From Peptoanaerobacter stomatis (GTDB lineage Bacteria > Bacillota > Clostridia > Peptostreptococcales > Filifactoraceae), in NCBI RefSeq assembly GCF_000238095.2, contig NZ_JH815225.1:1598419-1662418 (forward strand): DNA of 64,000 bases, given 5' to 3'. The notes beneath the pieces were generated by a model, which had not been told where the DNA came from, searched no databases, and worked only from the letters and a program-made list of their open reading frames with translations. The stretch's first letter is position 1. Each line of letters starts with the position of its first letter. Shown piece after piece: positions 1-64,000 of the stretch. Made by a program: the position numbers and the translations under genes.

Positions 1-1
1 C

Positions 2-94
2 TGTCAAGTACTTTTTTTTACTTTTTTTATTTTCTTTTTTTACTCTCTCACTGAGAGCTTTATCATATTATCATATTTACTTATGCTTAGTCAA
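2..94 (-). promoter_or_regulatory. Tandem strong promoters firing leftward, rRNA-operon-like
   Basis: Read on the minus strand, TTGACT (94-89) is followed 16 bases later by GATAAT (72-67; TAATAT at 70-65 is an 18-base alternative). A second TTGACA lies at 7-2, and its -10 would be outside the window. Each -35 is preceded by a long A-tract resembling an UP element. Tandem promoters with UP-like tracts are typical of rRNA operons in Firmicutes, so an rrn operon just left of the window is inferred, not seen. A short palindrome (CTCTCACTGAGAG, 45-57) lies between them. Confidence 0.55.
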
Positions 95-612
95 CAGTTT
101 TTTTTATTTTTTTTCACTTTTTTTATTTTCTTGTCCTTTTTATTATTTTTATTGTTTTTTATCCTTTATTTGATTATATACTTTATTCTATTATTTTGTT
201 TTTTCGTTCTGATTTTTAATTATACTATCTTATAATATTAGGTTTACAATATAAGTGCAACACTTAATAAAAAAATAATGACTTAGAAAATAAAAACTTG
301 TATAATAGAGTTTTCGAAAACAAAAATATTTATTTGAAAAATTAATTATTATGTTTTTCTGTTATTTTATAATACCAATATTCAACCAAATAGATATCAT
401 GTTCAAATCCCTTAAAGTTATGCTTTTGAGCATATCTCTTTTGAAAGGTATTATATCTTATTTTTCTATTTTGTTTAGTTATTTTGTGGAAGTTTAGTAT
501 AAATATTTTAGTATTAATTAAAAAAGTAAGTTATATTTTAAGTTTTATACTAAAAAATACTTACGTTTAATTAAATAATAGTATACTTATCATATAACTT
601 ACTTTATATTTG
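95..612. other. Gene-free AT-rich stretch with repeat copy
   Basis: No convincing gene. It holds homopolymeric T runs (95-170), one arm of a 22-base sequence (243-264) that recurs inverted at 13499-13520, and copy 1 of the interspersed family described at 370-500. Confidence 0.6.
370..500. repeat. Interspersed repeat family 2, copy 1
   Basis: About 130 bases recurring at 13624-13752 and 43102-43232. The shared core includes CAAATAGAT, TGTTCAAATCC, TTAAAGTTAT and TTTTGAAAGG, ending in AGTTTAGTAT. Read on the minus strand this copy lies in an open frame of about 59 codons ending at the TAA at 344-342, including KGFEHDIYLVEYWYY. There is no good start codon, so it may be a decayed gene fragment rather than a MITE. 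Function unknown. Confidence 0.7.
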
Positions 613-1458
613 TTATTTTAAATCTTTTGCTTCTTCTATTTCTTTTATATCGTTTATGCTTAATAGCTTAAATTGTCCGATTGATTTATAATTTATATTG
701 TCTACTGTTTGTTTTACTTCATGTGTGACTTCTATTATTGAAAAGTCTTTTTTACTTATCTTATATGTCAGATTTACTTCTACATCATCTAATTTGTTCA
801 ATTCTATTCCTAAGCCGAACAATCCGTCTACCATATAAAACAAATCTCCATTTTTACCTTTATATGTGAAGTCGTATGTTGTATCTGTTTCTGTCATTTT
901 AAATCTTTTATCTTGTGACAAATTTGTTGATAAACTGAAGGCTTTTACCATTCCTATATAACTGCTTTCTGTTTGAGGTTTCATATCTTGTCCTGTATAT
1001 TCTTTCAGTCCTTTTTGATCACTGTCTAAGTATATTTTATTTTTTATCATATCTACATATGCTTTTGTTTTTACTCCGTCTATGTTTGTTTCGTCATACA
1101 TTTTAGATACAGTTTTAAAGCCGTCTTTGTCTTTTTTATCTGAATATATTATCTTTGATGTTATATCTACATTATTACCTTTTCCAGTTTCTTTGCCTGC
1201 TGAATCTAATTGTGAGACTTTTACTTTATAATTTGCTGTTACTGATTTTAAATTTTCTAATGATTTTTTTAATTTGTCGAATACTTGTTGTTCTGTAAGT
1301 TTATTATTTTCTTTAGGAATTTTAACTTCTTCTTGTTTTTGTTGTGTAACTGTTGTTTTTGTTTGTCCTGTTGATGTTTTTGTTGTGGCATTACAAGCTG
1401 TAGAGTTAAACATCATTCCTAAACTTAATAAAACAGCTAATATTTTCTTATTTTTCAT
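613..1458 (-). CDS. Putative exported lipoprotein
   Basis: About 281 residues. The start at 1458 is chosen because GGAGG lies just upstream of that ATG. The ten-codon longer form would start inside the parS palindrome. A Lys-rich hydrophobic signal segment ends in STAC, a degenerate lipobox without the usual Leu at -3. A Thr/Lys/Gln-rich linker follows, then a mixed alpha/beta domain with LKSVTANYKVKV, reminiscent of the DUF6612/LppX-type lipoproteins that bind hydrophobic ligands. That family link is inference. Probably anchored on the outer face of the membrane. It is the last gene before the leftward promoters and is monocistronic. Confidence 0.65.
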   Translation of the reverse strand: MKNKKILAVLLSLGMMFNSTACNATTKTSTGQTKTTVTQQKQEEVKIPKENNKLTEQQVFDKLKKSLENLKSVTANYKVKVSQLDSAGKETGKGNNVDITSKIIYSDKKDKDGFKTVSKMYDETNIDGVKTKAYVDMIKNKIYLDSDQKGLKEYTGQDMKPQTESSYIGMVKAFSLSTNLSQDKRFKMTETDTTYDFTYKGKNGDLFYMVDGLFGLGIELNKLDDVEVNLTYKISKKDFSIIEVTHEVKQTVDNINYKSIGQFKLLSINDIKEIEEAKDLK

Positions 1459-1471
1459 ATTTTCCTCCAAT

Positions 1472-1487
1472 TGTTTCACGTGAAACA
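1472..1487. promoter_or_regulatory. parS: parS centromere site
   Basis: TGTTTCACGTGAAACA, a perfect 16-base palindrome identical to the Bacillus-type ParB-binding parS consensus. It lies about 20 kb from the dnaA-linked origin, inside the 5' region of the lipoprotein gene. parA and parB are not in the window. No other parS-like site was seen. Confidence 0.92.
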
Positions 1488-1514
1488 TTTTATATTAATG
1501 TTAATTTTATACTA

Positions 1515-1605
1515 ATACTGAAATCTTATAGAGTAATGGAAATTTATAATAGTTAATGTTATATAATATACATAATTTTATTATATAGTAGTATAAAATC
1601 TATTT
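1515..1605 (-). repeat. Interspersed repeat family 3, degenerate copy
   Basis: On the minus strand it reads TATACTAC..ATAATAAAATTAT, then TATATAACATTAA, and ends in a CTATAAG..CAGTAT segment. It matches the fuller copies at 44033-44146 and 57760-57892 but is shorter. Confidence 0.45.
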
Positions 1606-1687
1606 AAATTAAGATATGTTCAAATATATCTCATATTATACTATGTTTTTCATTAAATTAGTTTTAAATTAATGTTAATTTTTTGCA

Positions 1688-1724
1688 AAAAAATATCCTT
1701 ATATTTTAAATAAGGATATTTTAA
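1688..1724 (-). terminator. Terminator of the sigma-factor operon
   Basis: Perfect 13-bp hairpin AAAATATCCTTAT/ATAAGGATATTTT with a 7-base loop, just past the sigma factor stop codon. The A/T flanks would let it work in both directions. Confidence 0.75.
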
Positions 1725-1732
1725 AAATCATA

Positions 1733-2497
1733 TTATAATTGTCTTTCATATTCTTTTTTTAATTTTGCCAATATCTTTTTTTCCATCCTTGATACTGTCA
1801 TCTGTGATACTTCTAATTCGTTTGCCACTACCATCTGTGTTTTATTTTCAAAATATCTGTCTATTATTATTTTTCTTTCTACTTCTGTTAATTGACTCAT
1901 CATGTGTTTAAAGAAGTCATTGTCTTCTATTTCTAAAAATCTCCTGTCATCTTCACCGATAAGTTCGTGTAATGCTACATCTTTTTCTTCTCCTTCATTA
2001 TCGTATTTGATATCAAGGGATATTGGAGCATATGCGTGTGATGCATCCAAGGTTTCTATAACTTCTTCTTGTGTGCATCCCAATCTTTCGGCTATATCTG
2101 ATATTTTAGGTACTTTATGTGTTTCTTGTTGTAACTCAATTTTTACTTGATTTACTCTTTTTGATAATTCTTGTATTCTTCTTGGTACTCTTATTGACCA
2201 ACCTTTATCTCTAAAGTATTTTTTTATTTCGCCTATTATCGTTGGCGTTGCAAATGATGAAAATTCAAACCCTTTTGATATGTCATATCTTTCTATAGCA
2301 AATATCAATCCAAGTGATGCTACTTGATATATGTCTTCATATTCTATACCTTTATTTATATATTTTTTTGACAGTATCTCAGCTATATATAGATTTCTCT
2401 TAATTAATTCGTTTCTTATTTCTATATTTTTGTCACTGCTATAAATAGAAAACAATTCTTTATCGTCATAATGGTCATATTTATTAATAATGCTCAT
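1733..2497 (-). CDS. sigB: SigB/SigF/SigG-family RNA polymerase sigma factor
   Basis: 254 residues, normal length for the group-3 sigma-70 class. Region 2 contains YQVASLGLIFAIERYD and FSSFATPTIIGEIKKYFRD, followed by the family signature SIRVPRR. Region 3 lies at about 115-160. Region 4 contains LTEVERKIIIDRYF and a helix-turn-helix with SQMTVSRMEKKIL. It is the last gene of an operon with an RsbW-type anti-sigma kinase and an RsbV-type antagonist, so activity should be controlled by partner switching. The order rsbV-rsbW-sigma fits both SigB and SpoIIA modules. The upstream ytxG/ytxH stress genes favour a general-stress role, but a sporulation sigma cannot be excluded. Confidence 0.88.
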   Translation of the reverse strand: MSIINKYDHYDDKELFSIYSSDKNIEIRNELIKRNLYIAEILSKKYINKGIEYEDIYQVASLGLIFAIERYDISKGFEFSSFATPTIIGEIKKYFRDKGWSIRVPRRIQELSKRVNQVKIELQQETHKVPKISDIAERLGCTQEEVIETLDASHAYAPISLDIKYDNEGEEKDVALHELIGEDDRRFLEIEDNDFFKHMMSQLTEVERKIIIDRYFENKTQMVVANELEVSQMTVSRMEKKILAKLKKEYERQL

Positions 2498-2538
2498 AGT
2501 ATTTTCCTTTGACTCCTTTCTTTAGGGAGTATCTTGCA

Positions 2539-2973
2539 TTATCTACCATCTCCTAAGAATTTAACCATTTTTATTTCGCTTCCAATACCTATTTGAGATT
2601 TAAGCTCTACTTCGTCCATTAAAGTTTTAATTATGAATATTCCAAGTCCTCCTTCTTTAGGATTGCTAAGATCCGGACTTCCTACTTCTTCAACTTTATA
2701 TCCTTTGCCTGTATCTCTTATTTGTATTTGCAGCTTATTTTCAAATACATCTATATTTATGTCAAACTTTTCATCCAAGCCATGCTTTATAGCATTGGTG
2801 CATCCTTCTGCTACTGCTACTTTTATATCTTCTATTTCTTCTATATTGAATCCCATTCTATTTGCTATTGCAGATACCGTAAGTCTTACAACTCCAACAT
2901 ATTCAGCTTTGCAAGGAAGAGACATATTAACTTTGTCTATACTCTTCATATAATCGGAATTTTGATTTGACAA
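2539..2973 (-). CDS. rsbW: Anti-sigma factor, serine kinase (RsbW/SpoIIAB type)
   Basis: 144 residues with a single GHKL ATPase fold. The N-box is VAEGCTNAIKHGL (Asn60), G1 is DTGKGY (about 87-92), and G2 is EGGLGIFIIKTL (about 107-118). In this family the protein binds and silences its sigma factor and inactivates the STAS antagonist by phosphorylating a serine. Both partners are adjacent: rsbV ends 2 bases upstream and the sigma gene follows after 41 bases. Cytoplasmic. Confidence 0.9.
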   Translation of the reverse strand: MSNQNSDYMKSIDKVNMSLPCKAEYVGVVRLTVSAIANRMGFNIEEIEDIKVAVAEGCTNAIKHGLDEKFDINIDVFENKLQIQIRDTGKGYKVEEVGSPDLSNPKEGGLGIFIIKTLMDEVELKSQIGIGSEIKMVKFLGDGR

Positions 2974-2975
2974 AT

Positions 2976-3293
2976 TTATCCCTCCAATTTAAATATTTTA
3001 TCTAATCCTGTAATTGTGAATATTTTTTTTACATTTGCTTTAGTATTTAATATATATATATCCTTTTCTTTTTGTTTTAATCTTTTTAATACACCTACTA
3101 AAATTCCAAGTCCTGTGGAGTCTATATATTCCAAATTCTGCATATTTATTACGACATCTTTTATATTTTCTTCGTTTATCACGCTTAGGGATTCTTTCAA
3201 TTTTGTAGCTGTGTATATATCAATTTCTCCTTCTAATGCTACATTCCACTTATCATCTGTTTTATTAAAATTAACATCTACATTTAAAGACAC
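2976..3293 (-). CDS. rsbV: Anti-anti-sigma factor, STAS domain (RsbV/SpoIIAA type)
   Basis: 105-residue single STAS domain. The conserved phosphoacceptor segment is LEYIDSTGLGIL, with Ser59 the predicted target of the neighbouring kinase. When unphosphorylated, such proteins sequester RsbW and free the sigma factor. It lies 3 bases after the DUF948 gene and 2 bases before rsbW, so translation is probably coupled. No upstream phosphatase (RsbU/RsbP/SpoIIE) is present in the window. Confidence 0.9.
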   Translation of the reverse strand: MSLNVDVNFNKTDDKWNVALEGEIDIYTATKLKESLSVINEENIKDVVINMQNLEYIDSTGLGILVGVLKRLKQKEKDIYILNTKANVKKIFTITGLDKIFKLEG

Positions 3294-3296
3294 TTG

Positions 3297-3590
3297 CTAA
3301 TTCCTCCCTTTCTGTCTATTTTTTCTCATTTGTGCTATCGACATCGCTCCTTTTGCTGCTGCCGAAAAAGCTGTTGCTCTTGATACACCTGATACAACTC
3401 CTGATAATGAATTTACAGATGTAAGTATGCCTGAACTTGATATTATCAATTCTTCTATTTCTCTTGAATTTCTGATAATTATTCTATTTACTTCTTTGAT
3501 TGTGTCACTGGCATTTTTTAATACCATTCCCAAGTATACGCTGAAAAATAAAAATCCTACACCTATGAGTAATATTCCTACTTCCCACAT
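3297..3590 (-). CDS. DUF948 membrane-anchored stress protein (YtxG-like)
   Basis: 97 residues. One N-terminal membrane helix (about 4-26) is followed by an amphipathic, coiled-coil-like stretch and a basic tail (RKNRQKGRN). This matches the DUF948 family, whose Bacillus member YtxG is a general stress protein encoded next to YtxH. Molecular function is unknown. It shares the operon with ytxH and the partner-switch genes, suggesting membership of the regulon. Confidence 0.7.
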   Translation of the reverse strand: MWEVGILLIGVGFLFFSVYLGMVLKNASDTIKEVNRIIIRNSREIEELIISSSGILTSVNSLSGVVSGVSRATAFSAAAKGAMSIAQMRKNRQKGRN

Positions 3591-3661
3591 ACGCTCCTCC
3601 TTTAAAACTCCAAGTTTTGCAAGTTTTTGTTAAACATATAGAATTTGTAATTTATATAAAA

Positions 3662-3937
3662 TTATACGTCAAATTCTCTTTCAAACACGCTTTCTTCTTC
3701 TACATCTTGTATTGATGCACCTGTATATAATGTTATTGTATCTTTTATTGTGTCCTTTACTCCGTCTATGTCGTAACGTGCGTCACTTGCTCTTTTTTTA
3801 ATTGTTTTTTTTGTATCGTCGGCTTTTTCACTAAGTTCCACTCTAAGTTCTTTACCGCTTTTTGGAGCTATTAAAACTCCAATTATAACACCAAAAAATA
3901 ATCCGAATACAAATGTTAAAAACGGGCATCTTCTCAT
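3662..3937 (-). CDS. YtxH-like general stress protein
   Basis: 91 residues. A membrane helix with small-residue spacing (FGLFFGVIIGVLIAPKSGKE) is the YtxH family signature, followed by a charged, Lys/Asp-rich helical tail. Exact function is unknown; in Bacillus the family is stress-induced. It is the first gene of the ytxH-ytxG-rsbV-rsbW-sigma operon. The 240-base gap upstream contains a TGTATAAT extended -10 on the minus strand but no clear -35. Confidence 0.75.
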   Translation of the reverse strand: MRRCPFLTFVFGLFFGVIIGVLIAPKSGKELRVELSEKADDTKKTIKKRASDARYDIDGVKDTIKDTITLYTGASIQDVEEESVFEREFDV

Positions 3938-4177
3938 AGCTGTTCTCCTTTACTTAAATTTGTTTCAAAATGTATTTTTATTATTGTATTTTTTATTACA
4001 AAGTTATTATACAATATTTTATTTGAATTCTCCATTTTTTTATTTTACTATAAAACTGTTACTACATTGCAAAAAATGTTTAAAAGCAATTTATTATTTT
4101 TTATCATAATAACTTAAAATAAATGACTTTACATTATTTTTTTACTGAAAATATCAAAATAAATATCATGAATAAAA

Positions 4178-6631
4178 TTATTCGTCTTCGCCATCATCAT
4201 TAGCTATTATTTCTATTGCTGATATTATGTCATTTTCTGTGCTTCTCATAACTTTCACACCGCTTGTATCTCTTGACAATACTGATATTTCAGATACTTC
4301 TGTTCTTATCAACGTTCCATCTGAATTTATTATCATAACTTCGTCTTTTTCGTCTACTACTTTTGCATCTGCAATATTTCCTGTTTTTTCTGTGATTTTG
4401 TAAGTTTTTAAACCTACTCCACCTCTTGATTGAACTTTATATTTATTTATATCAGTTCTTTTACCGTATCCTTTTTCAGATATTATTAAGAGTTGCTTAT
4501 CTTGTGATGCTATCTCTACAGATACCACTTCATCATCACCTTTGAGCTTGATACCTCTTACTCCTCTTGCTTGTCTTCCCATAGGGCGTATCTGCTTATC
4601 TTCAAACATTATAGCCATACCTTTTTTAGTTATTATGATAAATTGAGAATTATCTTGTGTCAACAATGAATTTACAAGCTCATCTCCTTCATCCAAACTT
4701 ATTGCTATAAGTCCTTGTCGCTTGCTCTTGGTGAATTCAGATACTTTTGTTTTCTTTATAACACCTTTTTTAGTACACATAACAAGATAATTATTGTCTT
4801 GATCTGCTTTTGTAGTTATTATACTTGTTATGCTCTCACCTTTTTCGAGCGGTAACAAGTTTATAACATTTGTTCCCTTTGCAGTTCTTGATACTTGTGG
4901 TACTTCATAGGCATTAAGCGTATATATTTTACCTAAAGTTGTTATAAATAGAAGTTTTTCGTGATTTGAAGTTATTATCAATTTTTCAACAAAGTCTTCT
5001 TCTTTTGTAGTCATTGATGCTATACCTTTACCGCCTCTTTTTTGAGCCTTATAAGTGTCTACCGGCAATCTTTTTATATAACCTTGATGAGTAAGTGTTA
5101 TTGTAACATCTTCATTCGGTATAGTATCTTTTATATCTATTTCTTCTTGTTTTGCTATTATCTGTGTTCTTCTTGCATCCTTATATTTGTCTCTTATTTC
5201 TATCATTTCTTCTTTGATTATAGATAACAACTTTTCTTCACTTGCCAATATTGAATTGTAATATTCTATCTTTTTATTTAATTCCAATTTTTCTTCTTCA
5301 AGCTTTTCTTTTTCCAAACCTTGAAGTCTTCTCAGTCTCATATCCAATATTGCTGTTGCTTGGACTTCAGATAAGTCAAATCTGCTCATCAATTTTTCTT
5401 GAGCATCTGAATATGAATTTCTTATTATATTTATTACTTCATCTATATTATCTATTGCTATTAATAATCCTAATAATAAATGAAGTCTTTCTTCAGCTTT
5501 GTTTAAATCAAACTTTGTTCTTCTTGTTACAACTTCCTTTTGATAATTTATATAGTATTTGAGTATGTCCACAAGATTCAGTATCTTAGGCTCTCCATCT
5601 ACTATTGATAATAAAATCATAGAATATACTTCTTGAAGTTGAGAATGTTTATATAAATTATTTAAAACTATTGTAGGGTTCACATCTCTTCTTGTTTCTA
5701 CTACAATTTTTATACCTGTTTTTTTGCTTGATTCATCTCTTAAATCTGTTATTCCTTCTATTTTTTTATCTCTTACAAGCTGTCCAATTTTTTCTACCAA
5801 AGTTGCTTTATTAACTTGATAAGGTATTTGTCTTATTATTATTTCAGATTTTCCATTAGGTAATTCTTCTATCTCTGATTTTGCTCTTACTACTACTTTT
5901 CCTCTGCCTGTTTCATATGCTTTTCTTATTGCATCTTTTCCCATAATAACTGCGCCGGTTGGAAAATCAGGACCTTTTATATGCTGCATTACATCATCCA
6001 ATGTAGCTTCTTTATCATCTATAAGAGTTATAGTACCATTTATGACTTCTTTTAGATTGTGAGGAGGTATTGATGTTGCCATACCTACTGCTATACCGTT
6101 TGATCCGTTTACAAGTAAATTCGGAAATCTTGACGGCAATACTACAGGTTCTTGTTTTTTCTCATCAAAATTAGGTCTGAAATCTACAGTATCCTTGTTC
6201 AAATCTCTAAGCATTTCTGATGAAATTTTATTCATCTTTGCTTCAGTATATCTGTATGCAGCAGGCGGATCTCCGTCTAATGTACCGAAGTTACCCTTTC
6301 CTTCGACAAGCATATATCTCATAGAAAAATCCTGAGCCATTCTTACCATCGCATCATATATAGAAGAATCTCCATGCGGATGATAATATGCCATAGTATG
6401 TCCTACTACATTGGCTGATTTATGAAACGGCTTATCAGGAGTAAGTCCAAGTTCACTCATAGAATAAAGTATTCTTCTGTGAACAGGTTTTAAACCGTCT
6501 CTTATATCAGGAAGAGCACGACCTATAATAACGCTCATAGAATAATCTATATAGCATTTTTCCATTTGTTTTTTCAGGTCTACATCTTCTATCTTACCGT
6601 GTATATCATCTATTTGTATATCGTCGCTCAT
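4178..6631 (-). CDS. gyrA: DNA gyrase subunit A
   Basis: 817 residues, full length. It cleaves and rejoins DNA in the A2B2 gyrase that introduces negative supercoils. The breakage-reunion domain has the catalytic tyrosine in [10 protein letters not shown]. The quinolone-determining segment reads [10 protein letters not shown], with the Ser and Asp positions unmutated. The C-terminal pinwheel contains the GyrA box as QKRGGKG. The tail is acidic (IANDDGEDE). It lies downstream of gyrB on the same strand, separated by 338 bases containing a long palindrome, so it may have its own promoter. Confidence 0.97.
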
Positions 6632-6969
6632 TTTATCTCCTTGTTATATAAAATAAGTATTTCATATAGATTTTTTTAATATAATGATCAAATATGTTTT
6701 GCTAAAAGCAATTTTGTATAAACATCTTCAAAAAATATATTTCACAAAACAATTTAAACATATCTTAATTTAAAGTATTACTGTCATCTGATTAAACAAT
6801 GGATAATTATTTTTAAATTCACAAAAAAATAATATATATTTATAAGATGATAATATCCATATTTAAAACAGATGTCAGTATTAAATAATTTATTTCATAA
6901 GCAAATTCATGTAAAATTCAAAAAATTAATAATAAATTGATTTTTAAATCAAAAAACTGATATTCAAAA
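6632..6969. other. gyrB-gyrA spacer with long imperfect palindrome
   Basis: A 102-base imperfect stem-loop spans 6779-6880. Its outer arms TACTGTCATCTG and CAGATGTCAGTA pair at 11 of 12 positions. Inner arms pair as AATGGATA/TATCCATATT around an AT-rich loop. There is no coding potential. It may be a mobile palindromic element or a structured 5' leader for gyrA. Confidence 0.6.
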
Positions 6970-8910
<1,941 letters not shown>

Positions 8911-9024
8911 TCAAATTTATTCTCAACAAATCATTTAAGATTATGATTATTTTTCATAAAATCAATATATAAAAAAATATATTTTTACAAAATAATAATG
9001 TCTTATCACTTCCTTAACTTATAT

Positions 9025-9035
9025 ATTATACCATA
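9025..9035 (-). promoter_or_regulatory. Probable gyrB promoter (extended -10)
   Basis: On the minus strand ATGG-TATAAT (TATAAT at 9030-9025) forms an extended -10 (TGN) element. There is no good -35. It implies an untranslated leader of about 115 bases. Confidence 0.45.
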
Positions 9036-9074
9036 AAATACATAAAATTAGTATGATTTTTTATTACAGCTAAC

Positions 9075-9176
9075 ACTAAACACTATTAAAAATACATTAT
9101 AATTACACATCTAAAATTTTAAAAATAATAGATTATATAAAGTTTATAGATTTTATACTTTGTAATAGTGTTTAGT
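9075..9176. repeat. MITE-like element, family 4, copy 1
   Basis: 102 bases bounded by perfect 14-base inverted repeats ACTAAACACTATTA (9075-9088) and TAATAGTGTTTAGT (9163-9176). There is no coding potential. A second, more diverged copy lies at 10199-10298. Confidence 0.7.
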
Positions 9177-9198
9177 ATAAAATTACACAAGTTTATAT

Positions 9199-9298
9199 TA
9201 CTATCTAATAAAATTATAGACAGATAACATAATTATACAGCATTAATATAAATGTTTTATTTTAAAAATTAATGATAGATAATCAAGTTAAGTATAAC
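9199..9298 (+). repeat. Interspersed repeat family 3, partial copy
   Basis: Contains ACTATCTAATAAAATTATAGA, then CATTAATATAAAT and AAAAATTAATGAT, in the order and orientation seen at 44033-44146. Confidence 0.5.
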
Positions 9299-9356
9299 AC
9301 TTTTATAAAACTACTTATAAATTTTCATAATTCTAATAAGATTTTAGTATTAACAT

Positions 9357-9385
9357 AAAAAAAGTGGAACCAAGTTCCACTTTTT
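9357..9385 (-). terminator. Terminator of the alarmone synthetase gene
   Basis: Perfect hairpin AAAAAGTGGAAC-CAA-GTTCCACTTTTT with A/T tracts on both sides, 14 bases past the stop codon. Confidence 0.85.
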
Positions 9386-9398
9386 GCTGAAATATTTT

Positions 9399-10088
9399 TT
9401 AAAAATAAGTATTATCTTCGCTTATATCAAGTTTTTCTATTTTTTTTCTGATTTTAAGCATATGCTCATCTATCTGATATATTTTATCTGCACATTTTTT
9501 CAATTCTTTTATAATTTCAGGTGCTTCTTTCATAGTCTTTTTATATTTCATTTGATGCTCCAATGATGCCCAAAAGTCCATAGCTATTGTTCTTATCTGT
9601 AATTCCAATTTTATACATTCTTTTTTTTGAGAAAGATATATCGGTATCTCTACTATTAAATGAAGTGAACTATATCCATTAGGCTTTGGATTTTTTATAT
9701 AATCTTTAACTTCTATTATCTTTATGTCATCTTGTAACTCAAGCATCTCTGCTATATCATATATATCGTCTACAAAACTGCAAACTACTCTGATACCGGC
9801 TACATCTGTAAGATTTTCTCTTATTGATTGGGTACTTATTTCCAATCCTCTTCGTCTTAATTTTTGTGCTATACTTGAAGGCTTTTTGAGCCTGCTCTTT
9901 ACAAATTGTATAGGATTACGCTGATTTTTTATAGATATATCATCATTTAACACTTCCAATTTCGTTCTTACTTCTCTTATTGCCGACTTGTAATATAACA
10001 TCAACTCTTTAAACTCATTAAGATGTATCAATATTTCTTCCGGATCTTGTGATATAACAGAAATTATTTTTTTATCAAACTCTTGCAT
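9399..10088 (-). CDS. relQ: Small alarmone synthetase, RelA/SpoT domain (RelQ/YjbM type)
   Basis: About 229 residues. It would make (p)ppGpp from ATP and GTP/GDP. It has only the synthetase domain: no HD hydrolase, TGS or ACT. Family motifs include DVAGIRVVCSFVDDIYDIA (G-loop region), PKPNGYSSLHLIVE and LELQIRTIAMDFWASLEHQ. The ATG at 10088 is preferred because GGAGGT lies directly upstream; the ORF extends to a GTG at 10100. Monocistronic with a strong terminator. RelQ versus RelP is assigned only from length and motif style. Confidence 0.87.
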   Translation of the reverse strand: MQEFDKKIISVISQDPEEILIHLNEFKELMLYYKSAIREVRTKLEVLNDDISIKNQRNPIQFVKSRLKKPSSIAQKLRRRGLEISTQSIRENLTDVAGIRVVCSFVDDIYDIAEMLELQDDIKIIEVKDYIKNPKPNGYSSLHLIVEIPIYLSQKKECIKLELQIRTIAMDFWASLEHQMKYKKTMKEAPEIIKELKKCADKIYQIDEHMLKIRKKIEKLDISEDNTYF

Positions 10089-10198
10089 ATTTACCTCCAC
10101 TAACTGAGTGTAAGCATTCTAAATTTTACATTTTAATTATACTATTTATATTTTTTTTGTCAATTATAAGCTAATATTAATTGAACTTTTTATATTTT

Positions 10199-10298
10199 AT
10201 ACTAAACACTAATCAAAACTGTATTAGATTATACTCTTAATAATTTATATTTTTTAAAACAATAAATTATATATTTTTTTGTAATAATGTTTAATATT
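10199..10298. repeat. MITE-like element, family 4, copy 2
   Basis: Starts TACTAAACACTAAT and ends GTAATAATGTTTAATATT, a diverged version of the termini at 9075-9176, with similar length and an AT-rich interior. The remainder of the gap 10101-10461 is AT-rich with nothing recognised. Confidence 0.5.
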
Positions 10299-10587
10299 AT
10301 AAATATAAAATTAAGATAAATAATAATATAGTCTTAAAATTCATTTAAATTAGTTTTAAGAGTATTTTTATTTTTATAATATAATTCATCTATTTTTTTA
10401 TAAACTCTTCTTAAATCAAAAATTAAAGGCTATGTTTTTTTACAATAATTATAAAAATCATAACCACCAGTTGAACTGGTGGTTTGCACTAGCCCTATAA
10501 GGGCATATTACTTACAACCTCTCAAGAGGTACTGAATAAGTCCGTCAACCGTATAATATTTTCAGGCTACTGCTAAAGCAGCTTTTT

Positions 10588-11058
10588 TTATGCCTTTGTA
10601 TTCTTGCTACCCGTAAACGGGTCAATATATTCTTTGAATGATATTTGGTCATTCATTATATCTTCTTGTAGTTGATTTTTTATATATTTTTCTATCGCTT
10701 TCTTATTTCTTCCTACTGTATCTACATAATATCCTCTGCACCAAAAATGTCTATTTCCATATTTATATTTTAAATTTGCATGCCTATCAAATATCATTAA
10801 ACTACTTTTTCCTTTTAAATATCCCATAAATTGTGACACACTTATACTTGGGGGTATACTAACTAACATATGAATGTGGTCTGGACATGCTTGGGCTTGT
10901 ATTATTTCTACTCCTTTTTGTTCACATAACTTTCTTAATATTTTTCCTATATCACTTTTTATTTTTGCATATATTTCTTTTCTTCTAAATTTTGGAGCAA
11001 ATACTATATGATACTGGCATCTCCACTTAGAATGTGATAAACTATTTATGTCTTTCAT
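10588..11058 (-). CDS. tnpA: IS200/IS605-family Y1 HUH transposase
   Basis: 156 residues, full length for IS200 TnpA. The HUH metal motif is DHIHML and the catalytic tyrosine lies in GYYVDTVG. It cuts and rejoins single-stranded DNA at hairpin-marked ends. GGAGG precedes the ATG but is buried in a 12-bp hairpin (see the 5' leader feature). No TnpB or IscB partner is present. The frame is intact, so the element may be active. Confidence 0.93.
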   Translation of the reverse strand: MKDINSLSHSKWRCQYHIVFAPKFRRKEIYAKIKSDIGKILRKLCEQKGVEIIQAQACPDHIHMLVSIPPSISVSQFMGYLKGKSSLMIFDRHANLKYKYGNRHFWCRGYYVDTVGRNKKAIEKYIKNQLQEDIMNDQISFKEYIDPFTGSKNTKA

Positions 11059-11066
11059 TAGACTTT

Positions 11067-11124
11067 CCTCCTTTTGCTTTTTATTATAGGTTGGCGGACC
11101 TATACTTATTATAGCAAAAGGAGG
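11067..11124 (-). promoter_or_regulatory. tnpA leader hairpin sequestering the ribosome-binding site
   Basis: In the transcript CCTCCTTTTGCT (11124-11113 as DNA complement) pairs perfectly with AGCAAAAGGAGG (11078-11067), the ribosome-binding site 8 bases before ATG. An inner hairpin ATAGGT/ACCTAT lies within the loop. IS200 elements are known to repress transposase translation with such a leader structure. Confidence 0.75.
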
Positions 11125-11189
11125 CTACTTTTATCTAAAGAATTTTATTCCCCCAGTTGAACTGGGGGTTTATTTTCGCTAAAGCTACA

Positions 11190-11234
11190 ATAAAAATGGC
11201 TATTATCAAATTTAATTGAAAATAGCCATTTTTA
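11190..11234 (-). terminator. Terminator downstream of the first chemoreceptor gene
   Basis: Hairpin AAAAATGGCTATT/AATAGCCATTTTT with a loop of about 14 bases and A/T tracts. It lies between the chemoreceptor and the insertion sequence, about 105 bases past the receptor stop codon. Confidence 0.65.
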
Positions 11235-11339
11235 TTTCAAATATTCATATTAATATAAAATACAACTAAATTTATTTAATAAAATAAATATATTATAATG
11301 ATTTTTATTGTAGTTAAATTAATTTATATGTTAAAATTT

Positions 11340-13328
11340 TTAAAGATTAAATTTAGCTACCATCTCGCTCATCTCTTGTGCCATATCTGCTAAGTGTGCA
11401 CTTGATGCTGCTATCTCTTCAGATGATGCTGTCTGTTCTTCTACTGTCTCTGATGTCTCTTGTACTGATGCTGCATTTTCTTCTGATAGGGCTGATAGAC
11501 TTTCTATTATTCCCATCAGACTTTCTTTTGTCTTTTCTAATTCTTTTCCTGACTCATTTAATTTCTCTACTGCTTCTTTATTGTTGTCTAATTCTTTTGA
11601 TATTATGTTGAATTGTTCTCTTGTGTCTTCTACTTTTACTGATTGCTGCTCTACTATCTTTCCTACTTTCTCCATTGTCTCTACTGCTTGTCCTGTCTTT
11701 TCTGTAAGCTCTGATACTATCTCTTTTATTTCTTCTGTGAATGTGTTTGATTGTTCTGCTAATTTCCTTATTTCTTCTGCTACTACTGCAAATCCTCTCC
11801 CTGCTTCTCCGGCTCTTGCTGCTTCTATTGCTGCGTTTAGGGCTAACAGATTTGTTTGGTCTGATATTGATTTTATCATGTCGCTTGCTGATTCTATTTT
11901 TATTGCGCTTTCGTTTGTGTTTTGGATTACTTGCGCTACTCCTCCTGCTGCTGTTTGTGATTCTTCTGTTGCTTTTATTAATCCTCTTAGGGCTGTCATT
12001 CCGTTTTCTTTTGCTTCGTATACTTGTTTTGTTGTTTGGTTTAGTTTTTCTATTATTTCTTCTGTTTGTTTTAGGGCTTTTTCCATTACTTCCATGGATT
12101 CTGCTCCTCTTTGCATGTCTTCTGCTTGGGTCATTGCTCCTTGGGATATGTCGTTTATTGCTCTTGATATTTGTTCTGCTCCTTGGGCTGATTGTTCACT
12201 TGTTGCTGTTAATTCTTCTGATGAGGCTGATACTTGACTTGCCAAATCGTTTACGTTTGTCATTATTTCTTTCATTGTTGTTTTTACTTGTATTAAGGCT
12301 CTTGATATTATTCCTATTTCGTCTTTATTTTTTGAGTATATTACTGAGGCTGATTTTTCTGTTAGGGTTAAATCGTACTCTGCCATTCCTTTTACGCATT
12401 CGCTTAGTTTTATTATTGGTATTGTTATTGAGTTTGCTACTAAGTATATTACTGCTATTACTATTATCAGTGATATTATGCTTATTAATAGCATAAATTT
12501 ACCTAATGTTGATGAGCCTTCTAATACTTCTGCTTTTGGTACTGATAGGGCTAATACCCAACTTGTGTTTTTTATCGGGTATGTGAAATAAAATCTTTGC
12601 ACTCCTCCTACTTTTGCCTCAAAAAAGTCTGATTCGGTGTCTAAAAATTTATCCATAAATGGTTGTAATGCTCCGTTTTCTACTGTTGCTATATTGTCTG
12701 TAAGTGTGTATTTTGAGTGCACCATAAAGTTTCCGTCTCCGTCTAACAAGAATGCTGCTCCTGTGTCTTTTATCTTTATGCTGTTTACCATTTCCACTAA
12801 TTCTTTTGTTGATATGTCTGTCGCTACAATTCCTTTTAATTTACCGTCTGATTTTACTTGTTTGCTTATAGATACTATCAATGCATTATCAGTTGCATTT
12901 AAATACGGTTTTGAGATTGCAATTATATCATTTGCAATTGCATTTTTATACCATTCTCTTGTCTTATGGTCAAATGATGCATCAGGCACCCAATCAGTTC
13001 CGTCCAAATATTCTCCATTTTCAAAACCCATAAAAAAACCTAATGTATTAGGAATACTTTTTGAATAATGCCTCAAAGTATCTAATATTCTTTCATTAGA
13101 GTTTGTTTCATTAGCTAATTGCAATGCTATGATATCTACATATGCTGTATTTTTTGACATTATACTTTCTATATCCGAGCCATATTTTTCTGCTGTCATT
13201 TTCATTGAATTTTTTGATTCGTTAACTAATAAACTGTCTGAATATTTGTATGATATAACTGAAAGTATCAATAATACAAATAATACAGGCAATCCTATGA
13301 ATGCCAACATTTTACTTCTTAACTTCAT
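11340..13328 (-). CDS. Methyl-accepting chemotaxis protein 1
   Basis: 662 residues. TM1 is at about 10-28, followed by an extracellular double-Cache-like ligand domain (about 35-270, with WYKNAI and [10 protein letters not shown]). TM2 is at about 278-300, then HAMP ([15 protein letters not shown]), and a cytoplasmic signalling coiled coil whose hairpin tip is [20 protein letters not shown]. It relays an unknown small-molecule signal to CheA/CheW. It is a paralogue of the protein at 13936-15924, of identical length. From about 11.9 to 12.6 kb, codons favour A/C endings (AAC, GAC, GCC), unlike the paralogue, which may indicate recombination or transfer. Confidence 0.93.
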
Positions 13329-13623
13329 ATAAACTCTCCCATCATTTTTATATTTTATGTATATTTTTTTGTAAAATATATTTGAAATTATACATATGAC
13401 ATACTATATTTACCATATATAGTATCTGTTAAACTTAAAAATACAAATTAAATTTCAATTTATAAAATAATATTTATAGAAATAAAAATTAATAATTTAG
13501 TGTTGCACTTATATTGTAAAGCTAAAATATAAAAATATCTATATTCACACTAAATTTAAATAAATAGGTAATAATAAATAAAAAATACATTCAATTTAGC
13601 ATTTTTATTATAACACAATTTAA
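13329..13623. other. AT-rich spacer between the two chemoreceptor genes
   Basis: No gene seen. It contains a 22-base sequence at 13499-13520 (AGTGTTGCACTTATATTGTA and two more bases), repeated in inverted orientation at 243-264. A family 2 repeat follows directly. Confidence 0.5.
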
Positions 13624-13752
13624 TAATAATATTCAACCAAATAGATAATATGTTCAAATCCATTAAAGTTATACTTTTGAGGATATTTTTTTGAAAGGGA
13701 TTATATATTATTTTTCTCTTTTGAACTATTGTTTTATATAAGTTTAATATAA
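13624..13752. repeat. Interspersed repeat family 2, copy 2
   Basis: Shares ATATTCAACCAAATAGATA, TGTTCAAATCC, TTAAAGTTATACTTTTGAG and the AGTTTAATAT end with the copies at 370-500 and 43102-43232. On the minus strand the shared coding-like frame (NFNGFEHIIYLVEYYY) is broken by one missing A in an A-run. That supports decay. Confidence 0.7.
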
Positions 13753-13790
13753 TCAGGAAATAGTATTAATCATATAAAAGTATAATGTAT

Positions 13791-13832
13791 AAAAAAAGAC
13801 AGATACTTAATTAAAAACATCTGTCTTTTTTA
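13791..13832 (-). terminator. Terminator of the second chemoreceptor gene
   Basis: Hairpin AAAAAGACAGAT/ATCTGTCTTTTT with a loop of about 14 bases and A/T tracts, about 105 bases past the stop codon. Confidence 0.75.
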
Positions 13833-13935
13833 ATATATAACAAAATTATTATCCTGTCTTATTTTCATCTTATTATTTTATGTCAGTTATATATTTATCT
13901 AATCTGTAAATATTATATTTTGAATTTAAAAGTTT

Positions 13936-15924
13936 TTATACTTCAAATTTTGCTACCATTGAACTTAAATCTTGTGCCATTTCTGCTAAATGTGAACTTG
14001 CTTGTGCTATTTCTTGTGCTGAGGCTGTTTGCTCTTGTATGCTTGCTGTTGTTTCTTGCGCTGAGGCGGCATTTTGTTGTGATAAAGCTGACAGATTTTC
14101 TATAATTCTAAGCAATGATTCTTTAGTATTTTCCAAATCTTTACCTGATTTATTCAAATTTTCTACTGATTGTATATTTTTATTCAATTCTAATGAGATT
14201 CTGTCAAATTGTTTTTTAGTATTTTCAACTTTATCTGTTTGATTATACATTATTTCTCCTACTTCATCCATTATTTTAACGGCTTCTTCTGTTTTTGAAG
14301 TAAGGTTTGACACTATAACTTTTATCTCTTCTGTAAATGTATTTGACTGTTCTGCCAATTTTCTTATTTCTTCAGCAACTACCGCAAATCCTCTTCCTGC
14401 CTCTCCTGCTCTTGCTGCTTCTATTGCTGCATTTAATGCAAGAAGATTTGTTTGATCAGCTATTGATTTTATCATATCACTTGCTGATGATATCTGCTTT
14501 GCACTTTCATTTGTATTTTTTATAACTTTACTTACTTCTATTGATGATTCCTTAGATTTTTCTGATGCCTGTATCAGTTCATTTACTGAAATCATTCCTT
14601 TTTCTCTTGCTTCAAATACTCCTCTTGATGTAGAATTTAAATTTTCTATTATTTTTTCATTTTCTTCAACTACATTTTGCATAACTGACATAGCTTCTTG
14701 ACCTTTTTGCATATCTTCAGCTTGAGTCATAGCGCCTTGTGATATTTCTTCAATAGTCTTTGATAATTGTTCAGCAGTATATGCCGATTGTTGACTTGAA
14801 GCTGTAAGTTCTTCAGATGATGCTGCAACTTTAGCTGATACTTCATTTACACCCTTCATTACATCCTTCATCATATTTTTTAATTGTAATACAGCTCTTG
14901 CTATTACACCTATTTCATCTTTTCTTTTTGAATATACATATGAAGGAGATGTACTATCTAAAGTAAAATCATATTCAGACATTTTTTGTATATATAAACT
15001 TAATTTTGTAATAGGTTTTGTTATAGATATTGATACAAAATATATAATTGCTGAAATCATTAATAATGAAACCATTCCCAATATCAACATAAATTTTGCA
15101 AGTTTATTTGAGTGTGCAAGAACTTCTTTTTTAGGAACATCAAGCATTAAAACCAAACTTGTACCTTTTATAGGATATGTGAAATAAAATTTTTCCACTC
15201 CATTTACTTTTGTTTCAAAAAATTCTTTTTCTCCTGTTGCAAATTTATCTGCAAACTCTCTAAATATACCATTTTCAATTTCTTTTACATTGTCTCCGAA
15301 TTTAAATTTAGGATGAACAACTATATTTCCATCTCTATCGTATAATGTAGCTTTTCCTGTATCTTTTATAGTTATTCCTTCTATCAATGCAACCAAATCT
15401 TTCATAGAAATATCTATAGATAAAACAGCTAAAAGAGAATTATTTGACTTTATGCTTTTACTTAATGTAATAGCTAAAAGATTATCAGATATATTAATAT
15501 AAGGTTTGGATATAGCTACACCATCTGTACTTGAAGCATCTTTGTACCAGCCTCTTTGTGTAGGATCATAGCTTGAATCAGGTATCCAACCTGCACCGTC
15601 TAAAAATTTCTTATTTGGAAAACCTATATAAATTGAATTTATTTCATCAAATGTAGTTGTAAAACTGTTTAAATCTTTTAACAACATATCATCTTTAGGC
15701 ATATCATTTGAATATTTCAATGTAAGTGATTCCAAATATGAACTGTTTTTTAATAATTTTTTTTCAATTTTTTCACCATATTTTTCTGCCATCTCATCCA
15801 TTGCATTTTTTTCTTCATTTATCAGTACATTATTAGCGTAAAAATATGATATTGCTGATAATAAAAATATTACCAATAACACCGGTAATCCTATAAAAGT
15901 AAGCATTTTTTGTTTAAGATTCAT
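13936..15924 (-). CDS. Methyl-accepting chemotaxis protein 2
   Basis: 662 residues, with the same architecture as its neighbour: TM1 (about 8-28), Cache-type sensor (about 35-270, with RGWYKDASS and [10 protein letters not shown]), TM2 (about 278-298), HAMP ([15 protein letters not shown]) and a signalling domain with the conserved tip [20 protein letters not shown]. Sensor domains are far more diverged than signalling domains between the two, so they probably sense different ligands. The pair looks like a tandem duplication, but each has its own terminator. No CheR-binding pentapeptide is seen at the C terminus. No che or flagellar genes are in the window. Confidence 0.93.
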
Positions 15925-16177
15925 TTTTAATCTCCTTTATTATGAAATAATGAATGTATGCAAAACATATAAACTTAAATGCTGTTGTACAATATACTAT
16001 ATATTATTTTTTTAAAATTCAGTTTTGCATATATTAACATAAAATAAAAATAATTAGAATTAAAAAAATTAAGAAAAATATATTTCTTAAAATTAAAGGA
16101 TATGAAAAATTAAAATGATAAAATTTAACAAATCTTAATACCAAAATTTATTTACTAAAAACAGAAAAATAATAGTT

Positions 16178-18067
16178 TTATAAATCTTTTTTATCCCTCA
16201 TAGATTGAAGATATATTAGTAATACTGATATATCTGATGGAGATACTCCTGATATTCTTGATGCTTGCCCGATATTTATCGGTTTTATCTTGTTTAATTT
16301 TTGTCTTGCTTCCAATCTTAAGCCTTTTATGTTTTCATAGTCAAGCTTGTCTGAAAGTTTTTTATTTTCTAATTTTACAAAATTTTCTACTTGTAATTTT
16401 TGCTTTTTAATATATCCTTCGTATTTAGACTCTATTTCACATCTTTTTTTTACCTCCTCACTCAACAACTTATTTCCCAAATTCATTTCTTCCAATAGTG
16501 TATATGTTACTTTAGGTCTTTTTAAAAGCTCATAAAGACTTATTTGACCTAATAAATCACTCTCACCTACAGATGATAATTTTTCATTTATTTCATCAGG
16601 TTTAACTTTTTGAGTTTTCAATCTCTGCAATTCTTCATCTATATCTTTATATTTTTGGATAAATTTATTATATCTTTTATCGTCAACCAATCCGTAATAT
16701 CTTCCAAATTCGGTCAATCTTTCATCTGCATTGTCCTGTCTTAAAAGTAATCTATATTCAGCTCTTGAAGTCATTATTCTATATGGTTCATTAGTTCCTT
16801 TTGTTACCAAATCGTCTATCAGAACTCCTATATAGCTGTTGTCTCTTGTGAGTATAAATTCATTTTTTCCCTGAATTTTTGCAGATGCATTTATACCTGC
16901 TACCAAACCTTGTGCAGCGGCTTCTTCATAACCGCTTGTAGAGTTCATCTGACCTGCAAAATAAAGCCCTTGAATTTTTTTTGTTTCAAGTGTGGGTTTT
17001 AATATAAGAGGATCTATACAATCATATTCTATGGCATATGCAGGACGCATCATCTTACAATTTTCAAGTCCCGCAACTGTTTGATACATCTCAAGCTGTA
17101 TTTCATAGGCTAATGATGAAGAAAATCCTTGTATATAATATTCTTTAGTATCCATCCCTTCAGGCTCAACAAAAAATTGATGAGAAGTCTTGTCTGCAAA
17201 TCTTGTGACTTTATCTTCTATAGAAGGACAATATCTCGCCCCTGCCACTGCATCCATATCTCCTCTAAAAAGTGATGAACGTTTCAAATTATTTTTTATT
17301 ATCTCATGAGTTTTATCGTTAGTTCTTGTTAAATAACAACTTACTTTGTTTGTGCCTATATCTTCGCCTTCATTTAAAAATGACATCGGCACTATTTTTT
17401 CATCTCCGTCTTGAATACTCATCTTACTGAAATCTATTGAATCTTTGTGTATTCTTGCAGGTGTACCTGTTTTAAATTTTCTAAGCTCTATACCTAATTT
17501 TTCTATACTTTCACTTAAACCGTAAGCTCCGTTTAATCCAAGAGGACCTGATTTAAAATTTACTTCTCCTATATAGACCTTTGAATCCAAATATACTCCG
17601 GTACATATTATAACAGCTTTAGCAGTATATTTTGCTCCTAATTTTGTAACAACACCTGTTATTTTATTGTCATCAGATAAAAGTTCTATGACTTCATCCA
17701 TTTTTATATCTAAATTTATTTGATCTTCTAAAGTTTTTTTCATATGAATGTGATATTGTTCTTTGTCAGACTGAACTCTTAAAGAGTGTACTGCAGGACC
17801 TTTTGAAGTATTAAGCATTCTGCTTTGTATAAAAGTGGCATCAGCACTTATACCCATTTGTCCGCCAAGTGCATCTAATTCTCTAACAAGATGCCCTTTA
17901 CCTGTGCCTCCTATAGAAGGATTGCATGGTAGATATCCTATTGCCTCTAAAGAGAGTGTTATGACAAGAGTTTTTAGTCCCATCCTTGCTGATGCAAGTG
18001 AGGCCTCACAGCCTGCATGACCTGCTCCTACAACTATTACGTCATAATCTCCTGCGTTAAATATCAT
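16178..18067 (-). CDS. mnmG: tRNA 5-carboxymethylaminomethyluridine-34 synthase subunit MnmG (GidA)
   Basis: 629 residues, full length. An FAD-binding Rossmann start ([19 protein letters not shown]), [20 protein letters not shown] and [19 protein letters not shown] are family signatures, with a helical C-terminal MnmE/tRNA-binding region. With MnmE it modifies the wobble uridine of tRNAs. GAGGAG lies 9 bases before the ATG. It sits on the opposite replication arm from rpmH-jag, and mnmE is absent from the window, so the usual mnmE-mnmG linkage is broken here. Confidence 0.96.
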
Positions 18068-18838
18068 TAAATTGTCTCCTCAATAAATTATAATTTATCG
18101 AAATTTGTCCTAAAACTGTACATTTACATCGTTAGACTTAATATATCTTTCACTTATATGTAGTTTCAACACACACATTTTAGATATATTTGTCCGTCTT
18201 GCTCCATATGTTTTATAGAACAAATTTTACTCAAACAGCAGTTAATGAAGTACTATAGTAATAAAAAATAATCAAAATATTTTTATAAATTACTATAATT
18301 TACATTATTTTAATACTAAGCTGTTTAGTTTTAATTCACCAAAAAATATCCTTTAATTTATATTCAAAAATATAGTATAAATTTTAATTTAAACTTTGGA
18401 TAAATATACAGGTAAACTAAAGAGCGTACTTATTGTACATAACTAAGACTTGATATGAAGTCTAACGAAATTAGGTAAAGCTATAAATTAAAATTTATAT
18501 CTTCAATGAACAAAAAATCATATTATGAAATATTTAATATAATACTAATATGCTAATATTTTCGTGAAGATTATACCCATATTTTTTTAAAATAAACAAG
18601 ATAATATTTTTGCAAATATTATCTTTAAAAGTAATAACAAATTTATTTAAAATTATGATTTAAAAGTAAAAGTTTTATTTGAAAAATTAGTACTTTTTTT
18701 AAAGATTATTCTGTCTTATTTAATATATAATAAGTATAAAGTCTTTTATAAAAATATAAAATATATTTATACTATTATCTATTAAACATATATTTCTTTA
18801 ATTATTTGAAAATATCTTAATTTTAATAGTATTTAGTA
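18068..18838. other. 771-base gene-free region with repeats, upstream of mnmG
   Basis: No ORF of note. It holds a 29-base sequence at 18206-18234 (starts ATATGTTTTATAGAAC) that recurs exactly at 30600-30628, next to a family 1 repeat. It also holds family 1 copy C (18376-18499) and AT-rich filler with T/A runs. Confidence 0.6.
18376..18499 (-). repeat. MITE-like element, family 1, copy C
   Basis: 124 bases with perfect 16-base terminal inverted repeats TATAAATTTTAATTTA (18376-18391) and TAAATTAAAATTTATA (18484-18499). Read on the minus strand, its interior (CGTTAGACTTCATATCAAGT, AGTACGCTC) matches the plus-strand copies at 30477-30597 and 31247-31379. Noncoding. Confidence 0.85.
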
Positions 18839-19366
18839 TTAATAAAATATTTTCATTTGATCTAAAATTTCAAATGTTTCTAAATCATATAGTTTTAAAA
18901 CATCATCTTCAAGATATGCAAAAGATTTTATAAAATCTCTCGGTCTTGAAGTTGAGCCCGGATTGAGCAGTATTAAATCTCCTACTTTTTCCATTTTTTT
19001 GACATGTGTATGACCGTATACCAATATTTGACATTTTGCATCAAGAGCTTTTTGTTTATAATGCTCTATAGAATGAACAAAACCGTGAGTTGCAAATATT
19101 TTCAAATTTCCGAACGTGAATATTTTCTCAAAATCATCAATACTCTTATTCATTAGCGTCATACCGTCAAAATAATCTCCGTTGCCCCTTACAAAATATA
19201 TATTTGATAAAGTCTTTATATATTCTGTCAAAAAACAAGGTGAGTTGTAGCCATAAGACAATACATCTCCTGTATGTATTATGGCATCATAATCTTTCAT
19301 AAATGATACAGCTCTTTCAAGAGATTCTTCATCGCCATGTGTATCACTGACAAATCCAATTTTCAT
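18839..19366 (-). CDS. YfcE/MJ0936-type metallophosphoesterase
   Basis: 175 residues, a compact calcineurin-like phosphoesterase. Metal-binding motifs appear in order: SDTHGDEE (about 6-13), HTGDVLSYG (31-39), RGNGDYFDG, FATHGFVHS, and YGHTHVKKME with the HxH ligand pair. Family members hydrolyse phosphodiesters or cyclic nucleotides; the physiological substrate is unknown. It starts 18 bases after dnaN in the same direction with GAGGAG upstream of the ATG, so it is probably cotranscribed with dnaN. Confidence 0.87.
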   Translation of the reverse strand: MKIGFVSDTHGDEESLERAVSFMKDYDAIIHTGDVLSYGYNSPCFLTEYIKTLSNIYFVRGNGDYFDGMTLMNKSIDDFEKIFTFGNLKIFATHGFVHSIEHYKQKALDAKCQILVYGHTHVKKMEKVGDLILLNPGSTSRPRDFIKSFAYLEDDVLKLYDLETFEILDQMKIFY

Positions 19367-19384
19367 AAAAATCTCCTCATATAA

Positions 19385-20485
19385 CTATCTTATTCTTACA
19401 GGTAACACTACATTTTTGTAATCTTCATTGCTTTCAGGAGTTATTGTGCATGGACTTACACTGTTTATTACATTCATAATCAAATATTCATCATCTATAT
19501 ATTTCATTGCATCCAATATATAATCACAGTTAAATGCTATTGTAAAGTTTTCTCCGTTCAACTCGATGTCAACTATTTCATTCGCATCTCCTATTTGATC
19601 ATTTCTTGAGGTTATATTCATCATAAAATCTTTTGATTCAAATTTTATGAGTTTGTTATTTGATAAAAGCGATACTCTTTCCACTGCTGATTTTAAGTCG
19701 GACAATTTTATCTTCGCAGTTGAAGTAGGTGCCTGAGGTATTATAGATTCATAATCTAAAAAATTTCCTACTATAAGATTGCTTGTAATTGTTGTATTAT
19801 CTATAATTATGCAGATATGCTTATCATCATATGAAAATTTTATACTTTCTTGAGAATCTTCTATTGTTTTAGCGATATCTATTAAAGTGTTACCTTTTAA
19901 TATCAATTTTTTTTCATCAAATGACGATTCTTCAAATCTTTTCTTCATAAAGCTGAACCTGAAACCGTCTATTGAAAACATAACAAATTCATCTTTTTCT
20001 ACTTTAAAAAAGTGTGACATATAAACCGGATTAGGATTGTTATTAGATATTGCATATCCTGTTTTTAAAACCAAATCTTTAAAATCTTGTGCATCAAGCC
20101 TTACAAATGTTCTTTCATCTATATATGCAGGCATTGGAAAATCATCACATTTTAAATATTTGATATTAAATTTTGAATTTTTACATCTGAGTTCAATAAA
20201 ATCAGTATCTTCAATACTTTGAAAATGTATAGTGTCATTAGGCATTTTTCTTATTATATCAGAAATTATCTTAGCCTCTATTACTATCTTACCACCTTCA
20301 TATACTTCGCAAGGTACACTTGTTTGTATACCTAATTCAAGGTTGTTTGTAGTAAGAACGAGATTGTTGTCTTCTATTTCAAAATATATACCTTTTAATA
20401 TTTCCATAGTAGTTTTTGTAGATACAGCTTTTGCAACTATATTAATAGCTTTTGAAAGTTGCGTTTGATTTATTTTAAACTTCAT
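19385..20485 (-). CDS. dnaN: DNA polymerase III beta sliding clamp
   Basis: 366 residues, the typical length. Three successive clamp folds; N terminus MKFKINQTQLSKAINIVAKAV and a C-terminal PVRIR, close to the canonical PMR(I/L) ending of beta clamps. It encircles DNA and tethers polymerase III and other factors. It lies downstream of dnaA on the same strand across a 608-base gap that carries origin elements. Confidence 0.96.
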   Translation of the reverse strand: MKFKINQTQLSKAINIVAKAVSTKTTMEILKGIYFEIEDNNLVLTTNNLELGIQTSVPCEVYEGGKIVIEAKIISDIIRKMPNDTIHFQSIEDTDFIELRCKNSKFNIKYLKCDDFPMPAYIDERTFVRLDAQDFKDLVLKTGYAISNNNPNPVYMSHFFKVEKDEFVMFSIDGFRFSFMKKRFEESSFDEKKLILKGNTLIDIAKTIEDSQESIKFSYDDKHICIIIDNTTITSNLIVGNFLDYESIIPQAPTSTAKIKLSDLKSAVERVSLLSNNKLIKFESKDFMMNITSRNDQIGDANEIVDIELNGENFTIAFNCDYILDAMKYIDDEYLIMNVINSVSPCTITPESNEDYKNVVLPVRIR

Positions 20486-20859
20486 AATATCCTCTTTCCG
20501 CTTTTTTTGTAATCAATATAGAAATTTTTATTTATACTGAAAAACAATTAAATAGCCATGTAATTACACTATAACAAAATTATTTATAATAAATAAAATA
20601 TTATAAAGTAATTCAATATAAAATACTTGAACTATAAATGATTATTAGTATTAAAATATTATTTATATATTTTTCTTTATTATTATTTTTTTGATATATA
20701 TTTTTATAAAATCATTGTAATCTTTCTATAATTAATGATTTGTAGTCATATATAATATAAATAAATGAAAATAATTTGTATTTTTGATATAGTTTTGAAT
20801 AAATAGTTATTAAATTTCTATATAATTGTTGCTATAAATAAGTTATAAACTTATTGTAT

Positions 20860-21090
20860 GATTTTATATTGTTTATTGGTTCTTATTTAGTTAGTTTACT
20901 TTGTAGTTTTGGTGTTTTTTGTTTTAAAAATATAAAAAAATATTTAAAATTTTAGTAGTAATATTAGTAGTAGCTGTGAATATGTGGATAAGTCTGTGTA
21001 TTACTTGAAAAAATTAATTTTTTTTATTTAATAATGTTGTTGATAACCTATGAATAAATATTTAATAACTATTAAGTTATCAACATTTAT
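20860..21090. other. oriC: Replication origin, dnaA-dnaN part: unwinding region
   Basis: DnaA boxes lie at 20983-20991 (TGTGGATAA, perfect), 21038-21046 (TGTTGATAA) and 21077-21085 (TTATCAACA). Beyond the perfect box on the dnaN side are seven triplets at 20953-20973: TAG TAG TAA TAT TAG TAG TAG. This is the DnaA-trio pattern described in Bacillus subtilis. An extremely AT-rich tract (about 20860-20952) follows, as expected for the duplex-unwinding element. The order of box, trios and AT tract matches a basal unwinding system. Confidence 0.8.
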
Positions 21091-21093
21091 AAA

Positions 21094-22428
21094 TCAATCT
21101 TTTAATATTGCTATAATCTTGTCTATTTTAACATCTATTTTATCTGTTTTTTTCTCAATATCATCTTTAATTTTATCACAGGCATGCATAACAGTTGTAT
21201 GGTCTCTGCCTCCAAATTCTTCTCCTATTTTCGGAAGTGATAAATTAGTGAGCTCTCTTGATAGATACATTGCTATCTGTCTTGGATATGCTATGTTTTT
21301 AGGTCTTGCTTTTGATGATAAATCATCTATTTTTATATTAAATTCTTTTGCAACTACCTGTTTTATATAATCTATATTGAGTTCTTTTGTCTCTTTGTTT
21401 TTTAACATATCTTTTAATACTTCGGTAGCCATATCGTATGTTATAGGAGTTTGCATCATTTTTGAATAGCTCCATACTTTATTTAATGAGCCTTCGAGTT
21501 CTCTTATATTGGATTTTATATTTTTGGCTATCAGTATCAAAACATCATCTGATATATCTCTTTGGTCTATTTCACATTTTTTCTTTAATATTGCTACTCT
21601 TGTTTCAAAATCAGGAGCTTGTATGTCTATAGGAACTCCGCTTTCAAATCTTGAACGAAGTCTGTCTTCAAGTGTAACGAGCTCTTGTGGAGGTCTATCA
21701 CTTGAGATTATTATTTGTTTGTTATTTGAATGTAATTCGTTAAAAGTATGGAAAAATTCTTCTTGAGTTGCCTCTTTACCTTCAATGAACTGTATATCAT
21801 CTATTAAAAGAACATCTAATGAGCGATATTTTTTTCTGAACTCTTCATTATTTTTTTCTTTTATCGAATTTATAAGTTCATTTGTAAATTTTTCGGATGT
21901 TACATAAGCTATTTTGTAATCGCTGTTTTTTTCTTTCAATCTGTTCGCTATTGCGTGCATTAAGTGAGTTTTTCCAAGTCCTACACCACCATACAAGAAA
22001 AGAGGATTGTGTGCATCTTTTGTTACTTCAAATGAAGGATGTTCAGCTACAGATACACATACAGCATGTGCAAATTTATTTGAGTTTCCTATTACAAAAG
22101 AGTCAAATGTATATTTTGCAAGTATATTATCCGAATTTTTTACAGGTGGATTTATTATTTTTTTAATCTCGGAATCGTCTAATATAGGCTGTACAGTTAC
22201 ATTATTTATATTTAATTCATTTTTGATTATAGAATTTATTTTTTCGATATTTTGTTTTATATGTTCAAGAATAAAGGAATTTTCACATTTTATAAATAAA
22301 GTGTTATTGTAAAATTCGTGCATATAAGATGCTTTATCTGAAAAAAAAGTATTTATATAAGTTGAATTTTCATTTTCTTTCAGATAATTTAATACTTTTT
22401 TCCATATTATCAAACCATCAGTTTCCAT
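21094..22428 (-). CDS. dnaA: Chromosomal replication initiator DnaA
   Basis: 444 residues. Domain I is at about 1-80, with a short linker. The AAA+ domain III has Walker [14 protein letters not shown] and Walker B LLIDDIQF, plus the initiator-specific motif. Domain IV has the DnaA-box-binding signature [15 protein letters not shown]. It binds origin boxes and melts the duplex. DnaA boxes on both sides of the gene suggest autoregulation and origin function. GAGGTTAATAAA precedes the ATG. Confidence 0.97.
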
Positions 22429-22862
22429 TTTATTAACCTCAAGTATAAAAAATTTGTGTATAAGACAAAAAAAACTGTTAATAAAATTTTCAAAAAAATA
22501 ATTATCAACAATTTGTTTTTAAATTTATACACATTATCAACAATATAATAATAACATTTTGTGGATAAATACACAAAAAATATAAAGTTATCCACAAACT
22601 TATTAACAATATGTTAATAAGTGGATAAAATTTATAAACATCTTAACAGTTTTTTTGGTATAGATAATATATCAAATATAACAAAAAGTTTCAATAAAAA
22701 AATTTTAAAAAGTGTTTTTATTACTCACTTTTTTAGCTAAAAAAAAAATATTTTTATGAAAAAATTTGAAAAAAATTACAATATGTAGTAAATTTTTATC
22801 TGTGGATAACTATATTTTGATTAGATATAAAAAAATAATAAAATAAAAAAATTAAAAAGAAT
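22429..22862. other. oriC: Replication origin, upstream DnaA-box cluster
   Basis: Perfect boxes are at 22560-22568 (TGTGGATAA), 22588-22596 (TTATCCACA) and 22801-22809 (TGTGGATAA). One-mismatch boxes are at 22502-22510 and 22534-22542 (TTATCAACA) and at 22620-22628 (AGTGGATAA). The stretch is noncoding, very AT-rich and lies between divergent dnaA and rpmH. Together with the dnaA-dnaN cluster this makes a bipartite origin like that of Bacillus. Confidence 0.85.
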
Positions 22863-22891
22863 TTGACAAATCGCCCTACAAACCGTATAAT
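22863..22891 (+). promoter_or_regulatory. Consensus promoter for rpmH-rnpA-yidD-yidC-jag
   Basis: TTGACA (22863-22868), a 17-base spacer, then TATAAT (22886-22891): a perfect vegetative promoter. Predicted transcription start is near 22898, leaving a leader of about 240 bases before rpmH. Confidence 0.88.
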
Positions 22892-22897
22892 ATTGCT

Positions 22898-23140
22898 ATC
22901 ATTTTATGTGGTTTTAATATTAAAACCTGACAATTACATCATATACTTGTAATATACTAATTTTGAGGCGGTTTTTACTATAATATATGATTAGTAATAT
23001 TTATTGAATTTGGGATGTATTTATCAAGAATTTTATTGATTGTAGGAAGATGACCGAATCCTTTGAGGGATTTTTTTAATGTCTGAATACATCCGTTAAG
23101 ATTAAAACTAACAAAACAGAACAGTGAAAGGCGGTGCAAC
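22898..23140 (+). promoter_or_regulatory. Long structured 5' leader of the rpmH operon
   Basis: An 18-base perfect palindrome GGTTTTAATATTAAAACC (22910-22927) sits near the predicted RNA 5' end. Further on, GGATGTAT (23013-23020) can pair with ATACATCC (23087-23094). This closes a multi-branch structure containing ATCAA/TTGAT (23023-23040) and a terminator-like AATCC/GGATT hairpin with seven T's (23057-23077). Possible attenuator for ribosomal protein L34. It matches no riboswitch class I recognise. Confidence 0.45.
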
Positions 23141-23278
23141 ATGAGCAAAAGAACTTACCAACCTAAAAAAAGACAAAGAAGTAAAGAACATGGTTTTAGA
23201 AAAAGAATGAGAACTCCGGGCGGAAGAAATGTAATAAAAAATAGAAGAGCTAAAGGTAGAAAAAGACTTTCAGCATAA
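23141..23278 (+). CDS. rpmH: 50S ribosomal protein L34
   Basis: 45 residues, highly basic. It starts [18 protein letters not shown] and ends KGRKRLSA, the typical L34 pattern with [19 protein letters not shown] between. AAAGGCGGTG precedes the ATG. First gene of the operon on the right side of the origin, followed by a GC-containing hairpin and rnpA. Confidence 0.97.
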
Positions 23279-23319
23279 TTGAGAATAAACATAAATATGT
23301 TATTCGGATGTTTAAAAAT

Positions 23320-23356
23320 AAAGCCACTTTAATCTACATTAAGGTGGCTTGTTTTA
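23320..23356 (+). terminator. Attenuating hairpin between rpmH and rnpA
   Basis: Hairpin AAGCCACTTTAAT/ATTAAGGTGGCTT (one G-U pair) followed by GTTTT. A weak T-run suggests partial termination, which would give more L34 than RNase P protein mRNA. Confidence 0.6.
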
Positions 23357-23380
23357 GCCTCAATAGGAGTTATTTTTGTT

Positions 23381-23710
23381 ATGAATTTTGACATGATAAG
23401 AAAAAAAGAAGATTTTAAAAAAATATATACAAGAGGAAAGTCATTTGCCAATAAAAAATTGGTCATATACTATATGAAAAATAATACCGATGATTTAAAA
23501 ATAGGTATAAGCATATCAAGAAAAGTAGGTAAAGCAGTAGTTAGAAATCATCTCAGAAGACTTATAAAAGAAAATATCAGATTGATGAAAGATTTGAAAA
23601 GCGGATATAGTATTATTTTTTTGGCAAGAATAGGCTCAGATGACCTTGATTATTATTCTATGAGAAGTTCCATAAGACATGTATTAAAAAAGACAGATAT
23701 GCTTGTGTAA
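23381..23710 (+). CDS. rnpA: Ribonuclease P protein component
   Basis: 109 residues. It begins with the FDMIRKKEDFKKIYTRGKS pattern. The RNR signature appears as SRKVGKAVVRNHLRRLIKE, the RNA-contacting helix. It assists the catalytic RNA in trimming tRNA 5' leaders. The standard position after rpmH supports the call. GGAG lies 11 bases before the ATG; the ATG five codons in is a possible alternative start. Confidence 0.94.
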   Translation: MNFDMIRKKEDFKKIYTRGKSFANKKLVIYYMKNNTDDLKIGISISRKVGKAVVRNHLRRLIKENIRLMKDLKSGYSIIFLARIGSDDLDYYSMRSSIRHVLKKTDMLV

Positions 23711-23767
23711 AACGGAATTTATATTTTTTTATATTTTATAATGATAAAAAGATGAAGAGATGAGTAT

Positions 23768-23977
23768 ATGTCAGAAATTATGATGAAGATAATAAGATTT
23801 TATCAAAAGTATATATCGCCTATGAAAAGACCATGTTGCAGATTTTATCCGACTTGTTCGGCTTATTGTTTATCTGCATATAAAAAATACGGTTTTTTTA
23901 AAGGCAGTTTTTTAAGTATATGGAGAATATTAAGGTGTAATCCGTTTAACAAAGGCGGATATGACCCTTTGAAATAA
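23768..23977 (+). CDS. yidD: Membrane protein insertion efficiency factor YidD
   Basis: 69 residues. It contains the conserved [20 protein letters not shown] start (20 residues), [16 protein letters not shown] and [12 protein letters not shown], with the family cysteines. A small amphipathic membrane-associated protein that assists YidC-dependent insertion. It lies between rnpA and yidC as in most bacteria. Confidence 0.93.
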
Positions 23978-24025
23978 ATTGATACTAAACTGTTGCAGTT
24001 TATATGGTATTCACAGGAGGAAGTT

Positions 24026-24793
24026 TTGAATCAGATATCAATATGGTTTGGGCATTTACTTAAACTTTTTTATGATATGAGCAATAATTATGCTCTTTCA
24101 ATAATTTTATTTACAATAGTTACAAAATTTATACTTTTACCACTTACATTTTCACAAATGCGTTCTATGAATGCTATGAAAACTATACAGCCGAAAGTAG
24201 ACGAAATAAATAAAAAATATAAGGGTAATCCGCAAAAACAGAGTGAAAAATTATCACAATTATATAAAGAAAACGGAGTAAATCCTGCAGCAGGATGTTT
24301 ACCTTTGCTTATACAATTTCCTATATTGATAGCTATGTACAGAGTTGTAAGAGAACCTATAAAATATGTGTTTTTGAATGAAACTGCTTATAATCTTGTG
24401 GATAAAGGATTTTTCTGGATAAAATCACTTGAAGTTCCTGATGTCATAGCTATACAAGGTATAAATTTACCATATATATTACCTGTATTATCAGCACTTT
24501 TCACATATGTACAAATGCAGATGTCTATGAGCAGATCATCATCATCTTCTTCTTCAAATGCGACAGCAGAAGGTATGAACAAGACGATGACATATATGAT
24601 GCCTCTTATGATGCTTATATGGGGTATTAATTTACCGGCTGGTCTTATACTTTACTGGGCAACAGGAACATTGGTACAGATTTTACAACAATATTTAATA
24701 GGTAAGTATGAATATCATATGAATTTTAGAGATGATGATAGATCAAACAAAAGAGATAGCCAAGCTTCTATAAAAAAGAAAAATAACAGATAA
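24026..24793 (+). CDS. yidC: Membrane protein insertase YidC/OxaA/SpoIIIJ
   Basis: About 256 residues from a TTG at 24026, chosen because CAGGAGGAAG lies 4 bases upstream; the open frame extends 11 codons further. Five predicted membrane segments: near 8-45, about 90-112, about 150-170, about 190-215 and a late segment. FSQMRSMNAMKTIQPKVDEI is the cytoplasmic coiled hairpin. The hydrophilic-groove region lies near GCLPLLIQFPILIAMYRV. The basic C-terminal tail can bind ribosomes. No lipobox is seen, unlike SpoIIIJ of Bacillus. Confidence 0.93.
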   Translation: MNQISIWFGHLLKLFYDMSNNYALSIILFTIVTKFILLPLTFSQMRSMNAMKTIQPKVDEINKKYKGNPQKQSEKLSQLYKENGVNPAAGCLPLLIQFPILIAMYRVVREPIKYVFLNETAYNLVDKGFFWIKSLEVPDVIAIQGINLPYILPVLSALFTYVQMQMSMSRSSSSSSSNATAEGMNKTMTYMMPLMMLIWGINLPAGLILYWATGTLVQILQQYLIGKYEYHMNFRDDDRSNKRDSQASIKKKNNR

Positions 24794-24890
24794 TACAATG
24801 TTGTATATAATATGATTTCTTTAATTATTAGCAAATTGCGTATGAAAATTAATAATATCATTTTATAATGAGATATATAAAGGAGCAATT

Positions 24891-25568
24891 ATGGAATATA
24901 TACAAATAAGCGGAAAAACAAGACAAGAGGCAATAGAAAAAGCTATAGAAAAATTAGGCGTAGATGAAAGTAAGTTGGATATACAAGTTGTAGATGAAGG
25001 CAGTAAGGGTTTTTTGGGAATAGGAGCAAAAGACTATATAATAAAAGTAAAAAAAATAGTTGATAGAGAAGATTTGATAAGAGAATTCTTAGGAAAAGTA
25101 TTTAAGTCTATGGATATAGTATGCGACATAAATATAGTGCAAACTGAGGAAAATACAAGAGTAGAAATAAAAGGTGAAGATGCAGCTATGTTTATAGGCA
25201 AAAGAGGAGAGAGTTTGGACTCATTACAAATGCTTACAAATATCGTAGTAAGTAAAGCTCTTGATTCACATGAAAAGATAATACTCGACATAGAAAATTA
25301 TAGAGAAAAAAGAGAAAAATCACTCATAGCATATGCTAAAAAAATGGCAAAAAAAGTAATATTCCAAAGACGAAATATAAAATTGGAGCCTATGAATCCA
25401 TATGAAAGAAGAGTTATACACTATGCTCTTCAAGATGACAGCAGAATAAATACATTTTCTGAAGGAGAAGAACCTAACAGAAGAATAGTATTATCATTGA
25501 AAAAAGGCGGATTCAATCACAATAGAGGAAGATATTCCAACAGACATGAAAATACAGAAGAAGAATAA
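24891..25568 (+). CDS. jag: Jag/KhpB (EloR-type) RNA-binding protein
   Basis: 225 residues. The Jag N-domain (about 1-50) includes GSKGFLGIGAKDY. A KH domain (about 80-150) contains MFIGKRGESLDSLQ, and an R3H domain ends with NPYERRVIHYALQDD. It binds RNA and, in related Firmicutes, affects cell elongation and division with KhpA. AAAGGAG precedes the ATG. Last gene of the rpmH operon, followed by a strong terminator; mnmE would be the usual next gene and is missing here. Confidence 0.93.
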   Translation: MEYIQISGKTRQEAIEKAIEKLGVDESKLDIQVVDEGSKGFLGIGAKDYIIKVKKIVDREDLIREFLGKVFKSMDIVCDINIVQTEENTRVEIKGEDAAMFIGKRGESLDSLQMLTNIVVSKALDSHEKIILDIENYREKREKSLIAYAKKMAKKVIFQRRNIKLEPMNPYERRVIHYALQDDSRINTFSEGEEPNRRIVLSLKKGGFNHNRGRYSNRHENTEEE

Positions 25569-25578
25569 AAATAAATAT

Positions 25579-25616
25579 AAAAGTACCCTGCTCATTATTA
25601 AGTAGGGTACTTTTTG
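25579..25616 (+). terminator. Terminator of the rpmH-jag operon
   Basis: Hairpin AAAAGTACCCT/AGGGTACTTTTT with a 14-base loop and a T-tract, 11 bases past the jag stop codon. Confidence 0.88.
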
Positions 25617-25768
25617 TAATGTTTAAATATATTTCATATTATATTTTGGAGTAGTATTATACTAATCTCTCATAGAATCATACATAATTTATTATTAAGA
25701 AGTTTATAGATATTGTTCTATTTTATAAATTTATACAATGTTATTTTTCTATCATTTTATTATTAGTA

Positions 25769-28276
25769 TTATTTTATGAAAATTCCTTTTACCCAGTCTA
25801 CAAAGCCTTGTTTTTCTTCTTGTTTAGGAACAAATGCTTCCTTTTTCTCAGGTATTTTTATTTCATCGGTTTTCATGACGAATGTTACACTTGAATTCAT
25901 ATCGTTTTGTTTTCCTGTAAATGTTGTATAATTATCGGATAATGTGATTATTGCATCTTTTCTGTCTATTATATCTTGTAAGTCATCCAATTTATTTTTT
26001 GATTTTTCCAAATCTCCTTTTTCATCTCGTCTTTCTATAACTTCTATCATTTGTCTTGCAACTTTTATAACTTCGTCATCTAATGATAGTTTTAATGTAT
26101 CTGCTATATCTTTGTTATTGTCCAAATCTTCTTTCATTTTTAATAATGTTTTTACTGTTTGAGGTGATTTGTGTAAAGAATCATTGTATTTTTTTATGTC
26201 CAATTCGTCTGAGAGTGAGTTTAATATAGGTCTTATCTTGTCTATGTGTTTTCTAAGAGTTGGTATTTTTTCATAGAAATGTTTTATTTTAGGATCGTTG
26301 TATTCGTTTAATAAATCCTTCATTATGTTTATATTTTCATCGTTGTAATCCATATCTTTTTTCATTTCTTTTATTCTGTTTGCCCAATACTGAAAATATT
26401 TCATATCATCTTTGTTTTTTGCTAAATCTATAGCTTTTTTTACTGTTTCTTCGTTTTTCTTCTCTTGTTCTCGTATTGTTCTTATTTCAGGCATTATTTC
26501 ATTTGTAAATTCAAGTGCAGTTCTCAAATCACTTCTATAATTATAGCCTATATCGTTTTGTATATCTATTTGGATTGTTCTTAGGTCATATAATAAACTT
26601 TCTACTTGGGAAGTTGTTGAGCTTATTTGATTCATTATTTCTCTTTGTGCTCCTTGTGTGAACATCTGTAATATTTGTGTTCTGTAAGGCTCAGGAATAT
26701 ATCCTGTATTTATAAGTGCGTTTAATTGACTTGCGGTAGTAACTCCGATTTGTCCTTTTTTCATTCCTTGGTCTATGAGTACGGTAAGCTTTGCTTTTTG
26801 CTCATTTGAAAGTGGATCTGTTTCATTTTCGGGAAGAAGTGATGTGAACATATGACTCATTTCTTTTGTTTTTTTCTCTGCGAGAGCTTTTAGCATATAG
26901 TCTATATCGCTTTGTGTAAGAGAACCTCCAAAACCTTCGTTTTCTACTCTATCCATTAGGTCAAAAACTCTGTCGCTATATTTTGTCATTTTTTCTAGTG
27001 TGTCGAGTTCTTTATCGTGTTTTTTAATTTTATCATACAGATTTGAAGAGCTTTCTATCATTAATTGCATATTGTCATAATCGTTTATTATTTCCAATGC
27101 TTTGTCAAATCTGTCCATATCGAAAGTTTTTATTTCGTCATAATCTGATATTAACAATCTTGTTTTGTCTATTTGCTTGTCGTTTAATCTGTCAGGTATA
27201 TATCTTAATACTTGATTATCCAATACGTAGTTTATATCTGCATCTTTTAAATCTTTTTTTGTGTCATCGTAGAGTTTTATATTTTCATCTGTTATATATT
27301 TTGGCAGTATGTCAAATAATTCTTTGTCCAATTCATAATATTCAAATAAATCATCTATCAATAATTTGGCATTTTCTGTTTTTTTAGGGTTTTTGATGAG
27401 TTCTTTTATAGTGTCTTTTTCATCTATTTTTTTTATGGTGTCTTTTGCGTTTATAGCTGTATCTATGTCTTTTTTGGCTTGTTCCAAATCGTCTATGCCT
27501 TTGATGTCTTTGAGCATTTCAGGTATTTGTGGAGATGCCACTATTGCTATTGAGCTTAATTCAAATTCCTTGACATCTGCTGTTATTGTAAATTCTGAAG
27601 GTATGTCTATATCTTCTAATTGTTCTATTGAAGTAGATTTTAGATTAAGTGAGTTGTTAAGTCCGGGGAAACCCATGAACATAACCATTTGATTGTTGCC
27701 GTCCGAAAATATTTTGGAGTTTTCCGCCTGTATATCTGAAAATTTTTCGTTGTCAAAACCTATTACTGTTGCTACGGTAAATGGTGTGGAAACAGCTTTT
27801 TGTACTCCGTTCACATTAACGCTTTTGATAGTATTGTTTATAAATTTTATATTTATTTTTACTTTTCCGGTTTTTCCTGCTATATCATTTGCAGAAATCT
27901 CTTTGCCGTCAAGATAATAGGTTATTTTTGTGCTGATTGGCAATGTTTTTGTTGTTTCACCTTGGTAATATATGTCTTTTGAGTCTGTATTCCACATTAT
28001 GTCATTATTTTTAAATATGGGCATATCATCATTAGAGATATTATTAATATCTGATATACTTGATTTGTCTATAACTTCATTATAAAAACGGCTGTCTTTA
28101 AGCCAATTTGAAACTATTGTTTCTTTTTCTTGTCCGTCACTTCGCAAATTTGTATAAACTGTTTCGTATTTTGTAATTTCGTTTTGAGAGTATATGGGTT
28201 TTACCAAGATGACAGAAAAAATTAAAGACATTGAAAGCAGTAAACTTAGATGTTTTTTTATTTTATTGTATTTCAT
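25769..28276 (-). CDS. Large exported coiled-coil protein partnered with MMPL transporter
   Basis: About 835 residues from the ATG at 28276, which has GAGGTG upstream; the open frame extends 11 codons into the preceding gene. A basic N terminus and hydrophobic signal segment (LLLSMSLIFSVILVKPIYSQ) indicate export. An N-terminal beta-rich domain (about 30-250) is followed by hundreds of Lys/Asp/Glu-rich helical residues likely to form coiled coils, ending with an amphipathic FVDWVKGIFIK. The layout resembles YhgE/Pip-like proteins encoded beside MMPL transporters in Firmicutes. Function is unknown; it may be an extracytoplasmic partner of the transporter. Third gene of the tetR operon. Confidence 0.6.
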   Translation of the reverse strand: MKYNKIKKHLSLLLSMSLIFSVILVKPIYSQNEITKYETVYTNLRSDGQEKETIVSNWLKDSRFYNEVIDKSSISDINNISNDDMPIFKNNDIMWNTDSKDIYYQGETTKTLPISTKITYYLDGKEISANDIAGKTGKVKINIKFINNTIKSVNVNGVQKAVSTPFTVATVIGFDNEKFSDIQAENSKIFSDGNNQMVMFMGFPGLNNSLNLKSTSIEQLEDIDIPSEFTITADVKEFELSSIAIVASPQIPEMLKDIKGIDDLEQAKKDIDTAINAKDTIKKIDEKDTIKELIKNPKKTENAKLLIDDLFEYYELDKELFDILPKYITDENIKLYDDTKKDLKDADINYVLDNQVLRYIPDRLNDKQIDKTRLLISDYDEIKTFDMDRFDKALEIINDYDNMQLMIESSSNLYDKIKKHDKELDTLEKMTKYSDRVFDLMDRVENEGFGGSLTQSDIDYMLKALAEKKTKEMSHMFTSLLPENETDPLSNEQKAKLTVLIDQGMKKGQIGVTTASQLNALINTGYIPEPYRTQILQMFTQGAQREIMNQISSTTSQVESLLYDLRTIQIDIQNDIGYNYRSDLRTALEFTNEIMPEIRTIREQEKKNEETVKKAIDLAKNKDDMKYFQYWANRIKEMKKDMDYNDENINIMKDLLNEYNDPKIKHFYEKIPTLRKHIDKIRPILNSLSDELDIKKYNDSLHKSPQTVKTLLKMKEDLDNNKDIADTLKLSLDDEVIKVARQMIEVIERRDEKGDLEKSKNKLDDLQDIIDRKDAIITLSDNYTTFTGKQNDMNSSVTFVMKTDEIKIPEKKEAFVPKQEEKQGFVDWVKGIFIK

Positions 28277-28296
28277 TTTATTCACCTCATTTTGAT

Positions 28297-30426
28297 TTAA
28301 TTTCTCCATTTTAATGAAGTCTTATTAATAAATCCTTCTGATACATAAAGTATAGGAGGCAATATGAATAATATTACAAGACCTGATATTATGGAGCCTC
28401 TTGCGAGTGTAACGCATATGCCTTTTATTATATCAATCGTTGACATAAATATTACGCCAAGATTTGCAGATAAGAATACAAGCACGCTCGTTATTATGGA
28501 TTTTGCAGAGGATTGTGTTGCTGTTTGTATGGCTGTTTTTTTATCAAGTCCTTTTTGCAGTTCTTCCTGAAATCTTGTGGTCAGAAGTATTGAGTAATCA
28601 ACTGTTGCTCCAAGCTGTATAGCTCCTATTACAATAGGTGTTACGAATGCAACTGAATGAGAAAGCACAGATGGTATAGCCATATTTATAAATATAGCAA
28701 GTTCTATACACGATACTAATATAAATGGTATCGAAACCGATTTAAAAACTATTGCTACTATTAAAAATATTGCTAATATTGATAAAAAATTTGTGGTTTG
28801 AATATCCCTATTTACAGTATCAGTCAAATCTTTGGTAAGTGCGGCTTCTCCTGTTACAAGTGAAGTATCGTCATATTTTTTTGCTATTGATATGATTTTA
28901 TCTATTTGTTCATTTACTTCGTCCGTTGCCGGTAAATACTGCGAGCTTATTAGAATCATTTGGCTTGAATCTTTTTTGAACATATCTTTTAAACTTTGAG
29001 GTATAAAACTGTCAGGAATTGCAGGACCTACAAATTTTTCATATCCTACGGATCTTTTTATTCCTTTTATATCGTCAAGCTCATTGAACATTTTTTTCAT
29101 TTTTCTGCTTTCTATACCATCTTTCATAACTATCATATGTGAAGTACCCATACCGAAGTCATTTTCCAACTTATCTTTGCCTATATTGGATTGCAGAGTT
29201 TTTGGTAAAGCTCTACTTATATCGTAATATATAGACAAATGTGATTGATAGTAAAGAGCAGGTAAAAATGCTATTAAAAATATTAAAATTGCTCTTTTTC
29301 TTCTTTCAAGTATAAAATCTGTAAGTTTATGAAATTCAAGTATTAAAGATTTATGTGTATATTTATGGATAGCTTTGTCAAAAATTAAAATCAAGGCAGG
29401 TAAAAAAGTTACGCAAGTAATCACGCCGAGTATAACGCCCTTCATCATAACAAGACCTAAATCCATACCTAAAGTAAAACTCATAAAACATAAGGCACCG
29501 AAACCTGCAACTGTAGTTAATGAACTGCCGGCAAGTGATAAAAAAGCACCTACGATTGCGTGTTGCATAGCAACATTTTTTTCAGCATAGTTATTTTTTT
29601 CTTCATCATATCTGTGTACTACAAATATCGCATAGTCCATGGTTACAGCAAGTTGAAGTATAGATGCTATGGCTTGAGTTATATAAGATATTTCACCTAA
29701 AAATATATTTGTTCCAAAATTATATATGATTCCAATACCTATCGTAGCCATAAATATGAAAGGTAAAATCCAAGACTCCAAACAAACAATCAATACAATA
29801 AGCGAAAGTATACCTGCAAGTGAAACATATTTTGGCATCTCCGTTAAAATTAATTGTTTTATATCTTTTAACAAGACAGACAGACCGCTTATAAAGCATT
29901 GCTCATTTAATAATTTGTTCATTTCATCTATTGCCTGCATTGTAGACTCTGATGCCGCTTTTTCTTCGTATTTTATCATCAAAAGCTCACCTTTTTCAGA
30001 ATAAAATATATCGGAGAGTTCTTTTGGTAAAAAATCCTTAGGTATTCCTATGCCGATTATATCTCTGACGTAGATTACATCATTTACAGCAGGGATTTCT
30101 TTTATTTTTTTAGAAAGTTTTTTGACATCTGATTGAGGCATATTATCTATCATCAAAAACGTGGTAGCAGCAGTCTTGAATTTATCCTCAAGTACATTTT
30201 CACCTATTACGGACTCTTTATCCTTAGGCAAATAAGAAAGAACATCATAGTTTATACGTGTCATAACTGTTCCGTAAATACAAGGTACTATTAGCAAAAC
30301 AGATATAAGTACAACCAATTTATTGTTCTTTGTAATAAGTTTTGCAAAAAAATTTAACAAAATATCATCTCTTTTCTTAATTTTTATACTATGCTGAATT
30401 TGATGAAATATTTCAAAAAAATTCAT
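28297..30426 (-). CDS. MMPL/RND-superfamily membrane transporter
   Basis: Up to 709 residues. Two halves, each with one TM helix, a periplasmic-type loop (about 60-200 and 400-530) and a five-helix bundle. The conserved GTNIFLGEISYITQAI and TMDYAIFVVHRYDEE (first half) and GATVDYSILLTTRFQEE (second half) carry the proton-relay Asp-Tyr pairs of MMPL proteins. It probably exports lipids or hydrophobic compounds. The annotated start lacks an obvious ribosome-binding site; a TTG at 30360 (codon 23) preceded by AAGAG is a good alternative and places TM1 near the N terminus. Confidence 0.87.
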   Translation of the reverse strand: MNFFEIFHQIQHSIKIKKRDDILLNFFAKLITKNNKLVVLISVLLIVPCIYGTVMTRINYDVLSYLPKDKESVIGENVLEDKFKTAATTFLMIDNMPQSDVKKLSKKIKEIPAVNDVIYVRDIIGIGIPKDFLPKELSDIFYSEKGELLMIKYEEKAASESTMQAIDEMNKLLNEQCFISGLSVLLKDIKQLILTEMPKYVSLAGILSLIVLIVCLESWILPFIFMATIGIGIIYNFGTNIFLGEISYITQAIASILQLAVTMDYAIFVVHRYDEEKNNYAEKNVAMQHAIVGAFLSLAGSSLTTVAGFGALCFMSFTLGMDLGLVMMKGVILGVITCVTFLPALILIFDKAIHKYTHKSLILEFHKLTDFILERRKRAILIFLIAFLPALYYQSHLSIYYDISRALPKTLQSNIGKDKLENDFGMGTSHMIVMKDGIESRKMKKMFNELDDIKGIKRSVGYEKFVGPAIPDSFIPQSLKDMFKKDSSQMILISSQYLPATDEVNEQIDKIISIAKKYDDTSLVTGEAALTKDLTDTVNRDIQTTNFLSILAIFLIVAIVFKSVSIPFILVSCIELAIFINMAIPSVLSHSVAFVTPIVIGAIQLGATVDYSILLTTRFQEELQKGLDKKTAIQTATQSSAKSIITSVLVFLSANLGVIFMSTIDIIKGICVTLARGSIISGLVILFILPPILYVSEGFINKTSLKWRN

Positions 30427-30476
30427 TTTATAAAAAATTTTTACTGCTTAAGCAATAAATAATTTAAAGACTAATC

Positions 30477-30597
30477 ATAAAATTTTAATTTATCAGCTTA
30501 CCTAACTTCGTTAGACTTCACATCAAGTCTCAGTCACATAGCATTAGTACGCTCCTTCGCCTTTCATTTGTATTCAAGTGCTAAATTAAAATTAATA
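30477..30597 (+). repeat. MITE-like element, family 1, copy A
   Basis: 121 bases with inverted ends ATAAAATTTTAATTTA (30477-30492) and TAAATTAAAATTAATA (30582-30597). The interior has CCTAACTTCGTTAGACTTCA and TTCGCCTTTCATTTG, shared with copy B. It lies between tetR and the MMPL gene. The exact 29-base repeat of 18206-18234 follows at 30600-30628. Confidence 0.85.
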
Positions 30598-30650
30598 CTA
30601 TATGTTTTATAGAACAAATTTTACTCAAGCATAAATGAATAAGTATAAAT

Positions 30651-31229
30651 TTAGTTGTCAACAATACTACGAATACATTCAAACAGCTCATCTTTTATAT
30701 CATCCAAACAATATGGTTCATTGTTTGTTATCGAGTTATAAAAAACTCCTCCTACCATTTCAATTATTATATACAGTTTTTTTTCAGCTTTTACAGTGTC
30801 CTTTTCTTTTCCGTTTGCGACAAACTCTTTCACAGCATTTGAAAACACATCATTATCGGATTTTGAAAAAAGACCGGTATATAAGTTTTTGTGTATTATT
30901 TCCACATACTTTATATTTTCTAAAAACGCATTCATTAATTCATTTGCAACGAATATGACCTTGTCGCTTGCCTTTTCTGTTTTTAAATTTTTTGAAAGGT
31001 TAATTGCATTTTCAAGTAATTTAGATGCTTCATTCATTATGATTGTGCGTATTATCTCATCTTTATCTTTGAAATATAAATAAAACGTGCCTTTTGCAGT
31101 TCCGGCATACTTTGCTATATCGGCAACTGTTGTATTGGCTACACCCTTTGTTTTAAATATTTCCATAGCCGAGTTAATTAAATTTTCTTTTTTATCCGTT
31201 TTTACAGATGTGCTTTTTATAGAGCTCAT
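30651..31229 (-). CDS. TetR/AcrR-family transcriptional regulator
   Basis: 192 residues. The N-terminal helix-turn-helix (about 14-60) contains AMEIFKTKGVANTTVADIAK and GTAKGTFYLYFKDKDEII, the TetR signature. The C-terminal ligand and dimer domain is variable. GAGGTG precedes the ATG. It is the first gene ahead of the MMPL transporter and coiled-coil protein, so it probably represses that operon. Two palindromes over tandem promoters lie 290-330 bases upstream. Family 1 repeats flank the gene on both sides. Confidence 0.9.
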   Translation of the reverse strand: MSSIKSTSVKTDKKENLINSAMEIFKTKGVANTTVADIAKYAGTAKGTFYLYFKDKDEIIRTIIMNEASKLLENAINLSKNLKTEKASDKVIFVANELMNAFLENIKYVEIIHKNLYTGLFSKSDNDVFSNAVKEFVANGKEKDTVKAEKKLYIIIEMVGGVFYNSITNNEPYCLDDIKDELFECIRSIVDN

Positions 31230-31246
31230 AAATTTTCACCTCGTCA

Positions 31247-31379
31247 ATAAAATTTTAATTTATCACTTGCCTAACTTCGTTGGACTTCATATCAAGGTTC
31301 AGTTACGTAACATTATAAGTATACACCTTCGCCTTTCATTTGTCAGATACGTTATCCAAGTGCTAAATTAAAATTAATA
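31247..31379 (+). repeat. MITE-like element, family 1, copy B
   Basis: 133 bases with ends ATAAAATTTTAATTTA (31247-31262) and TAAATTAAAATTAATA (31364-31379), and the interior CTAACTTCGTTGGACTTCAT. It is inserted between the predicted tetR promoters and the tetR start, so it would form most of the 5' leader. Same orientation as copy A. Confidence 0.85.
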
Positions 31380-31501
31380 CTGTATTTCATAAATATATTA
31401 AAATTTATTTTTTAGTAAATTAAAACTAAAATAATTCAGTATTCAAACAATATAAAATTCCATTAAGTATTAGTATAAATATAAATTATACATTTAAAAT
31501 A

Positions 31502-31564
31502 AATCTATATTGATAATGACTGTTGGTCAATATATAATATAACACTGAAATGACCGTTGGTCAA
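31502..31564 (-). promoter_or_regulatory. Tandem tetR promoters with two palindromic operators
   Basis: Palindromes TGACTGTTGGTCA (31517-31529) and TGACCGTTGGTCA (31551-31563) share TGAC(C/T)-N3-GGTCA. On the minus strand each overlaps a -35: TTGACC (31564-31559), 17 bases, TATATT (31541-31536); and TTGACC (31530-31525), 17 bases, TAGATT (31507-31502). This is the layout expected for TetR autorepression. Binding by the neighbouring TetR is inferred. Confidence 0.7.
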
Positions 31565-31733
31565 TATTTTTTTTGAAAAATTTTAAAATTGAGTAATATC
31601 AAGATTAATTAAAAGATGAAATTAAATATTTTCATAAAATTTTATAAAAAAATATATATATTTAACTTATTTATTAGGCACTATAAAATTGATTTGTTTT
31701 TAAATTTATATAGAAAACTCGTGTAACATATGA

Positions 31734-31739
31734 TATAAT
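31734..31739 (+). promoter_or_regulatory. Probable promoter of the fur-like/argS unit
   Basis: Extended -10 TGA-TATAAT 55 bases before the regulator start. No clear -35. No PerR- or Fur-box palindrome was recognised nearby. The rest of 31565-31733 is AT-rich with nothing identified. Confidence 0.45.
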
Positions 31740-31794
31740 ACATATTTAAAGAAAATTAATTTTTTAAGCATTTTTAAAATCTGAGGAGATTTTT

Positions 31795-32223
31795 ATGAAA
31801 AATTACGATAACATTCAAGAATTGAGCGATTTCTTGATGAAACATAACATAAAACCGTCATTCCAAAGAGTTAAGATATTACAAAGATTGAGCAGTAAAA
31901 AAGACCATCCGACAGTTAATCAGATTTATACGGATTTGGTTGCGCAGATACCGTCTTTATCAAAAACTACGGTTTATAATACTCTCAACCTTTTTATAAA
32001 AGAGGGAGTGGCAAGAAGTATAAATGCTGACACAAGCGAATCGAGATATGATTTAATAACATCGTCACACGGTCATTTTTTGTGCAATAAATGTGGAAGT
32101 ATATATGATTTTGACATAACAGACAATATGAATTTTGACTTTTTGTCGAAACAAGGCAATGAAATAACAAGTTTAGATATAACTATAAGAGGTATATGTA
32201 AAAATTGTATAGATAAAAAGTAA
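31795..32223 (+). CDS. Fur-family regulator, PerR-like
   Basis: 142 residues. An N-terminal winged helix (KPSFQRVKILQRL, KDHPTVNQIYTDL, SLSKTTVYNTL) and a C-terminal metal and dimer domain. HGHFLCNKCG and GICKNC supply the two CxxC zinc-binding pairs. The SRYD segment places an Asp where PerR proteins have a regulatory metal ligand, favouring peroxide sensing over iron sensing; this is inference. GAGGAG precedes the ATG. It is followed 14 bases later by argS, probably cotranscribed. Confidence 0.85.
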   Translation: MKNYDNIQELSDFLMKHNIKPSFQRVKILQRLSSKKDHPTVNQIYTDLVAQIPSLSKTTVYNTLNLFIKEGVARSINADTSESRYDLITSSHGHFLCNKCGSIYDFDITDNMNFDFLSKQGNEITSLDITIRGICKNCIDKK

Positions 32224-32237
32224 TTTAGGGAGATAGT

Positions 32238-33938
32238 ATGGATTTTAAAGTTGAAATTGCAAAGCTTTTGAAAAGCAGTATAGAATCATTAAGCGAAGAA
32301 GAAATATTGGATATTATAGAAATACCGCCAAATTCAGATATGGGAGATTTTGCCTTCCCGTGTTTTAAACTGTCAAAGGTTATGAGAAAGGCGCCACAAA
32401 TAATAGCGAGTGAAATCAGTGAAAATATACAAAAACCTGATTTTATAAGCGAAATAAAAGTTTTGGGAGGATATGTAAATTTCTATCTCAACAACTATAT
32501 GGTTATTAAGCAGGTGCTTGATAAAGTGCTTTTAGAAAAGGAAAATTATTGTAAAAAAGAGCCTAAAAAGGAAACCGTAATTGTAGAGTATTCATCTCCT
32601 AATATAGCTAAACCGTTTCACATAGGTCATATAAGGACAACAGTTATAGGACACGCTTTATATAAACTGTATAAATATATGGGATATAATACTGTCGGTA
32701 TAAATCACCTTGGAGATTACGGAACACAGTTTGGAAAATTGATAGTGGCATATAAAAAATGGGGTAATGTGGACGAGCTGAAACAAGAGCCTATAAAAAC
32801 TCTATTGAAATTATATGTTAAATTTCACGAGGAAGAAGAAAAAGATTCTACACTTACAGATGATGCGAGAGCTTGGTTTAAAAAACTGGAGGAAAAAGAC
32901 GAAGAAGCTGTCAGACTTTGGACATTTTTCAGAGAAGAGTCTTTAAAAGAATTTTCAAAGGTATATGATATGCTTGGTATAAGCTTTGACTCTTATGCCG
33001 GAGAGAGTTTTTATTCCGATAAGATGCCGGCTGTAATAGAAGAAATTAAAGAAAAAAATCTTCTCCAAGATTCAAAAGGTGCAAGAGTTGTAGATTTGGA
33101 GCAATACGATTTAGGCGTGGCACTTGTTCAAAAAAGTGACGGTTCAACATTATACCTTACAAGAGATATTGCAGCTGCAATGTATAGAAAAAAAACATAC
33201 GATTTTTACAAAAATATATATGTAGTAGGTTCACAGCAAATACTGCATTTCAAGCAATTCAAAAAAATAATAGAGCTTATGGGACATGATTACGCCAAGG
33301 ATTGTATACACGTTCCTTTTGGTATGGTAGCACTTGAAGAGGGTACTTTATCTACAAGAAAAGGTAATGTGGTATTTTTGGAAGATGTGCTCAATAATGC
33401 AATTGAAAAGACAAAAACTATAATTGAAGAAAAAAATCCTAATTTACAAAATATTGATGAGTTGTCAAAACAAATAGGAATAGGGGCGGTAGTATTTCAA
33501 GAGCTGTCAAACTCAAGAACAAAAGATTATATATTTTCTATGGAAAAAACTTTGAGCTTTGAAGGAGAGACAGGTCCATATGTTCAATACACTCATGCAA
33601 GAGCTTGTTCAGTAATCAGAAAGTCAAACGGATTTGACTATTCAAATGCTACTTATAAGACACTTGCAGACAATGAAGATGCCGTTTCAATAATAAAGAT
33701 ATTAGGTACATTCGATGATGCACTTGAAAAAGCTATGCTCAAAAATGAGCCTCATCACATTGCAAGATACGTTTTAGATTTGTCACAGGCTTTTAACAAG
33801 TTCTACCATTCAAATTCAATAGCGAATATAGATGATGAAGAGATGAAAAAAGACAGATTGGCACTAACAAAAGCTGTAACATATGGGATAAGCAGTGCTC
33901 TTAATATATTCGGTATAAAATCACCTGAACAAATGTAG
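32238..33938 (+). CDS. argS: Arginyl-tRNA synthetase
   Basis: 566 residues, class I. It has the N-terminal additional domain for tRNA D-loop recognition, the HIGH box in SPNIAKPFHIGHIRTTVIG, the KMSKS-equivalent STRKGNVV (shorter, as usual in ArgRS), and a helical anticodon-binding C terminus with DLSQAFNKFYHSN. It charges tRNA-Arg. AGGGAG lies upstream of the ATG. It follows the Fur-like gene closely. Confidence 0.96.
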   Translation: MDFKVEIAKLLKSSIESLSEEEILDIIEIPPNSDMGDFAFPCFKLSKVMRKAPQIIASEISENIQKPDFISEIKVLGGYVNFYLNNYMVIKQVLDKVLLEKENYCKKEPKKETVIVEYSSPNIAKPFHIGHIRTTVIGHALYKLYKYMGYNTVGINHLGDYGTQFGKLIVAYKKWGNVDELKQEPIKTLLKLYVKFHEEEEKDSTLTDDARAWFKKLEEKDEEAVRLWTFFREESLKEFSKVYDMLGISFDSYAGESFYSDKMPAVIEEIKEKNLLQDSKGARVVDLEQYDLGVALVQKSDGSTLYLTRDIAAAMYRKKTYDFYKNIYVVGSQQILHFKQFKKIIELMGHDYAKDCIHVPFGMVALEEGTLSTRKGNVVFLEDVLNNAIEKTKTIIEEKNPNLQNIDELSKQIGIGAVVFQELSNSRTKDYIFSMEKTLSFEGETGPYVQYTHARACSVIRKSNGFDYSNATYKTLADNEDAVSIIKILGTFDDALEKAMLKNEPHHIARYVLDLSQAFNKFYHSNSIANIDDEEMKKDRLALTKAVTYGISSALNIFGIKSPEQM

Positions 33939-34100
33939 ATTATACTAAATATTATTATGAATTATAAAATATCCAAACTTGATATTATTTGTTGTTGAAA
34001 AACATAAATTTTTAAGCATATAATTATAATGCAGTTTTAATCAGTATTTAGTATAAAAAATGGACAATACAAGCTTTATTTTAAGATTTAGAGGAAAAAG

Positions 34101-34805
34101 ATGAAGATAAAAAAAATATTTTTCCTGTTACTTATAATTGTTGGGATTTTAATTATGATTATGCCTTTTTACAATGATTATAAGATCAAGCAAAATATGA
34201 ACGAAGCTACGATATCTGTCGATGATATGCCGGCAGATGAGCTGAAAAAAAATGATGAACAAGTATTGAAAAATGAATATTTTGATTTTTCAAAAGTTAA
34301 GGAAATATCTCCTACATCCACTTTTTTAGGTGTTGAGAATATAGATAAGTCACTTTTTATAGGGCAGATAGTAATACCGTCTGTAGATATGAATCTGACT
34401 ATTTTTAAAGGAGCAACGGATAACAATCTTTTGGCAGGCGTTGCAACTATGAAACCTGATGACAAAATGGGAGAGAATAATTTTACCCTTGCAGGGCATT
34501 ACAACAAGGATAAAAGCATATTATTCGGTGCATTAATGGATGTAAAAATAGATGATGTTATAAAAGTTACAGACAAAAATAAAATATATGAATATAAAGT
34601 TTATGCCACAAAAACTGTGGACGACACAGCAATATATATGATAAAAAACGAAGAATCTCAAAAGCGAGGAAATCCGATAATATCGCTTATGACTTGCTAT
34701 TACTCATCAAAAACGGGTAAGAGATATTTCGTTTTAGGCGATTTGGTAAAAACCTATCCATATGATAAGAAATTGATGGAATCGGATGTGCCTGAAAAAT
34801 CGTAA
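34101..34805 (+). CDS. Sortase transpeptidase
   Basis: 234 residues. An N-terminal membrane anchor (about 5-23) is followed by a sortase beta barrel. The catalytic triad is visible: His133 in TLAGHYN, Cys199 in SLMTCYYS and Arg208 in GKRYFVLGD. It cleaves sorting motifs and attaches proteins to peptidoglycan or pili. Class cannot be fixed with certainty; A- or D-like by length. No LPxTG substrate gene is seen in the window. An LCP cell-wall enzyme follows after 164 bases. Confidence 0.9.
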   Translation: MKIKKIFFLLLIIVGILIMIMPFYNDYKIKQNMNEATISVDDMPADELKKNDEQVLKNEYFDFSKVKEISPTSTFLGVENIDKSLFIGQIVIPSVDMNLTIFKGATDNNLLAGVATMKPDDKMGENNFTLAGHYNKDKSILFGALMDVKIDDVIKVTDKNKIYEYKVYATKTVDDTAIYMIKNEESQKRGNPIISLMTCYYSSKTGKRYFVLGDLVKTYPYDKKLMESDVPEKS

Positions 34806-34969
34806 AGATAAATTTAAGTTATCAGTGATAGAATAAGTATATTTTTATAATGATTATATGATATTTGCTTAAAATAACATATAAACCCATTAAAATATAT
34901 TATAAAATTAATTAAGATATTATATTTTAGAAAAAAATATAATAATGCAGTATGTAGGAGGCTTCAGTT

Positions 34970-36337
34970 TTGAAGAAATTAAAAAAGAAGAATATCGTTA
35001 TAGCAGTGTTCGTTATTCTTATATTAGTTTTTGGAGGACTTGCTTTTGCAGTTCAAAAAGCATTCAATGAAAATGTAAAAAAAGAATTTAATGTAGTAGA
35101 TAAAAGCGGAAAAAATTTACCTGAAGGTCAAAAAGACAGATTGAACGTGTTGGTGCTGGGCATGGAGCATACAAGAACAGATATGATAATGGTAGCAACT
35201 TTTGATCCTAAGGGAAAAACTCTCAATATGATTTCCATACCGAGAGATACTTATGTTGAAAATTCATATAGAGACGGAACTTTGAAAAAAATAAATTCAG
35301 TATATGAAATGCCGTCTACAAAAGGCGGAGTAGAAAGATTGGCTGAGAAAGTATCAGAGATACTCGGTATACCTATACATGACTATGTTATGGTGGATTA
35401 TAATGCAGTTGCAAAAATAACTGATGCAGTTGGCGGAGTAGAAGTAAATATACCTTTTAATATGTATTATGACGATCCGTATTCAGATCCTCCTTTGCAT
35501 GTACATTTTTCAAAAGGAAATGTATATCTTGACGGAAGTAATGCGATAGAATATCTAAGATGGAGACATAATAATGACGGTTCGCATGGAGAAGAGGGCG
35601 ATGAAGGTAGAGTAAAAAGACAACAAAATTTTATGAAAAAAATATTGGAAAAATCTCTCAATCCGACAACCCTACCTAAAATTATAGAAGTAGCATTCGC
35701 CAGTGTAGAAACAAGTTTGGATTTATCACAAGTTATGGGACTTGTCGCAGATGCAGCAAGTATGCCTAAAGAAAATATACATTTTTATCAGGAAGTGGGA
35801 ACACCTTCATATTTTAACCAATTATGGTATTATTTAGCCGATATAGATAAAACACAGGCACTTATGCAAAAGATAATAAATAATTCTATAATAACGGACG
35901 AAGATTTGAACCCATCCAAAGAGTTTGAAGCGGCTGCATTAAGAAGAGGTAATGACAGCGGATATGTACGCAGTTACAACAGTAATGAGGAAAGTGAAGA
36001 TAATGCACCGGCAAGCACTAAAAAAACAGTGGAATCAACTCAATTAAAAACAGATGATGTATTATTCGAAAATGAGCAGAAAAATGAAGCAAATCAGCAA
36101 AATCAAAACACAGATGCAAATACGGATGTACAACCGCCTGTTACAGACGAATCTATAAACAATTCGGTAGTAGATGATACAAATAAGACTACCGGCGAAA
36201 CACAAGGACAGACAGAAAATACAAATCAACAAACAGAGACTACAAATAATCAAGAACCGGTGCAACCTACAACACCTGATCCATCATCAACTGAAGGCAG
36301 TGATAATTCATCAGGCAACGAATCACCTATATTTTAA
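34970..36337 (+). CDS. LytR-CpsA-Psr (LCP) family cell-wall glycopolymer transferase
   Basis: 455 residues from a TTG start with GGAGG upstream. One membrane helix (about 8-28), then the LCP domain with LNVLVLGMEHTRTDMIMVAT, the conserved Arg-rich SIPRDTYV, and YNAVAKITDAVGGVEVNIP. The family moves undecaprenyl-linked glycopolymers onto peptidoglycan. The C-terminal 110 residues are low-complexity Asn/Gln/Thr/Ser-rich (for example NTNQQTETTNNQEPVQ), probably a wall-spanning flexible tail. Terminator at 36352-36388. Confidence 0.9.
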   Translation: MKKLKKKNIVIAVFVILILVFGGLAFAVQKAFNENVKKEFNVVDKSGKNLPEGQKDRLNVLVLGMEHTRTDMIMVATFDPKGKTLNMISIPRDTYVENSYRDGTLKKINSVYEMPSTKGGVERLAEKVSEILGIPIHDYVMVDYNAVAKITDAVGGVEVNIPFNMYYDDPYSDPPLHVHFSKGNVYLDGSNAIEYLRWRHNNDGSHGEEGDEGRVKRQQNFMKKILEKSLNPTTLPKIIEVAFASVETSLDLSQVMGLVADAASMPKENIHFYQEVGTPSYFNQLWYYLADIDKTQALMQKIINNSIITDEDLNPSKEFEAAALRRGNDSGYVRSYNSNEESEDNAPASTKKTVESTQLKTDDVLFENEQKNEANQQNQNTDANTDVQPPVTDESINNSVVDDTNKTTGETQGQTENTNQQTETTNNQEPVQPTTPDPSSTEGSDNSSGNESPIF

Positions 36338-36351
36338 TAATATCAGCAAAA

Positions 36352-36388
36352 AATAAAGGCGTAGCTTATTAAAGTTATGCCTTTATTA
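36352..36388 (+). terminator. Terminator after the LCP gene
   Basis: Hairpin AATAAAGGCGTAGCTT/AAGTTATGCCTTTATT, about 13 paired bases with one G-U pair, 15 bases after the stop codon. Confidence 0.75.
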
Positions 36389-36419
36389 AATACACATAAA
36401 ATTTTATTTAATATAAAAA

Positions 36420-36448
36420 TTGAATGTTATTTAAAAATATGGTATGAT
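36420..36448 (+). promoter_or_regulatory. Promoter of the minCDE-rodA operon
   Basis: TTGAAT (36420-36425), a 17-base spacer, TATGAT (36443-36448) preceded by TGG (extended -10), 40 bases before minC. Confidence 0.7.
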
Positions 36449-36487
36449 ATTTCAATAAGATTAGTTGGGGAGGAAAGTGTATAATAA

Positions 36488-37150
36488 ATGTCAGCGGATA
36501 ATGAAATAGTTGAATTAAAATCACATAATTCTAATTTTATTCTTAATATTTTTACTGATGATTATAAAAAGGCAATAGACAATATAAAACAAAAATTTGA
36601 AAGAGACTCTATATTAAAAGATATAAGCGTTATAAACTCTATAAATGCTAAAGATTTGAACATAATAGATATACAAAGAATAAAAGATTTTTTGAAAACA
36701 GAGCTTAACATAGACTATAAAGAAAAAAAGATTATTAAAAAAAATACAAAAGAACCGAAAAAAGAAATTTTGAAGGAAAACATTCCCAAAGTAGTAAAAG
36801 CTGATATACTTGAAGATGACAATTATAAAACAAAGATAATAAAAAGTCCGCTTCGCTCCGGAGCATCTGTCAGTTATGACGGCAATATATTGGTAATAGG
36901 AGATGTGAATGCAGGTGCAGAGCTTATAGCAAGCGGAAGTATAATAGTGCTCGGTGTACTTAGAGGTTTTGCAAATGCAGGGGCAAAAGGCGATAAAAAA
37001 GCAATGGTGATAGCAAATAAAATAGTGGCAACACAGCTTAGAATAGCAGAGTTTATAGCCATACCGCCAAAAGATGACAAAAAATCATATTCAGGTGTTC
37101 AGATGGCATTAATAAAAGAAAAAGGAATAGAAATACAACAAGTAAATTAA
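36488..37150 (+). CDS. minC: Septum site-determining protein MinC
   Basis: 220 residues. A variable N-terminal FtsZ-inhibitory domain (about 1-105) and a C-terminal beta-helix domain with SPLRSGASVSYDGNILVIGD and VNAGAELIASGSIIVLG repeats, where MinD binds. It blocks FtsZ assembly near the poles. First gene of the minCDE-rodA operon; minD begins 10 bases later. Confidence 0.93.
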   Translation: MSADNEIVELKSHNSNFILNIFTDDYKKAIDNIKQKFERDSILKDISVINSINAKDLNIIDIQRIKDFLKTELNIDYKEKKIIKKNTKEPKKEILKENIPKVVKADILEDDNYKTKIIKSPLRSGASVSYDGNILVIGDVNAGAELIASGSIIVLGVLRGFANAGAKGDKKAMVIANKIVATQLRIAEFIAIPPKDDKKSYSGVQMALIKEKGIEIQQVN

Positions 37151-37160
37151 TGGAGGAAAT

Positions 37161-37955
37161 ATGTCAAAAGTTATAGTTATAACTTCCGGAAAAGGTGGAG
37201 TTGGAAAGACAACTTCTACAGCTAATATAGGAAGTGCCTTGAGTCAACTTGGAAAAAAAGTAGTAATAATAGATGCAGACATCGGGCTTAGAAATCTTGA
37301 TGTGGTAATGGGATTGGAAAACAGAATAGTATTTGATATAGTTGATGTTATCGAAGGCAGATGCACTTATCAAAAAGCGACTATAAGAGATAAGAGATTT
37401 GAGTCTTTATTTTTGATACCGGCAGCTCAAACAAGAGATAAAGATGCTATAAAACCTGAGCAAATGAAACAGCTTTGTGAAGATTTGCAAAAAGAATATG
37501 ATTATGTTCTTATAGATTGTCCTGCAGGTATAGAAAACGGATTTAAAAATGCTGTGGCAGGTGCTACAGATGCAATAGTTGTAACAACACCTGAAGTATC
37601 AGCTGTAAGAGATGCTGATAGAATAATAGGGTTATTAGAGGCTTCAGAAGTATATAATCCTCAACTCATAGTAAACAGAATAAGACCTGAAATGGTAAAA
37701 AGAGGAAATATGCTTAATGTTGAAGATATGCTTGACATACTTAGAATAGACTTGCTCGGAATAGTACCTGATGATGAAAACATAGTTATATCTACCAATA
37801 AAGGAGAGCCTGTAATATTAGAAAATAAAGGTTTGGCGTCACAAGCTTATAAAAATATAGCCAGAAGGTTGGAAGGCGAAAAGGTAGAGTTTGTAGATAT
37901 GGAAGTACAAGAATCATTTTTTGACAGATTAAAATCTTTATTTAGTGGTAAATAA
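37161..37955 (+). CDS. minD: Septum site-determining ATPase MinD
   Basis: 264 residues, a deviant-Walker ATPase. The P-loop is TSGKGGVGKTTSTANIG. DADIGLRNLDVVMGLENR and YVLIDCPAGIE are family motifs. The C-terminal amphipathic helix FFDRLKSLFSGK is the membrane-targeting sequence. It recruits MinC to the membrane and is stimulated by MinE, encoded directly downstream. Confidence 0.96.
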   Translation: MSKVIVITSGKGGVGKTTSTANIGSALSQLGKKVVIIDADIGLRNLDVVMGLENRIVFDIVDVIEGRCTYQKATIRDKRFESLFLIPAAQTRDKDAIKPEQMKQLCEDLQKEYDYVLIDCPAGIENGFKNAVAGATDAIVVTTPEVSAVRDADRIIGLLEASEVYNPQLIVNRIRPEMVKRGNMLNVEDMLDILRIDLLGIVPDDENIVISTNKGEPVILENKGLASQAYKNIARRLEGEKVEFVDMEVQESFFDRLKSLFSGK

Positions 37956-37967
37956 GGAGGCATATTT

Positions 37968-38237
37968 ATGAATTTATTTAATTTTTTTAAGACCTCTAAT
38001 AAAAATTCCAAAGATGTCGCAAAAGACAGATTAAAATTGGTGTTGATACATGACAGGGGAGATTTTTCGCCTGAAAAAAGAGAACTTATAAAAAAAGATT
38101 TGATTGAGGTGCTCAGCAAGTATATTGAGCTTGATGGAGACAATGTGGAGATAAGCATAGTTAACAAAAAAGATTCCACTAATGAAAGTTACTCTCCGCA
38201 GTTTACAGCTAATGTACCTATAAAAAAGATATTTTAA
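37968..38237 (+). CDS. minE: Cell division topological specificity factor MinE
   Basis: 89 residues. An N-terminal membrane-binding and MinD-contact helix (MNLFNFFKTSNKNSKDVAKDR form) and a C-terminal dimer domain with VLIHDRGDFSPEK. It drives MinD release and pole-to-pole oscillation. Its presence shows a MinE-type rather than a DivIVA/MinJ-only Min system, a trait scattered among Clostridia. Confidence 0.93.
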   Translation: MNLFNFFKTSNKNSKDVAKDRLKLVLIHDRGDFSPEKRELIKKDLIEVLSKYIELDGDNVEISIVNKKDSTNESYSPQFTANVPIKKIF

Positions 38238-38246
38238 GGTAAAAAA

Positions 38247-39359
38247 ATGGATAGTAATAAAGGTTTTGACAAAATACTTCTTCTGATAGTTACAATACTT
38301 TTTTTGATAGGGGAAGTGCTTATAGCATCAGCTATTCACGTGCCTGATGGAGCAAGTCCGAAAAGACTTATAGTTCAATTCGGTGCATTTATGCTTGGAA
38401 TAGTTATGATATTTGCTATGAAAATGATAAATTATGACGATTTTAAGAGATATGACAAACACATATATATAATTTCAATACTATCTTTGCTGTTGGTGTA
38501 TGTTCCGGGACTTGGAAAAACAATGGGAGGTGCAAGAGGCTGGATAGATTTGAAAATTATGTATTTTCAGCCTATTGAGATAGCAAAAATAGGTTTTATA
38601 TTGGTGTTTGCAAAATATCTTGAAAAAAATTCAGGAAATATAAATACATTAAAGGACATAGTAAAAGCTTTTATAATACCTATGCCGATAATATTGTTAT
38701 TACTTGCTCAGCCGGATCTTGGAGGAGCGATAGTATTTTTTTGTATAATATTCGGTATGCTGTTTCTTGCGCAAATAAATATGAAAGTGGTAAATAGAGC
38801 TATAATAGTCACTGTTCTTACTTTTCCACTGATATATTTATATGTTTTGGACAAGATATTAAAGCCGTATCAAATGAGCAGAATAAAGGATTTTTTTGCT
38901 TTTTCTTCGACAGCTACGGCAGATAATTATCAAGTTTTTCGTTCTATTATAGCGATAGCTTCAGGTGGAATATTCGGACAAGGAGCATTTTCCGGCACAC
39001 AGAACAATCTCGGATTTTTGTCGGTGAGCGATTCGGATTTTATATTTTCAGTATGTGGTGAAGAATATGGAATAATGGGTATGTTTATAGTTATAGGCAT
39101 ATATTTTTTATTTATGAGCCGAATGCTTGGCATAGCTATGTCATCAAAAGATTTGTACGGAAGTCTTATAATAGTCGGTGTGCTCTCTATGTTTTTATAT
39201 CAATTTATACAAAATATAGGCATGGCTATAGGAATAATGCCTGTTACAGGTGTACCTTTACCATTTGTAAGTTATGGTGGCAGTTCTATGCTTATGAGTA
39301 TGATTGCTATAGGACTTATTGAAAACGTGGCTTCAAAACGCAGAAAGATAAATTTTTAA
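38247..39359 (+). CDS. rodA: SEDS peptidoglycan glycosyltransferase, RodA/FtsW family
   Basis: 370 residues, about ten membrane helices. SEDS signatures include GARGWIDLKIMYFQPIEIAKIGF, QPDLGGAIVF and the C-terminal GVPLPFVSYGGSSMLMSMIAIGL. It polymerises glycan strands with a class B PBP. Its position next to minE and its short length favour RodA (elongation) over FtsW/SpoVE, but no MreBCD genes are in view. Confidence 0.85.
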   Translation: MDSNKGFDKILLLIVTILFLIGEVLIASAIHVPDGASPKRLIVQFGAFMLGIVMIFAMKMINYDDFKRYDKHIYIISILSLLLVYVPGLGKTMGGARGWIDLKIMYFQPIEIAKIGFILVFAKYLEKNSGNINTLKDIVKAFIIPMPIILLLLAQPDLGGAIVFFCIIFGMLFLAQINMKVVNRAIIVTVLTFPLIYLYVLDKILKPYQMSRIKDFFAFSSTATADNYQVFRSIIAIASGGIFGQGAFSGTQNNLGFLSVSDSDFIFSVCGEEYGIMGMFIVIGIYFLFMSRMLGIAMSSKDLYGSLIIVGVLSMFLYQFIQNIGMAIGIMPVTGVPLPFVSYGGSSMLMSMIAIGLIENVASKRRKINF

Positions 39360-39567
39360 AGAAAGATAAAAATAAATAGTTTTATAAAAATTTTTTAGTA
39401 AATTAATTTATAATTAAATTTTTGAAATTAGAAAAATATCAGATTTAATAAATTTTATTTACTATATTAGAAATCTGTAATTAAGTACATAGTATATTTT
39501 ATAAATTCTATATATTATGTTTATTTAATTGCAGATTTTGTCATAATGAAAAAGAAGGGAAAATAAT

Positions 39568-40161
39568 ATGAGAAAAAGCCAAATATCAAGAGAAGATGCG
39601 TTGAAATTGCTTATGACATATAATAAAGAAATATTTCATATAAAGCATGCTCTTACAGTGGAGTCGATAATGCGATATTTTGCAAATAAACTCGGATATT
39701 CTCAAGAAGAAGATTATTGGGGTATTGTAGGATTATTACATGATTTGGATTATGAGATGTGGCCTGATGAACATTGTATAAAAGTGGTTGAGCTTTTAAA
39801 AGATGTAAACGTGGATAATGATATGGTGGATGCTATATGTTCTCATGGTTACGGACATAGAGTGGATATAGAGCCTAAGCATGAGATGGAAAAAATACTT
39901 TATGCTTGTGATGAGCTTACAGGGCTTATCGGTGCGTGTGCTTTAATGCGTCCGTCAAAAAGTTGCAAAGATATGGAGCTTAAAAGTTTAAAGAAAAAGT
40001 TTAAGGATATAAAATTTGCAGCAGGTTGCAACAGAGATATTATAAATAAAGGTGCAGATATGCTCGGTTGGGACATAGATAGACTTTTGGAAGAAACACT
40101 ATTGGCGATGAAGGATGAAGAAGAAATTATAGAAAATCAGTTAAGAGAAATGAATTTATAA
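39568..40161 (+). CDS. HD-domain protein (predicted phosphohydrolase)
   Basis: 197 residues. The HD fold has IKHALTVESIMRY, GLLHDLDYEMWPDEHC (HD motif), AICSHGYG and CDELTGLIGACALMRPS. Related proteins are often annotated HDIG hydrolases; some act on nucleotides, but the substrate here is unknown. It has its own upstream spacer of 208 bases and is followed 24 bases later by the broken hydrolase gene. Confidence 0.8.
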   Translation: MRKSQISREDALKLLMTYNKEIFHIKHALTVESIMRYFANKLGYSQEEDYWGIVGLLHDLDYEMWPDEHCIKVVELLKDVNVDNDMVDAICSHGYGHRVDIEPKHEMEKILYACDELTGLIGACALMRPSKSCKDMELKSLKKKFKDIKFAAGCNRDIINKGADMLGWDIDRLLEETLLAMKDEEEIIENQLREMNL

Positions 40162-40185
40162 AAATGCATCTTAGTAAGAGGGCTT

Positions 40186-41108
40186 ATGAAAAAATTTAAA
40201 ATTATAATAGCGGTAATATTGGCATCAATTTTGTTTTTACTCGTGTTTATCGGAGATTATTTTTATACTGTGGCTATTGATTCTTCAACTGATAAGAGCA
40301 GCATAAGCAATCAGGAGCAAAAAGAGGAAGAATATTATATTGAAGAAGAGAATTGGTTTTTAAATAATAAAAAAGAAGTTAAAATGACCTCTGTAACAGG
40401 TTTTAATTTAGTTGGATATAAGTTTTTGAATGATAAGTCTGATAAATGGGTTATAGTAACACATGGCTATGGTTCAAATGCATATAATATGGCATATTAT
40501 ATTAAAAAATTCTATGATTTGGGATATAATGTATTTGCGCCTGATTTGATTGGACTTGGAAAAAGTGAGGGTAAATTTATATCTATGGGCGGTTATGATT
40601 CTAAAGATATGAAAAAATGGATAGATGTCTTAAACGATACGCATGATAAGCCTGATATAGCACTGTTTGGAATAAGTATGGGTGCTACAACTGTTATGAA
40701 TGTGCTGGATGAAGAGCTTACAAAAAATGTAAAGGTATTTATAGAGACAGCGGATATATAGATGCCGAAGAAGAGCTTAGATATCAACTTAAAAAATTAT
40801 ACAATCTTCCGTCTTTTCCATTCATTTCTTTGGCAAGTATAATTACAAAAATCAAAGCAGGTTATTATATTGAAGAGGTTAATGCAACGGATTCACTTAT
40901 AGCCAATAAATTGCCTGCGCTTATACTTCACGGAGATAAAGACGGTTTTGTACCTTTGGATAATGCACATAAAACATATGAATTATTACAATCAGATAAT
41001 CCCAAATATATCTATATAAGTAAAGGTTGTAAACACGTTGAAGGTGCAAAAAAAGATGCCCAAAATTATTGGGCAACTGTAAATGAGTTTTTAATCAAAC
41101 ATTTTTAA
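40186..41108 (+). pseudogene. Alpha/beta hydrolase, frameshifted
   Basis: Two adjacent frames cover one hydrolase. The first, 40186-40761, has an N-terminal membrane anchor (about 5-25), oxyanion segment VTHGYGSNAY and nucleophile FGISMGA (Ser164). The second frame (first in-frame codons near 40759, ATG at 40830) has ILHGDKDGFVP (Asp) and GCKHVEG (His). Neither half has a full catalytic triad. Family members read about ADCGY at the junction. Here GCGGATATATAG suggests a 7-base deletion between GCGGAT direct repeats. It may be a sequencing error, recent decay or phase variation. Confidence 0.8.
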
Positions 41109-41676
41109 ATTTTATATAATCCTCTTTTGTATCAATATCTTGTAACAAAAGAGGATTTTTTATATCAATATATCTAAGTATTTTTGGATTTGAGCGTATT
41201 ATTTCTCTACCGCCTACATCACCTGATATATTAAGTAAATCTGCTTTTAAATAATATGGAAATATAGTAGGCATAGAGTTTTTTGTGTTAACTCTCGGCA
41301 CAGCTATACATTTGCTGTCTTGATAAAAAAAACTGCATATATCATTTATCAAACTATGTGTTATAAAAGGCATATCACAAGGTAAGAACATAAATCCGTC
41401 GCATATATCGGAATTATTTATGCCGAGTAATATGCTTTTTGATTGTCCAAGAGTATTTTCGCTATTTTTTACAGTTTTAAAATTTTTTAATCCTTCAGCA
41501 TAGTCTAATATTTCATCATATGAGGATACTACAATTCTTTGAGAAATATCAGATAAATTTACGGCATCCAAAACATATTTAAAAATCTCTTTTTCCTTAA
41601 ATTGAAGGAGAAGTTTGTTTTTACCCATTCTTTTGGACAGACCGGATGCCATTATTATACAAGCTATATTAAACAT
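41095..41676 (-). CDS. MobA-like nucleotidyltransferase
   Basis: 193 residues. GT-A nucleotidyltransferase fold with IIMASGLSKRMGKNKLLLQFK (substrate-binding loop) and LPCDMPFI (metal-binding Asp region), and GDVGGREIIRSNP. It resembles MocA/MobA proteins that transfer CMP or GMP to molybdopterin; exact specificity is not resolved. It starts 1 base after the stop codon of the stalk-domain gene (likely coupled). It overlaps the convergent hydrolase gene by 14 bases and contains that gene's terminator. Confidence 0.8.
   Translation of the reverse strand: MFNIACIIMASGLSKRMGKNKLLLQFKEKEIFKYVLDAVNLSDISQRIVVSSYDEILDYAEGLKNFKTVKNSENTLGQSKSILLGINNSDICDGFMFLPCDMPFITHSLINDICSFFYQDSKCIAVPRVNTKNSMPTIFPYYLKADLLNISGDVGGREIIRSNPKILRYIDIKNPLLLQDIDTKEDYIKFKNV
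41118..41162 (+). terminator. Plus-strand terminator inside the MobA-like gene
   Basis: Hairpin AATCCTCTTTTGT/ACAAAAGAGGATT followed by TTTT, just past the hydrolase stop codon. It falls within the last codons of the opposite-strand gene. Confidence 0.8.
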
Positions 41677-41677
41677 A

Positions 41678-42472
41678 TTAATCCAATTTTATAGGCATTA
41701 TAACCTTAGTTATATTGGAGTCCTCTCCAACAGGATATATGTTAAAGCTTAAAGTTCCTTGTTTAATATCTTTCGGTATCTCCTTAAGAGTCAAATACAA
41801 TCTGTCATCAAATCCGGCATCTATACTTGACAGAACCTTTTTGTCAAACAGACCTATATTTACATCAGATGTATCCAATTGTCTTTCAGCATGAGCATCT
41901 GAATAGTCGAATTTAGCAGAAAACGGATCTATTACAATTCCGCTATCTCCGTCATTTTTAACATCAAAATAAAATTCGCTGTTGTTGTCTGAATTTGATT
42001 TAACAGTTAATGTAAGTTTCATAAAAAATTTATCTTTTCTAAATGATATAGGAAGGTCCTTATAATCTATGGAGCTTTCTTTTTTTATATCTTCTTTTCT
42101 TGCATCTTCTACGTTTTTAGCTTGAGCTTTTTGGAAATCCGCCATAGCTTCATTATATATTTCTGCGTGCTGTGCCAACTTTTCTTCTTTTGTCAAAGGT
42201 TTTTCAGTTATATATACACTTTTTGAACTTTTGTTGTAATCTACTACAAGACCCATTTTCTCAGATATTGTTCTTAGTGGAACGTATAATTTGCCTTGAT
42301 AATTTATTGGAGCATCATCAGGTTTTGTATTTATCTGTTCTCCTTTTACAAATATAGAAGTTATGTTATCACGAACAGCCATTATACTTTCGTTAGAGGC
42401 AAATGAGGATAATGTTAAGCCCGTTATTAAGCCGAATGCTATCAGCGATGAATTTTTAAGTAATCTTTTCAT
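41678..42472 (-). CDS. Exported copper-amine-oxidase-like stalk-domain protein
   Basis: 264 residues. Signal peptide (about 1-26, ending SSFAS). A stalk domain (about 30-95) with VKGEQINTKPDDAPINYQGK and LYVPLRTISEKMGL, typical of Cu_amine_oxidN1 repeats in Clostridia. A charged linker and a C-terminal beta-rich domain (about 140-264) follow. Function unknown; probably a cell-surface protein. AGGAGG precedes the ATG. Confidence 0.8.
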   Translation of the reverse strand: MKRLLKNSSLIAFGLITGLTLSSFASNESIMAVRDNITSIFVKGEQINTKPDDAPINYQGKLYVPLRTISEKMGLVVDYNKSSKSVYITEKPLTKEEKLAQHAEIYNEAMADFQKAQAKNVEDARKEDIKKESSIDYKDLPISFRKDKFFMKLTLTVKSNSDNNSEFYFDVKNDGDSGIVIDPFSAKFDYSDAHAERQLDTSDVNIGLFDKKVLSSIDAGFDDRLYLTLKEIPKDIKQGTLSFNIYPVGEDSNITKVIMPIKLD

Positions 42473-42820
42473 AATAGTCCTCCTAAAAATTTTTATTTTT
42501 CAATTATTTTTTATTATATCATATAAGATAAAATATAAAAACTTAAATATTATTTACAAAAAATTTATAAAATATTCATTAAATGTAATATAGGTTACAG
42601 AATTATTCACATTATTTGATTATAATATGATTATAAATGAGATATGGATTTCATACCAAAACTTAATATAATGATAGAACAATAGTATAGTGTAAATTTA
42701 ATAAAATATAAGGATATTTATGAATTTCTCACATACATTAGTTTTTTTATCAGAGATTTAGTATTATATGAAAAAATAAGATCTAAAAAATAAAAAATAT
42801 ATACTCAGGAGGATAATAAA
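42473..42820. other. Divergent intergenic region, nothing identified
   Basis: 348 bases of AT-rich DNA between divergently transcribed genes. It contains -10-like TATAAT strings but no paired -35, no hairpin terminator and no repeat-family match that I could support. Confidence 0.4.
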
Positions 42821-43009
42821 ATGAAATTAACTAAAGATATGACAATAGGTGAAATATTGAGAATGAAAGAAGGGGCTGCTGAAATACTTATGGGATTTCA
42901 AATGGGTTGCATAGGATGTCCGTCATCACAAGCGGAAACAATAGAAGAAGCTGCTATGATTCATGGTTTAAACGCAGATGAAATAATTGAAGCGTTAAAT
43001 AACAATTAA
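42821..43009 (+). CDS. DUF1858 (redox disulfide) domain protein
   Basis: 62 residues: the whole protein is a DUF1858 domain. It has the TIGEILRMKEGAAEILM start and a conserved CxxC in MGCIGCPSSQAETIEEAA. Such proteins occur alone or beside hybrid-cluster and nitrosative-stress proteins and are thought to be redox-active. It sits in a stretch that also contains hemerythrin and a flavodiiron protein. CAGGAGG precedes the ATG. Confidence 0.88.
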   Translation: MKLTKDMTIGEILRMKEGAAEILMGFQMGCIGCPSSQAETIEEAAMIHGLNADEIIEALNNN

Positions 43010-43101
43010 TACAGAATTTTATTTGAATTTAAGATATACTCATACTATTGCCTAATTAAAGTAGTAACATTTAATAAACTTTATTGTTAACTATTATTTT
43101 A

Positions 43102-43232
43102 TACTAATATTCCATCAAATAGATGCCATGTTCAAATCCTTTAAAGTTATACTTTTGAGCATGTTTTTTTTGAAAGGTATCATCTCTTATTCTTCTCTTT
43201 TGCACCGTTATTTTTATGGGAGTTTAGTATTA
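43102..43232. repeat. Interspersed repeat family 2, copy 3
   Basis: Shares TGTTCAAATCC, TTTAAAGTTATACTTTTGAGC and TTTGAAAGGTAT with copies 1 and 2, and ends GGGAGTTTAGTAT. The minus-strand frame reads KYNFKGFEHGIYLMEY followed by a stop codon. Confidence 0.7.
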
Positions 43233-43275
43233 TCTTTTTAAATAGGTTTTAGTATTAAGAAATAAAGGAGAAGTT

Positions 43276-43926
43276 ATGAGTCTTTTTTTGGGGAAAATAC
43301 ATTTTTGGCTATTCGATAAGATAAGATGTTTTGAAAATTTGGAGACCGATATATTGAAGTTTGCCGATAAAAAAGGCGTGTCAATAGATATAAATAAGAT
43401 GTATGATGAATTCGGTTATCCTACAGAAGATAAACCTTTGGAAGAACAAATAGATACGTCAAACATACATGGTTGGTTACAAAATCAGATACAAAAAGCG
43501 GAATATAGGCAGGCATATCTTGTAAAATATATAATTGATTCAGACAGTTCAAATATTGATGAATTGAAAGAAGTGTTTAAAGCGCACGGAAATAAAATAG
43601 GCACACCGCTTAAATCTGATGATTTAACACCGAAAGATGCCTATGAAATATTGAACAACTTTCTTTTGGAGGGGATGCCTTGCGATAGAACTACAGAATT
43701 TCTTGCAAATGATGACAGTAAAATATCTTTTCATTATACAAGATGTCTTCATAGAGATTATTGGGATGAAGTAGGTATAAGCATAAAATATTTTTATATT
43801 TTAAGAAACGAGTGGATAAAATCATTTATCAATGCACTTGATGAAAGCCTTACTTTTGAAGTGAAGTTAAACGATGAAGACTATGAAAATATAGAGGAAA
43901 ATATATTTTCAATAGTTAAGATTTAA
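43276..43926 (+). CDS. Conserved-looking protein of unknown function
   Basis: 216 residues, predicted cytoplasmic, acidic, mostly alpha-helical, with no signal peptide or membrane helix. Notable segments are GKIHFWLFDKIRCFENLE, LEGMPCDRTTEF and FHYTRCLHRDYWDEVG, with several Cys/His that could bind a metal or cluster. AGGAG precedes the ATG. The neighbours (DUF1858, hemerythrin) suggest a redox or oxygen-sensing context. I do not recognise the family. Confidence 0.6.
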   Translation: MSLFLGKIHFWLFDKIRCFENLETDILKFADKKGVSIDINKMYDEFGYPTEDKPLEEQIDTSNIHGWLQNQIQKAEYRQAYLVKYIIDSDSSNIDELKEVFKAHGNKIGTPLKSDDLTPKDAYEILNNFLLEGMPCDRTTEFLANDDSKISFHYTRCLHRDYWDEVGISIKYFYILRNEWIKSFINALDESLTFEVKLNDEDYENIEENIFSIVKI

Positions 43927-44032
43927 ATATTTTTATCAAATTATAAATAATACAAATATCTGTTTAATTATTAGATATATTTATATAGGTTGTTTATTTT
44001 AAATTTGCTTAATTTTACTCAGCTAATAAATT

Positions 44033-44146
44033 CTTATACTATTTTCTAATAAAATTATAGATAACTTATATAATGATATAACATTAATATAAATAGTCTA
44101 CCGGAAAAATCAATTATTATGATTTTCTATTAATCTTTAGTATAAA
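44033..44146 (+). repeat. Interspersed repeat family 3, reference copy
   Basis: About 114 bases: TATACTATTTTCTAATAAAA at the left, CATTAATATAAATAG in the middle, and TTATTATGATTTTCTATTAA..TTTAGTATA at the right. Ends are imperfect inverted repeats (TATACTA..TAGTATA). Noncoding. It lies in the gap before the hemerythrin gene. Confidence 0.65.
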
Positions 44147-44248
44147 TTTAACAGATGTTTTAATTTGAAGTTGAAAATGTTTAAAGTAGCTAAAATTCAT
44201 TTATTATAAATTATTTAATGGTGTATTACAAGGTTTAGGGAGGAAGCG

Positions 44249-44848
44249 ATGAATTCTATAGAGCTTATGATGCTTGAGCATGGAAATATAAAAAGAATGT
44301 TAAAAATAGTGAGAATTTTTTGTAGAAAATTATATGATAAAGAAGAAGTCAACTTTGATGATTTTGAAAAAATGATATATTTTATTAAAAATTATGCAGA
44401 CAAACATCATCATGGAAAAGAAGAAAGACTGCTTTTTAATCGTATGGTTAAGCATCTCGGTCCTGCAGCACAAAAATTGGTAACTCACGGTATGCTTGTT
44501 GAACACGATATGGGCAGGCTATTTATGTCAGAGCTTGGTATAGCATTAGATAATTATAAAATGGGTGATATTGATTCTGTACTCGACATAATAGCAAATT
44601 CTATATCCTACACACATCTTTTGGAAAGACATATCAATAAAGAAAATGAATTGGTATACACATTTGCTCAAAGGAACCTTTCTCCTGAAATTATGAACGA
44701 AATAGATAGGGATTGTGAAAAATTTGAGGAAGATGCAGAAAGTAACGGAGTACAACAACGCTGTTTATCTATATTGGATGATATGGAAAGAAAATATCTT
44801 GGCTTAGATGACAGAATGGACTTTGGAGAATTTGAAAGCATATTTTAG
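44249..44848 (+). CDS. Hemerythrin-domain (HHE) protein
   Basis: 199 residues, four-helix bundle. Iron-ligand motifs are LMLEHGNIKRM, NYADKHHHGKEE, VEHDMGRLF and YTHLLERHINKENE. It probably binds oxygen or NO at a di-iron site, or senses redox state. An extra C-terminal segment of about 40 residues (ERKYLGLDDRMDFGEF) follows the bundle. GGGAGGAAG precedes the ATG. Convergent with the flavodiiron gene, sharing a terminator. Confidence 0.9.
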   Translation: MNSIELMMLEHGNIKRMLKIVRIFCRKLYDKEEVNFDDFEKMIYFIKNYADKHHHGKEERLLFNRMVKHLGPAAQKLVTHGMLVEHDMGRLFMSELGIALDNYKMGDIDSVLDIIANSISYTHLLERHINKENELVYTFAQRNLSPEIMNEIDRDCEKFEEDAESNGVQQRCLSILDDMERKYLGLDDRMDFGEFESIF

Positions 44849-44868
44849 AAAAAACTATATTATAAAAA

Positions 44869-44922
44869 ATAAAAGTGATTATTATAAACAAGGTATTTGT
44901 CTATAACAATCACTTTTTTATT
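44869..44922. terminator. Bidirectional terminator, hemerythrin / flavodiiron
   Basis: Hairpin AAAAGTGATTATTATA/TATAACAATCACTTTTTT with flanking A and T tracts, between convergent genes. Confidence 0.75.
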
Positions 44923-46127
44923 TATGCTCTTATTCTTTTTGTCATTTCATCTGCAAGTGCTATACATTTTTGGAAATCTTCATATGAAGGTGAGCATTTT
45001 ACATCTACAACTTCTTCTATAAAATCATACGCAGGGTTTGATTTAGGCAAGTTTACTAAAGTTTTTACTCCGCCTCCGCTCCAGCCGTAAGTTCCGAATA
45101 TTCCCAAGGTATGGTTTTTCAGTTTGTTGATTTCAAGCACACGATAAGCATGTTCCATTACAGGATATAAAGAATTGTTGTATGAGCAACTTCCAAGCAA
45201 TAATCCTTTGTATATCCATATATTAGCTAATATGTGAGATATATGAGTTTTTGAAACGTCATATACGAGTACATCTTTTATTCCGTTTTTAGAAAGTGTG
45301 TTGGCAAGCATATCTGCCATTTTCTCAGTATTTCCATACATAGAACCGTATGCTATTACAACCCCTTCTCTTGTTTCGTATTTGGAAAGAGAATCGTAAA
45401 GAGATATTATTTTTTGTGGTTCTTTTCTCCAAATTAAGCCATGAACAGGACAAATTACATCTATTTGCAATGCGGATAATTTTTTCAAAGCACCTTGTAT
45501 CTGTTGAGAAAATTTTCCTACTATATTTGTAAAATATCTTCTTGTTTCGTATTCATGTTCTCTCCAATTCACTTCATCATCGAATATTCCGCCATCTAAT
45601 GTTCCGAAGCCTCCAAAAGCATCTTGAGAGAAAAGAGTCTTTGTTTTTTCATAGTAAGTAACCATTGATTCAGGCCAGTGAACCATAGGTGTCTTGTAAA
45701 AAGTGAATTCATGTTCACCTAATTTCAGTTTTTCGCCGTCTTCAACCTTTATAAATATATCTTTGGTATCTATTTTATAAAATGCTTGTATAAATTCTTC
45801 CGTTTTGCTGTTTCCGATAAGTTTCATATTCGGATATGCTTGTAAAAGTAAGTTTATAGAACTTGAATGGTCAGGCTCCATGTGGTTGATTATGAGATAA
45901 TCAATAATGCCGTTATCGCCTATAACAGATCTTATCTTACTTATATATACTTCAAATCTTTCAGCGTGAACAGAGTCTATTATGATATTTTTTTCGCCTG
46001 TCATCAAAAAAGAGTTGTAACTCACACCTTTTTCAAGAGGCCACATATTTTCAAACATATGTGTGTGCCTGTCATTAACACCGATGTAATACAAGTTATC
46101 TTGTATTTTAATTGTAGAATATTCCAT
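44922..46127 (-). CDS. Flavodiiron protein (FprA-type A flavoprotein)
   Basis: About 401 residues from the ATG at 46127, chosen for GGGAG upstream; the frame extends 8 codons more. The N-terminal metallo-beta-lactamase domain has the di-iron ligands NHMEPDHSSS, PMVHWPESM and SQDAFGGFG, and the C-terminal flavodoxin domain (about 255-400) has AYGSMYGNTEKMA. It reduces oxygen to water or NO to nitrous oxide, protecting anaerobes. No rubredoxin domain is fused. Confidence 0.94.
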   Translation of the reverse strand: MEYSTIKIQDNLYYIGVNDRHTHMFENMWPLEKGVSYNSFLMTGEKNIIIDSVHAERFEVYISKIRSVIGDNGIIDYLIINHMEPDHSSSINLLLQAYPNMKLIGNSKTEEFIQAFYKIDTKDIFIKVEDGEKLKLGEHEFTFYKTPMVHWPESMVTYYEKTKTLFSQDAFGGFGTLDGGIFDDEVNWREHEYETRRYFTNIVGKFSQQIQGALKKLSALQIDVICPVHGLIWRKEPQKIISLYDSLSKYETREGVVIAYGSMYGNTEKMADMLANTLSKNGIKDVLVYDVSKTHISHILANIWIYKGLLLGSCSYNNSLYPVMEHAYRVLEINKLKNHTLGIFGTYGWSGGGVKTLVNLPKSNPAYDFIEEVVDVKCSPSYEDFQKCIALADEMTKRIRA

Positions 46128-46242
46128 TAAATCCGCTCCCTTAAACACCAAAATATATATTAAAAATACAACTCCAATTAATTTTAGAAGTTGTATATTA
46201 TTAACCTTAAATATTGATACCCTTCTTCAAATAAAAAACACA

Positions 46243-46752
46243 TTAAAATGTGATAATTTTATTGCATATTATAGCAACAGAAGTTCCAAATAATGCACCG
46301 CATAAAACATCTGTAGGATAATGTACCATGAGATACATTCTTGACATAGCTACGCATGTCGCAAAAACATATGCTATAATTCCGAGGTTTTTGTCATATA
46401 AAAACAAAGCTGTAGCAAATGCAAATGATGCACTTGTGTGACCTGACGGAAAAGAATAATCGACAGGCAATTTTGACAACAGTGCATTCAAGTCATAATA
46501 TCTGTTAAAAGGTCTCATTCTTGCAAACATAGGTTTCAGCACGATATTACATAAAAATGCGTTGATAAGCAAACAAAGCATACAGCTATATCCTACAGTT
46601 TTGTATTTTTTTGTCATGATAAGCATAAGCGAAATAAAAATAAAAACAATACCGTTATCGGTGATATACGATGACATTCGCATAAACTTATCTACGAAAA
46701 AAGGTGTATTATAGTTTTGTATGCGTTGTAAAAATTTATGTTCCCAGCTCAT
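46243..46752 (-). CDS. PAP2-family membrane phosphatase
   Basis: About 169 residues from the ATG at 46752; a TTG five codons upstream overlaps the likely ribosome-binding site. Five or six membrane helices with the three PAP2 motifs: KPMFARMRP, YSFPSGHTSAS and SRMYLMVHYPTD. It probably dephosphorylates undecaprenyl pyrophosphate or phosphatidyl lipids. It starts upstream of the flavodiiron gene but on the same strand, with 115 bases between. Confidence 0.88.
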   Translation of the reverse strand: MSWEHKFLQRIQNYNTPFFVDKFMRMSSYITDNGIVFIFISLMLIMTKKYKTVGYSCMLCLLINAFLCNIVLKPMFARMRPFNRYYDLNALLSKLPVDYSFPSGHTSASFAFATALFLYDKNLGIIAYVFATCVAMSRMYLMVHYPTDVLCGALFGTSVAIICNKIITF

Positions 46753-46875
46753 TAATGTTCCTTTCAAATCCTATTTATAAAGATAAAATAAAGCAATAAC
46801 ATTTTTTGTTGCAGTTTATTTTGTAATCTAAAATTTCTATTTTATAAGAGGACATCAATGAAAACATTTCAAAAT

Positions 46876-47247
46876 TTACTTTTTTGACGGAAGTATCTCT
46901 ATCCAATAATTGTCGGGATCTGCTATAAAATATATGCCCATCGCTTTATTTTCAAATACTATACAGCCCATTTCCAAGTGTTTTTTATAAGATGCGTCAA
47001 AATCATCGGTCTCCACTGCAAGATGAAACTCATTTTCTCCCAAATCATATGGATTTGCTCTATCCGTTAAATAAGTAAGCTCAAGCAAATGTTCACTTTT
47101 TCCGTCTGTAAGATACACAAGGATAAAACTGTTATCATCTGCCACTATCCTTTTGCTTTCTGTAAAGCCCAATGCCTCCTTATAAAATTCAAGACTTTTT
47201 TCCAAATTAAGTACATTAAAATTATTATGAACGAATTTGAATTCCAT
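46876..47247 (-). CDS. Glyoxalase/VOC-family protein (lactoylglutathione lyase-like)
   Basis: 123 residues, one vicinal-oxygen-chelate unit. FVHNNFNVLNLEKSLEFYKEAL start, HLLELTYL and ENEFHLAVETDD carry the His/Glu metal positions, and YFIADPDNYWIEILPSK the C terminus. It resembles glyoxalase I, which removes methylglyoxal; the thiol cofactor is unknown. GAGGTT precedes the ATG. Confidence 0.85.
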   Translation of the reverse strand: MEFKFVHNNFNVLNLEKSLEFYKEALGFTESKRIVADDNSFILVYLTDGKSEHLLELTYLTDRANPYDLGENEFHLAVETDDFDASYKKHLEMGCIVFENKAMGIYFIADPDNYWIEILPSKK

Positions 47248-47580
47248 TATAACCTCACTTTTTTAAATTTTGCTTAAAACAGCTTTAAATTTTACTGAGA
47301 TGCTGTAAAATAAATACTTTAAAGCTAAAGATAAGTATCTATTATTTAATTGAGTAATAATATAAAATGATATAATATTATTATACTAAAATATATGAAT
47401 TTTGTCTAATATACTATTGTAATAAAGAAGCAAAATATAAATTCAAAACTCTTTATTTTAATAAAATTTTATCTGATATAAGAGTTTATCTGTATTATAT
47501 AAATTACAGAAAAATGCTTTATTTTTCAAAATAATAGTATTATAATGATAGAAATATGAATAAAAACAGGAAGTGATTCG
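47248..47580. other. Divergent spacer upstream of hemA
   Basis: 333 bases, AT-rich. It holds a small inverted repeat, AGCTTTAAA (47281-47289) / TTTAAAGCT (47318-47326), and an ACAGC/GCTGT stem within it. No gene, riboswitch or repeat family was recognised. Confidence 0.4.
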
Positions 47581-48819
47581 TTGCATTGCTATTTAATCGG
47601 TGTATCTCATGCAAATACACCCATATATATAAGAGAAAAAATATTTTTTTCGGAATATAAAAAAATACAAACATTGGAGATATTATCTGAAAAAGGGCTT
47701 GACGGAGTAATAATATTGTCTACTTGTAATCGTTGTGAAATCTATGTTTCAACTGAAGATATGGAAAAAGACTGCAAAATTGTAAAAGATTTTTTTGTAA
47801 ATTATTTTAACGTAGAAAACATAGATGATTATCTTTTTGAAAAAAAAGATATTGACGCAATAAATCACATATATAAAGTAGCTGCCGGCTTAGATTCGAT
47901 GATAGTTGGAGAAGATCAGATACTTGGACAGGTTAAAGACGCTCTTGAAAACTCCATTGATTTAGGCACAAGCTCAAAATATCTCAACAAGCTTTTCAGA
48001 GAAGCTATAACAACTGCAAAAAAAATAAAAAACAAACTTAAAATATCTGAAAATCCTATATCTATAAGCTATATCGCTGTAAAGATGTTATGTGAAAAAT
48101 TAAATGATTTAAAAGATAAAAAAATAGTTGTTGTCGGAACCGGCAAGATAGGTTTTTTGACCATAAGCTATTTAGCCGAAAACGGAGCGAGAAACATACT
48201 CTGTGTCAACAGAAGCTATGATAAAGTGCAAAAATTGATAAAAATCTATCCCTTTATAAAACATTTTGATTATGATGATAGATATAATCTCATAAAAGAT
48301 GCAGATATACTTATAACTTCAACTACCTCTCCACATACAATCATACACAAAAAAGATATTCAAAAATCTTATAAACAAGTTATTATGCTGGATTTATCAA
48401 TGCCAAGAGATATTGAAAATGATGTAAAAAATTTAAAGAACGTAGAGCTTTATGATATAGACAGCATAAGTAAAATATCTGAAGAAAACATACAAAGACG
48501 CCAAAAATTAGGTGTTGAAGCTATAAACATCATAGAAGACGATATAAGTGAATTTTGCAAATGGGCAGATAATATGAGCGTTGACAAAGCTATAAAAAAA
48601 TTAAACGAACAATGTGATATAATATACAAAGACACGATGTCATATATAAACAGAAAAGTAGAATTAAATCACAGAGAGCAAAAAATAGTGGAAAAAATGC
48701 TTTTGTCGGCACTCAAAAGAATGATAAAAGTACCTATACAGGTATTGAAACAGACAGATGAAAAACAAAGACAAAATGAATATATAAAAATATTAGAAGA
48801 GCTGTTCGATATCAGATAA
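47581..48819 (+). CDS. hemA: Glutamyl-tRNA reductase
   Basis: 412 residues from a TTG with AGGAAG upstream. The catalytic cysteine lies in STCNRCEIYVS. AAGLDSMIVGEDQILGQV and the NADPH domain (VVVGTGKIGFLTISYL) follow, with a helical dimerisation tail. It reduces Glu-tRNA to glutamate-1-semialdehyde, the first step of C5 tetrapyrrole synthesis. No separate siroheme or haem-regulatory gene is adjacent; hemB follows 48 bases later. Confidence 0.95.
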   Translation: MHCYLIGVSHANTPIYIREKIFFSEYKKIQTLEILSEKGLDGVIILSTCNRCEIYVSTEDMEKDCKIVKDFFVNYFNVENIDDYLFEKKDIDAINHIYKVAAGLDSMIVGEDQILGQVKDALENSIDLGTSSKYLNKLFREAITTAKKIKNKLKISENPISISYIAVKMLCEKLNDLKDKKIVVVGTGKIGFLTISYLAENGARNILCVNRSYDKVQKLIKIYPFIKHFDYDDRYNLIKDADILITSTTSPHTIIHKKDIQKSYKQVIMLDLSMPRDIENDVKNLKNVELYDIDSISKISEENIQRRQKLGVEAINIIEDDISEFCKWADNMSVDKAIKKLNEQCDIIYKDTMSYINRKVELNHREQKIVEKMLLSALKRMIKVPIQVLKQTDEKQRQNEYIKILEELFDIR

Positions 48820-48867
48820 CAGTATAAAACAGAAATAAAAATAATATTAAAAAGGAATAAAATCATT

Positions 48868-49836
48868 ATGGATATAATGCAAAGACCGAGAAGACTTAGA
48901 AAAACACAAATCATAAGAGATATGGTAAGGGAAACGAGCTTATCTGTAAAAGAGCTTATATATCCTATGTTTATAGTAGAAGGAGAAAACATAAAAGAGG
49001 AGATAAATTCTCTAAAAGATTGCTATCATTATTCAGTTGATAAGATAGAAGATGAGATAAATGAGCTGAAATCCTTAGGTATATGTGCAGTTATATTATT
49101 TGGTATACCTTCTTATAAAGACGAATGTGGCAGCAGTGCATATGATGAAAACGGAATAGTTCAAAAAGCTGTAAAAAAAATAAAAGAAATAGACGAAAAT
49201 TTTTACGTAATAACAGATGTATGTATGTGTCAATACACTTCACACGGACATTGCGGGATATTAAAAGAAGGGTATGTGCAAAACGATGAAACCTTAGAAT
49301 ATCTTGCTAAAATTGCACTCAGTCACGCAAAAGCCGGGGCTGATATGGTAGCACCGTCGGATATGATGGACGCCAGAGTAGGAAAAATCAGAAAATGCTT
49401 AGATGAAAATAATTATGAAAATGTAGCAATATTATCATATACAGCCAAATATGCTTCGTCATATTACGGTCCGTTCAGACAAGCTGCAAGCTCTGCTCCA
49501 AGCAGTGGCGACAGAAAATCATATCAAATGGATTATCACAATTCAAAAGAGGCACTTAGAGAAGCATATCTTGACATAAAAGAAGGTGCAGATATGATTA
49601 TGGTCAAGCCTGCCTTGGCATATCTCGATATAATCAGGATGTTCAAAGAAAAATGTGATATGCCTCTTGTAGCATATAATGTGAGCGGAGAATACTCTAT
49701 GCTTAAAAATGCAGTAGACAACGGTATAATGAAAGAAGATGTCATATACGAAACTATGATTGCCATAAAAAGAGCCGGAGCGGATTTAATAATCACATAT
49801 TTTGCAAAATATTTAGCAGAGTTATTGAAAAAATAA
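48868..49836 (+). CDS. hemB: Porphobilinogen synthase (delta-aminolevulinate dehydratase)
   Basis: 322 residues, TIM barrel. Zn-type cysteine cluster in [15 protein letters not shown]. Schiff-base lysines lie in [14 protein letters not shown] context (sequence [14 protein letters not shown]) and [12 protein letters not shown]. It condenses two ALA into porphobilinogen. The start ATG at 48868 has AAGGAATAAAA upstream at a long spacing; the ATG at 48877 is an alternative. Confidence 0.95.
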
Positions 49837-50034
49837 ATACTTTTGACCGCCTTGTTTAATTTTGCAAGATTTATTAATATATTTATCTTTAAAACAGTTA
49901 TTCAAGTTTTAAAATAATACTTCAATAAAAATAATTTTTTATATTATTTATGATTTTATAGCTATAAAAGGCAAAAAAATGAGTTTTAATTTGCAATTTT
50001 ATCGAATAGTTTCAAAATCAAGGATGAAAGGAAT

Positions 50035-51324
50035 ATGATGAACAGAGAGCTATCACTATCTACATTTGAACATGCAAAAAAAATAATACCAGGCGGAGTA
50101 AACAGCCCTGTAAGAGCATTTGGCAGTGTTGATACTTTTCCGATATTTGTACAAAAATCAAACGGAGCATATATATATGATGTAGACGGCAATAAATACC
50201 TGGATTATATATCTTCATGGGGTCCTCTAATATTCGGTCATAATGATGAAGATATAAAATCGGAATTTATAAAAGCCATAGAAAACGGAATAACCTACGG
50301 TGTACCGTCATATGTTGAAGTCGAAATGGCACAGATGATAACAGACGCTTATCCTGCCTGTGAAATGGTGCGTATGGTAAACTCAGGAACAGAAGCTACA
50401 ATGTCGGCAATAAGAGTTGCAAGAGGATATACAGGCAAGAAAAAAATAATCAAGTTTGAAGGTTGCTATCATGGACATAGCGATTCACTTTTGGTAAAAT
50501 CAGGTTCAGGCACTCTTACCTTTAATACACCTACAAGCCTTGGAGTACCTGATGAATTTATTAAAAATACAGTAGTATGCAGATATAACGATATTAATTC
50601 GGTTATAGATGCGATAGATGACGATATTGCAGCAGTAATAATAGAGCCGGTGGCAGGAAATATGGGAGTTGTTGCGCCGAGCGAAAATTTTATGAAAGAG
50701 CTGAGAAAAATTACAAGGCAAAAAAATATAATACTCATATTTGATGAAGTAATAACAGGTTTCAGATTGTCTTATGGCGGTGCAAGTCAGATATTTAATA
50801 TTGAGCCTGATATGGTGTGTTTTGGAAAAATAATAGGTGGAGGACTTCCGGTAGGTGCATATGGAGGACATAAAGATATAATGGGTATGGTATCACCGCT
50901 TGGAAAAGTATATCAAGCCGGAACGCTATCAGGAAATCCGCTTGCAATGAGCGTAGGAGTTAAAACTCTACAGAAATTGAAAGACAATCCAAAAGTATAT
51001 GAAGATTTAGAGCAAAAAGCGATAAAGCTTGAGAAAGGCTTTAAAGAAAATATTAAAAGATTAAATTTAGATTTTAAAATAAACAGATTTCATTCTATGA
51101 TGTCATTATTTTTTACACAAAAAGAAGTAAATTATTATGAAGATGTGCAGACATCAGATGTAAAATTATATGCAAAATATTTCAAGTCAATGCTTGAACA
51201 GAATATACTGATACCTCCTGCACAGTTTGAAGCTATATTTTTCAATACAGCTATGAGTGAGGAAGATATAAAATATACTATAAAAGCAAATTATAACGCA
51301 CTTGAAATGATAAAGGCTCGATGA
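50035..51324 (+). CDS. hemL: Glutamate-1-semialdehyde 2,1-aminomutase
   Basis: 429 residues, class III PLP aminotransferase fold. PGGVNSPVRAFG start, NSGTEATMSAIR, IFDEVITGFR and the PLP lysine in FGKIIGGGLPVGAYGG. It converts glutamate-1-semialdehyde to ALA. With hemA and hemB it supplies porphobilinogen; hemC and hemD are absent from the window. AAAGGAAT precedes the ATG. Confidence 0.96.
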   Translation: MMNRELSLSTFEHAKKIIPGGVNSPVRAFGSVDTFPIFVQKSNGAYIYDVDGNKYLDYISSWGPLIFGHNDEDIKSEFIKAIENGITYGVPSYVEVEMAQMITDAYPACEMVRMVNSGTEATMSAIRVARGYTGKKKIIKFEGCYHGHSDSLLVKSGSGTLTFNTPTSLGVPDEFIKNTVVCRYNDINSVIDAIDDDIAAVIIEPVAGNMGVVAPSENFMKELRKITRQKNIILIFDEVITGFRLSYGGASQIFNIEPDMVCFGKIIGGGLPVGAYGGHKDIMGMVSPLGKVYQAGTLSGNPLAMSVGVKTLQKLKDNPKVYEDLEQKAIKLEKGFKENIKRLNLDFKINRFHSMMSLFFTQKEVNYYEDVQTSDVKLYAKYFKSMLEQNILIPPAQFEAIFFNTAMSEEDIKYTIKANYNALEMIKAR

Positions 51325-51599
51325 TTATATCTGATAAAAAATTATATAGAAATATGAAAAACAAAATAGCTTGTATATTTAAACAATATAATAAATAGTA
51401 TAAAACCATGGCTTCAAACTATGATTTTATACTATTTCCAAGTAAATTATAGATGTTTTTTAATATGATGCTTAAATATATTTTGCGTAGGGCATTTTTT
51501 GTATCAATTTTCAATAGAATAATAGATAATTTATAGTGATGATTCTATAAATAAAATTTGTAGTAAAAATTTATAAAATAATGGAAATTATCATAATTA
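51325..51599. other. AT-rich spacer downstream of hemL
   Basis: No gene seen. It includes a palindrome-like stretch near 51400-51432 (ATAGTATAAAACCATGG / ATTTTATACTAT) that could terminate hemL. A family 3 repeat adjoins to the right. Confidence 0.4.
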
Positions 51600-51712
51600 A
51601 GTGTTGTATTTAATATTATAAAACTAAAATTAATTTTTCTAATAAATAATTCATATAAATGTTATATGTTTATATAAGTTGCCCATAATTTTATTAGAAA
51701 ATAGTTTTAATC
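51600..51712 (-). repeat. Interspersed repeat family 3, copy
   Basis: Read on the minus strand: ACTATTTTCTAATAAAATTA, then AACTTATATAAACATATAAC and GAAAAATTAATTTTAG, matching the order in 44033-44146. It abuts the tenA stop codon. Confidence 0.6.
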
Positions 51713-52378
51713 TTAATGGTTTTTGCTATCATATGACAAATCCCAGAATTTTGCTTCGTATATACTGCAATTTACAAATATTTCTGTGAGTTTGTCTATA
51801 GTTTTTTGAGATAGATTGTTTGATAGATTATCCACTTTTTGTATTAATTTTTCGTTTGTTTCCTGATATTCTTTGCAATAATATCCGTTGAACCATTCGC
51901 CGTATGTTTCGTTTTCAAGGCAAGATTTGTTTTTTTCTACGATTTTTTTTGATATGAATGCGTAACTCCATGAGCATGACAGTATAGCTATAAGACAGGA
52001 GAGCATATTGCCGTTTTGCCCTTCATAGAGCATATATTTGGTATAGCTTGTGTTGTCTATGTGCGGTTTTACATTCATTATATCTTTTTCTGTTATTCCG
52101 AGCCTTTTCATATATGGTATATGTACCTTGTATGTTTCGTCTAATACTGCATACATATTGTCGCAGAAAAATTTAATTTCATCAAATTCATCCGATTTTG
52201 TACTGCCTATAGCAAAAACTTTTATATAGTCCTTGAGGTATACATAGTCTTGAAGCATATAATATTTGAATTTTTCTATTTCAAGCGTACCGTCAGCCAT
52301 TTTTGTTATAAAAGGGTGAGTTAAATAGCTGTTCCATATATGTTCTACCGAATTGAATAAAATTTCGCTTAACTTCAT
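51713..52378 (-). CDS. tenA: TenA-family aminopyrimidine aminohydrolase / thiaminase II
   Basis: 221 residues, all-helical TenA fold. TDYVYLKDYI-like segment is LQDYVYLKDYIKVFA. The catalytic cysteine is in AILSCSWSYAFI, and YYCKEYQETNEK supplies further active-site residues. It hydrolyses thiamine breakdown products to hydroxymethylpyrimidine for salvage. Last gene of the thi operon, after the small membrane protein gene. Confidence 0.92.
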   Translation of the reverse strand: MKLSEILFNSVEHIWNSYLTHPFITKMADGTLEIEKFKYYMLQDYVYLKDYIKVFAIGSTKSDEFDEIKFFCDNMYAVLDETYKVHIPYMKRLGITEKDIMNVKPHIDNTSYTKYMLYEGQNGNMLSCLIAILSCSWSYAFISKKIVEKNKSCLENETYGEWFNGYYCKEYQETNEKLIQKVDNLSNNLSQKTIDKLTEIFVNCSIYEAKFWDLSYDSKNH

Positions 52379-52444
52379 AAATAATACTCCTTACTTGTGG
52401 TCATAAAATAATTTTTTGCCAATAATTTAAAATTTTCTAAAATG

Positions 52445-52750
52445 CTATCCTACAGCACTCATAATCTTACCTATATAGTAAATTCCTGCTATCAATCCGC
52501 CAATAATAAGTAGATTCCGCATAGAAGATAAGGCAATAGAAAATGTATGTTTATTTCTACTAAAACTCAAAATAATAACAACGAGCTTTAATAAAATGCC
52601 GGCTATGAATATTATAAGTCCATATCTGAAAATAAATCCAATCATATAAAAGCCGATTTCCACGCCTACAATTCCAAGTGCAAAACCTATAAAAAAGCAT
52701 ACATAAATAAATATATCCAATATTATTGACAGTTGCAGTAAAATTTTCAC
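52445..52750 (-). CDS. Small membrane protein in the thiamine operon
   Basis: 101 residues, GTG start overlapping the thiE-HAD stop (TAGTGA), so translation is coupled. Three hydrophobic segments (about 5-27, 33-62 and 82-97) separated by a basic loop (SFSRNKHTF). I do not recognise the family. Its position between thiE and tenA suggests a link to thiamine salvage, perhaps transport, but nothing in the protein proves that. Confidence 0.6.
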   Translation of the reverse strand: MKILLQLSIILDIFIYVCFFIGFALGIVGVEIGFYMIGFIFRYGLIIFIAGILLKLVVIILSFSRNKHTFSIALSSMRNLLIIGGLIAGIYYIGKIMSAVG

Positions 52751-54045
52751 TAATTTTTCTCCACTATTATTTCATCATATATCAATTTATTTTCAAAATC
52801 ATCTATTTTATAATCTATGAGAGCGTCAAATTTGCTGTTACCATTATATTTCTTGTTTGATACAATGCACAGTTTTACTCCTGCACGTTTTGCACCTGTT
52901 GACGAGTTTATGTCGTCTTCAAAGAAAATAAAATTTTTGTTTGGAACTTGTAGATTTTTTGCTATATAGTCAAATATTTGTCTATCTGATTTTTCCATTT
53001 TTAAATCTACGCTTGATGCTATTATGTCAAAATAGTCTATGATACCTGTCTTTGTAAGCACTATTTCATACTGTTCTTTGCAAAGGGCAGTTGCTATGGC
53101 TAATTTTACACCTTTTTCTTTGAGATACTCAAGCAGTTTTTTTGCACCTTTTTTTAAGTGTATTTTGCTATTTTTATACTCTTCGACTGATAATTTTTTT
53201 ATAAGTTGCCAAAATTCTTTTACACTCATATCAAGCTTGAATTTTTTTATGCTGAACTGTGCAAGCTCTGCAAAACCCATATTCCATATCTTTTGTATTT
53301 CATCTTCGGTATAGCGGATATTAAGCGTATTCATAAGATTTAGAAGTACATTGTCCCATATGTTCATAGTTTCAAGCAGAGTACCGTCAATATCGAATAT
53401 TACGCCTTTAGTTTGATATTGTTTCAAAAAAGTATTTTTTAATTTTCTTGTTGCAGATACGGTATCTTCCTGCATAGATATAGCGGATACTATTGCAACT
53501 CCGTCTATTTGCGCAGGTTTTAGAGCGGGTATAGTGTCAAGGTTTATACCGCCGATTGCAACAACAGGTATTTTTAAATTGTTTTTTATTTTTGTAAGCT
53601 CGTCTATAGTTGTCAAATTGGCATCAGTTTTTGTGTTTGTGCTGTACATAGCACCTACACCTACATAATCTGCACCGCCTTGTTGAGCGATTAGAGCTTC
53701 ATCTAAAGTTGAGGTTGATATTCCTATAATTTTGCCATCTCCCATAATTTTTCTTGCAATATCAAGAGGCATATCGTCTTGTCCGAGATGTACTCCGTCT
53801 GCATTTATTGCAAGAGCTACGTCTATTCTGTCATTTATTATAAGAGGTATGTTGTACTTGTCGCAAATAGCTTTAATTTTTACGGCTTTGTTATAAAAAT
53901 CGAGAGTGGATGAATGTTTTTCTCGAAGCTGTATCATTGTACAGCCACCTAAAATGGCATCTTGCACAGATGTTTCCAAGGTGTGATTACTGCTCAAAAG
54001 GTCTTCATCGGTGACGTAATACATTGTATAGTCAATATTTTTCAT
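52750..54045 (-). CDS. thiE: Thiamine-phosphate synthase fused to a HAD-family phosphatase
   Basis: 431 residues, two domains. ThiE (about 1-205): CTMIQLREKHSS, VHLGQDDMP, GVGAMYSTNTKTD and VVAIGGIN form the active site for joining HMP-PP and THZ-P. HAD (about 213-425): FDIDGTLLETM (Asp218, Asp220), IATALCKEQYE and FEDDINSSTGAKRAG are HAD motifs I, II and IV. The HAD domain could dephosphorylate thiamine phosphate to thiamine, which would suit a ThiN route instead of ThiL; this is inference. AGGAG precedes the ATG. Confidence 0.9.
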   Translation of the reverse strand: MKNIDYTMYYVTDEDLLSSNHTLETSVQDAILGGCTMIQLREKHSSTLDFYNKAVKIKAICDKYNIPLIINDRIDVALAINADGVHLGQDDMPLDIARKIMGDGKIIGISTSTLDEALIAQQGGADYVGVGAMYSTNTKTDANLTTIDELTKIKNNLKIPVVAIGGINLDTIPALKPAQIDGVAIVSAISMQEDTVSATRKLKNTFLKQYQTKGVIFDIDGTLLETMNIWDNVLLNLMNTLNIRYTEDEIQKIWNMGFAELAQFSIKKFKLDMSVKEFWQLIKKLSVEEYKNSKIHLKKGAKKLLEYLKEKGVKLAIATALCKEQYEIVLTKTGIIDYFDIIASSVDLKMEKSDRQIFDYIAKNLQVPNKNFIFFEDDINSSTGAKRAGVKLCIVSNKKYNGNSKFDALIDYKIDDFENKLIYDEIIVEKN

Positions 54046-54117
54046 ATATTCTCCTATTTTTTTGATTTTATAATAGTTGTTAAAATTTTTTTGTTATTAA
54101 GTATAAATTATTTAAAA

Positions 54118-54930
54118 TTAAAATATTTTTTCTATTTTTGCGTATTTTTCAAATATTTTTTCATTCATCATGCTCAAATTGTCTATGAGAGATACTCTGA
54201 AACTTCCGCTACCTATATTTTTTGTCTTTTCATATGCAAGTTCTCCTGCTATTCCCATAGTTGATATTGCAATTATTGATGAAGTGAGATAGTCTTCATT
54301 TGCTCCTATGAATGAGCCTAAAATTGACGCACTCATACAGCCGGTACCTGTAATTTTAGACATATAAGCGACACCGTTTGATATTTTATAGGCGTTGTTT
54401 TCATCTGCAACTATATCATCTTTTCCTGTCACTATTATTATGGAGTTATAAGTTTTTGCAAGTTTCATTGCAATTTGAGATATTTTTATTGTGCTTGTAT
54501 TTTTAGCCTCTTCTGATACATCTACGCCTTTTGTGTTTGCGCTTATACCTGCGATTGACAAGATTTCTGACAAATTGCCTTTTATAACTGCAAACTTTGA
54601 ATTTATAAGCATATTTTCTACTACTTCATTTCTTTTTTTGCTTGCCCCTGCCCCTACAGGATCGAGTATGACAGGTACATTTTTTGCGTTTGCAATTTTA
54701 GGCGCTGTCAAAAAAGCCTCTATTTTATCCATAGTTCCGATATTTACAACAAGAGCGGATGATATTGAAATTATGTCCTCCAACTCTTCTATCTGAGCTG
54801 TCATTATAGGTGATGCACCTATTGCAAGAGTTGCGTTTGCACAGTCATTTACAGTGACATAGTTGGTTATGTGGTGTACAAGAGGAGATTTATTTTTTAT
54901 ATTTTCTAAAAATTGTTTTGAGCTAATCAT
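54118..54930 (-). CDS. thiM: Hydroxyethylthiazole kinase
   Basis: About 270 residues from the ATG at 54930, chosen because AAGGGAAC lies upstream. HHITNYVTVNDCANATLAIGA start, DPVGAGASKKRN and KGNLSEI, and the catalytic GTGCM segment in ITGTGCMSAS. It phosphorylates salvaged thiazole for ThiE. Second gene of the thi operon. Confidence 0.94.
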   Translation of the reverse strand: MISSKQFLENIKNKSPLVHHITNYVTVNDCANATLAIGASPIMTAQIEELEDIISISSALVVNIGTMDKIEAFLTAPKIANAKNVPVILDPVGAGASKKRNEVVENMLINSKFAVIKGNLSEILSIAGISANTKGVDVSEEAKNTSTIKISQIAMKLAKTYNSIIIVTGKDDIVADENNAYKISNGVAYMSKITGTGCMSASILGSFIGANEDYLTSSIIAISTMGIAGELAYEKTKNIGSGSFRVSLIDNLSMMNEKIFEKYAKIEKIF

Positions 54931-55007
54931 AGTATGTTCCCTTTTCATTATTTTATAACGTCTGTTTTTTTAATAAGTTCTTGACATTGATTTGAGGTGA
55001 TGTTTTT

Positions 55008-55814
55008 TTATTCTTTTATAATGCCTGCTTTTTTGTATAAATCGTAAAAGTGGTGAGTAGGTCCACAACCACTGCCAAGTGATAATGAGTGCTCTATTGC
55101 AGTTGTAACATAATCTTTAGCTGATTTTACGGAGTTATACATATCAAATCCGAGTGCTAAGTTGGAGGCTATTGCTGATGAAAGTGTACAGCCTGTGCCA
55201 TGAGTATTTTTGGTTTCTATTCTTTTCGTTTTAAATGTGTGATATTCTTTGCCGTCAAATAATACATCTATTGCATCTCCTATATGATGGCCGCCTTTTA
55301 CAAGTACGGCTTTCGGTCCCATTGCTATTATTTTTTCGCAGGCTTTTTTCATATCGTCTACAGTTTCTATTTTCATTTTGGATATAGCTTCAGCTTCAGG
55401 TATATTAGGAGTTATTAAATCTGCTATAGGAATTACTTCTTTTATAAGCGTGTCTATGTTTTCCACGTCCATAAGCGGAAATCCGTTTTTCGCATACATA
55501 ACAGGATCTACTACTATGTTTTTTGCATCATATTCCTTTAATTTTTTTGCTACTGCTTTCATAGATTCTATGCTTGGGAGCATGCCTATTTTTACAGCTT
55601 TCGGATATATGTCGTCAAACACGCAGTTTATTTGGTCTATTATGACTTTTTCAGATATTGTTTCAACGCTTGTAACTGTTGCGGTATTTTCAGCTACAAC
55701 GCTTACGATTACACTCATACCGAAAAGTCCGTGTGCTGAAAAAGTTTTTAAATCTGCCTGTATTCCGGCTCCACCGCTACAATCAGAGCCTGCAATTGTT
55801 AGTATAGGTATCAT
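55008..55814 (-). CDS. thiD: Hydroxymethylpyrimidine/phosphomethylpyrimidine kinase
   Basis: About 268 residues from the ATG at 55814 with AAAGGAG upstream. Ribokinase-like fold: AGSDCSGGAGIQADLKTF, DPVMYAKNG, and the catalytic HGTGCTLSSAIA. It makes HMP-pyrophosphate. First gene of the operon thiD-thiM-thiE/HAD-membrane protein-tenA. No TPP riboswitch motif (CTGAGA with ACC..GAACCTGA) is visible in the 280 bases upstream. Confidence 0.95.
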   Translation of the reverse strand: MIPILTIAGSDCSGGAGIQADLKTFSAHGLFGMSVIVSVVAENTATVTSVETISEKVIIDQINCVFDDIYPKAVKIGMLPSIESMKAVAKKLKEYDAKNIVVDPVMYAKNGFPLMDVENIDTLIKEVIPIADLITPNIPEAEAISKMKIETVDDMKKACEKIIAMGPKAVLVKGGHHIGDAIDVLFDGKEYHTFKTKRIETKNTHGTGCTLSSAIASNLALGFDMYNSVKSAKDYVTTAIEHSLSLGSGCGPTHHFYDLYKKAGIIKE

Positions 55815-56109
55815 TTTGCACTCCTTTATAATCAATTTTATTACAATACTTTGTCTTTGATTGAAATTACAGTTATCGTGATCTACTTTATTTAGAAATT
55901 AATTGACGATATGTATAATTGCAATTAATTAGGTTTTTAAATATTAAAGATATTATAATTTTAAAAGTATCTTTATAGGCTTATTAAAATTATTAAAAAA
56001 TTTATCATTATGTAAAAATATTTTATACATTAAAATATATTATAACATTTTTTTTGCTTAATATGATATAATTATTAATATTAGTTAAAAGAAATTGAGG
56101 AGAGTGCAT

Positions 56110-57177
56110 ATGGATAAAAAATTAAATTTAAAAATGTTGCAAGATTTGACACTTGCAAACGGTATATCAGGTTTTGAAGAAGAAGCTGTAGAAGAGGCAA
56201 AAAAATATCTTTCGGACACTCTGATAACATACAGAGATTCTATGCAGAATTTATACATAAAGAGGACAAAAAATGACACGTCTTTGCCTACGGTTATGCT
56301 TGATGCGCATATAGACGAAGTGGGTTTTATAACACAATCTATAAAGCCTAACGGACTCATCAGGATAATTCCGATAGGCGGATTTGTAGCACATAATTTG
56401 CCTGCCCACAGAGTAAAAATACGAAACTCTGAAAACAAATATATAACAGGTATAATCACAAGCACACCTGTTCATTACAAAGGACAGGATAAAGAGCTTT
56501 CGCTTGAAAATATGTTTGTAGACATAGGAGCAAGTACGGATAAAGAGGTGAAAGAACATTTTAAAATAGACATTGCAATGCCTGTCATATTAGAGGGCGT
56601 GTTTGAATATGATGAAGATTTCGACATAATTAAAAGCAAAGCATTTGATTGCAGGGCAGGTTGTGCGAGCGTTATAGAAATTATGAACAACCTTGAAAAT
56701 GAAAATTTGAAAGTGAATTTGATAGGTACGTTAACATCACAAGAAGAAGTGGGAACTCGTGGAGCAATTGTGGCTACAAATGCTGTCAAACCGGATATAG
56801 CTATAGTTATGGAGGGTACACCCGCAGATGATACTTTTGCAGAACCTTATCAAATGCAGACAAAATTGAGAAAAGGACCTATGCTTAGACATATGGATCC
56901 AAGAATGATAGCAAATCCGAGATTTCAAAGATTTGCGCTTGATATTGCAAAAAAATATGACATACTTTGTCAAGATGCGGTAAGAACAGGAGGAGGAACA
57001 AACGGAGGTGCTATACACACATCAAATTCAGGTGTTCCTACTATTGTAATCGGCGTACCTGTGAGATATCCTCATACTCATCACGGTATCATAACATATC
57101 AGGATTATGAAAATATGGTCAAGTTGGCAACAGCAATAATAAAAGAGCTTGACAGGGATATAATAAAGAGTTTTTAA
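56110..57177 (+). CDS. M42-family metallo-aminopeptidase
   Basis: About 355 residues from the ATG at 56110 with TTGAGGAGAG upstream; five further codons precede it. Metal-ligand motifs: MLDAHIDEVGF, FDCRAGCASVIE, TSQEEVGTRGA, VMEGTPADD and RYPHTHHGI, with GGGTNGGAIH. The PDZ-like insert is at about 75-165. A cytosolic oligomeric di-zinc peptidase of the CelM/FrvX type. The flavin reductase gene starts 15 bases later and is probably cotranscribed. Confidence 0.92.
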   Translation: MDKKLNLKMLQDLTLANGISGFEEEAVEEAKKYLSDTLITYRDSMQNLYIKRTKNDTSLPTVMLDAHIDEVGFITQSIKPNGLIRIIPIGGFVAHNLPAHRVKIRNSENKYITGIITSTPVHYKGQDKELSLENMFVDIGASTDKEVKEHFKIDIAMPVILEGVFEYDEDFDIIKSKAFDCRAGCASVIEIMNNLENENLKVNLIGTLTSQEEVGTRGAIVATNAVKPDIAIVMEGTPADDTFAEPYQMQTKLRKGPMLRHMDPRMIANPRFQRFALDIAKKYDILCQDAVRTGGGTNGGAIHTSNSGVPTIVIGVPVRYPHTHHGIITYQDYENMVKLATAIIKELDRDIIKSF

Positions 57178-57192
57178 AAAAGGAGGCAAATT

Positions 57193-57729
57193 ATGAAAAG
57201 AAAAATAGATTTATTTGAATATGCAGGTCATATTATGAAATCACTAAGCCAAGGCATACTTATAACTACAAAAGTAGATGAAAAAGTGAACACAATGGCA
57301 ATTGCTTGGGGAATGTTGGGCATAGAATGGAATAAGCCTATTTTTAATACATTTGTCAGAGAAAGAAGATTTACAAAATCTATGTTGGACGAAAATCCGG
57401 AATTTACAATAAACGTTCCTATAGGTGATTTTGACAAAAAAATAATAGGCTTTTGCGGAACAAAATCAGGTAGAGATGTAGACAAGATAAAACATTTAGG
57501 TCTTACACTTGAAGAAGCTGAAATAATAAGTGTACCCGGAATAAAGCAGTTGCCTTTGACTTTGGAATGTAGAGTGATATATAAACAAGAACAGGATAAA
57601 AATGTAATACAACCAAAAGACATAATAAATTATTATCCGCAATATGTAGACGATGTAAAGTCAGGCAATAATAAAGACTTTCATACTTCATACTTTGGAG
57701 AAATAGTATCTGCATATATAATAGAATAA
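57193..57729 (+). CDS. Flavin reductase-like FMN-binding protein
   Basis: 178 residues, split-barrel flavin fold. GILITTKVDEKVNTMAIAWG, WNKPIFNTFVRERRFT, FTINVPIGDFDKKIIGFCG and DFHTSYFGEIVSAYI are family features (DIM6/NTAB). It probably binds FMN and reduces an unknown partner. AAAGGAGG precedes the ATG. Its partner M42 gene is just upstream. Confidence 0.87.
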   Translation: MKRKIDLFEYAGHIMKSLSQGILITTKVDEKVNTMAIAWGMLGIEWNKPIFNTFVRERRFTKSMLDENPEFTINVPIGDFDKKIIGFCGTKSGRDVDKIKHLGLTLEEAEIISVPGIKQLPLTLECRVIYKQEQDKNVIQPKDIINYYPQYVDDVKSGNNKDFHTSYFGEIVSAYIIE

Positions 57730-57759
57730 TGGATATTATTGTTTTTAAGAATTTGTTAG

Positions 57760-57892
57760 TAATACTAAAATTTATAGAATAATAGAAAAATATAATAATT
57801 AATTTTTTTCAATAAACTATTTATATTAATGTCATATAATTTTAGGTGTACAATATAATTTATCCATAATTTTATTAGAAAAAAGTATAAGT
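57760..57892 (-). repeat. Interspersed repeat family 3, copy
   Basis: On the minus strand: TTCTAATAAAATTATGGATA, GACATTAATATAAATAGTTT and TTCTATTATTCTATAAATTT then TAGTATT, colinear with 44033-44146. Noncoding. Confidence 0.65.
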
Positions 57893-57965
57893 ATATTTAA
57901 AACAAACAATTTATATAAATATATCCATTAATTAAACATATATTAGTATTGATTAGGTATTAGTG

Positions 57966-58014
57966 AAAAAAGGCTATTTCGACATTTTTTATAGTTGATA
58001 ATAGCCTTTTTTAA
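57966..58014 (-). terminator. Terminator of the DHH phosphoesterase gene
   Basis: Hairpin AAAAAAGGCTATT/AATAGCCTTTTTT with a loop of about 22 bases and A/T tracts, next to the stop codon. Confidence 0.8.
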
Positions 58015-58015
58015 A

Positions 58016-58978
58016 TTAGTTGTTATTTATTTTTTCTATGATTTCTGCAAGCACTTTATCAGCTTCACTTGCAGATACTTGGCAAGTTCCTGCGTTTTTG
58101 TGTCCGCCACCACCATATGAAAGACAGCATTGACCTATGTCGAAAGCAGAATTTCTGTTTATTATAGATTTTCCTATCATAATAGCTATATTATCGTTCT
58201 TGCCTTTTACTACATTTATAGATATTTCTATATCAGGGTATATTGAATAGCACAAAAATCTGTTGCCTGCATATATTATATCTTCATTTCTATAGTCAAG
58301 TACGAGCACTTTTTTATCTGCTTTTGCTATTTTATTCAATTGTTTTTTGAAAAGCTCCTGTTGCTCAAAATACAAATCTACTCTTTCTTTAACGTCGGGC
58401 AATTCCAATATATCATCTATATTGTTGTTTTCCAAGCAAAAATCAATCAATTTCATCATCAAATCATAGTTTGAAATTCTGAAGTTTCTAAATCTGCCAA
58501 GTCCAGTTCTTGCGTCCATTATGAAATTCAAAAGTGTCCATCTTGTAGGATTTAAAATTTCATTTTCATTATACATAGCCGAGTCGGCTTTATCCACTTC
58601 TCTCATAAGCTCATCACTTATTCTGTCCAATTGAGCCTTATGCTCTTTTATGAAATAACTGTAAACTACACGTGCAGCGCTTGGAGCATTACCGTCAATT
58701 ATATAATTTTCAGCATTTAAAAGCTCTTTATTTCTCAGCTTTTCTGAGTTGTGGTGGTCGAATACCAACAATGCTCTATCATCATAAGGTAAATTAGTAA
58801 GAATATCTCTGCCTGTTATGTCTATTATTTTATCTTGTATGTCTTTTGGATGAACAAATTTGATTTCGTCCAATATATCGAGCTCTTTTAAAATCATGGC
58901 ACAAACCAAGCCGTCAAAGTCGCTTCTTGTAACCAATCTATAACGTTCATTAAAATTAATTTTATTAATTGTAATCAC
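58016..58978 (-). CDS. DHH-family phosphoesterase
   Basis: 320 residues, GTG start. DHH domain: TRSDFDGLVCAMIL (metal Asp), VFDHHNSEKL (DHH motif) and DKADSAMYNENE. The C-terminal DHHA1 domain has GGGGHKNAGTCQVS. Family members include exopolyphosphatases, c-di-AMP phosphodiesterases and nanoRNases; substrate is unknown here. AGGGAGC abuts the GTG, giving an unusually short spacing, so the true start is uncertain. Confidence 0.87.
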   Translation of the reverse strand: MITINKINFNERYRLVTRSDFDGLVCAMILKELDILDEIKFVHPKDIQDKIIDITGRDILTNLPYDDRALLVFDHHNSEKLRNKELLNAENYIIDGNAPSAARVVYSYFIKEHKAQLDRISDELMREVDKADSAMYNENEILNPTRWTLLNFIMDARTGLGRFRNFRISNYDLMMKLIDFCLENNNIDDILELPDVKERVDLYFEQQELFKKQLNKIAKADKKVLVLDYRNEDIIYAGNRFLCYSIYPDIEISINVVKGKNDNIAIMIGKSIINRNSAFDIGQCCLSYGGGGHKNAGTCQVSASEADKVLAEIIEKINNN

Positions 58979-59194
58979 GCTCCCTTTTTATTAATTATAA
59001 GTAAATAATACCATAAATTTTTATAAAATAACACAAAAATATAAGTAATTCTTATATCTTAAATAGTATTTAGTATAATTTATATAGTAATATGTTCAAA
59101 ATATATATGATTGTATTAAAATTGTATAAGGAACAGTTTTTGTTTATGATATTTTTATGAAATTTTAGATAAATAATAAAAAAATATTAATTAT

Positions 59195-59223
59195 TTGACT
59201 TTTTCAAAAAACTTTATTATTAT
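59195..59223 (+). promoter_or_regulatory. Promoter of the ECF S-component gene
   Basis: TTGACT (59195-59200), a 17-base spacer, TATTAT (59218-59223); TATAAT at 59221 would give a 20-base spacer. It is 30 bases before the start codon, so the leader is very short. Confidence 0.65.
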
Positions 59224-59252
59224 AATATAAAATGACAAAGGAGGAGAAGGTT

Positions 59253-59783
59253 ATGAAAAATAATACATACTTAAAAAACGTTATTTTGTCAGGTTTTTTT
59301 ATAGCTGTCGGAGTTATATTGCCGATGATTTTTCACTTATTGGCGGCAGGAAAAGTTTTGTTGCCTATGCACATACCGGTTTTATTAGGAGGACTTTTGT
59401 TAAATCCTCTCTATGCACTTTCAGCAGGAGTAGTAACTCCGTTGTTGTCAAGTTTATTGACAGGAATGCCTCCGGCATTTCCGATATTGCCTATAATGAT
59501 GGCGGAGCTTGGGGCATATGGTTTTGTAGCTTCAATACTTCATGTTAAATTAAAACTGAATTATGTTGTTTCACTTATTATATCTATGATAGTTGGTAGA
59601 ATTGTTGCAGGAATAGTAGTTTCTATACTTATAAACGTATTTTCTGTGAAACTTCCACCATTTTTGGTATACATACAAGGTGCAGTTATTACAGGATTGC
59701 CGGGAATAATAATACAGCTTATCTTTATACCTGCTATAATGTTCGCTATAAAAAAATATGAAAACAATGAGGCTCATATATAA
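59253..59783 (+). CDS. ECF transporter substrate-binding S component
   Basis: About 176 residues from the ATG at 59253 with AAAGGAGGAG upstream. Six membrane segments. FFIAVGVILPMIFHLLAAG (first helix), LPMHIPVLLGGLLL and LIISMIVGRIVAG are typical of vitamin S components. It binds a vitamin or precursor at the membrane and pairs with shared EcfAA'T, not encoded here. Ligand unknown; the thi operon 4 kb away makes a thiamine precursor possible, but no riboswitch supports that. Confidence 0.82.
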   Translation: MKNNTYLKNVILSGFFIAVGVILPMIFHLLAAGKVLLPMHIPVLLGGLLLNPLYALSAGVVTPLLSSLLTGMPPAFPILPIMMAELGAYGFVASILHVKLKLNYVVSLIISMIVGRIVAGIVVSILINVFSVKLPPFLVYIQGAVITGLPGIIIQLIFIPAIMFAIKKYENNEAHI

Positions 59784-59946
59784 ATTTTTAAATTATGAAC
59801 TGTTTATTTTGGATTAATAATATAAATATGAAAATAAAAGTCGGATTTGAAAGATAAATAAGTAGGTTTGGCTTTATTATAAAAATAAAAAATATTATAG
59901 TTAACAGCATAATAAATATGCTTTATTATAAAAATTTAGGAGAGTT

Positions 59947-60537
59947 ATGGAACAAGTAAATAATGATATAAAAGAGTTTTTTAACATTAAAGCGTCAAAT
60001 TGGGATAATGAATCCAAGGCTGATGACAATCTTTTGAAAGCCATATTTGAAATAACCGGCATAAAAAATAATATGAAAGTTTTGGATATAGGTTGCGGAA
60101 CAGGAGTGTTGTTTGGAAGTTTATTGAAATACGTTCCAAGTGAAATAGTAGGAGTTGATATATCCGATAAAATGCTCGAGATAGCAAGAAAAAAATATAG
60201 GCATTTCGACAACATAAAATTCAAAAATATGGATGTTTTGGAATTGGATGAAAATGATTTTGATATAGTCTACATATACAATGCTTATCCGCATATCATG
60301 GATGTTGAAAAATTAAAATTTAAATTGAAACAAGTTTGTAAAATAGGAGCGAGAATAACCGTAGCACATGGAAAAAGCAGAAATTTTATAGAAAATATAC
60401 ATAAAAATGTTGGAAATAATATATCAAGAACGCTTAGAGATGTGAATACTGAAACAAAATTTTGGGAAGATATGTTGAATATTGACATATCAATAGATAC
60501 TGACAAATTTTATATGTTTTCAGGAACAGTTAAATAA
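59947..60537 (+). CDS. Class I SAM-dependent methyltransferase
   Basis: 196 residues. KVLDIGCGTGVLFGSLL is motif I, VGVDISDKMLEIARKK motif II, and MDVLELDENDFDIVYIYNAYPHI the acidic loop region. Substrate unknown. AGGAG precedes the ATG. The neighbours (ECF S component, molbindin) do not define it. The tail contains NFIENIHKN and FYMFSGTVK. Confidence 0.85.
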   Translation: MEQVNNDIKEFFNIKASNWDNESKADDNLLKAIFEITGIKNNMKVLDIGCGTGVLFGSLLKYVPSEIVGVDISDKMLEIARKKYRHFDNIKFKNMDVLELDENDFDIVYIYNAYPHIMDVEKLKFKLKQVCKIGARITVAHGKSRNFIENIHKNVGNNISRTLRDVNTETKFWEDMLNIDISIDTDKFYMFSGTVK

Positions 60538-60736
60538 ATTTAACTCATAATCATATGTACTGATGAGAGTTTTTTGTATTTGAAGGTATTATTTTATTGA
60601 CTGTAAATAATTTTGTTGTAATGTAATTATATGATTATTTAATATTTTTAGTATAAAAAGTTATATGATGATAGAATACAATATTTTTTAAATGATGTTC
60701 AAATTGTGAAAATATCGTATAGAAAATAGTATAAAC

Positions 60737-60784
60737 GAAAAGGGACTGCTGATATGATTTTTATTATTTTTCAACAGTCCCTTT
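60737..60784 (-). terminator. Terminator of the molbindin gene
   Basis: Perfect stem AAAGGGACTG/CAGTCCCTTT with a loop of about 26 bases, just downstream of the stop codon. A/T flanks suit both directions. Confidence 0.75.
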
Positions 60785-60788
60785 AAAA

Positions 60789-60995
60789 CTATTCTATTCC
60801 AACCATTACATTAGATGCTTTTATTATTGCATATGCTTCTTTGCCTTCTGCAAGACCAAGCTCTTTTACAGCCTCGTTTGTTATAGATGAGCTTATTACG
60901 TTACCGCCGATATCTATCTTAACTATTGAGTGAACAGCTCCTTCTGTTATTTTTACTACTTTTCCTTTGAATTGATTTCTTGCACTTATTTTCAT
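60789..60995 (-). CDS. Molbindin (single TOBE/Mop domain)
   Basis: 68 residues, one Mop domain: SARNQFKGKVVKITEGAVHS, VKIDIGGNVISSSIT and AYAIIKASNVMVG. It stores or buffers molybdate or tungstate in oligomers. AAGGAG precedes the ATG. A MobA-like transferase (41095-41676) elsewhere in the window agrees with molybdopterin or tungstopterin use. Confidence 0.9.
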   Translation of the reverse strand: MKISARNQFKGKVVKITEGAVHSIVKIDIGGNVISSSITNEAVKELGLAEGKEAYAIIKASNVMVGIE

Positions 60996-61209
60996 AGTTA
61001 AATCTCCTTATTTTGTATTTATTATAGAATAAATTTATTAACAATCTAATCAGATTATTAATGCGGCAACTGTTAAACAGCAAATATAAAACTATTATAA
61101 TGCTTATAAATTAGAATTCTATTGACTTATTAACAGTATAAAATTTGGAACCGATATAAATTCTATATAGTCAAATTATACACAAATTTTAAAATATTAA
61201 ACATTTACT

Positions 61210-63324
61210 TTATTGTACTATCGCAAAATCCACTTCTCTGAATTCTTCCGATGTTCTTACTACCTTTACTTTTATTTTGTCACCCAAAGTGTATTTTTTG
61301 CCTGTGGATTTACCAATTACAGCATAGTTTGTTTCGTCAAATTCATATCGGTCATCCGTCATCTCTACAAATCTTACCAAGCCTTCAACGGTGTTGTCTA
61401 ATCTTACAAATATACCGAAATTTGTAACTGAGGATATAACTCCTTCAAATGTATAGCCTACGAATTTTGTCATATACTGAGCTTTTCTCAAATCGTCTAC
61501 TTGTCTTTCCGCATCGTCCGCCATTTGCTCCATAAGTGATGATTGCTCTGACGCTTTTGCTACTACACCGTCCAAATATTTTGCTCGTCTTTCGTCTATT
61601 TTGCCGTCCAAATATTCTTTTATTATCCTGTGTATTTGCAAGTCAGGGTATCTTCTTATAGGTGATGTGAAATGGCAGTAATATTTAAGCGATAGTGAAA
61701 AGTGGCCGAGACATATCGGGCTGTATCTTGCTTTTTTTAGTGAACGAAGCAATAGCGTGGATATTACTTCCTCTTCTTTTTTTCCATTTAAGCTGTCTAA
61801 TAAATCTTGTAATTGCTTAGGGTGTACATCGTCATCTATCTTGAGTTTATAATTGTAAGTTTCCAAAATCGGCAAGAGTTTTCTGAGTTTGTCTACGTCA
61901 GGATATTCGTGTACTCTATATACGAACGGTACAGATGCCCAATAAAATTCTTCGGCTATAGTTTCGTTTGTTATGAGCATAAATTCTTCGATTATTTTGT
62001 TTCCTATTCTTCTATCTTCAGGTCTTATGTCTATTACATTTTTATTTTCGTCCATTTCTATAGAGCTTTCCGGAAAATTAAAATCCATTGCTCCTCTTGC
62101 AAATCTGTGTTCTCTTAGTAGTTTTGCAAGTTCATCGCTCAAAGTGAGAACTTCTCTTAAAATTTCACCTTTTTTTAATACGGTTTCATCTCCGTTTTCT
62201 AAAAAATCGGATACTTCTGTATATACCAATCTTGCGTGTGAGTTTATTATACTTTTTTGTATTTTATGATTTACTACTTTGCCTTTGTCATCTATTTCCA
62301 TTATGCAAGACAGTGCCAATCTGTCAACGTTCGGATGAAGTGAGCAGACTCCGTTTGACAATTTTTCGGGGAGCATAGGCACTACAGTGTCAACTAAATA
62401 TACAGATGTGCCACGTCTAAACGCCTCTGAATCGAGTGCGGTATTTTCGGTTACATATTCTGATACGTCCGCTATATGTACACCGAGCGAGTAATTGCCG
62501 TTTTGTAGTTTTGATATGGATATTGCATCGTCCAAATCTTTTGCATCCCAGCCGTCTATTGTGAATATGAATTCATCTCTCAAATCAAGTCTATCTTGAA
62601 TTTTACTCATATTTATATCTTCAGGTATTCTACTTACTTCTTTTAAAACTTTTGCAGGGAAATTTTCGCTCAATTTATTTTCTGCAAATATGGCTTTGAA
62701 ATATACATCTTTGTCATTTTTATCAGCTATTATTTTTATTATTTTGCCCTCCGCTTTTTTTTCGCTTTGAGCATACTGATATATTTCACATTCTACTGTA
62801 TCGCCTTCTCTTGCTCCGTTTTCGTATTTTTTAGGTATGTATATATCTGATGTTATCTTTCGGCTTAGCGGTATAACGAATCCGTAGTCTTTTTGTCTTT
62901 GGTATCTGCCTATTACAGTGTCTATATTTCTTTGTAATATCTGTACCACTTTTCCTTCAGCTTTCTGATCGTCTTTTTGCGGTCTTGTGATTTCGATTAA
63001 TACCTTATCTTTGTCCATTGCGCCCATTAAGTCGGATCTTGATACGAATATATCTCTTTCGTCAAGTGACGGTCTTATGAACGCAAAGCCTTTTTGCGTC
63101 ATAAGCACTATACCTGCTTTCATACCCAATTTTTCCGGTACGGTGTATTTTTGCTTTTTAGGAGTTTTGACTACAAGACCGTCTTCTACCATTTCGTTCA
63201 ATATATTTTGTACTTCATCTGCTTGTATATCTTGAAAAAAAGCACATATTTCATCAAAATCTTGAGGATGTGTATCTTTTTTTGACAGGAAATCTATCAA
63301 ACTTTCCTTTAAATCTTCGCTCAT
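61210..63324 (-). CDS. rnr: Ribonuclease R
   Basis: 704 residues, normal length for Firmicute RNase R. N-terminal winged helix (about 1-70), cold-shock domains (about 70-225), the RNB catalytic domain with DGWDAKDLDDAISISKLQNG (metal Asp) and HFTSPIRRYPDLQIHRII, and a C-terminal S1 domain (VGYTFEGVISSVTNFGIFVR). It degrades structured RNA 3' to 5'. No secG or smpB neighbour is seen, unlike many Firmicutes. GGGG lies upstream of the ATG. Confidence 0.95.
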   Translation of the reverse strand: MSEDLKESLIDFLSKKDTHPQDFDEICAFFQDIQADEVQNILNEMVEDGLVVKTPKKQKYTVPEKLGMKAGIVLMTQKGFAFIRPSLDERDIFVSRSDLMGAMDKDKVLIEITRPQKDDQKAEGKVVQILQRNIDTVIGRYQRQKDYGFVIPLSRKITSDIYIPKKYENGAREGDTVECEIYQYAQSEKKAEGKIIKIIADKNDKDVYFKAIFAENKLSENFPAKVLKEVSRIPEDINMSKIQDRLDLRDEFIFTIDGWDAKDLDDAISISKLQNGNYSLGVHIADVSEYVTENTALDSEAFRRGTSVYLVDTVVPMLPEKLSNGVCSLHPNVDRLALSCIMEIDDKGKVVNHKIQKSIINSHARLVYTEVSDFLENGDETVLKKGEILREVLTLSDELAKLLREHRFARGAMDFNFPESSIEMDENKNVIDIRPEDRRIGNKIIEEFMLITNETIAEEFYWASVPFVYRVHEYPDVDKLRKLLPILETYNYKLKIDDDVHPKQLQDLLDSLNGKKEEEVISTLLLRSLKKARYSPICLGHFSLSLKYYCHFTSPIRRYPDLQIHRIIKEYLDGKIDERRAKYLDGVVAKASEQSSLMEQMADDAERQVDDLRKAQYMTKFVGYTFEGVISSVTNFGIFVRLDNTVEGLVRFVEMTDDRYEFDETNYAVIGKSTGKKYTLGDKIKVKVVRTSEEFREVDFAIVQ

Positions 63325-63471
63325 AACTACCCCCTATGTAAATAAAATGATATTGCTTAACAAATAAAAATAATCGTCTTGAAAATTTTTATAAAATATC
63401 TATAATAATATTATATCATAGATTGAAAATTTTATTTATAATTAAAATTTATAAAGATACAGGAGATAATT

Positions 63472-64000
63472 ATGCTGACTTTAATTAAAAACGGAAATGT
63501 AGTGACTTCAAGTGAAACGTTTGTATCCGATATACTTATAGAAGATGAAATTATAAAAGCTATAGGTAAGTTTGACGAAAAAATTGCAGATGTGGTGATA
63601 GATGCAACCGGCAAATATGTAATGCCGGGAGCAATAGATGCACATACACATATGGAGCTTAGACAATCGGAAAAATTTACAAGTGTAGATGATTTTTACA
63701 CAGGTACTGTTGCAGCGGCTTGCGGAGGTACAACTACAATTATAGATCATATAGCATTCGGACCTGCCGGTTGTAACTTGCATTACAGCATAGACAGATA
63801 CAAGGAGCTTGCCGAAAAATCGGCAATAGATTATGCTTTCCATGGAGTTATTCAACACGTGGATGACGAAATAATAAAAGAACTTGAGAATATTGTAGAA
63901 AACGAAGGTATAATAAGTTTTAAAGCATACAGCACATACGGTTTTCCTACTACAGACGAAGGATTTTACAGAATTTTGCAAAGTATGAAAAAAACAGGCG
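63472..64000 (+). CDS. Dihydropyrimidinase / D-hydantoinase, truncated by window end
   Basis: The first 176 residues of a cyclic amidohydrolase. It starts MLTLIKNGNVVTSS, with the metal-binding VMPGAIDAHTHMEL, the CGGTTTIIDHIAF strand, and ISFKAYSTYG, where the Lys would be carbamylated to bridge two metals. AGGAG precedes the ATG. It probably opens dihydropyrimidines or hydantoins. The rest lies beyond the window, so an allantoinase or other relative cannot be fully excluded. Confidence 0.85.
   Translation, partial: MLTLIKNGNVVTSSETFVSDILIEDEIIKAIGKFDEKIADVVIDATGKYVMPGAIDAHTHMELRQSEKFTSVDDFYTGTVAAACGGTTTIIDHIAFGPAGCNLHYSIDRYKELAEKSAIDYAFHGVIQHVDDEIIKELENIVENEGIISFKAYSTYGFPTTDEGFYRILQSMKKTG

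Follow-up and report, generated by a model that had tools for sequence, protein, structure and literature searches.

A DnaA-box and DnaA-trio unit at the probable bipartite chromosomal origin of Peptoanaerobacter stomatis

Introduction

Where does replication of the Peptoanaerobacter stomatis chromosome begin, and does the dnaA locus carry an opening unit of the kind described for Bacillus subtilis? In the model put forward in PMC6669920 and PMC8287927, box-bound DnaA seeds an oligomer on DnaA-trios, and this oligomer separates the two strands by stretching the one that carries the trios. According to PMC8287927, 1755 of 2070 bacterial origins are predicted to have a basal unwinding system (BUS), and DnaA-trios are labelled automatically by Ori-Finder 2022 (PMC10225481). 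Here, a stretch of 64,000 nucleotides (the window) was analyzed together with samples of the same genome and with the corresponding loci of relatives. The dnaA locus is almost certainly the chromosomal replication origin, a bipartite Bacillota-type oriC that would open through a box-trio unit.

Results

Gene layout and DnaA-box clusters

The dnaA product is complete, with Walker A/B, FGGRDH and DHTTVMHA motifs. Both dnaA and dnaN lie on the minus strand, and rnpA and jag lie on the plus strand beyond rpmH (Table 1); gene directions therefore diverge in the dnaA-rpmH gap. The original prediction had set this divergence at the trio site, which was wrong.

Table 1. Features of the dnaA locus, in window coordinates.
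Feature	Position	Strand	Remarks
dnaN	19385-20485	-	TIGR00663, E=3.2e-71
oriC2-like dnaA-dnaN intergenic region	20486-21093		608 bp, 85% A+T
A/T-only tract, probable DNA unwinding element	20922-20952		31 bp, on the dnaN side of the trios
Seven DnaA-trios, TAG TAG TAA TAT TAG TAG TAG	20953-20973	+	3'-GAT-5' type, read directly
TAGC	20971-20974	+	stands where 23 of 26 in-register relatives have a GC-rich tetramer
Weaker, trio-proximal DnaA-box ATATTCACA	20975-20983	-	box 7-like; reads TGTGAATAT on +
Perfect DnaA-box TTATCCACA	20983-20991	-	box 6-like; reads TGTGGATAA on +
Four more one-mismatch DnaA-boxes	20995-21085		20995, 21038 and 21049 on -; 21077 on +
dnaA	21094-22428	-	TIGR00362, E=7.2e-152
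oriC1-like dnaA-rpmH intergenic region	22429-23140		14 DnaA-boxes, 5 perfect
rpmH	about 23141-23278	+	identified by eye

DnaA-boxes were called by the rule TTWTNCACA with at most one mismatch, and their numbers were compared with 500 dinucleotide shuffles. Boxes cluster on both sides of dnaA, as had been proposed and as a bipartite oriC requires, with 14 upstream and 7 downstream. For the upstream gap, neither the total nor the number of perfect boxes was reached by any of the 500 shuffles. The downstream total and its single perfect box were reached by 23/500 and 67/500 shuffles, respectively, so that, by itself, this cluster exceeds by only a modest margin what chance would give in DNA so rich in A+T.

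The dnaA-rpmH gap also holds a sigma-70-type promoter on the plus strand (22863-22891) that matches TTGACA-17-TATAAT at 12/12 positions and presumably drives rpmH. Between 20400 and 23400, a scan found 31 promoter-like sites, not clearly above the 25.7 (sd 5.2) of shuffles, and no terminator-like site; an Rfam search of 18000-25600 at gathering scores gave no match.

GC skew

Skew was computed for 22 stretches of contig C1, one of the three contigs of the assembly (19 of them sampled, three from the window), and for one stretch of contig C2, a coverage of 20 sampled stretches plus the window. All nine C1 stretches with starts within 1-300,001 or from 1.621 Mb onward are skew-positive (weakest +0.037, at 1.642 Mb), and 12 of the 13 starting at 0.4-1.598 Mb are skew-negative, the other being weakly positive (+0.046, at 0.6 Mb); the C2 stretch is at -0.055. 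Among the sampled C1 stretches, the skew makes a large turn from minus to plus at this locus only, and the cumulative G-C minimum of the window falls at 20626. The prediction had named a skew minimum elsewhere as evidence against an origin here, and in this sampling the turn is at the predicted place. Replication could instead start at another site, with the dnaA locus retaining only the remains of a former origin, a reading for which the weakly positive sample at 0.6 Mb and the sampled nature of the skew leave a little room. The position of the single large turn speaks against it, as does the flip of gene strands at the dnaA-rpmH gap, and we give it next to no probability.

The box-trio unit

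The trio run and the perfect box were predicted exactly to the base, and the AT-rich tract toward dnaN had been predicted as well. They stand in the order box, trios, AT-rich tract, as in Bacillus subtilis, with a function that would be the same by analogy. Under the rules of PMC8287927, a box with at most two mismatches lies 0-16 bp from at least three in-register NAN triplets, mostly of the 3'-GAT-5' type; here, a perfect box lies 9 bp from seven triplets, five of which are TAG. The same rules allow a second, less conserved tandem box, the better one being distal, and ATATTCACA takes this place, overlapping the perfect box by one base and separated from the end of the trio run by a single C at 20974. 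The perfect box would orient DnaA toward the trios. The complement of the trio run reads CTACTACTAATATTACTACTA and contains several TnnT motifs, identified by eye.

To grade such units, a score was given to a box with in-register NAN triplets 0-16 bases before it; this score was devised after the site had been seen and is read against the sense strand, shuffles and genome stretches as controls. The site reaches 10.9, and the best value among 1000 shuffles of the gap, both strands counted, is 7.7, which is also the maximum on either strand of 20 stretches of 20 kb sampled from this genome. A search of the 2.33-Mb genome for the exact pattern TAGTAGTAG-N(1-16)-TGTGGATAA gave a single match. A second trio array in the window was considered and rejected: the next best place, at about 1842 on the minus strand, scores 7.8 with a two-mismatch box, which is the genome level.

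Conservation in relatives

Besides the genome itself, 39 relatives were searched, and the 35 with both dnaA and dnaN in reach were scanned; those left out are G008 (no dnaA match), G005 (no dnaN in the stretch read), and G007 and G022, where the match was weak and confined to a portion of the ATPase domain. A unit scoring at least 6.5 is present on the strand antisense to dnaA in 30/35 scanned relatives, compared with 0/35 on the sense strand; lowering the cut-off to 5 or 4 brings the sense-strand control to 1/35 or 2/35, respectively, with 31 relatives then counted on the antisense strand. Box and trios are thus kept in the dnaA-dnaN gap of most scanned relatives, a comparison that the prediction had proposed as a check. 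The relatives below 6.5 are G014, G019, G025, G033 (5.4) and G036, and all seven family members scanned score 8.8 or more. The strict exact pattern, with three TAG and a perfect box, was found in 9/39 relatives, and its backward control gave one match, in G015. A distant set of 26 named loci (by title treponemes, Helicobacteraceae, candidate phyla and others) was excluded after being seen; 21 of these were scannable and 7/21 reach 6.5 on the antisense strand, so that the rate quoted above is higher than the pooled one (37/56).

These numbers bear on a second alternative, in which the boxes function as origin sites and in the regulation of dnaA, the trio run has arisen by chance from AT-rich sequence, and melting occurs elsewhere, for example at 20649-20708. 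No 60-mer in the window is less stable than this one, which lies about 245 bp from the tract beside the trios toward dnaN, and the region is 85% A+T; the 60-mer beside the trios (20893-20952) ranks 6970 of 63940 in nearest-neighbour instability, which is low, not extreme. However, no shuffle reached the score of the site, and the unit keeps its strand among relatives while the stretch to dnaN varies from 26 to 911 bp. We therefore regard a chance trio run as very improbable and retain the box-trio unit as the probable opening element.

The stretch between the trios and dnaN

The sole oddity of the locus is this stretch itself, which measures 467 bp in the window, 911 bp in congener G001, 43 bp in congener G002 and 26-157 bp in the other 28 relatives reaching the score. 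Correspondingly, the dnaA-dnaN gap is 145-343 bp in 34/36 genomes, the window included in the count (163 bp in G002), and the outliers are the window, at 608 bp, and G001, at 1092 bp. The window sequence from 20486 to 20921 is a long AT-rich stretch with no listed frame over 33 aa. A gene in this spacer was considered and rejected: only two frames of at least 25 aa were found, one of 33 aa that runs into the trios and one that starts beside the end of dnaA and runs antisense into it. When the trio stretch was aligned to the long spacer on the dnaN side, no meaningful similarity emerged.

The gap of G001 (L057, 3334-4426) holds a 56-aa frame (3843-4013), apparently hydrophobic, with a TTGACA-17-TATAAT promoter ahead of it and hairpin-plus-T-run terminators both after it and just after dnaA, the promoter and terminators being noted by eye. 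In G002 (L058), the gene upstream of dnaA resembles, by eye, gyrB in divergent orientation and not rpmH.

In G005, a member of the same family, the exact pattern stands about 500 bp beyond dnaA, and the 3.8 kb read past that gene (L074, 2740-6501) showed no dnaN; misassembly is possible, since this genome is 79% complete and in 260 contigs. By eye, serine-hydrolase-like and sigma-54-activator-like frames occupy the place of dnaN there. Together with the variable distances, G005 suggests that the box-trio unit keeps to dnaA while dnaN moves.

The spacer between boxes and trios

A single register fits 26/35 relatives: trios, four bases, TGTNNNNN, TGTNNNNN. The tetramer has at least three G/C in 23 of these 26, being GGCC or GGGC in 15 of the 23, and reads TACT in the other three, all of one genus. 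In the window, a single base lies between the run of seven trios and the weak box, leaving no distinct GC-rich tetramer; by the register comparison, its place is taken by TAGC, which can be read as the seventh trio. The GC-cluster between boxes and trios that belongs to the manual rule of PMC7561715 is likewise replaced here by TAGC. In PMC8287927 (Pelliciari et al.), the spacer includes the weak box together with a GC gap of about 4 bp and its length peaks at 10-13 bp; the program used there does not require the GC gap.

The 9-base spacer of the original prediction is correct as the length from box to trios, but it consists mostly of the overlapping weak box (the C plus eight of its bases). 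Its suggestion that a spacer without GC is lineage-specific agrees with the GC-rich tetramer of most in-register relatives but goes too far in that GC-poor spacers occur elsewhere: besides the TACT genus, three of the nine out-of-register relatives have four-base spacers before the box that read GTCT (G002), GACT (G024) and TGTA (G035), so that this genome is not alone in having a GC-poor spacer. Conceivably, the GC tetramer became a seventh trio in this lineage (GGGC in congener G001, TAGC here), bringing the trios up against the second box, and the trio-dnaN stretch expanded, although we consider this course of events unlikely. If it were true, DnaA would load the single strand without a GC clamp between its double- and single-strand sites, and the clamp would be dispensable.

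Discussion

The locus presents box clusters on both sides of dnaA, a box-trio unit of defined order and strand that is conserved in most scanned relatives, and the turn of the GC skew. DnaA binding, looping, melting and helicase loading in this organism are proposed by analogy. DnaA would gather on the box clusters on both sides of dnaA, and an ATP-DnaA oligomer would grow from the paired boxes at 20975-20991 onto the single plus strand, along the trios from 20973 down to 20953. This oligomer would stretch the plus strand and open the A/T-only tract toward dnaN, and the opposite strand might then offer its TnnT repeats to a DnaD-type helicase loader. PF07261 (DnaB_2), the family that includes the DnaD/DnaB loaders, has one match in the genome and, among 14 control genomes, matches in B. 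subtilis and L. lactis.

The general picture is unchanged by this case, which is one more origin consistent with the common mechanism proposed for the opening of bacterial chromosomes. It does supply a natural variant without a GC-rich spacer and, with the relatives, a series of trio-to-dnaN stretches of 26-911 bp, both usable to ask which spacings matter.

Compared with the BUS of the B. subtilis incC region, as described in PMC6669920 and PMC8287927, the likeness extends to tandem boxes with the perfect one distal, trios antisense to dnaA, a unit between dnaA and dnaN, an A/T-rich tract beyond it and boxes flanking dnaA. TnnT repeats opposite the trios are a further shared feature; in PMC10201434, they are the DnaD recognition element (DRE), bound by DnaD in B. 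subtilis. Unlike the B. subtilis unit described in these texts, the seven trios here end one base from the weak box, and 467 bp separate them from dnaN.

The comparison with Clostridioides difficile draws on PMC7561715, in which unwinding of the origin was measured, whereas the layout presented here is read from sequence; in those in vitro assays, opening of oriC2 by DnaA required oriC1 as well. The rpmH-dnaA-dnaN context and the AT-rich tract beside the trios are shared with oriC1/oriC2 of that species, and the box counts (14/7 for the oriC1-/oriC2-like regions) compare with 9-19/5-9 in the clostridia of that report under the same box rule. The C. difficile trio run is very similar, its complementary strand including CTACTACTATTACTACTA; it continues with GGTG on the trio strand, whereas here a C is followed by the weak box. 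Apart from such small lineage details, the origin is an ordinary one, built as in its Bacillus and Clostridium relatives: a known system in a new instance, with a small variant of the spacer.
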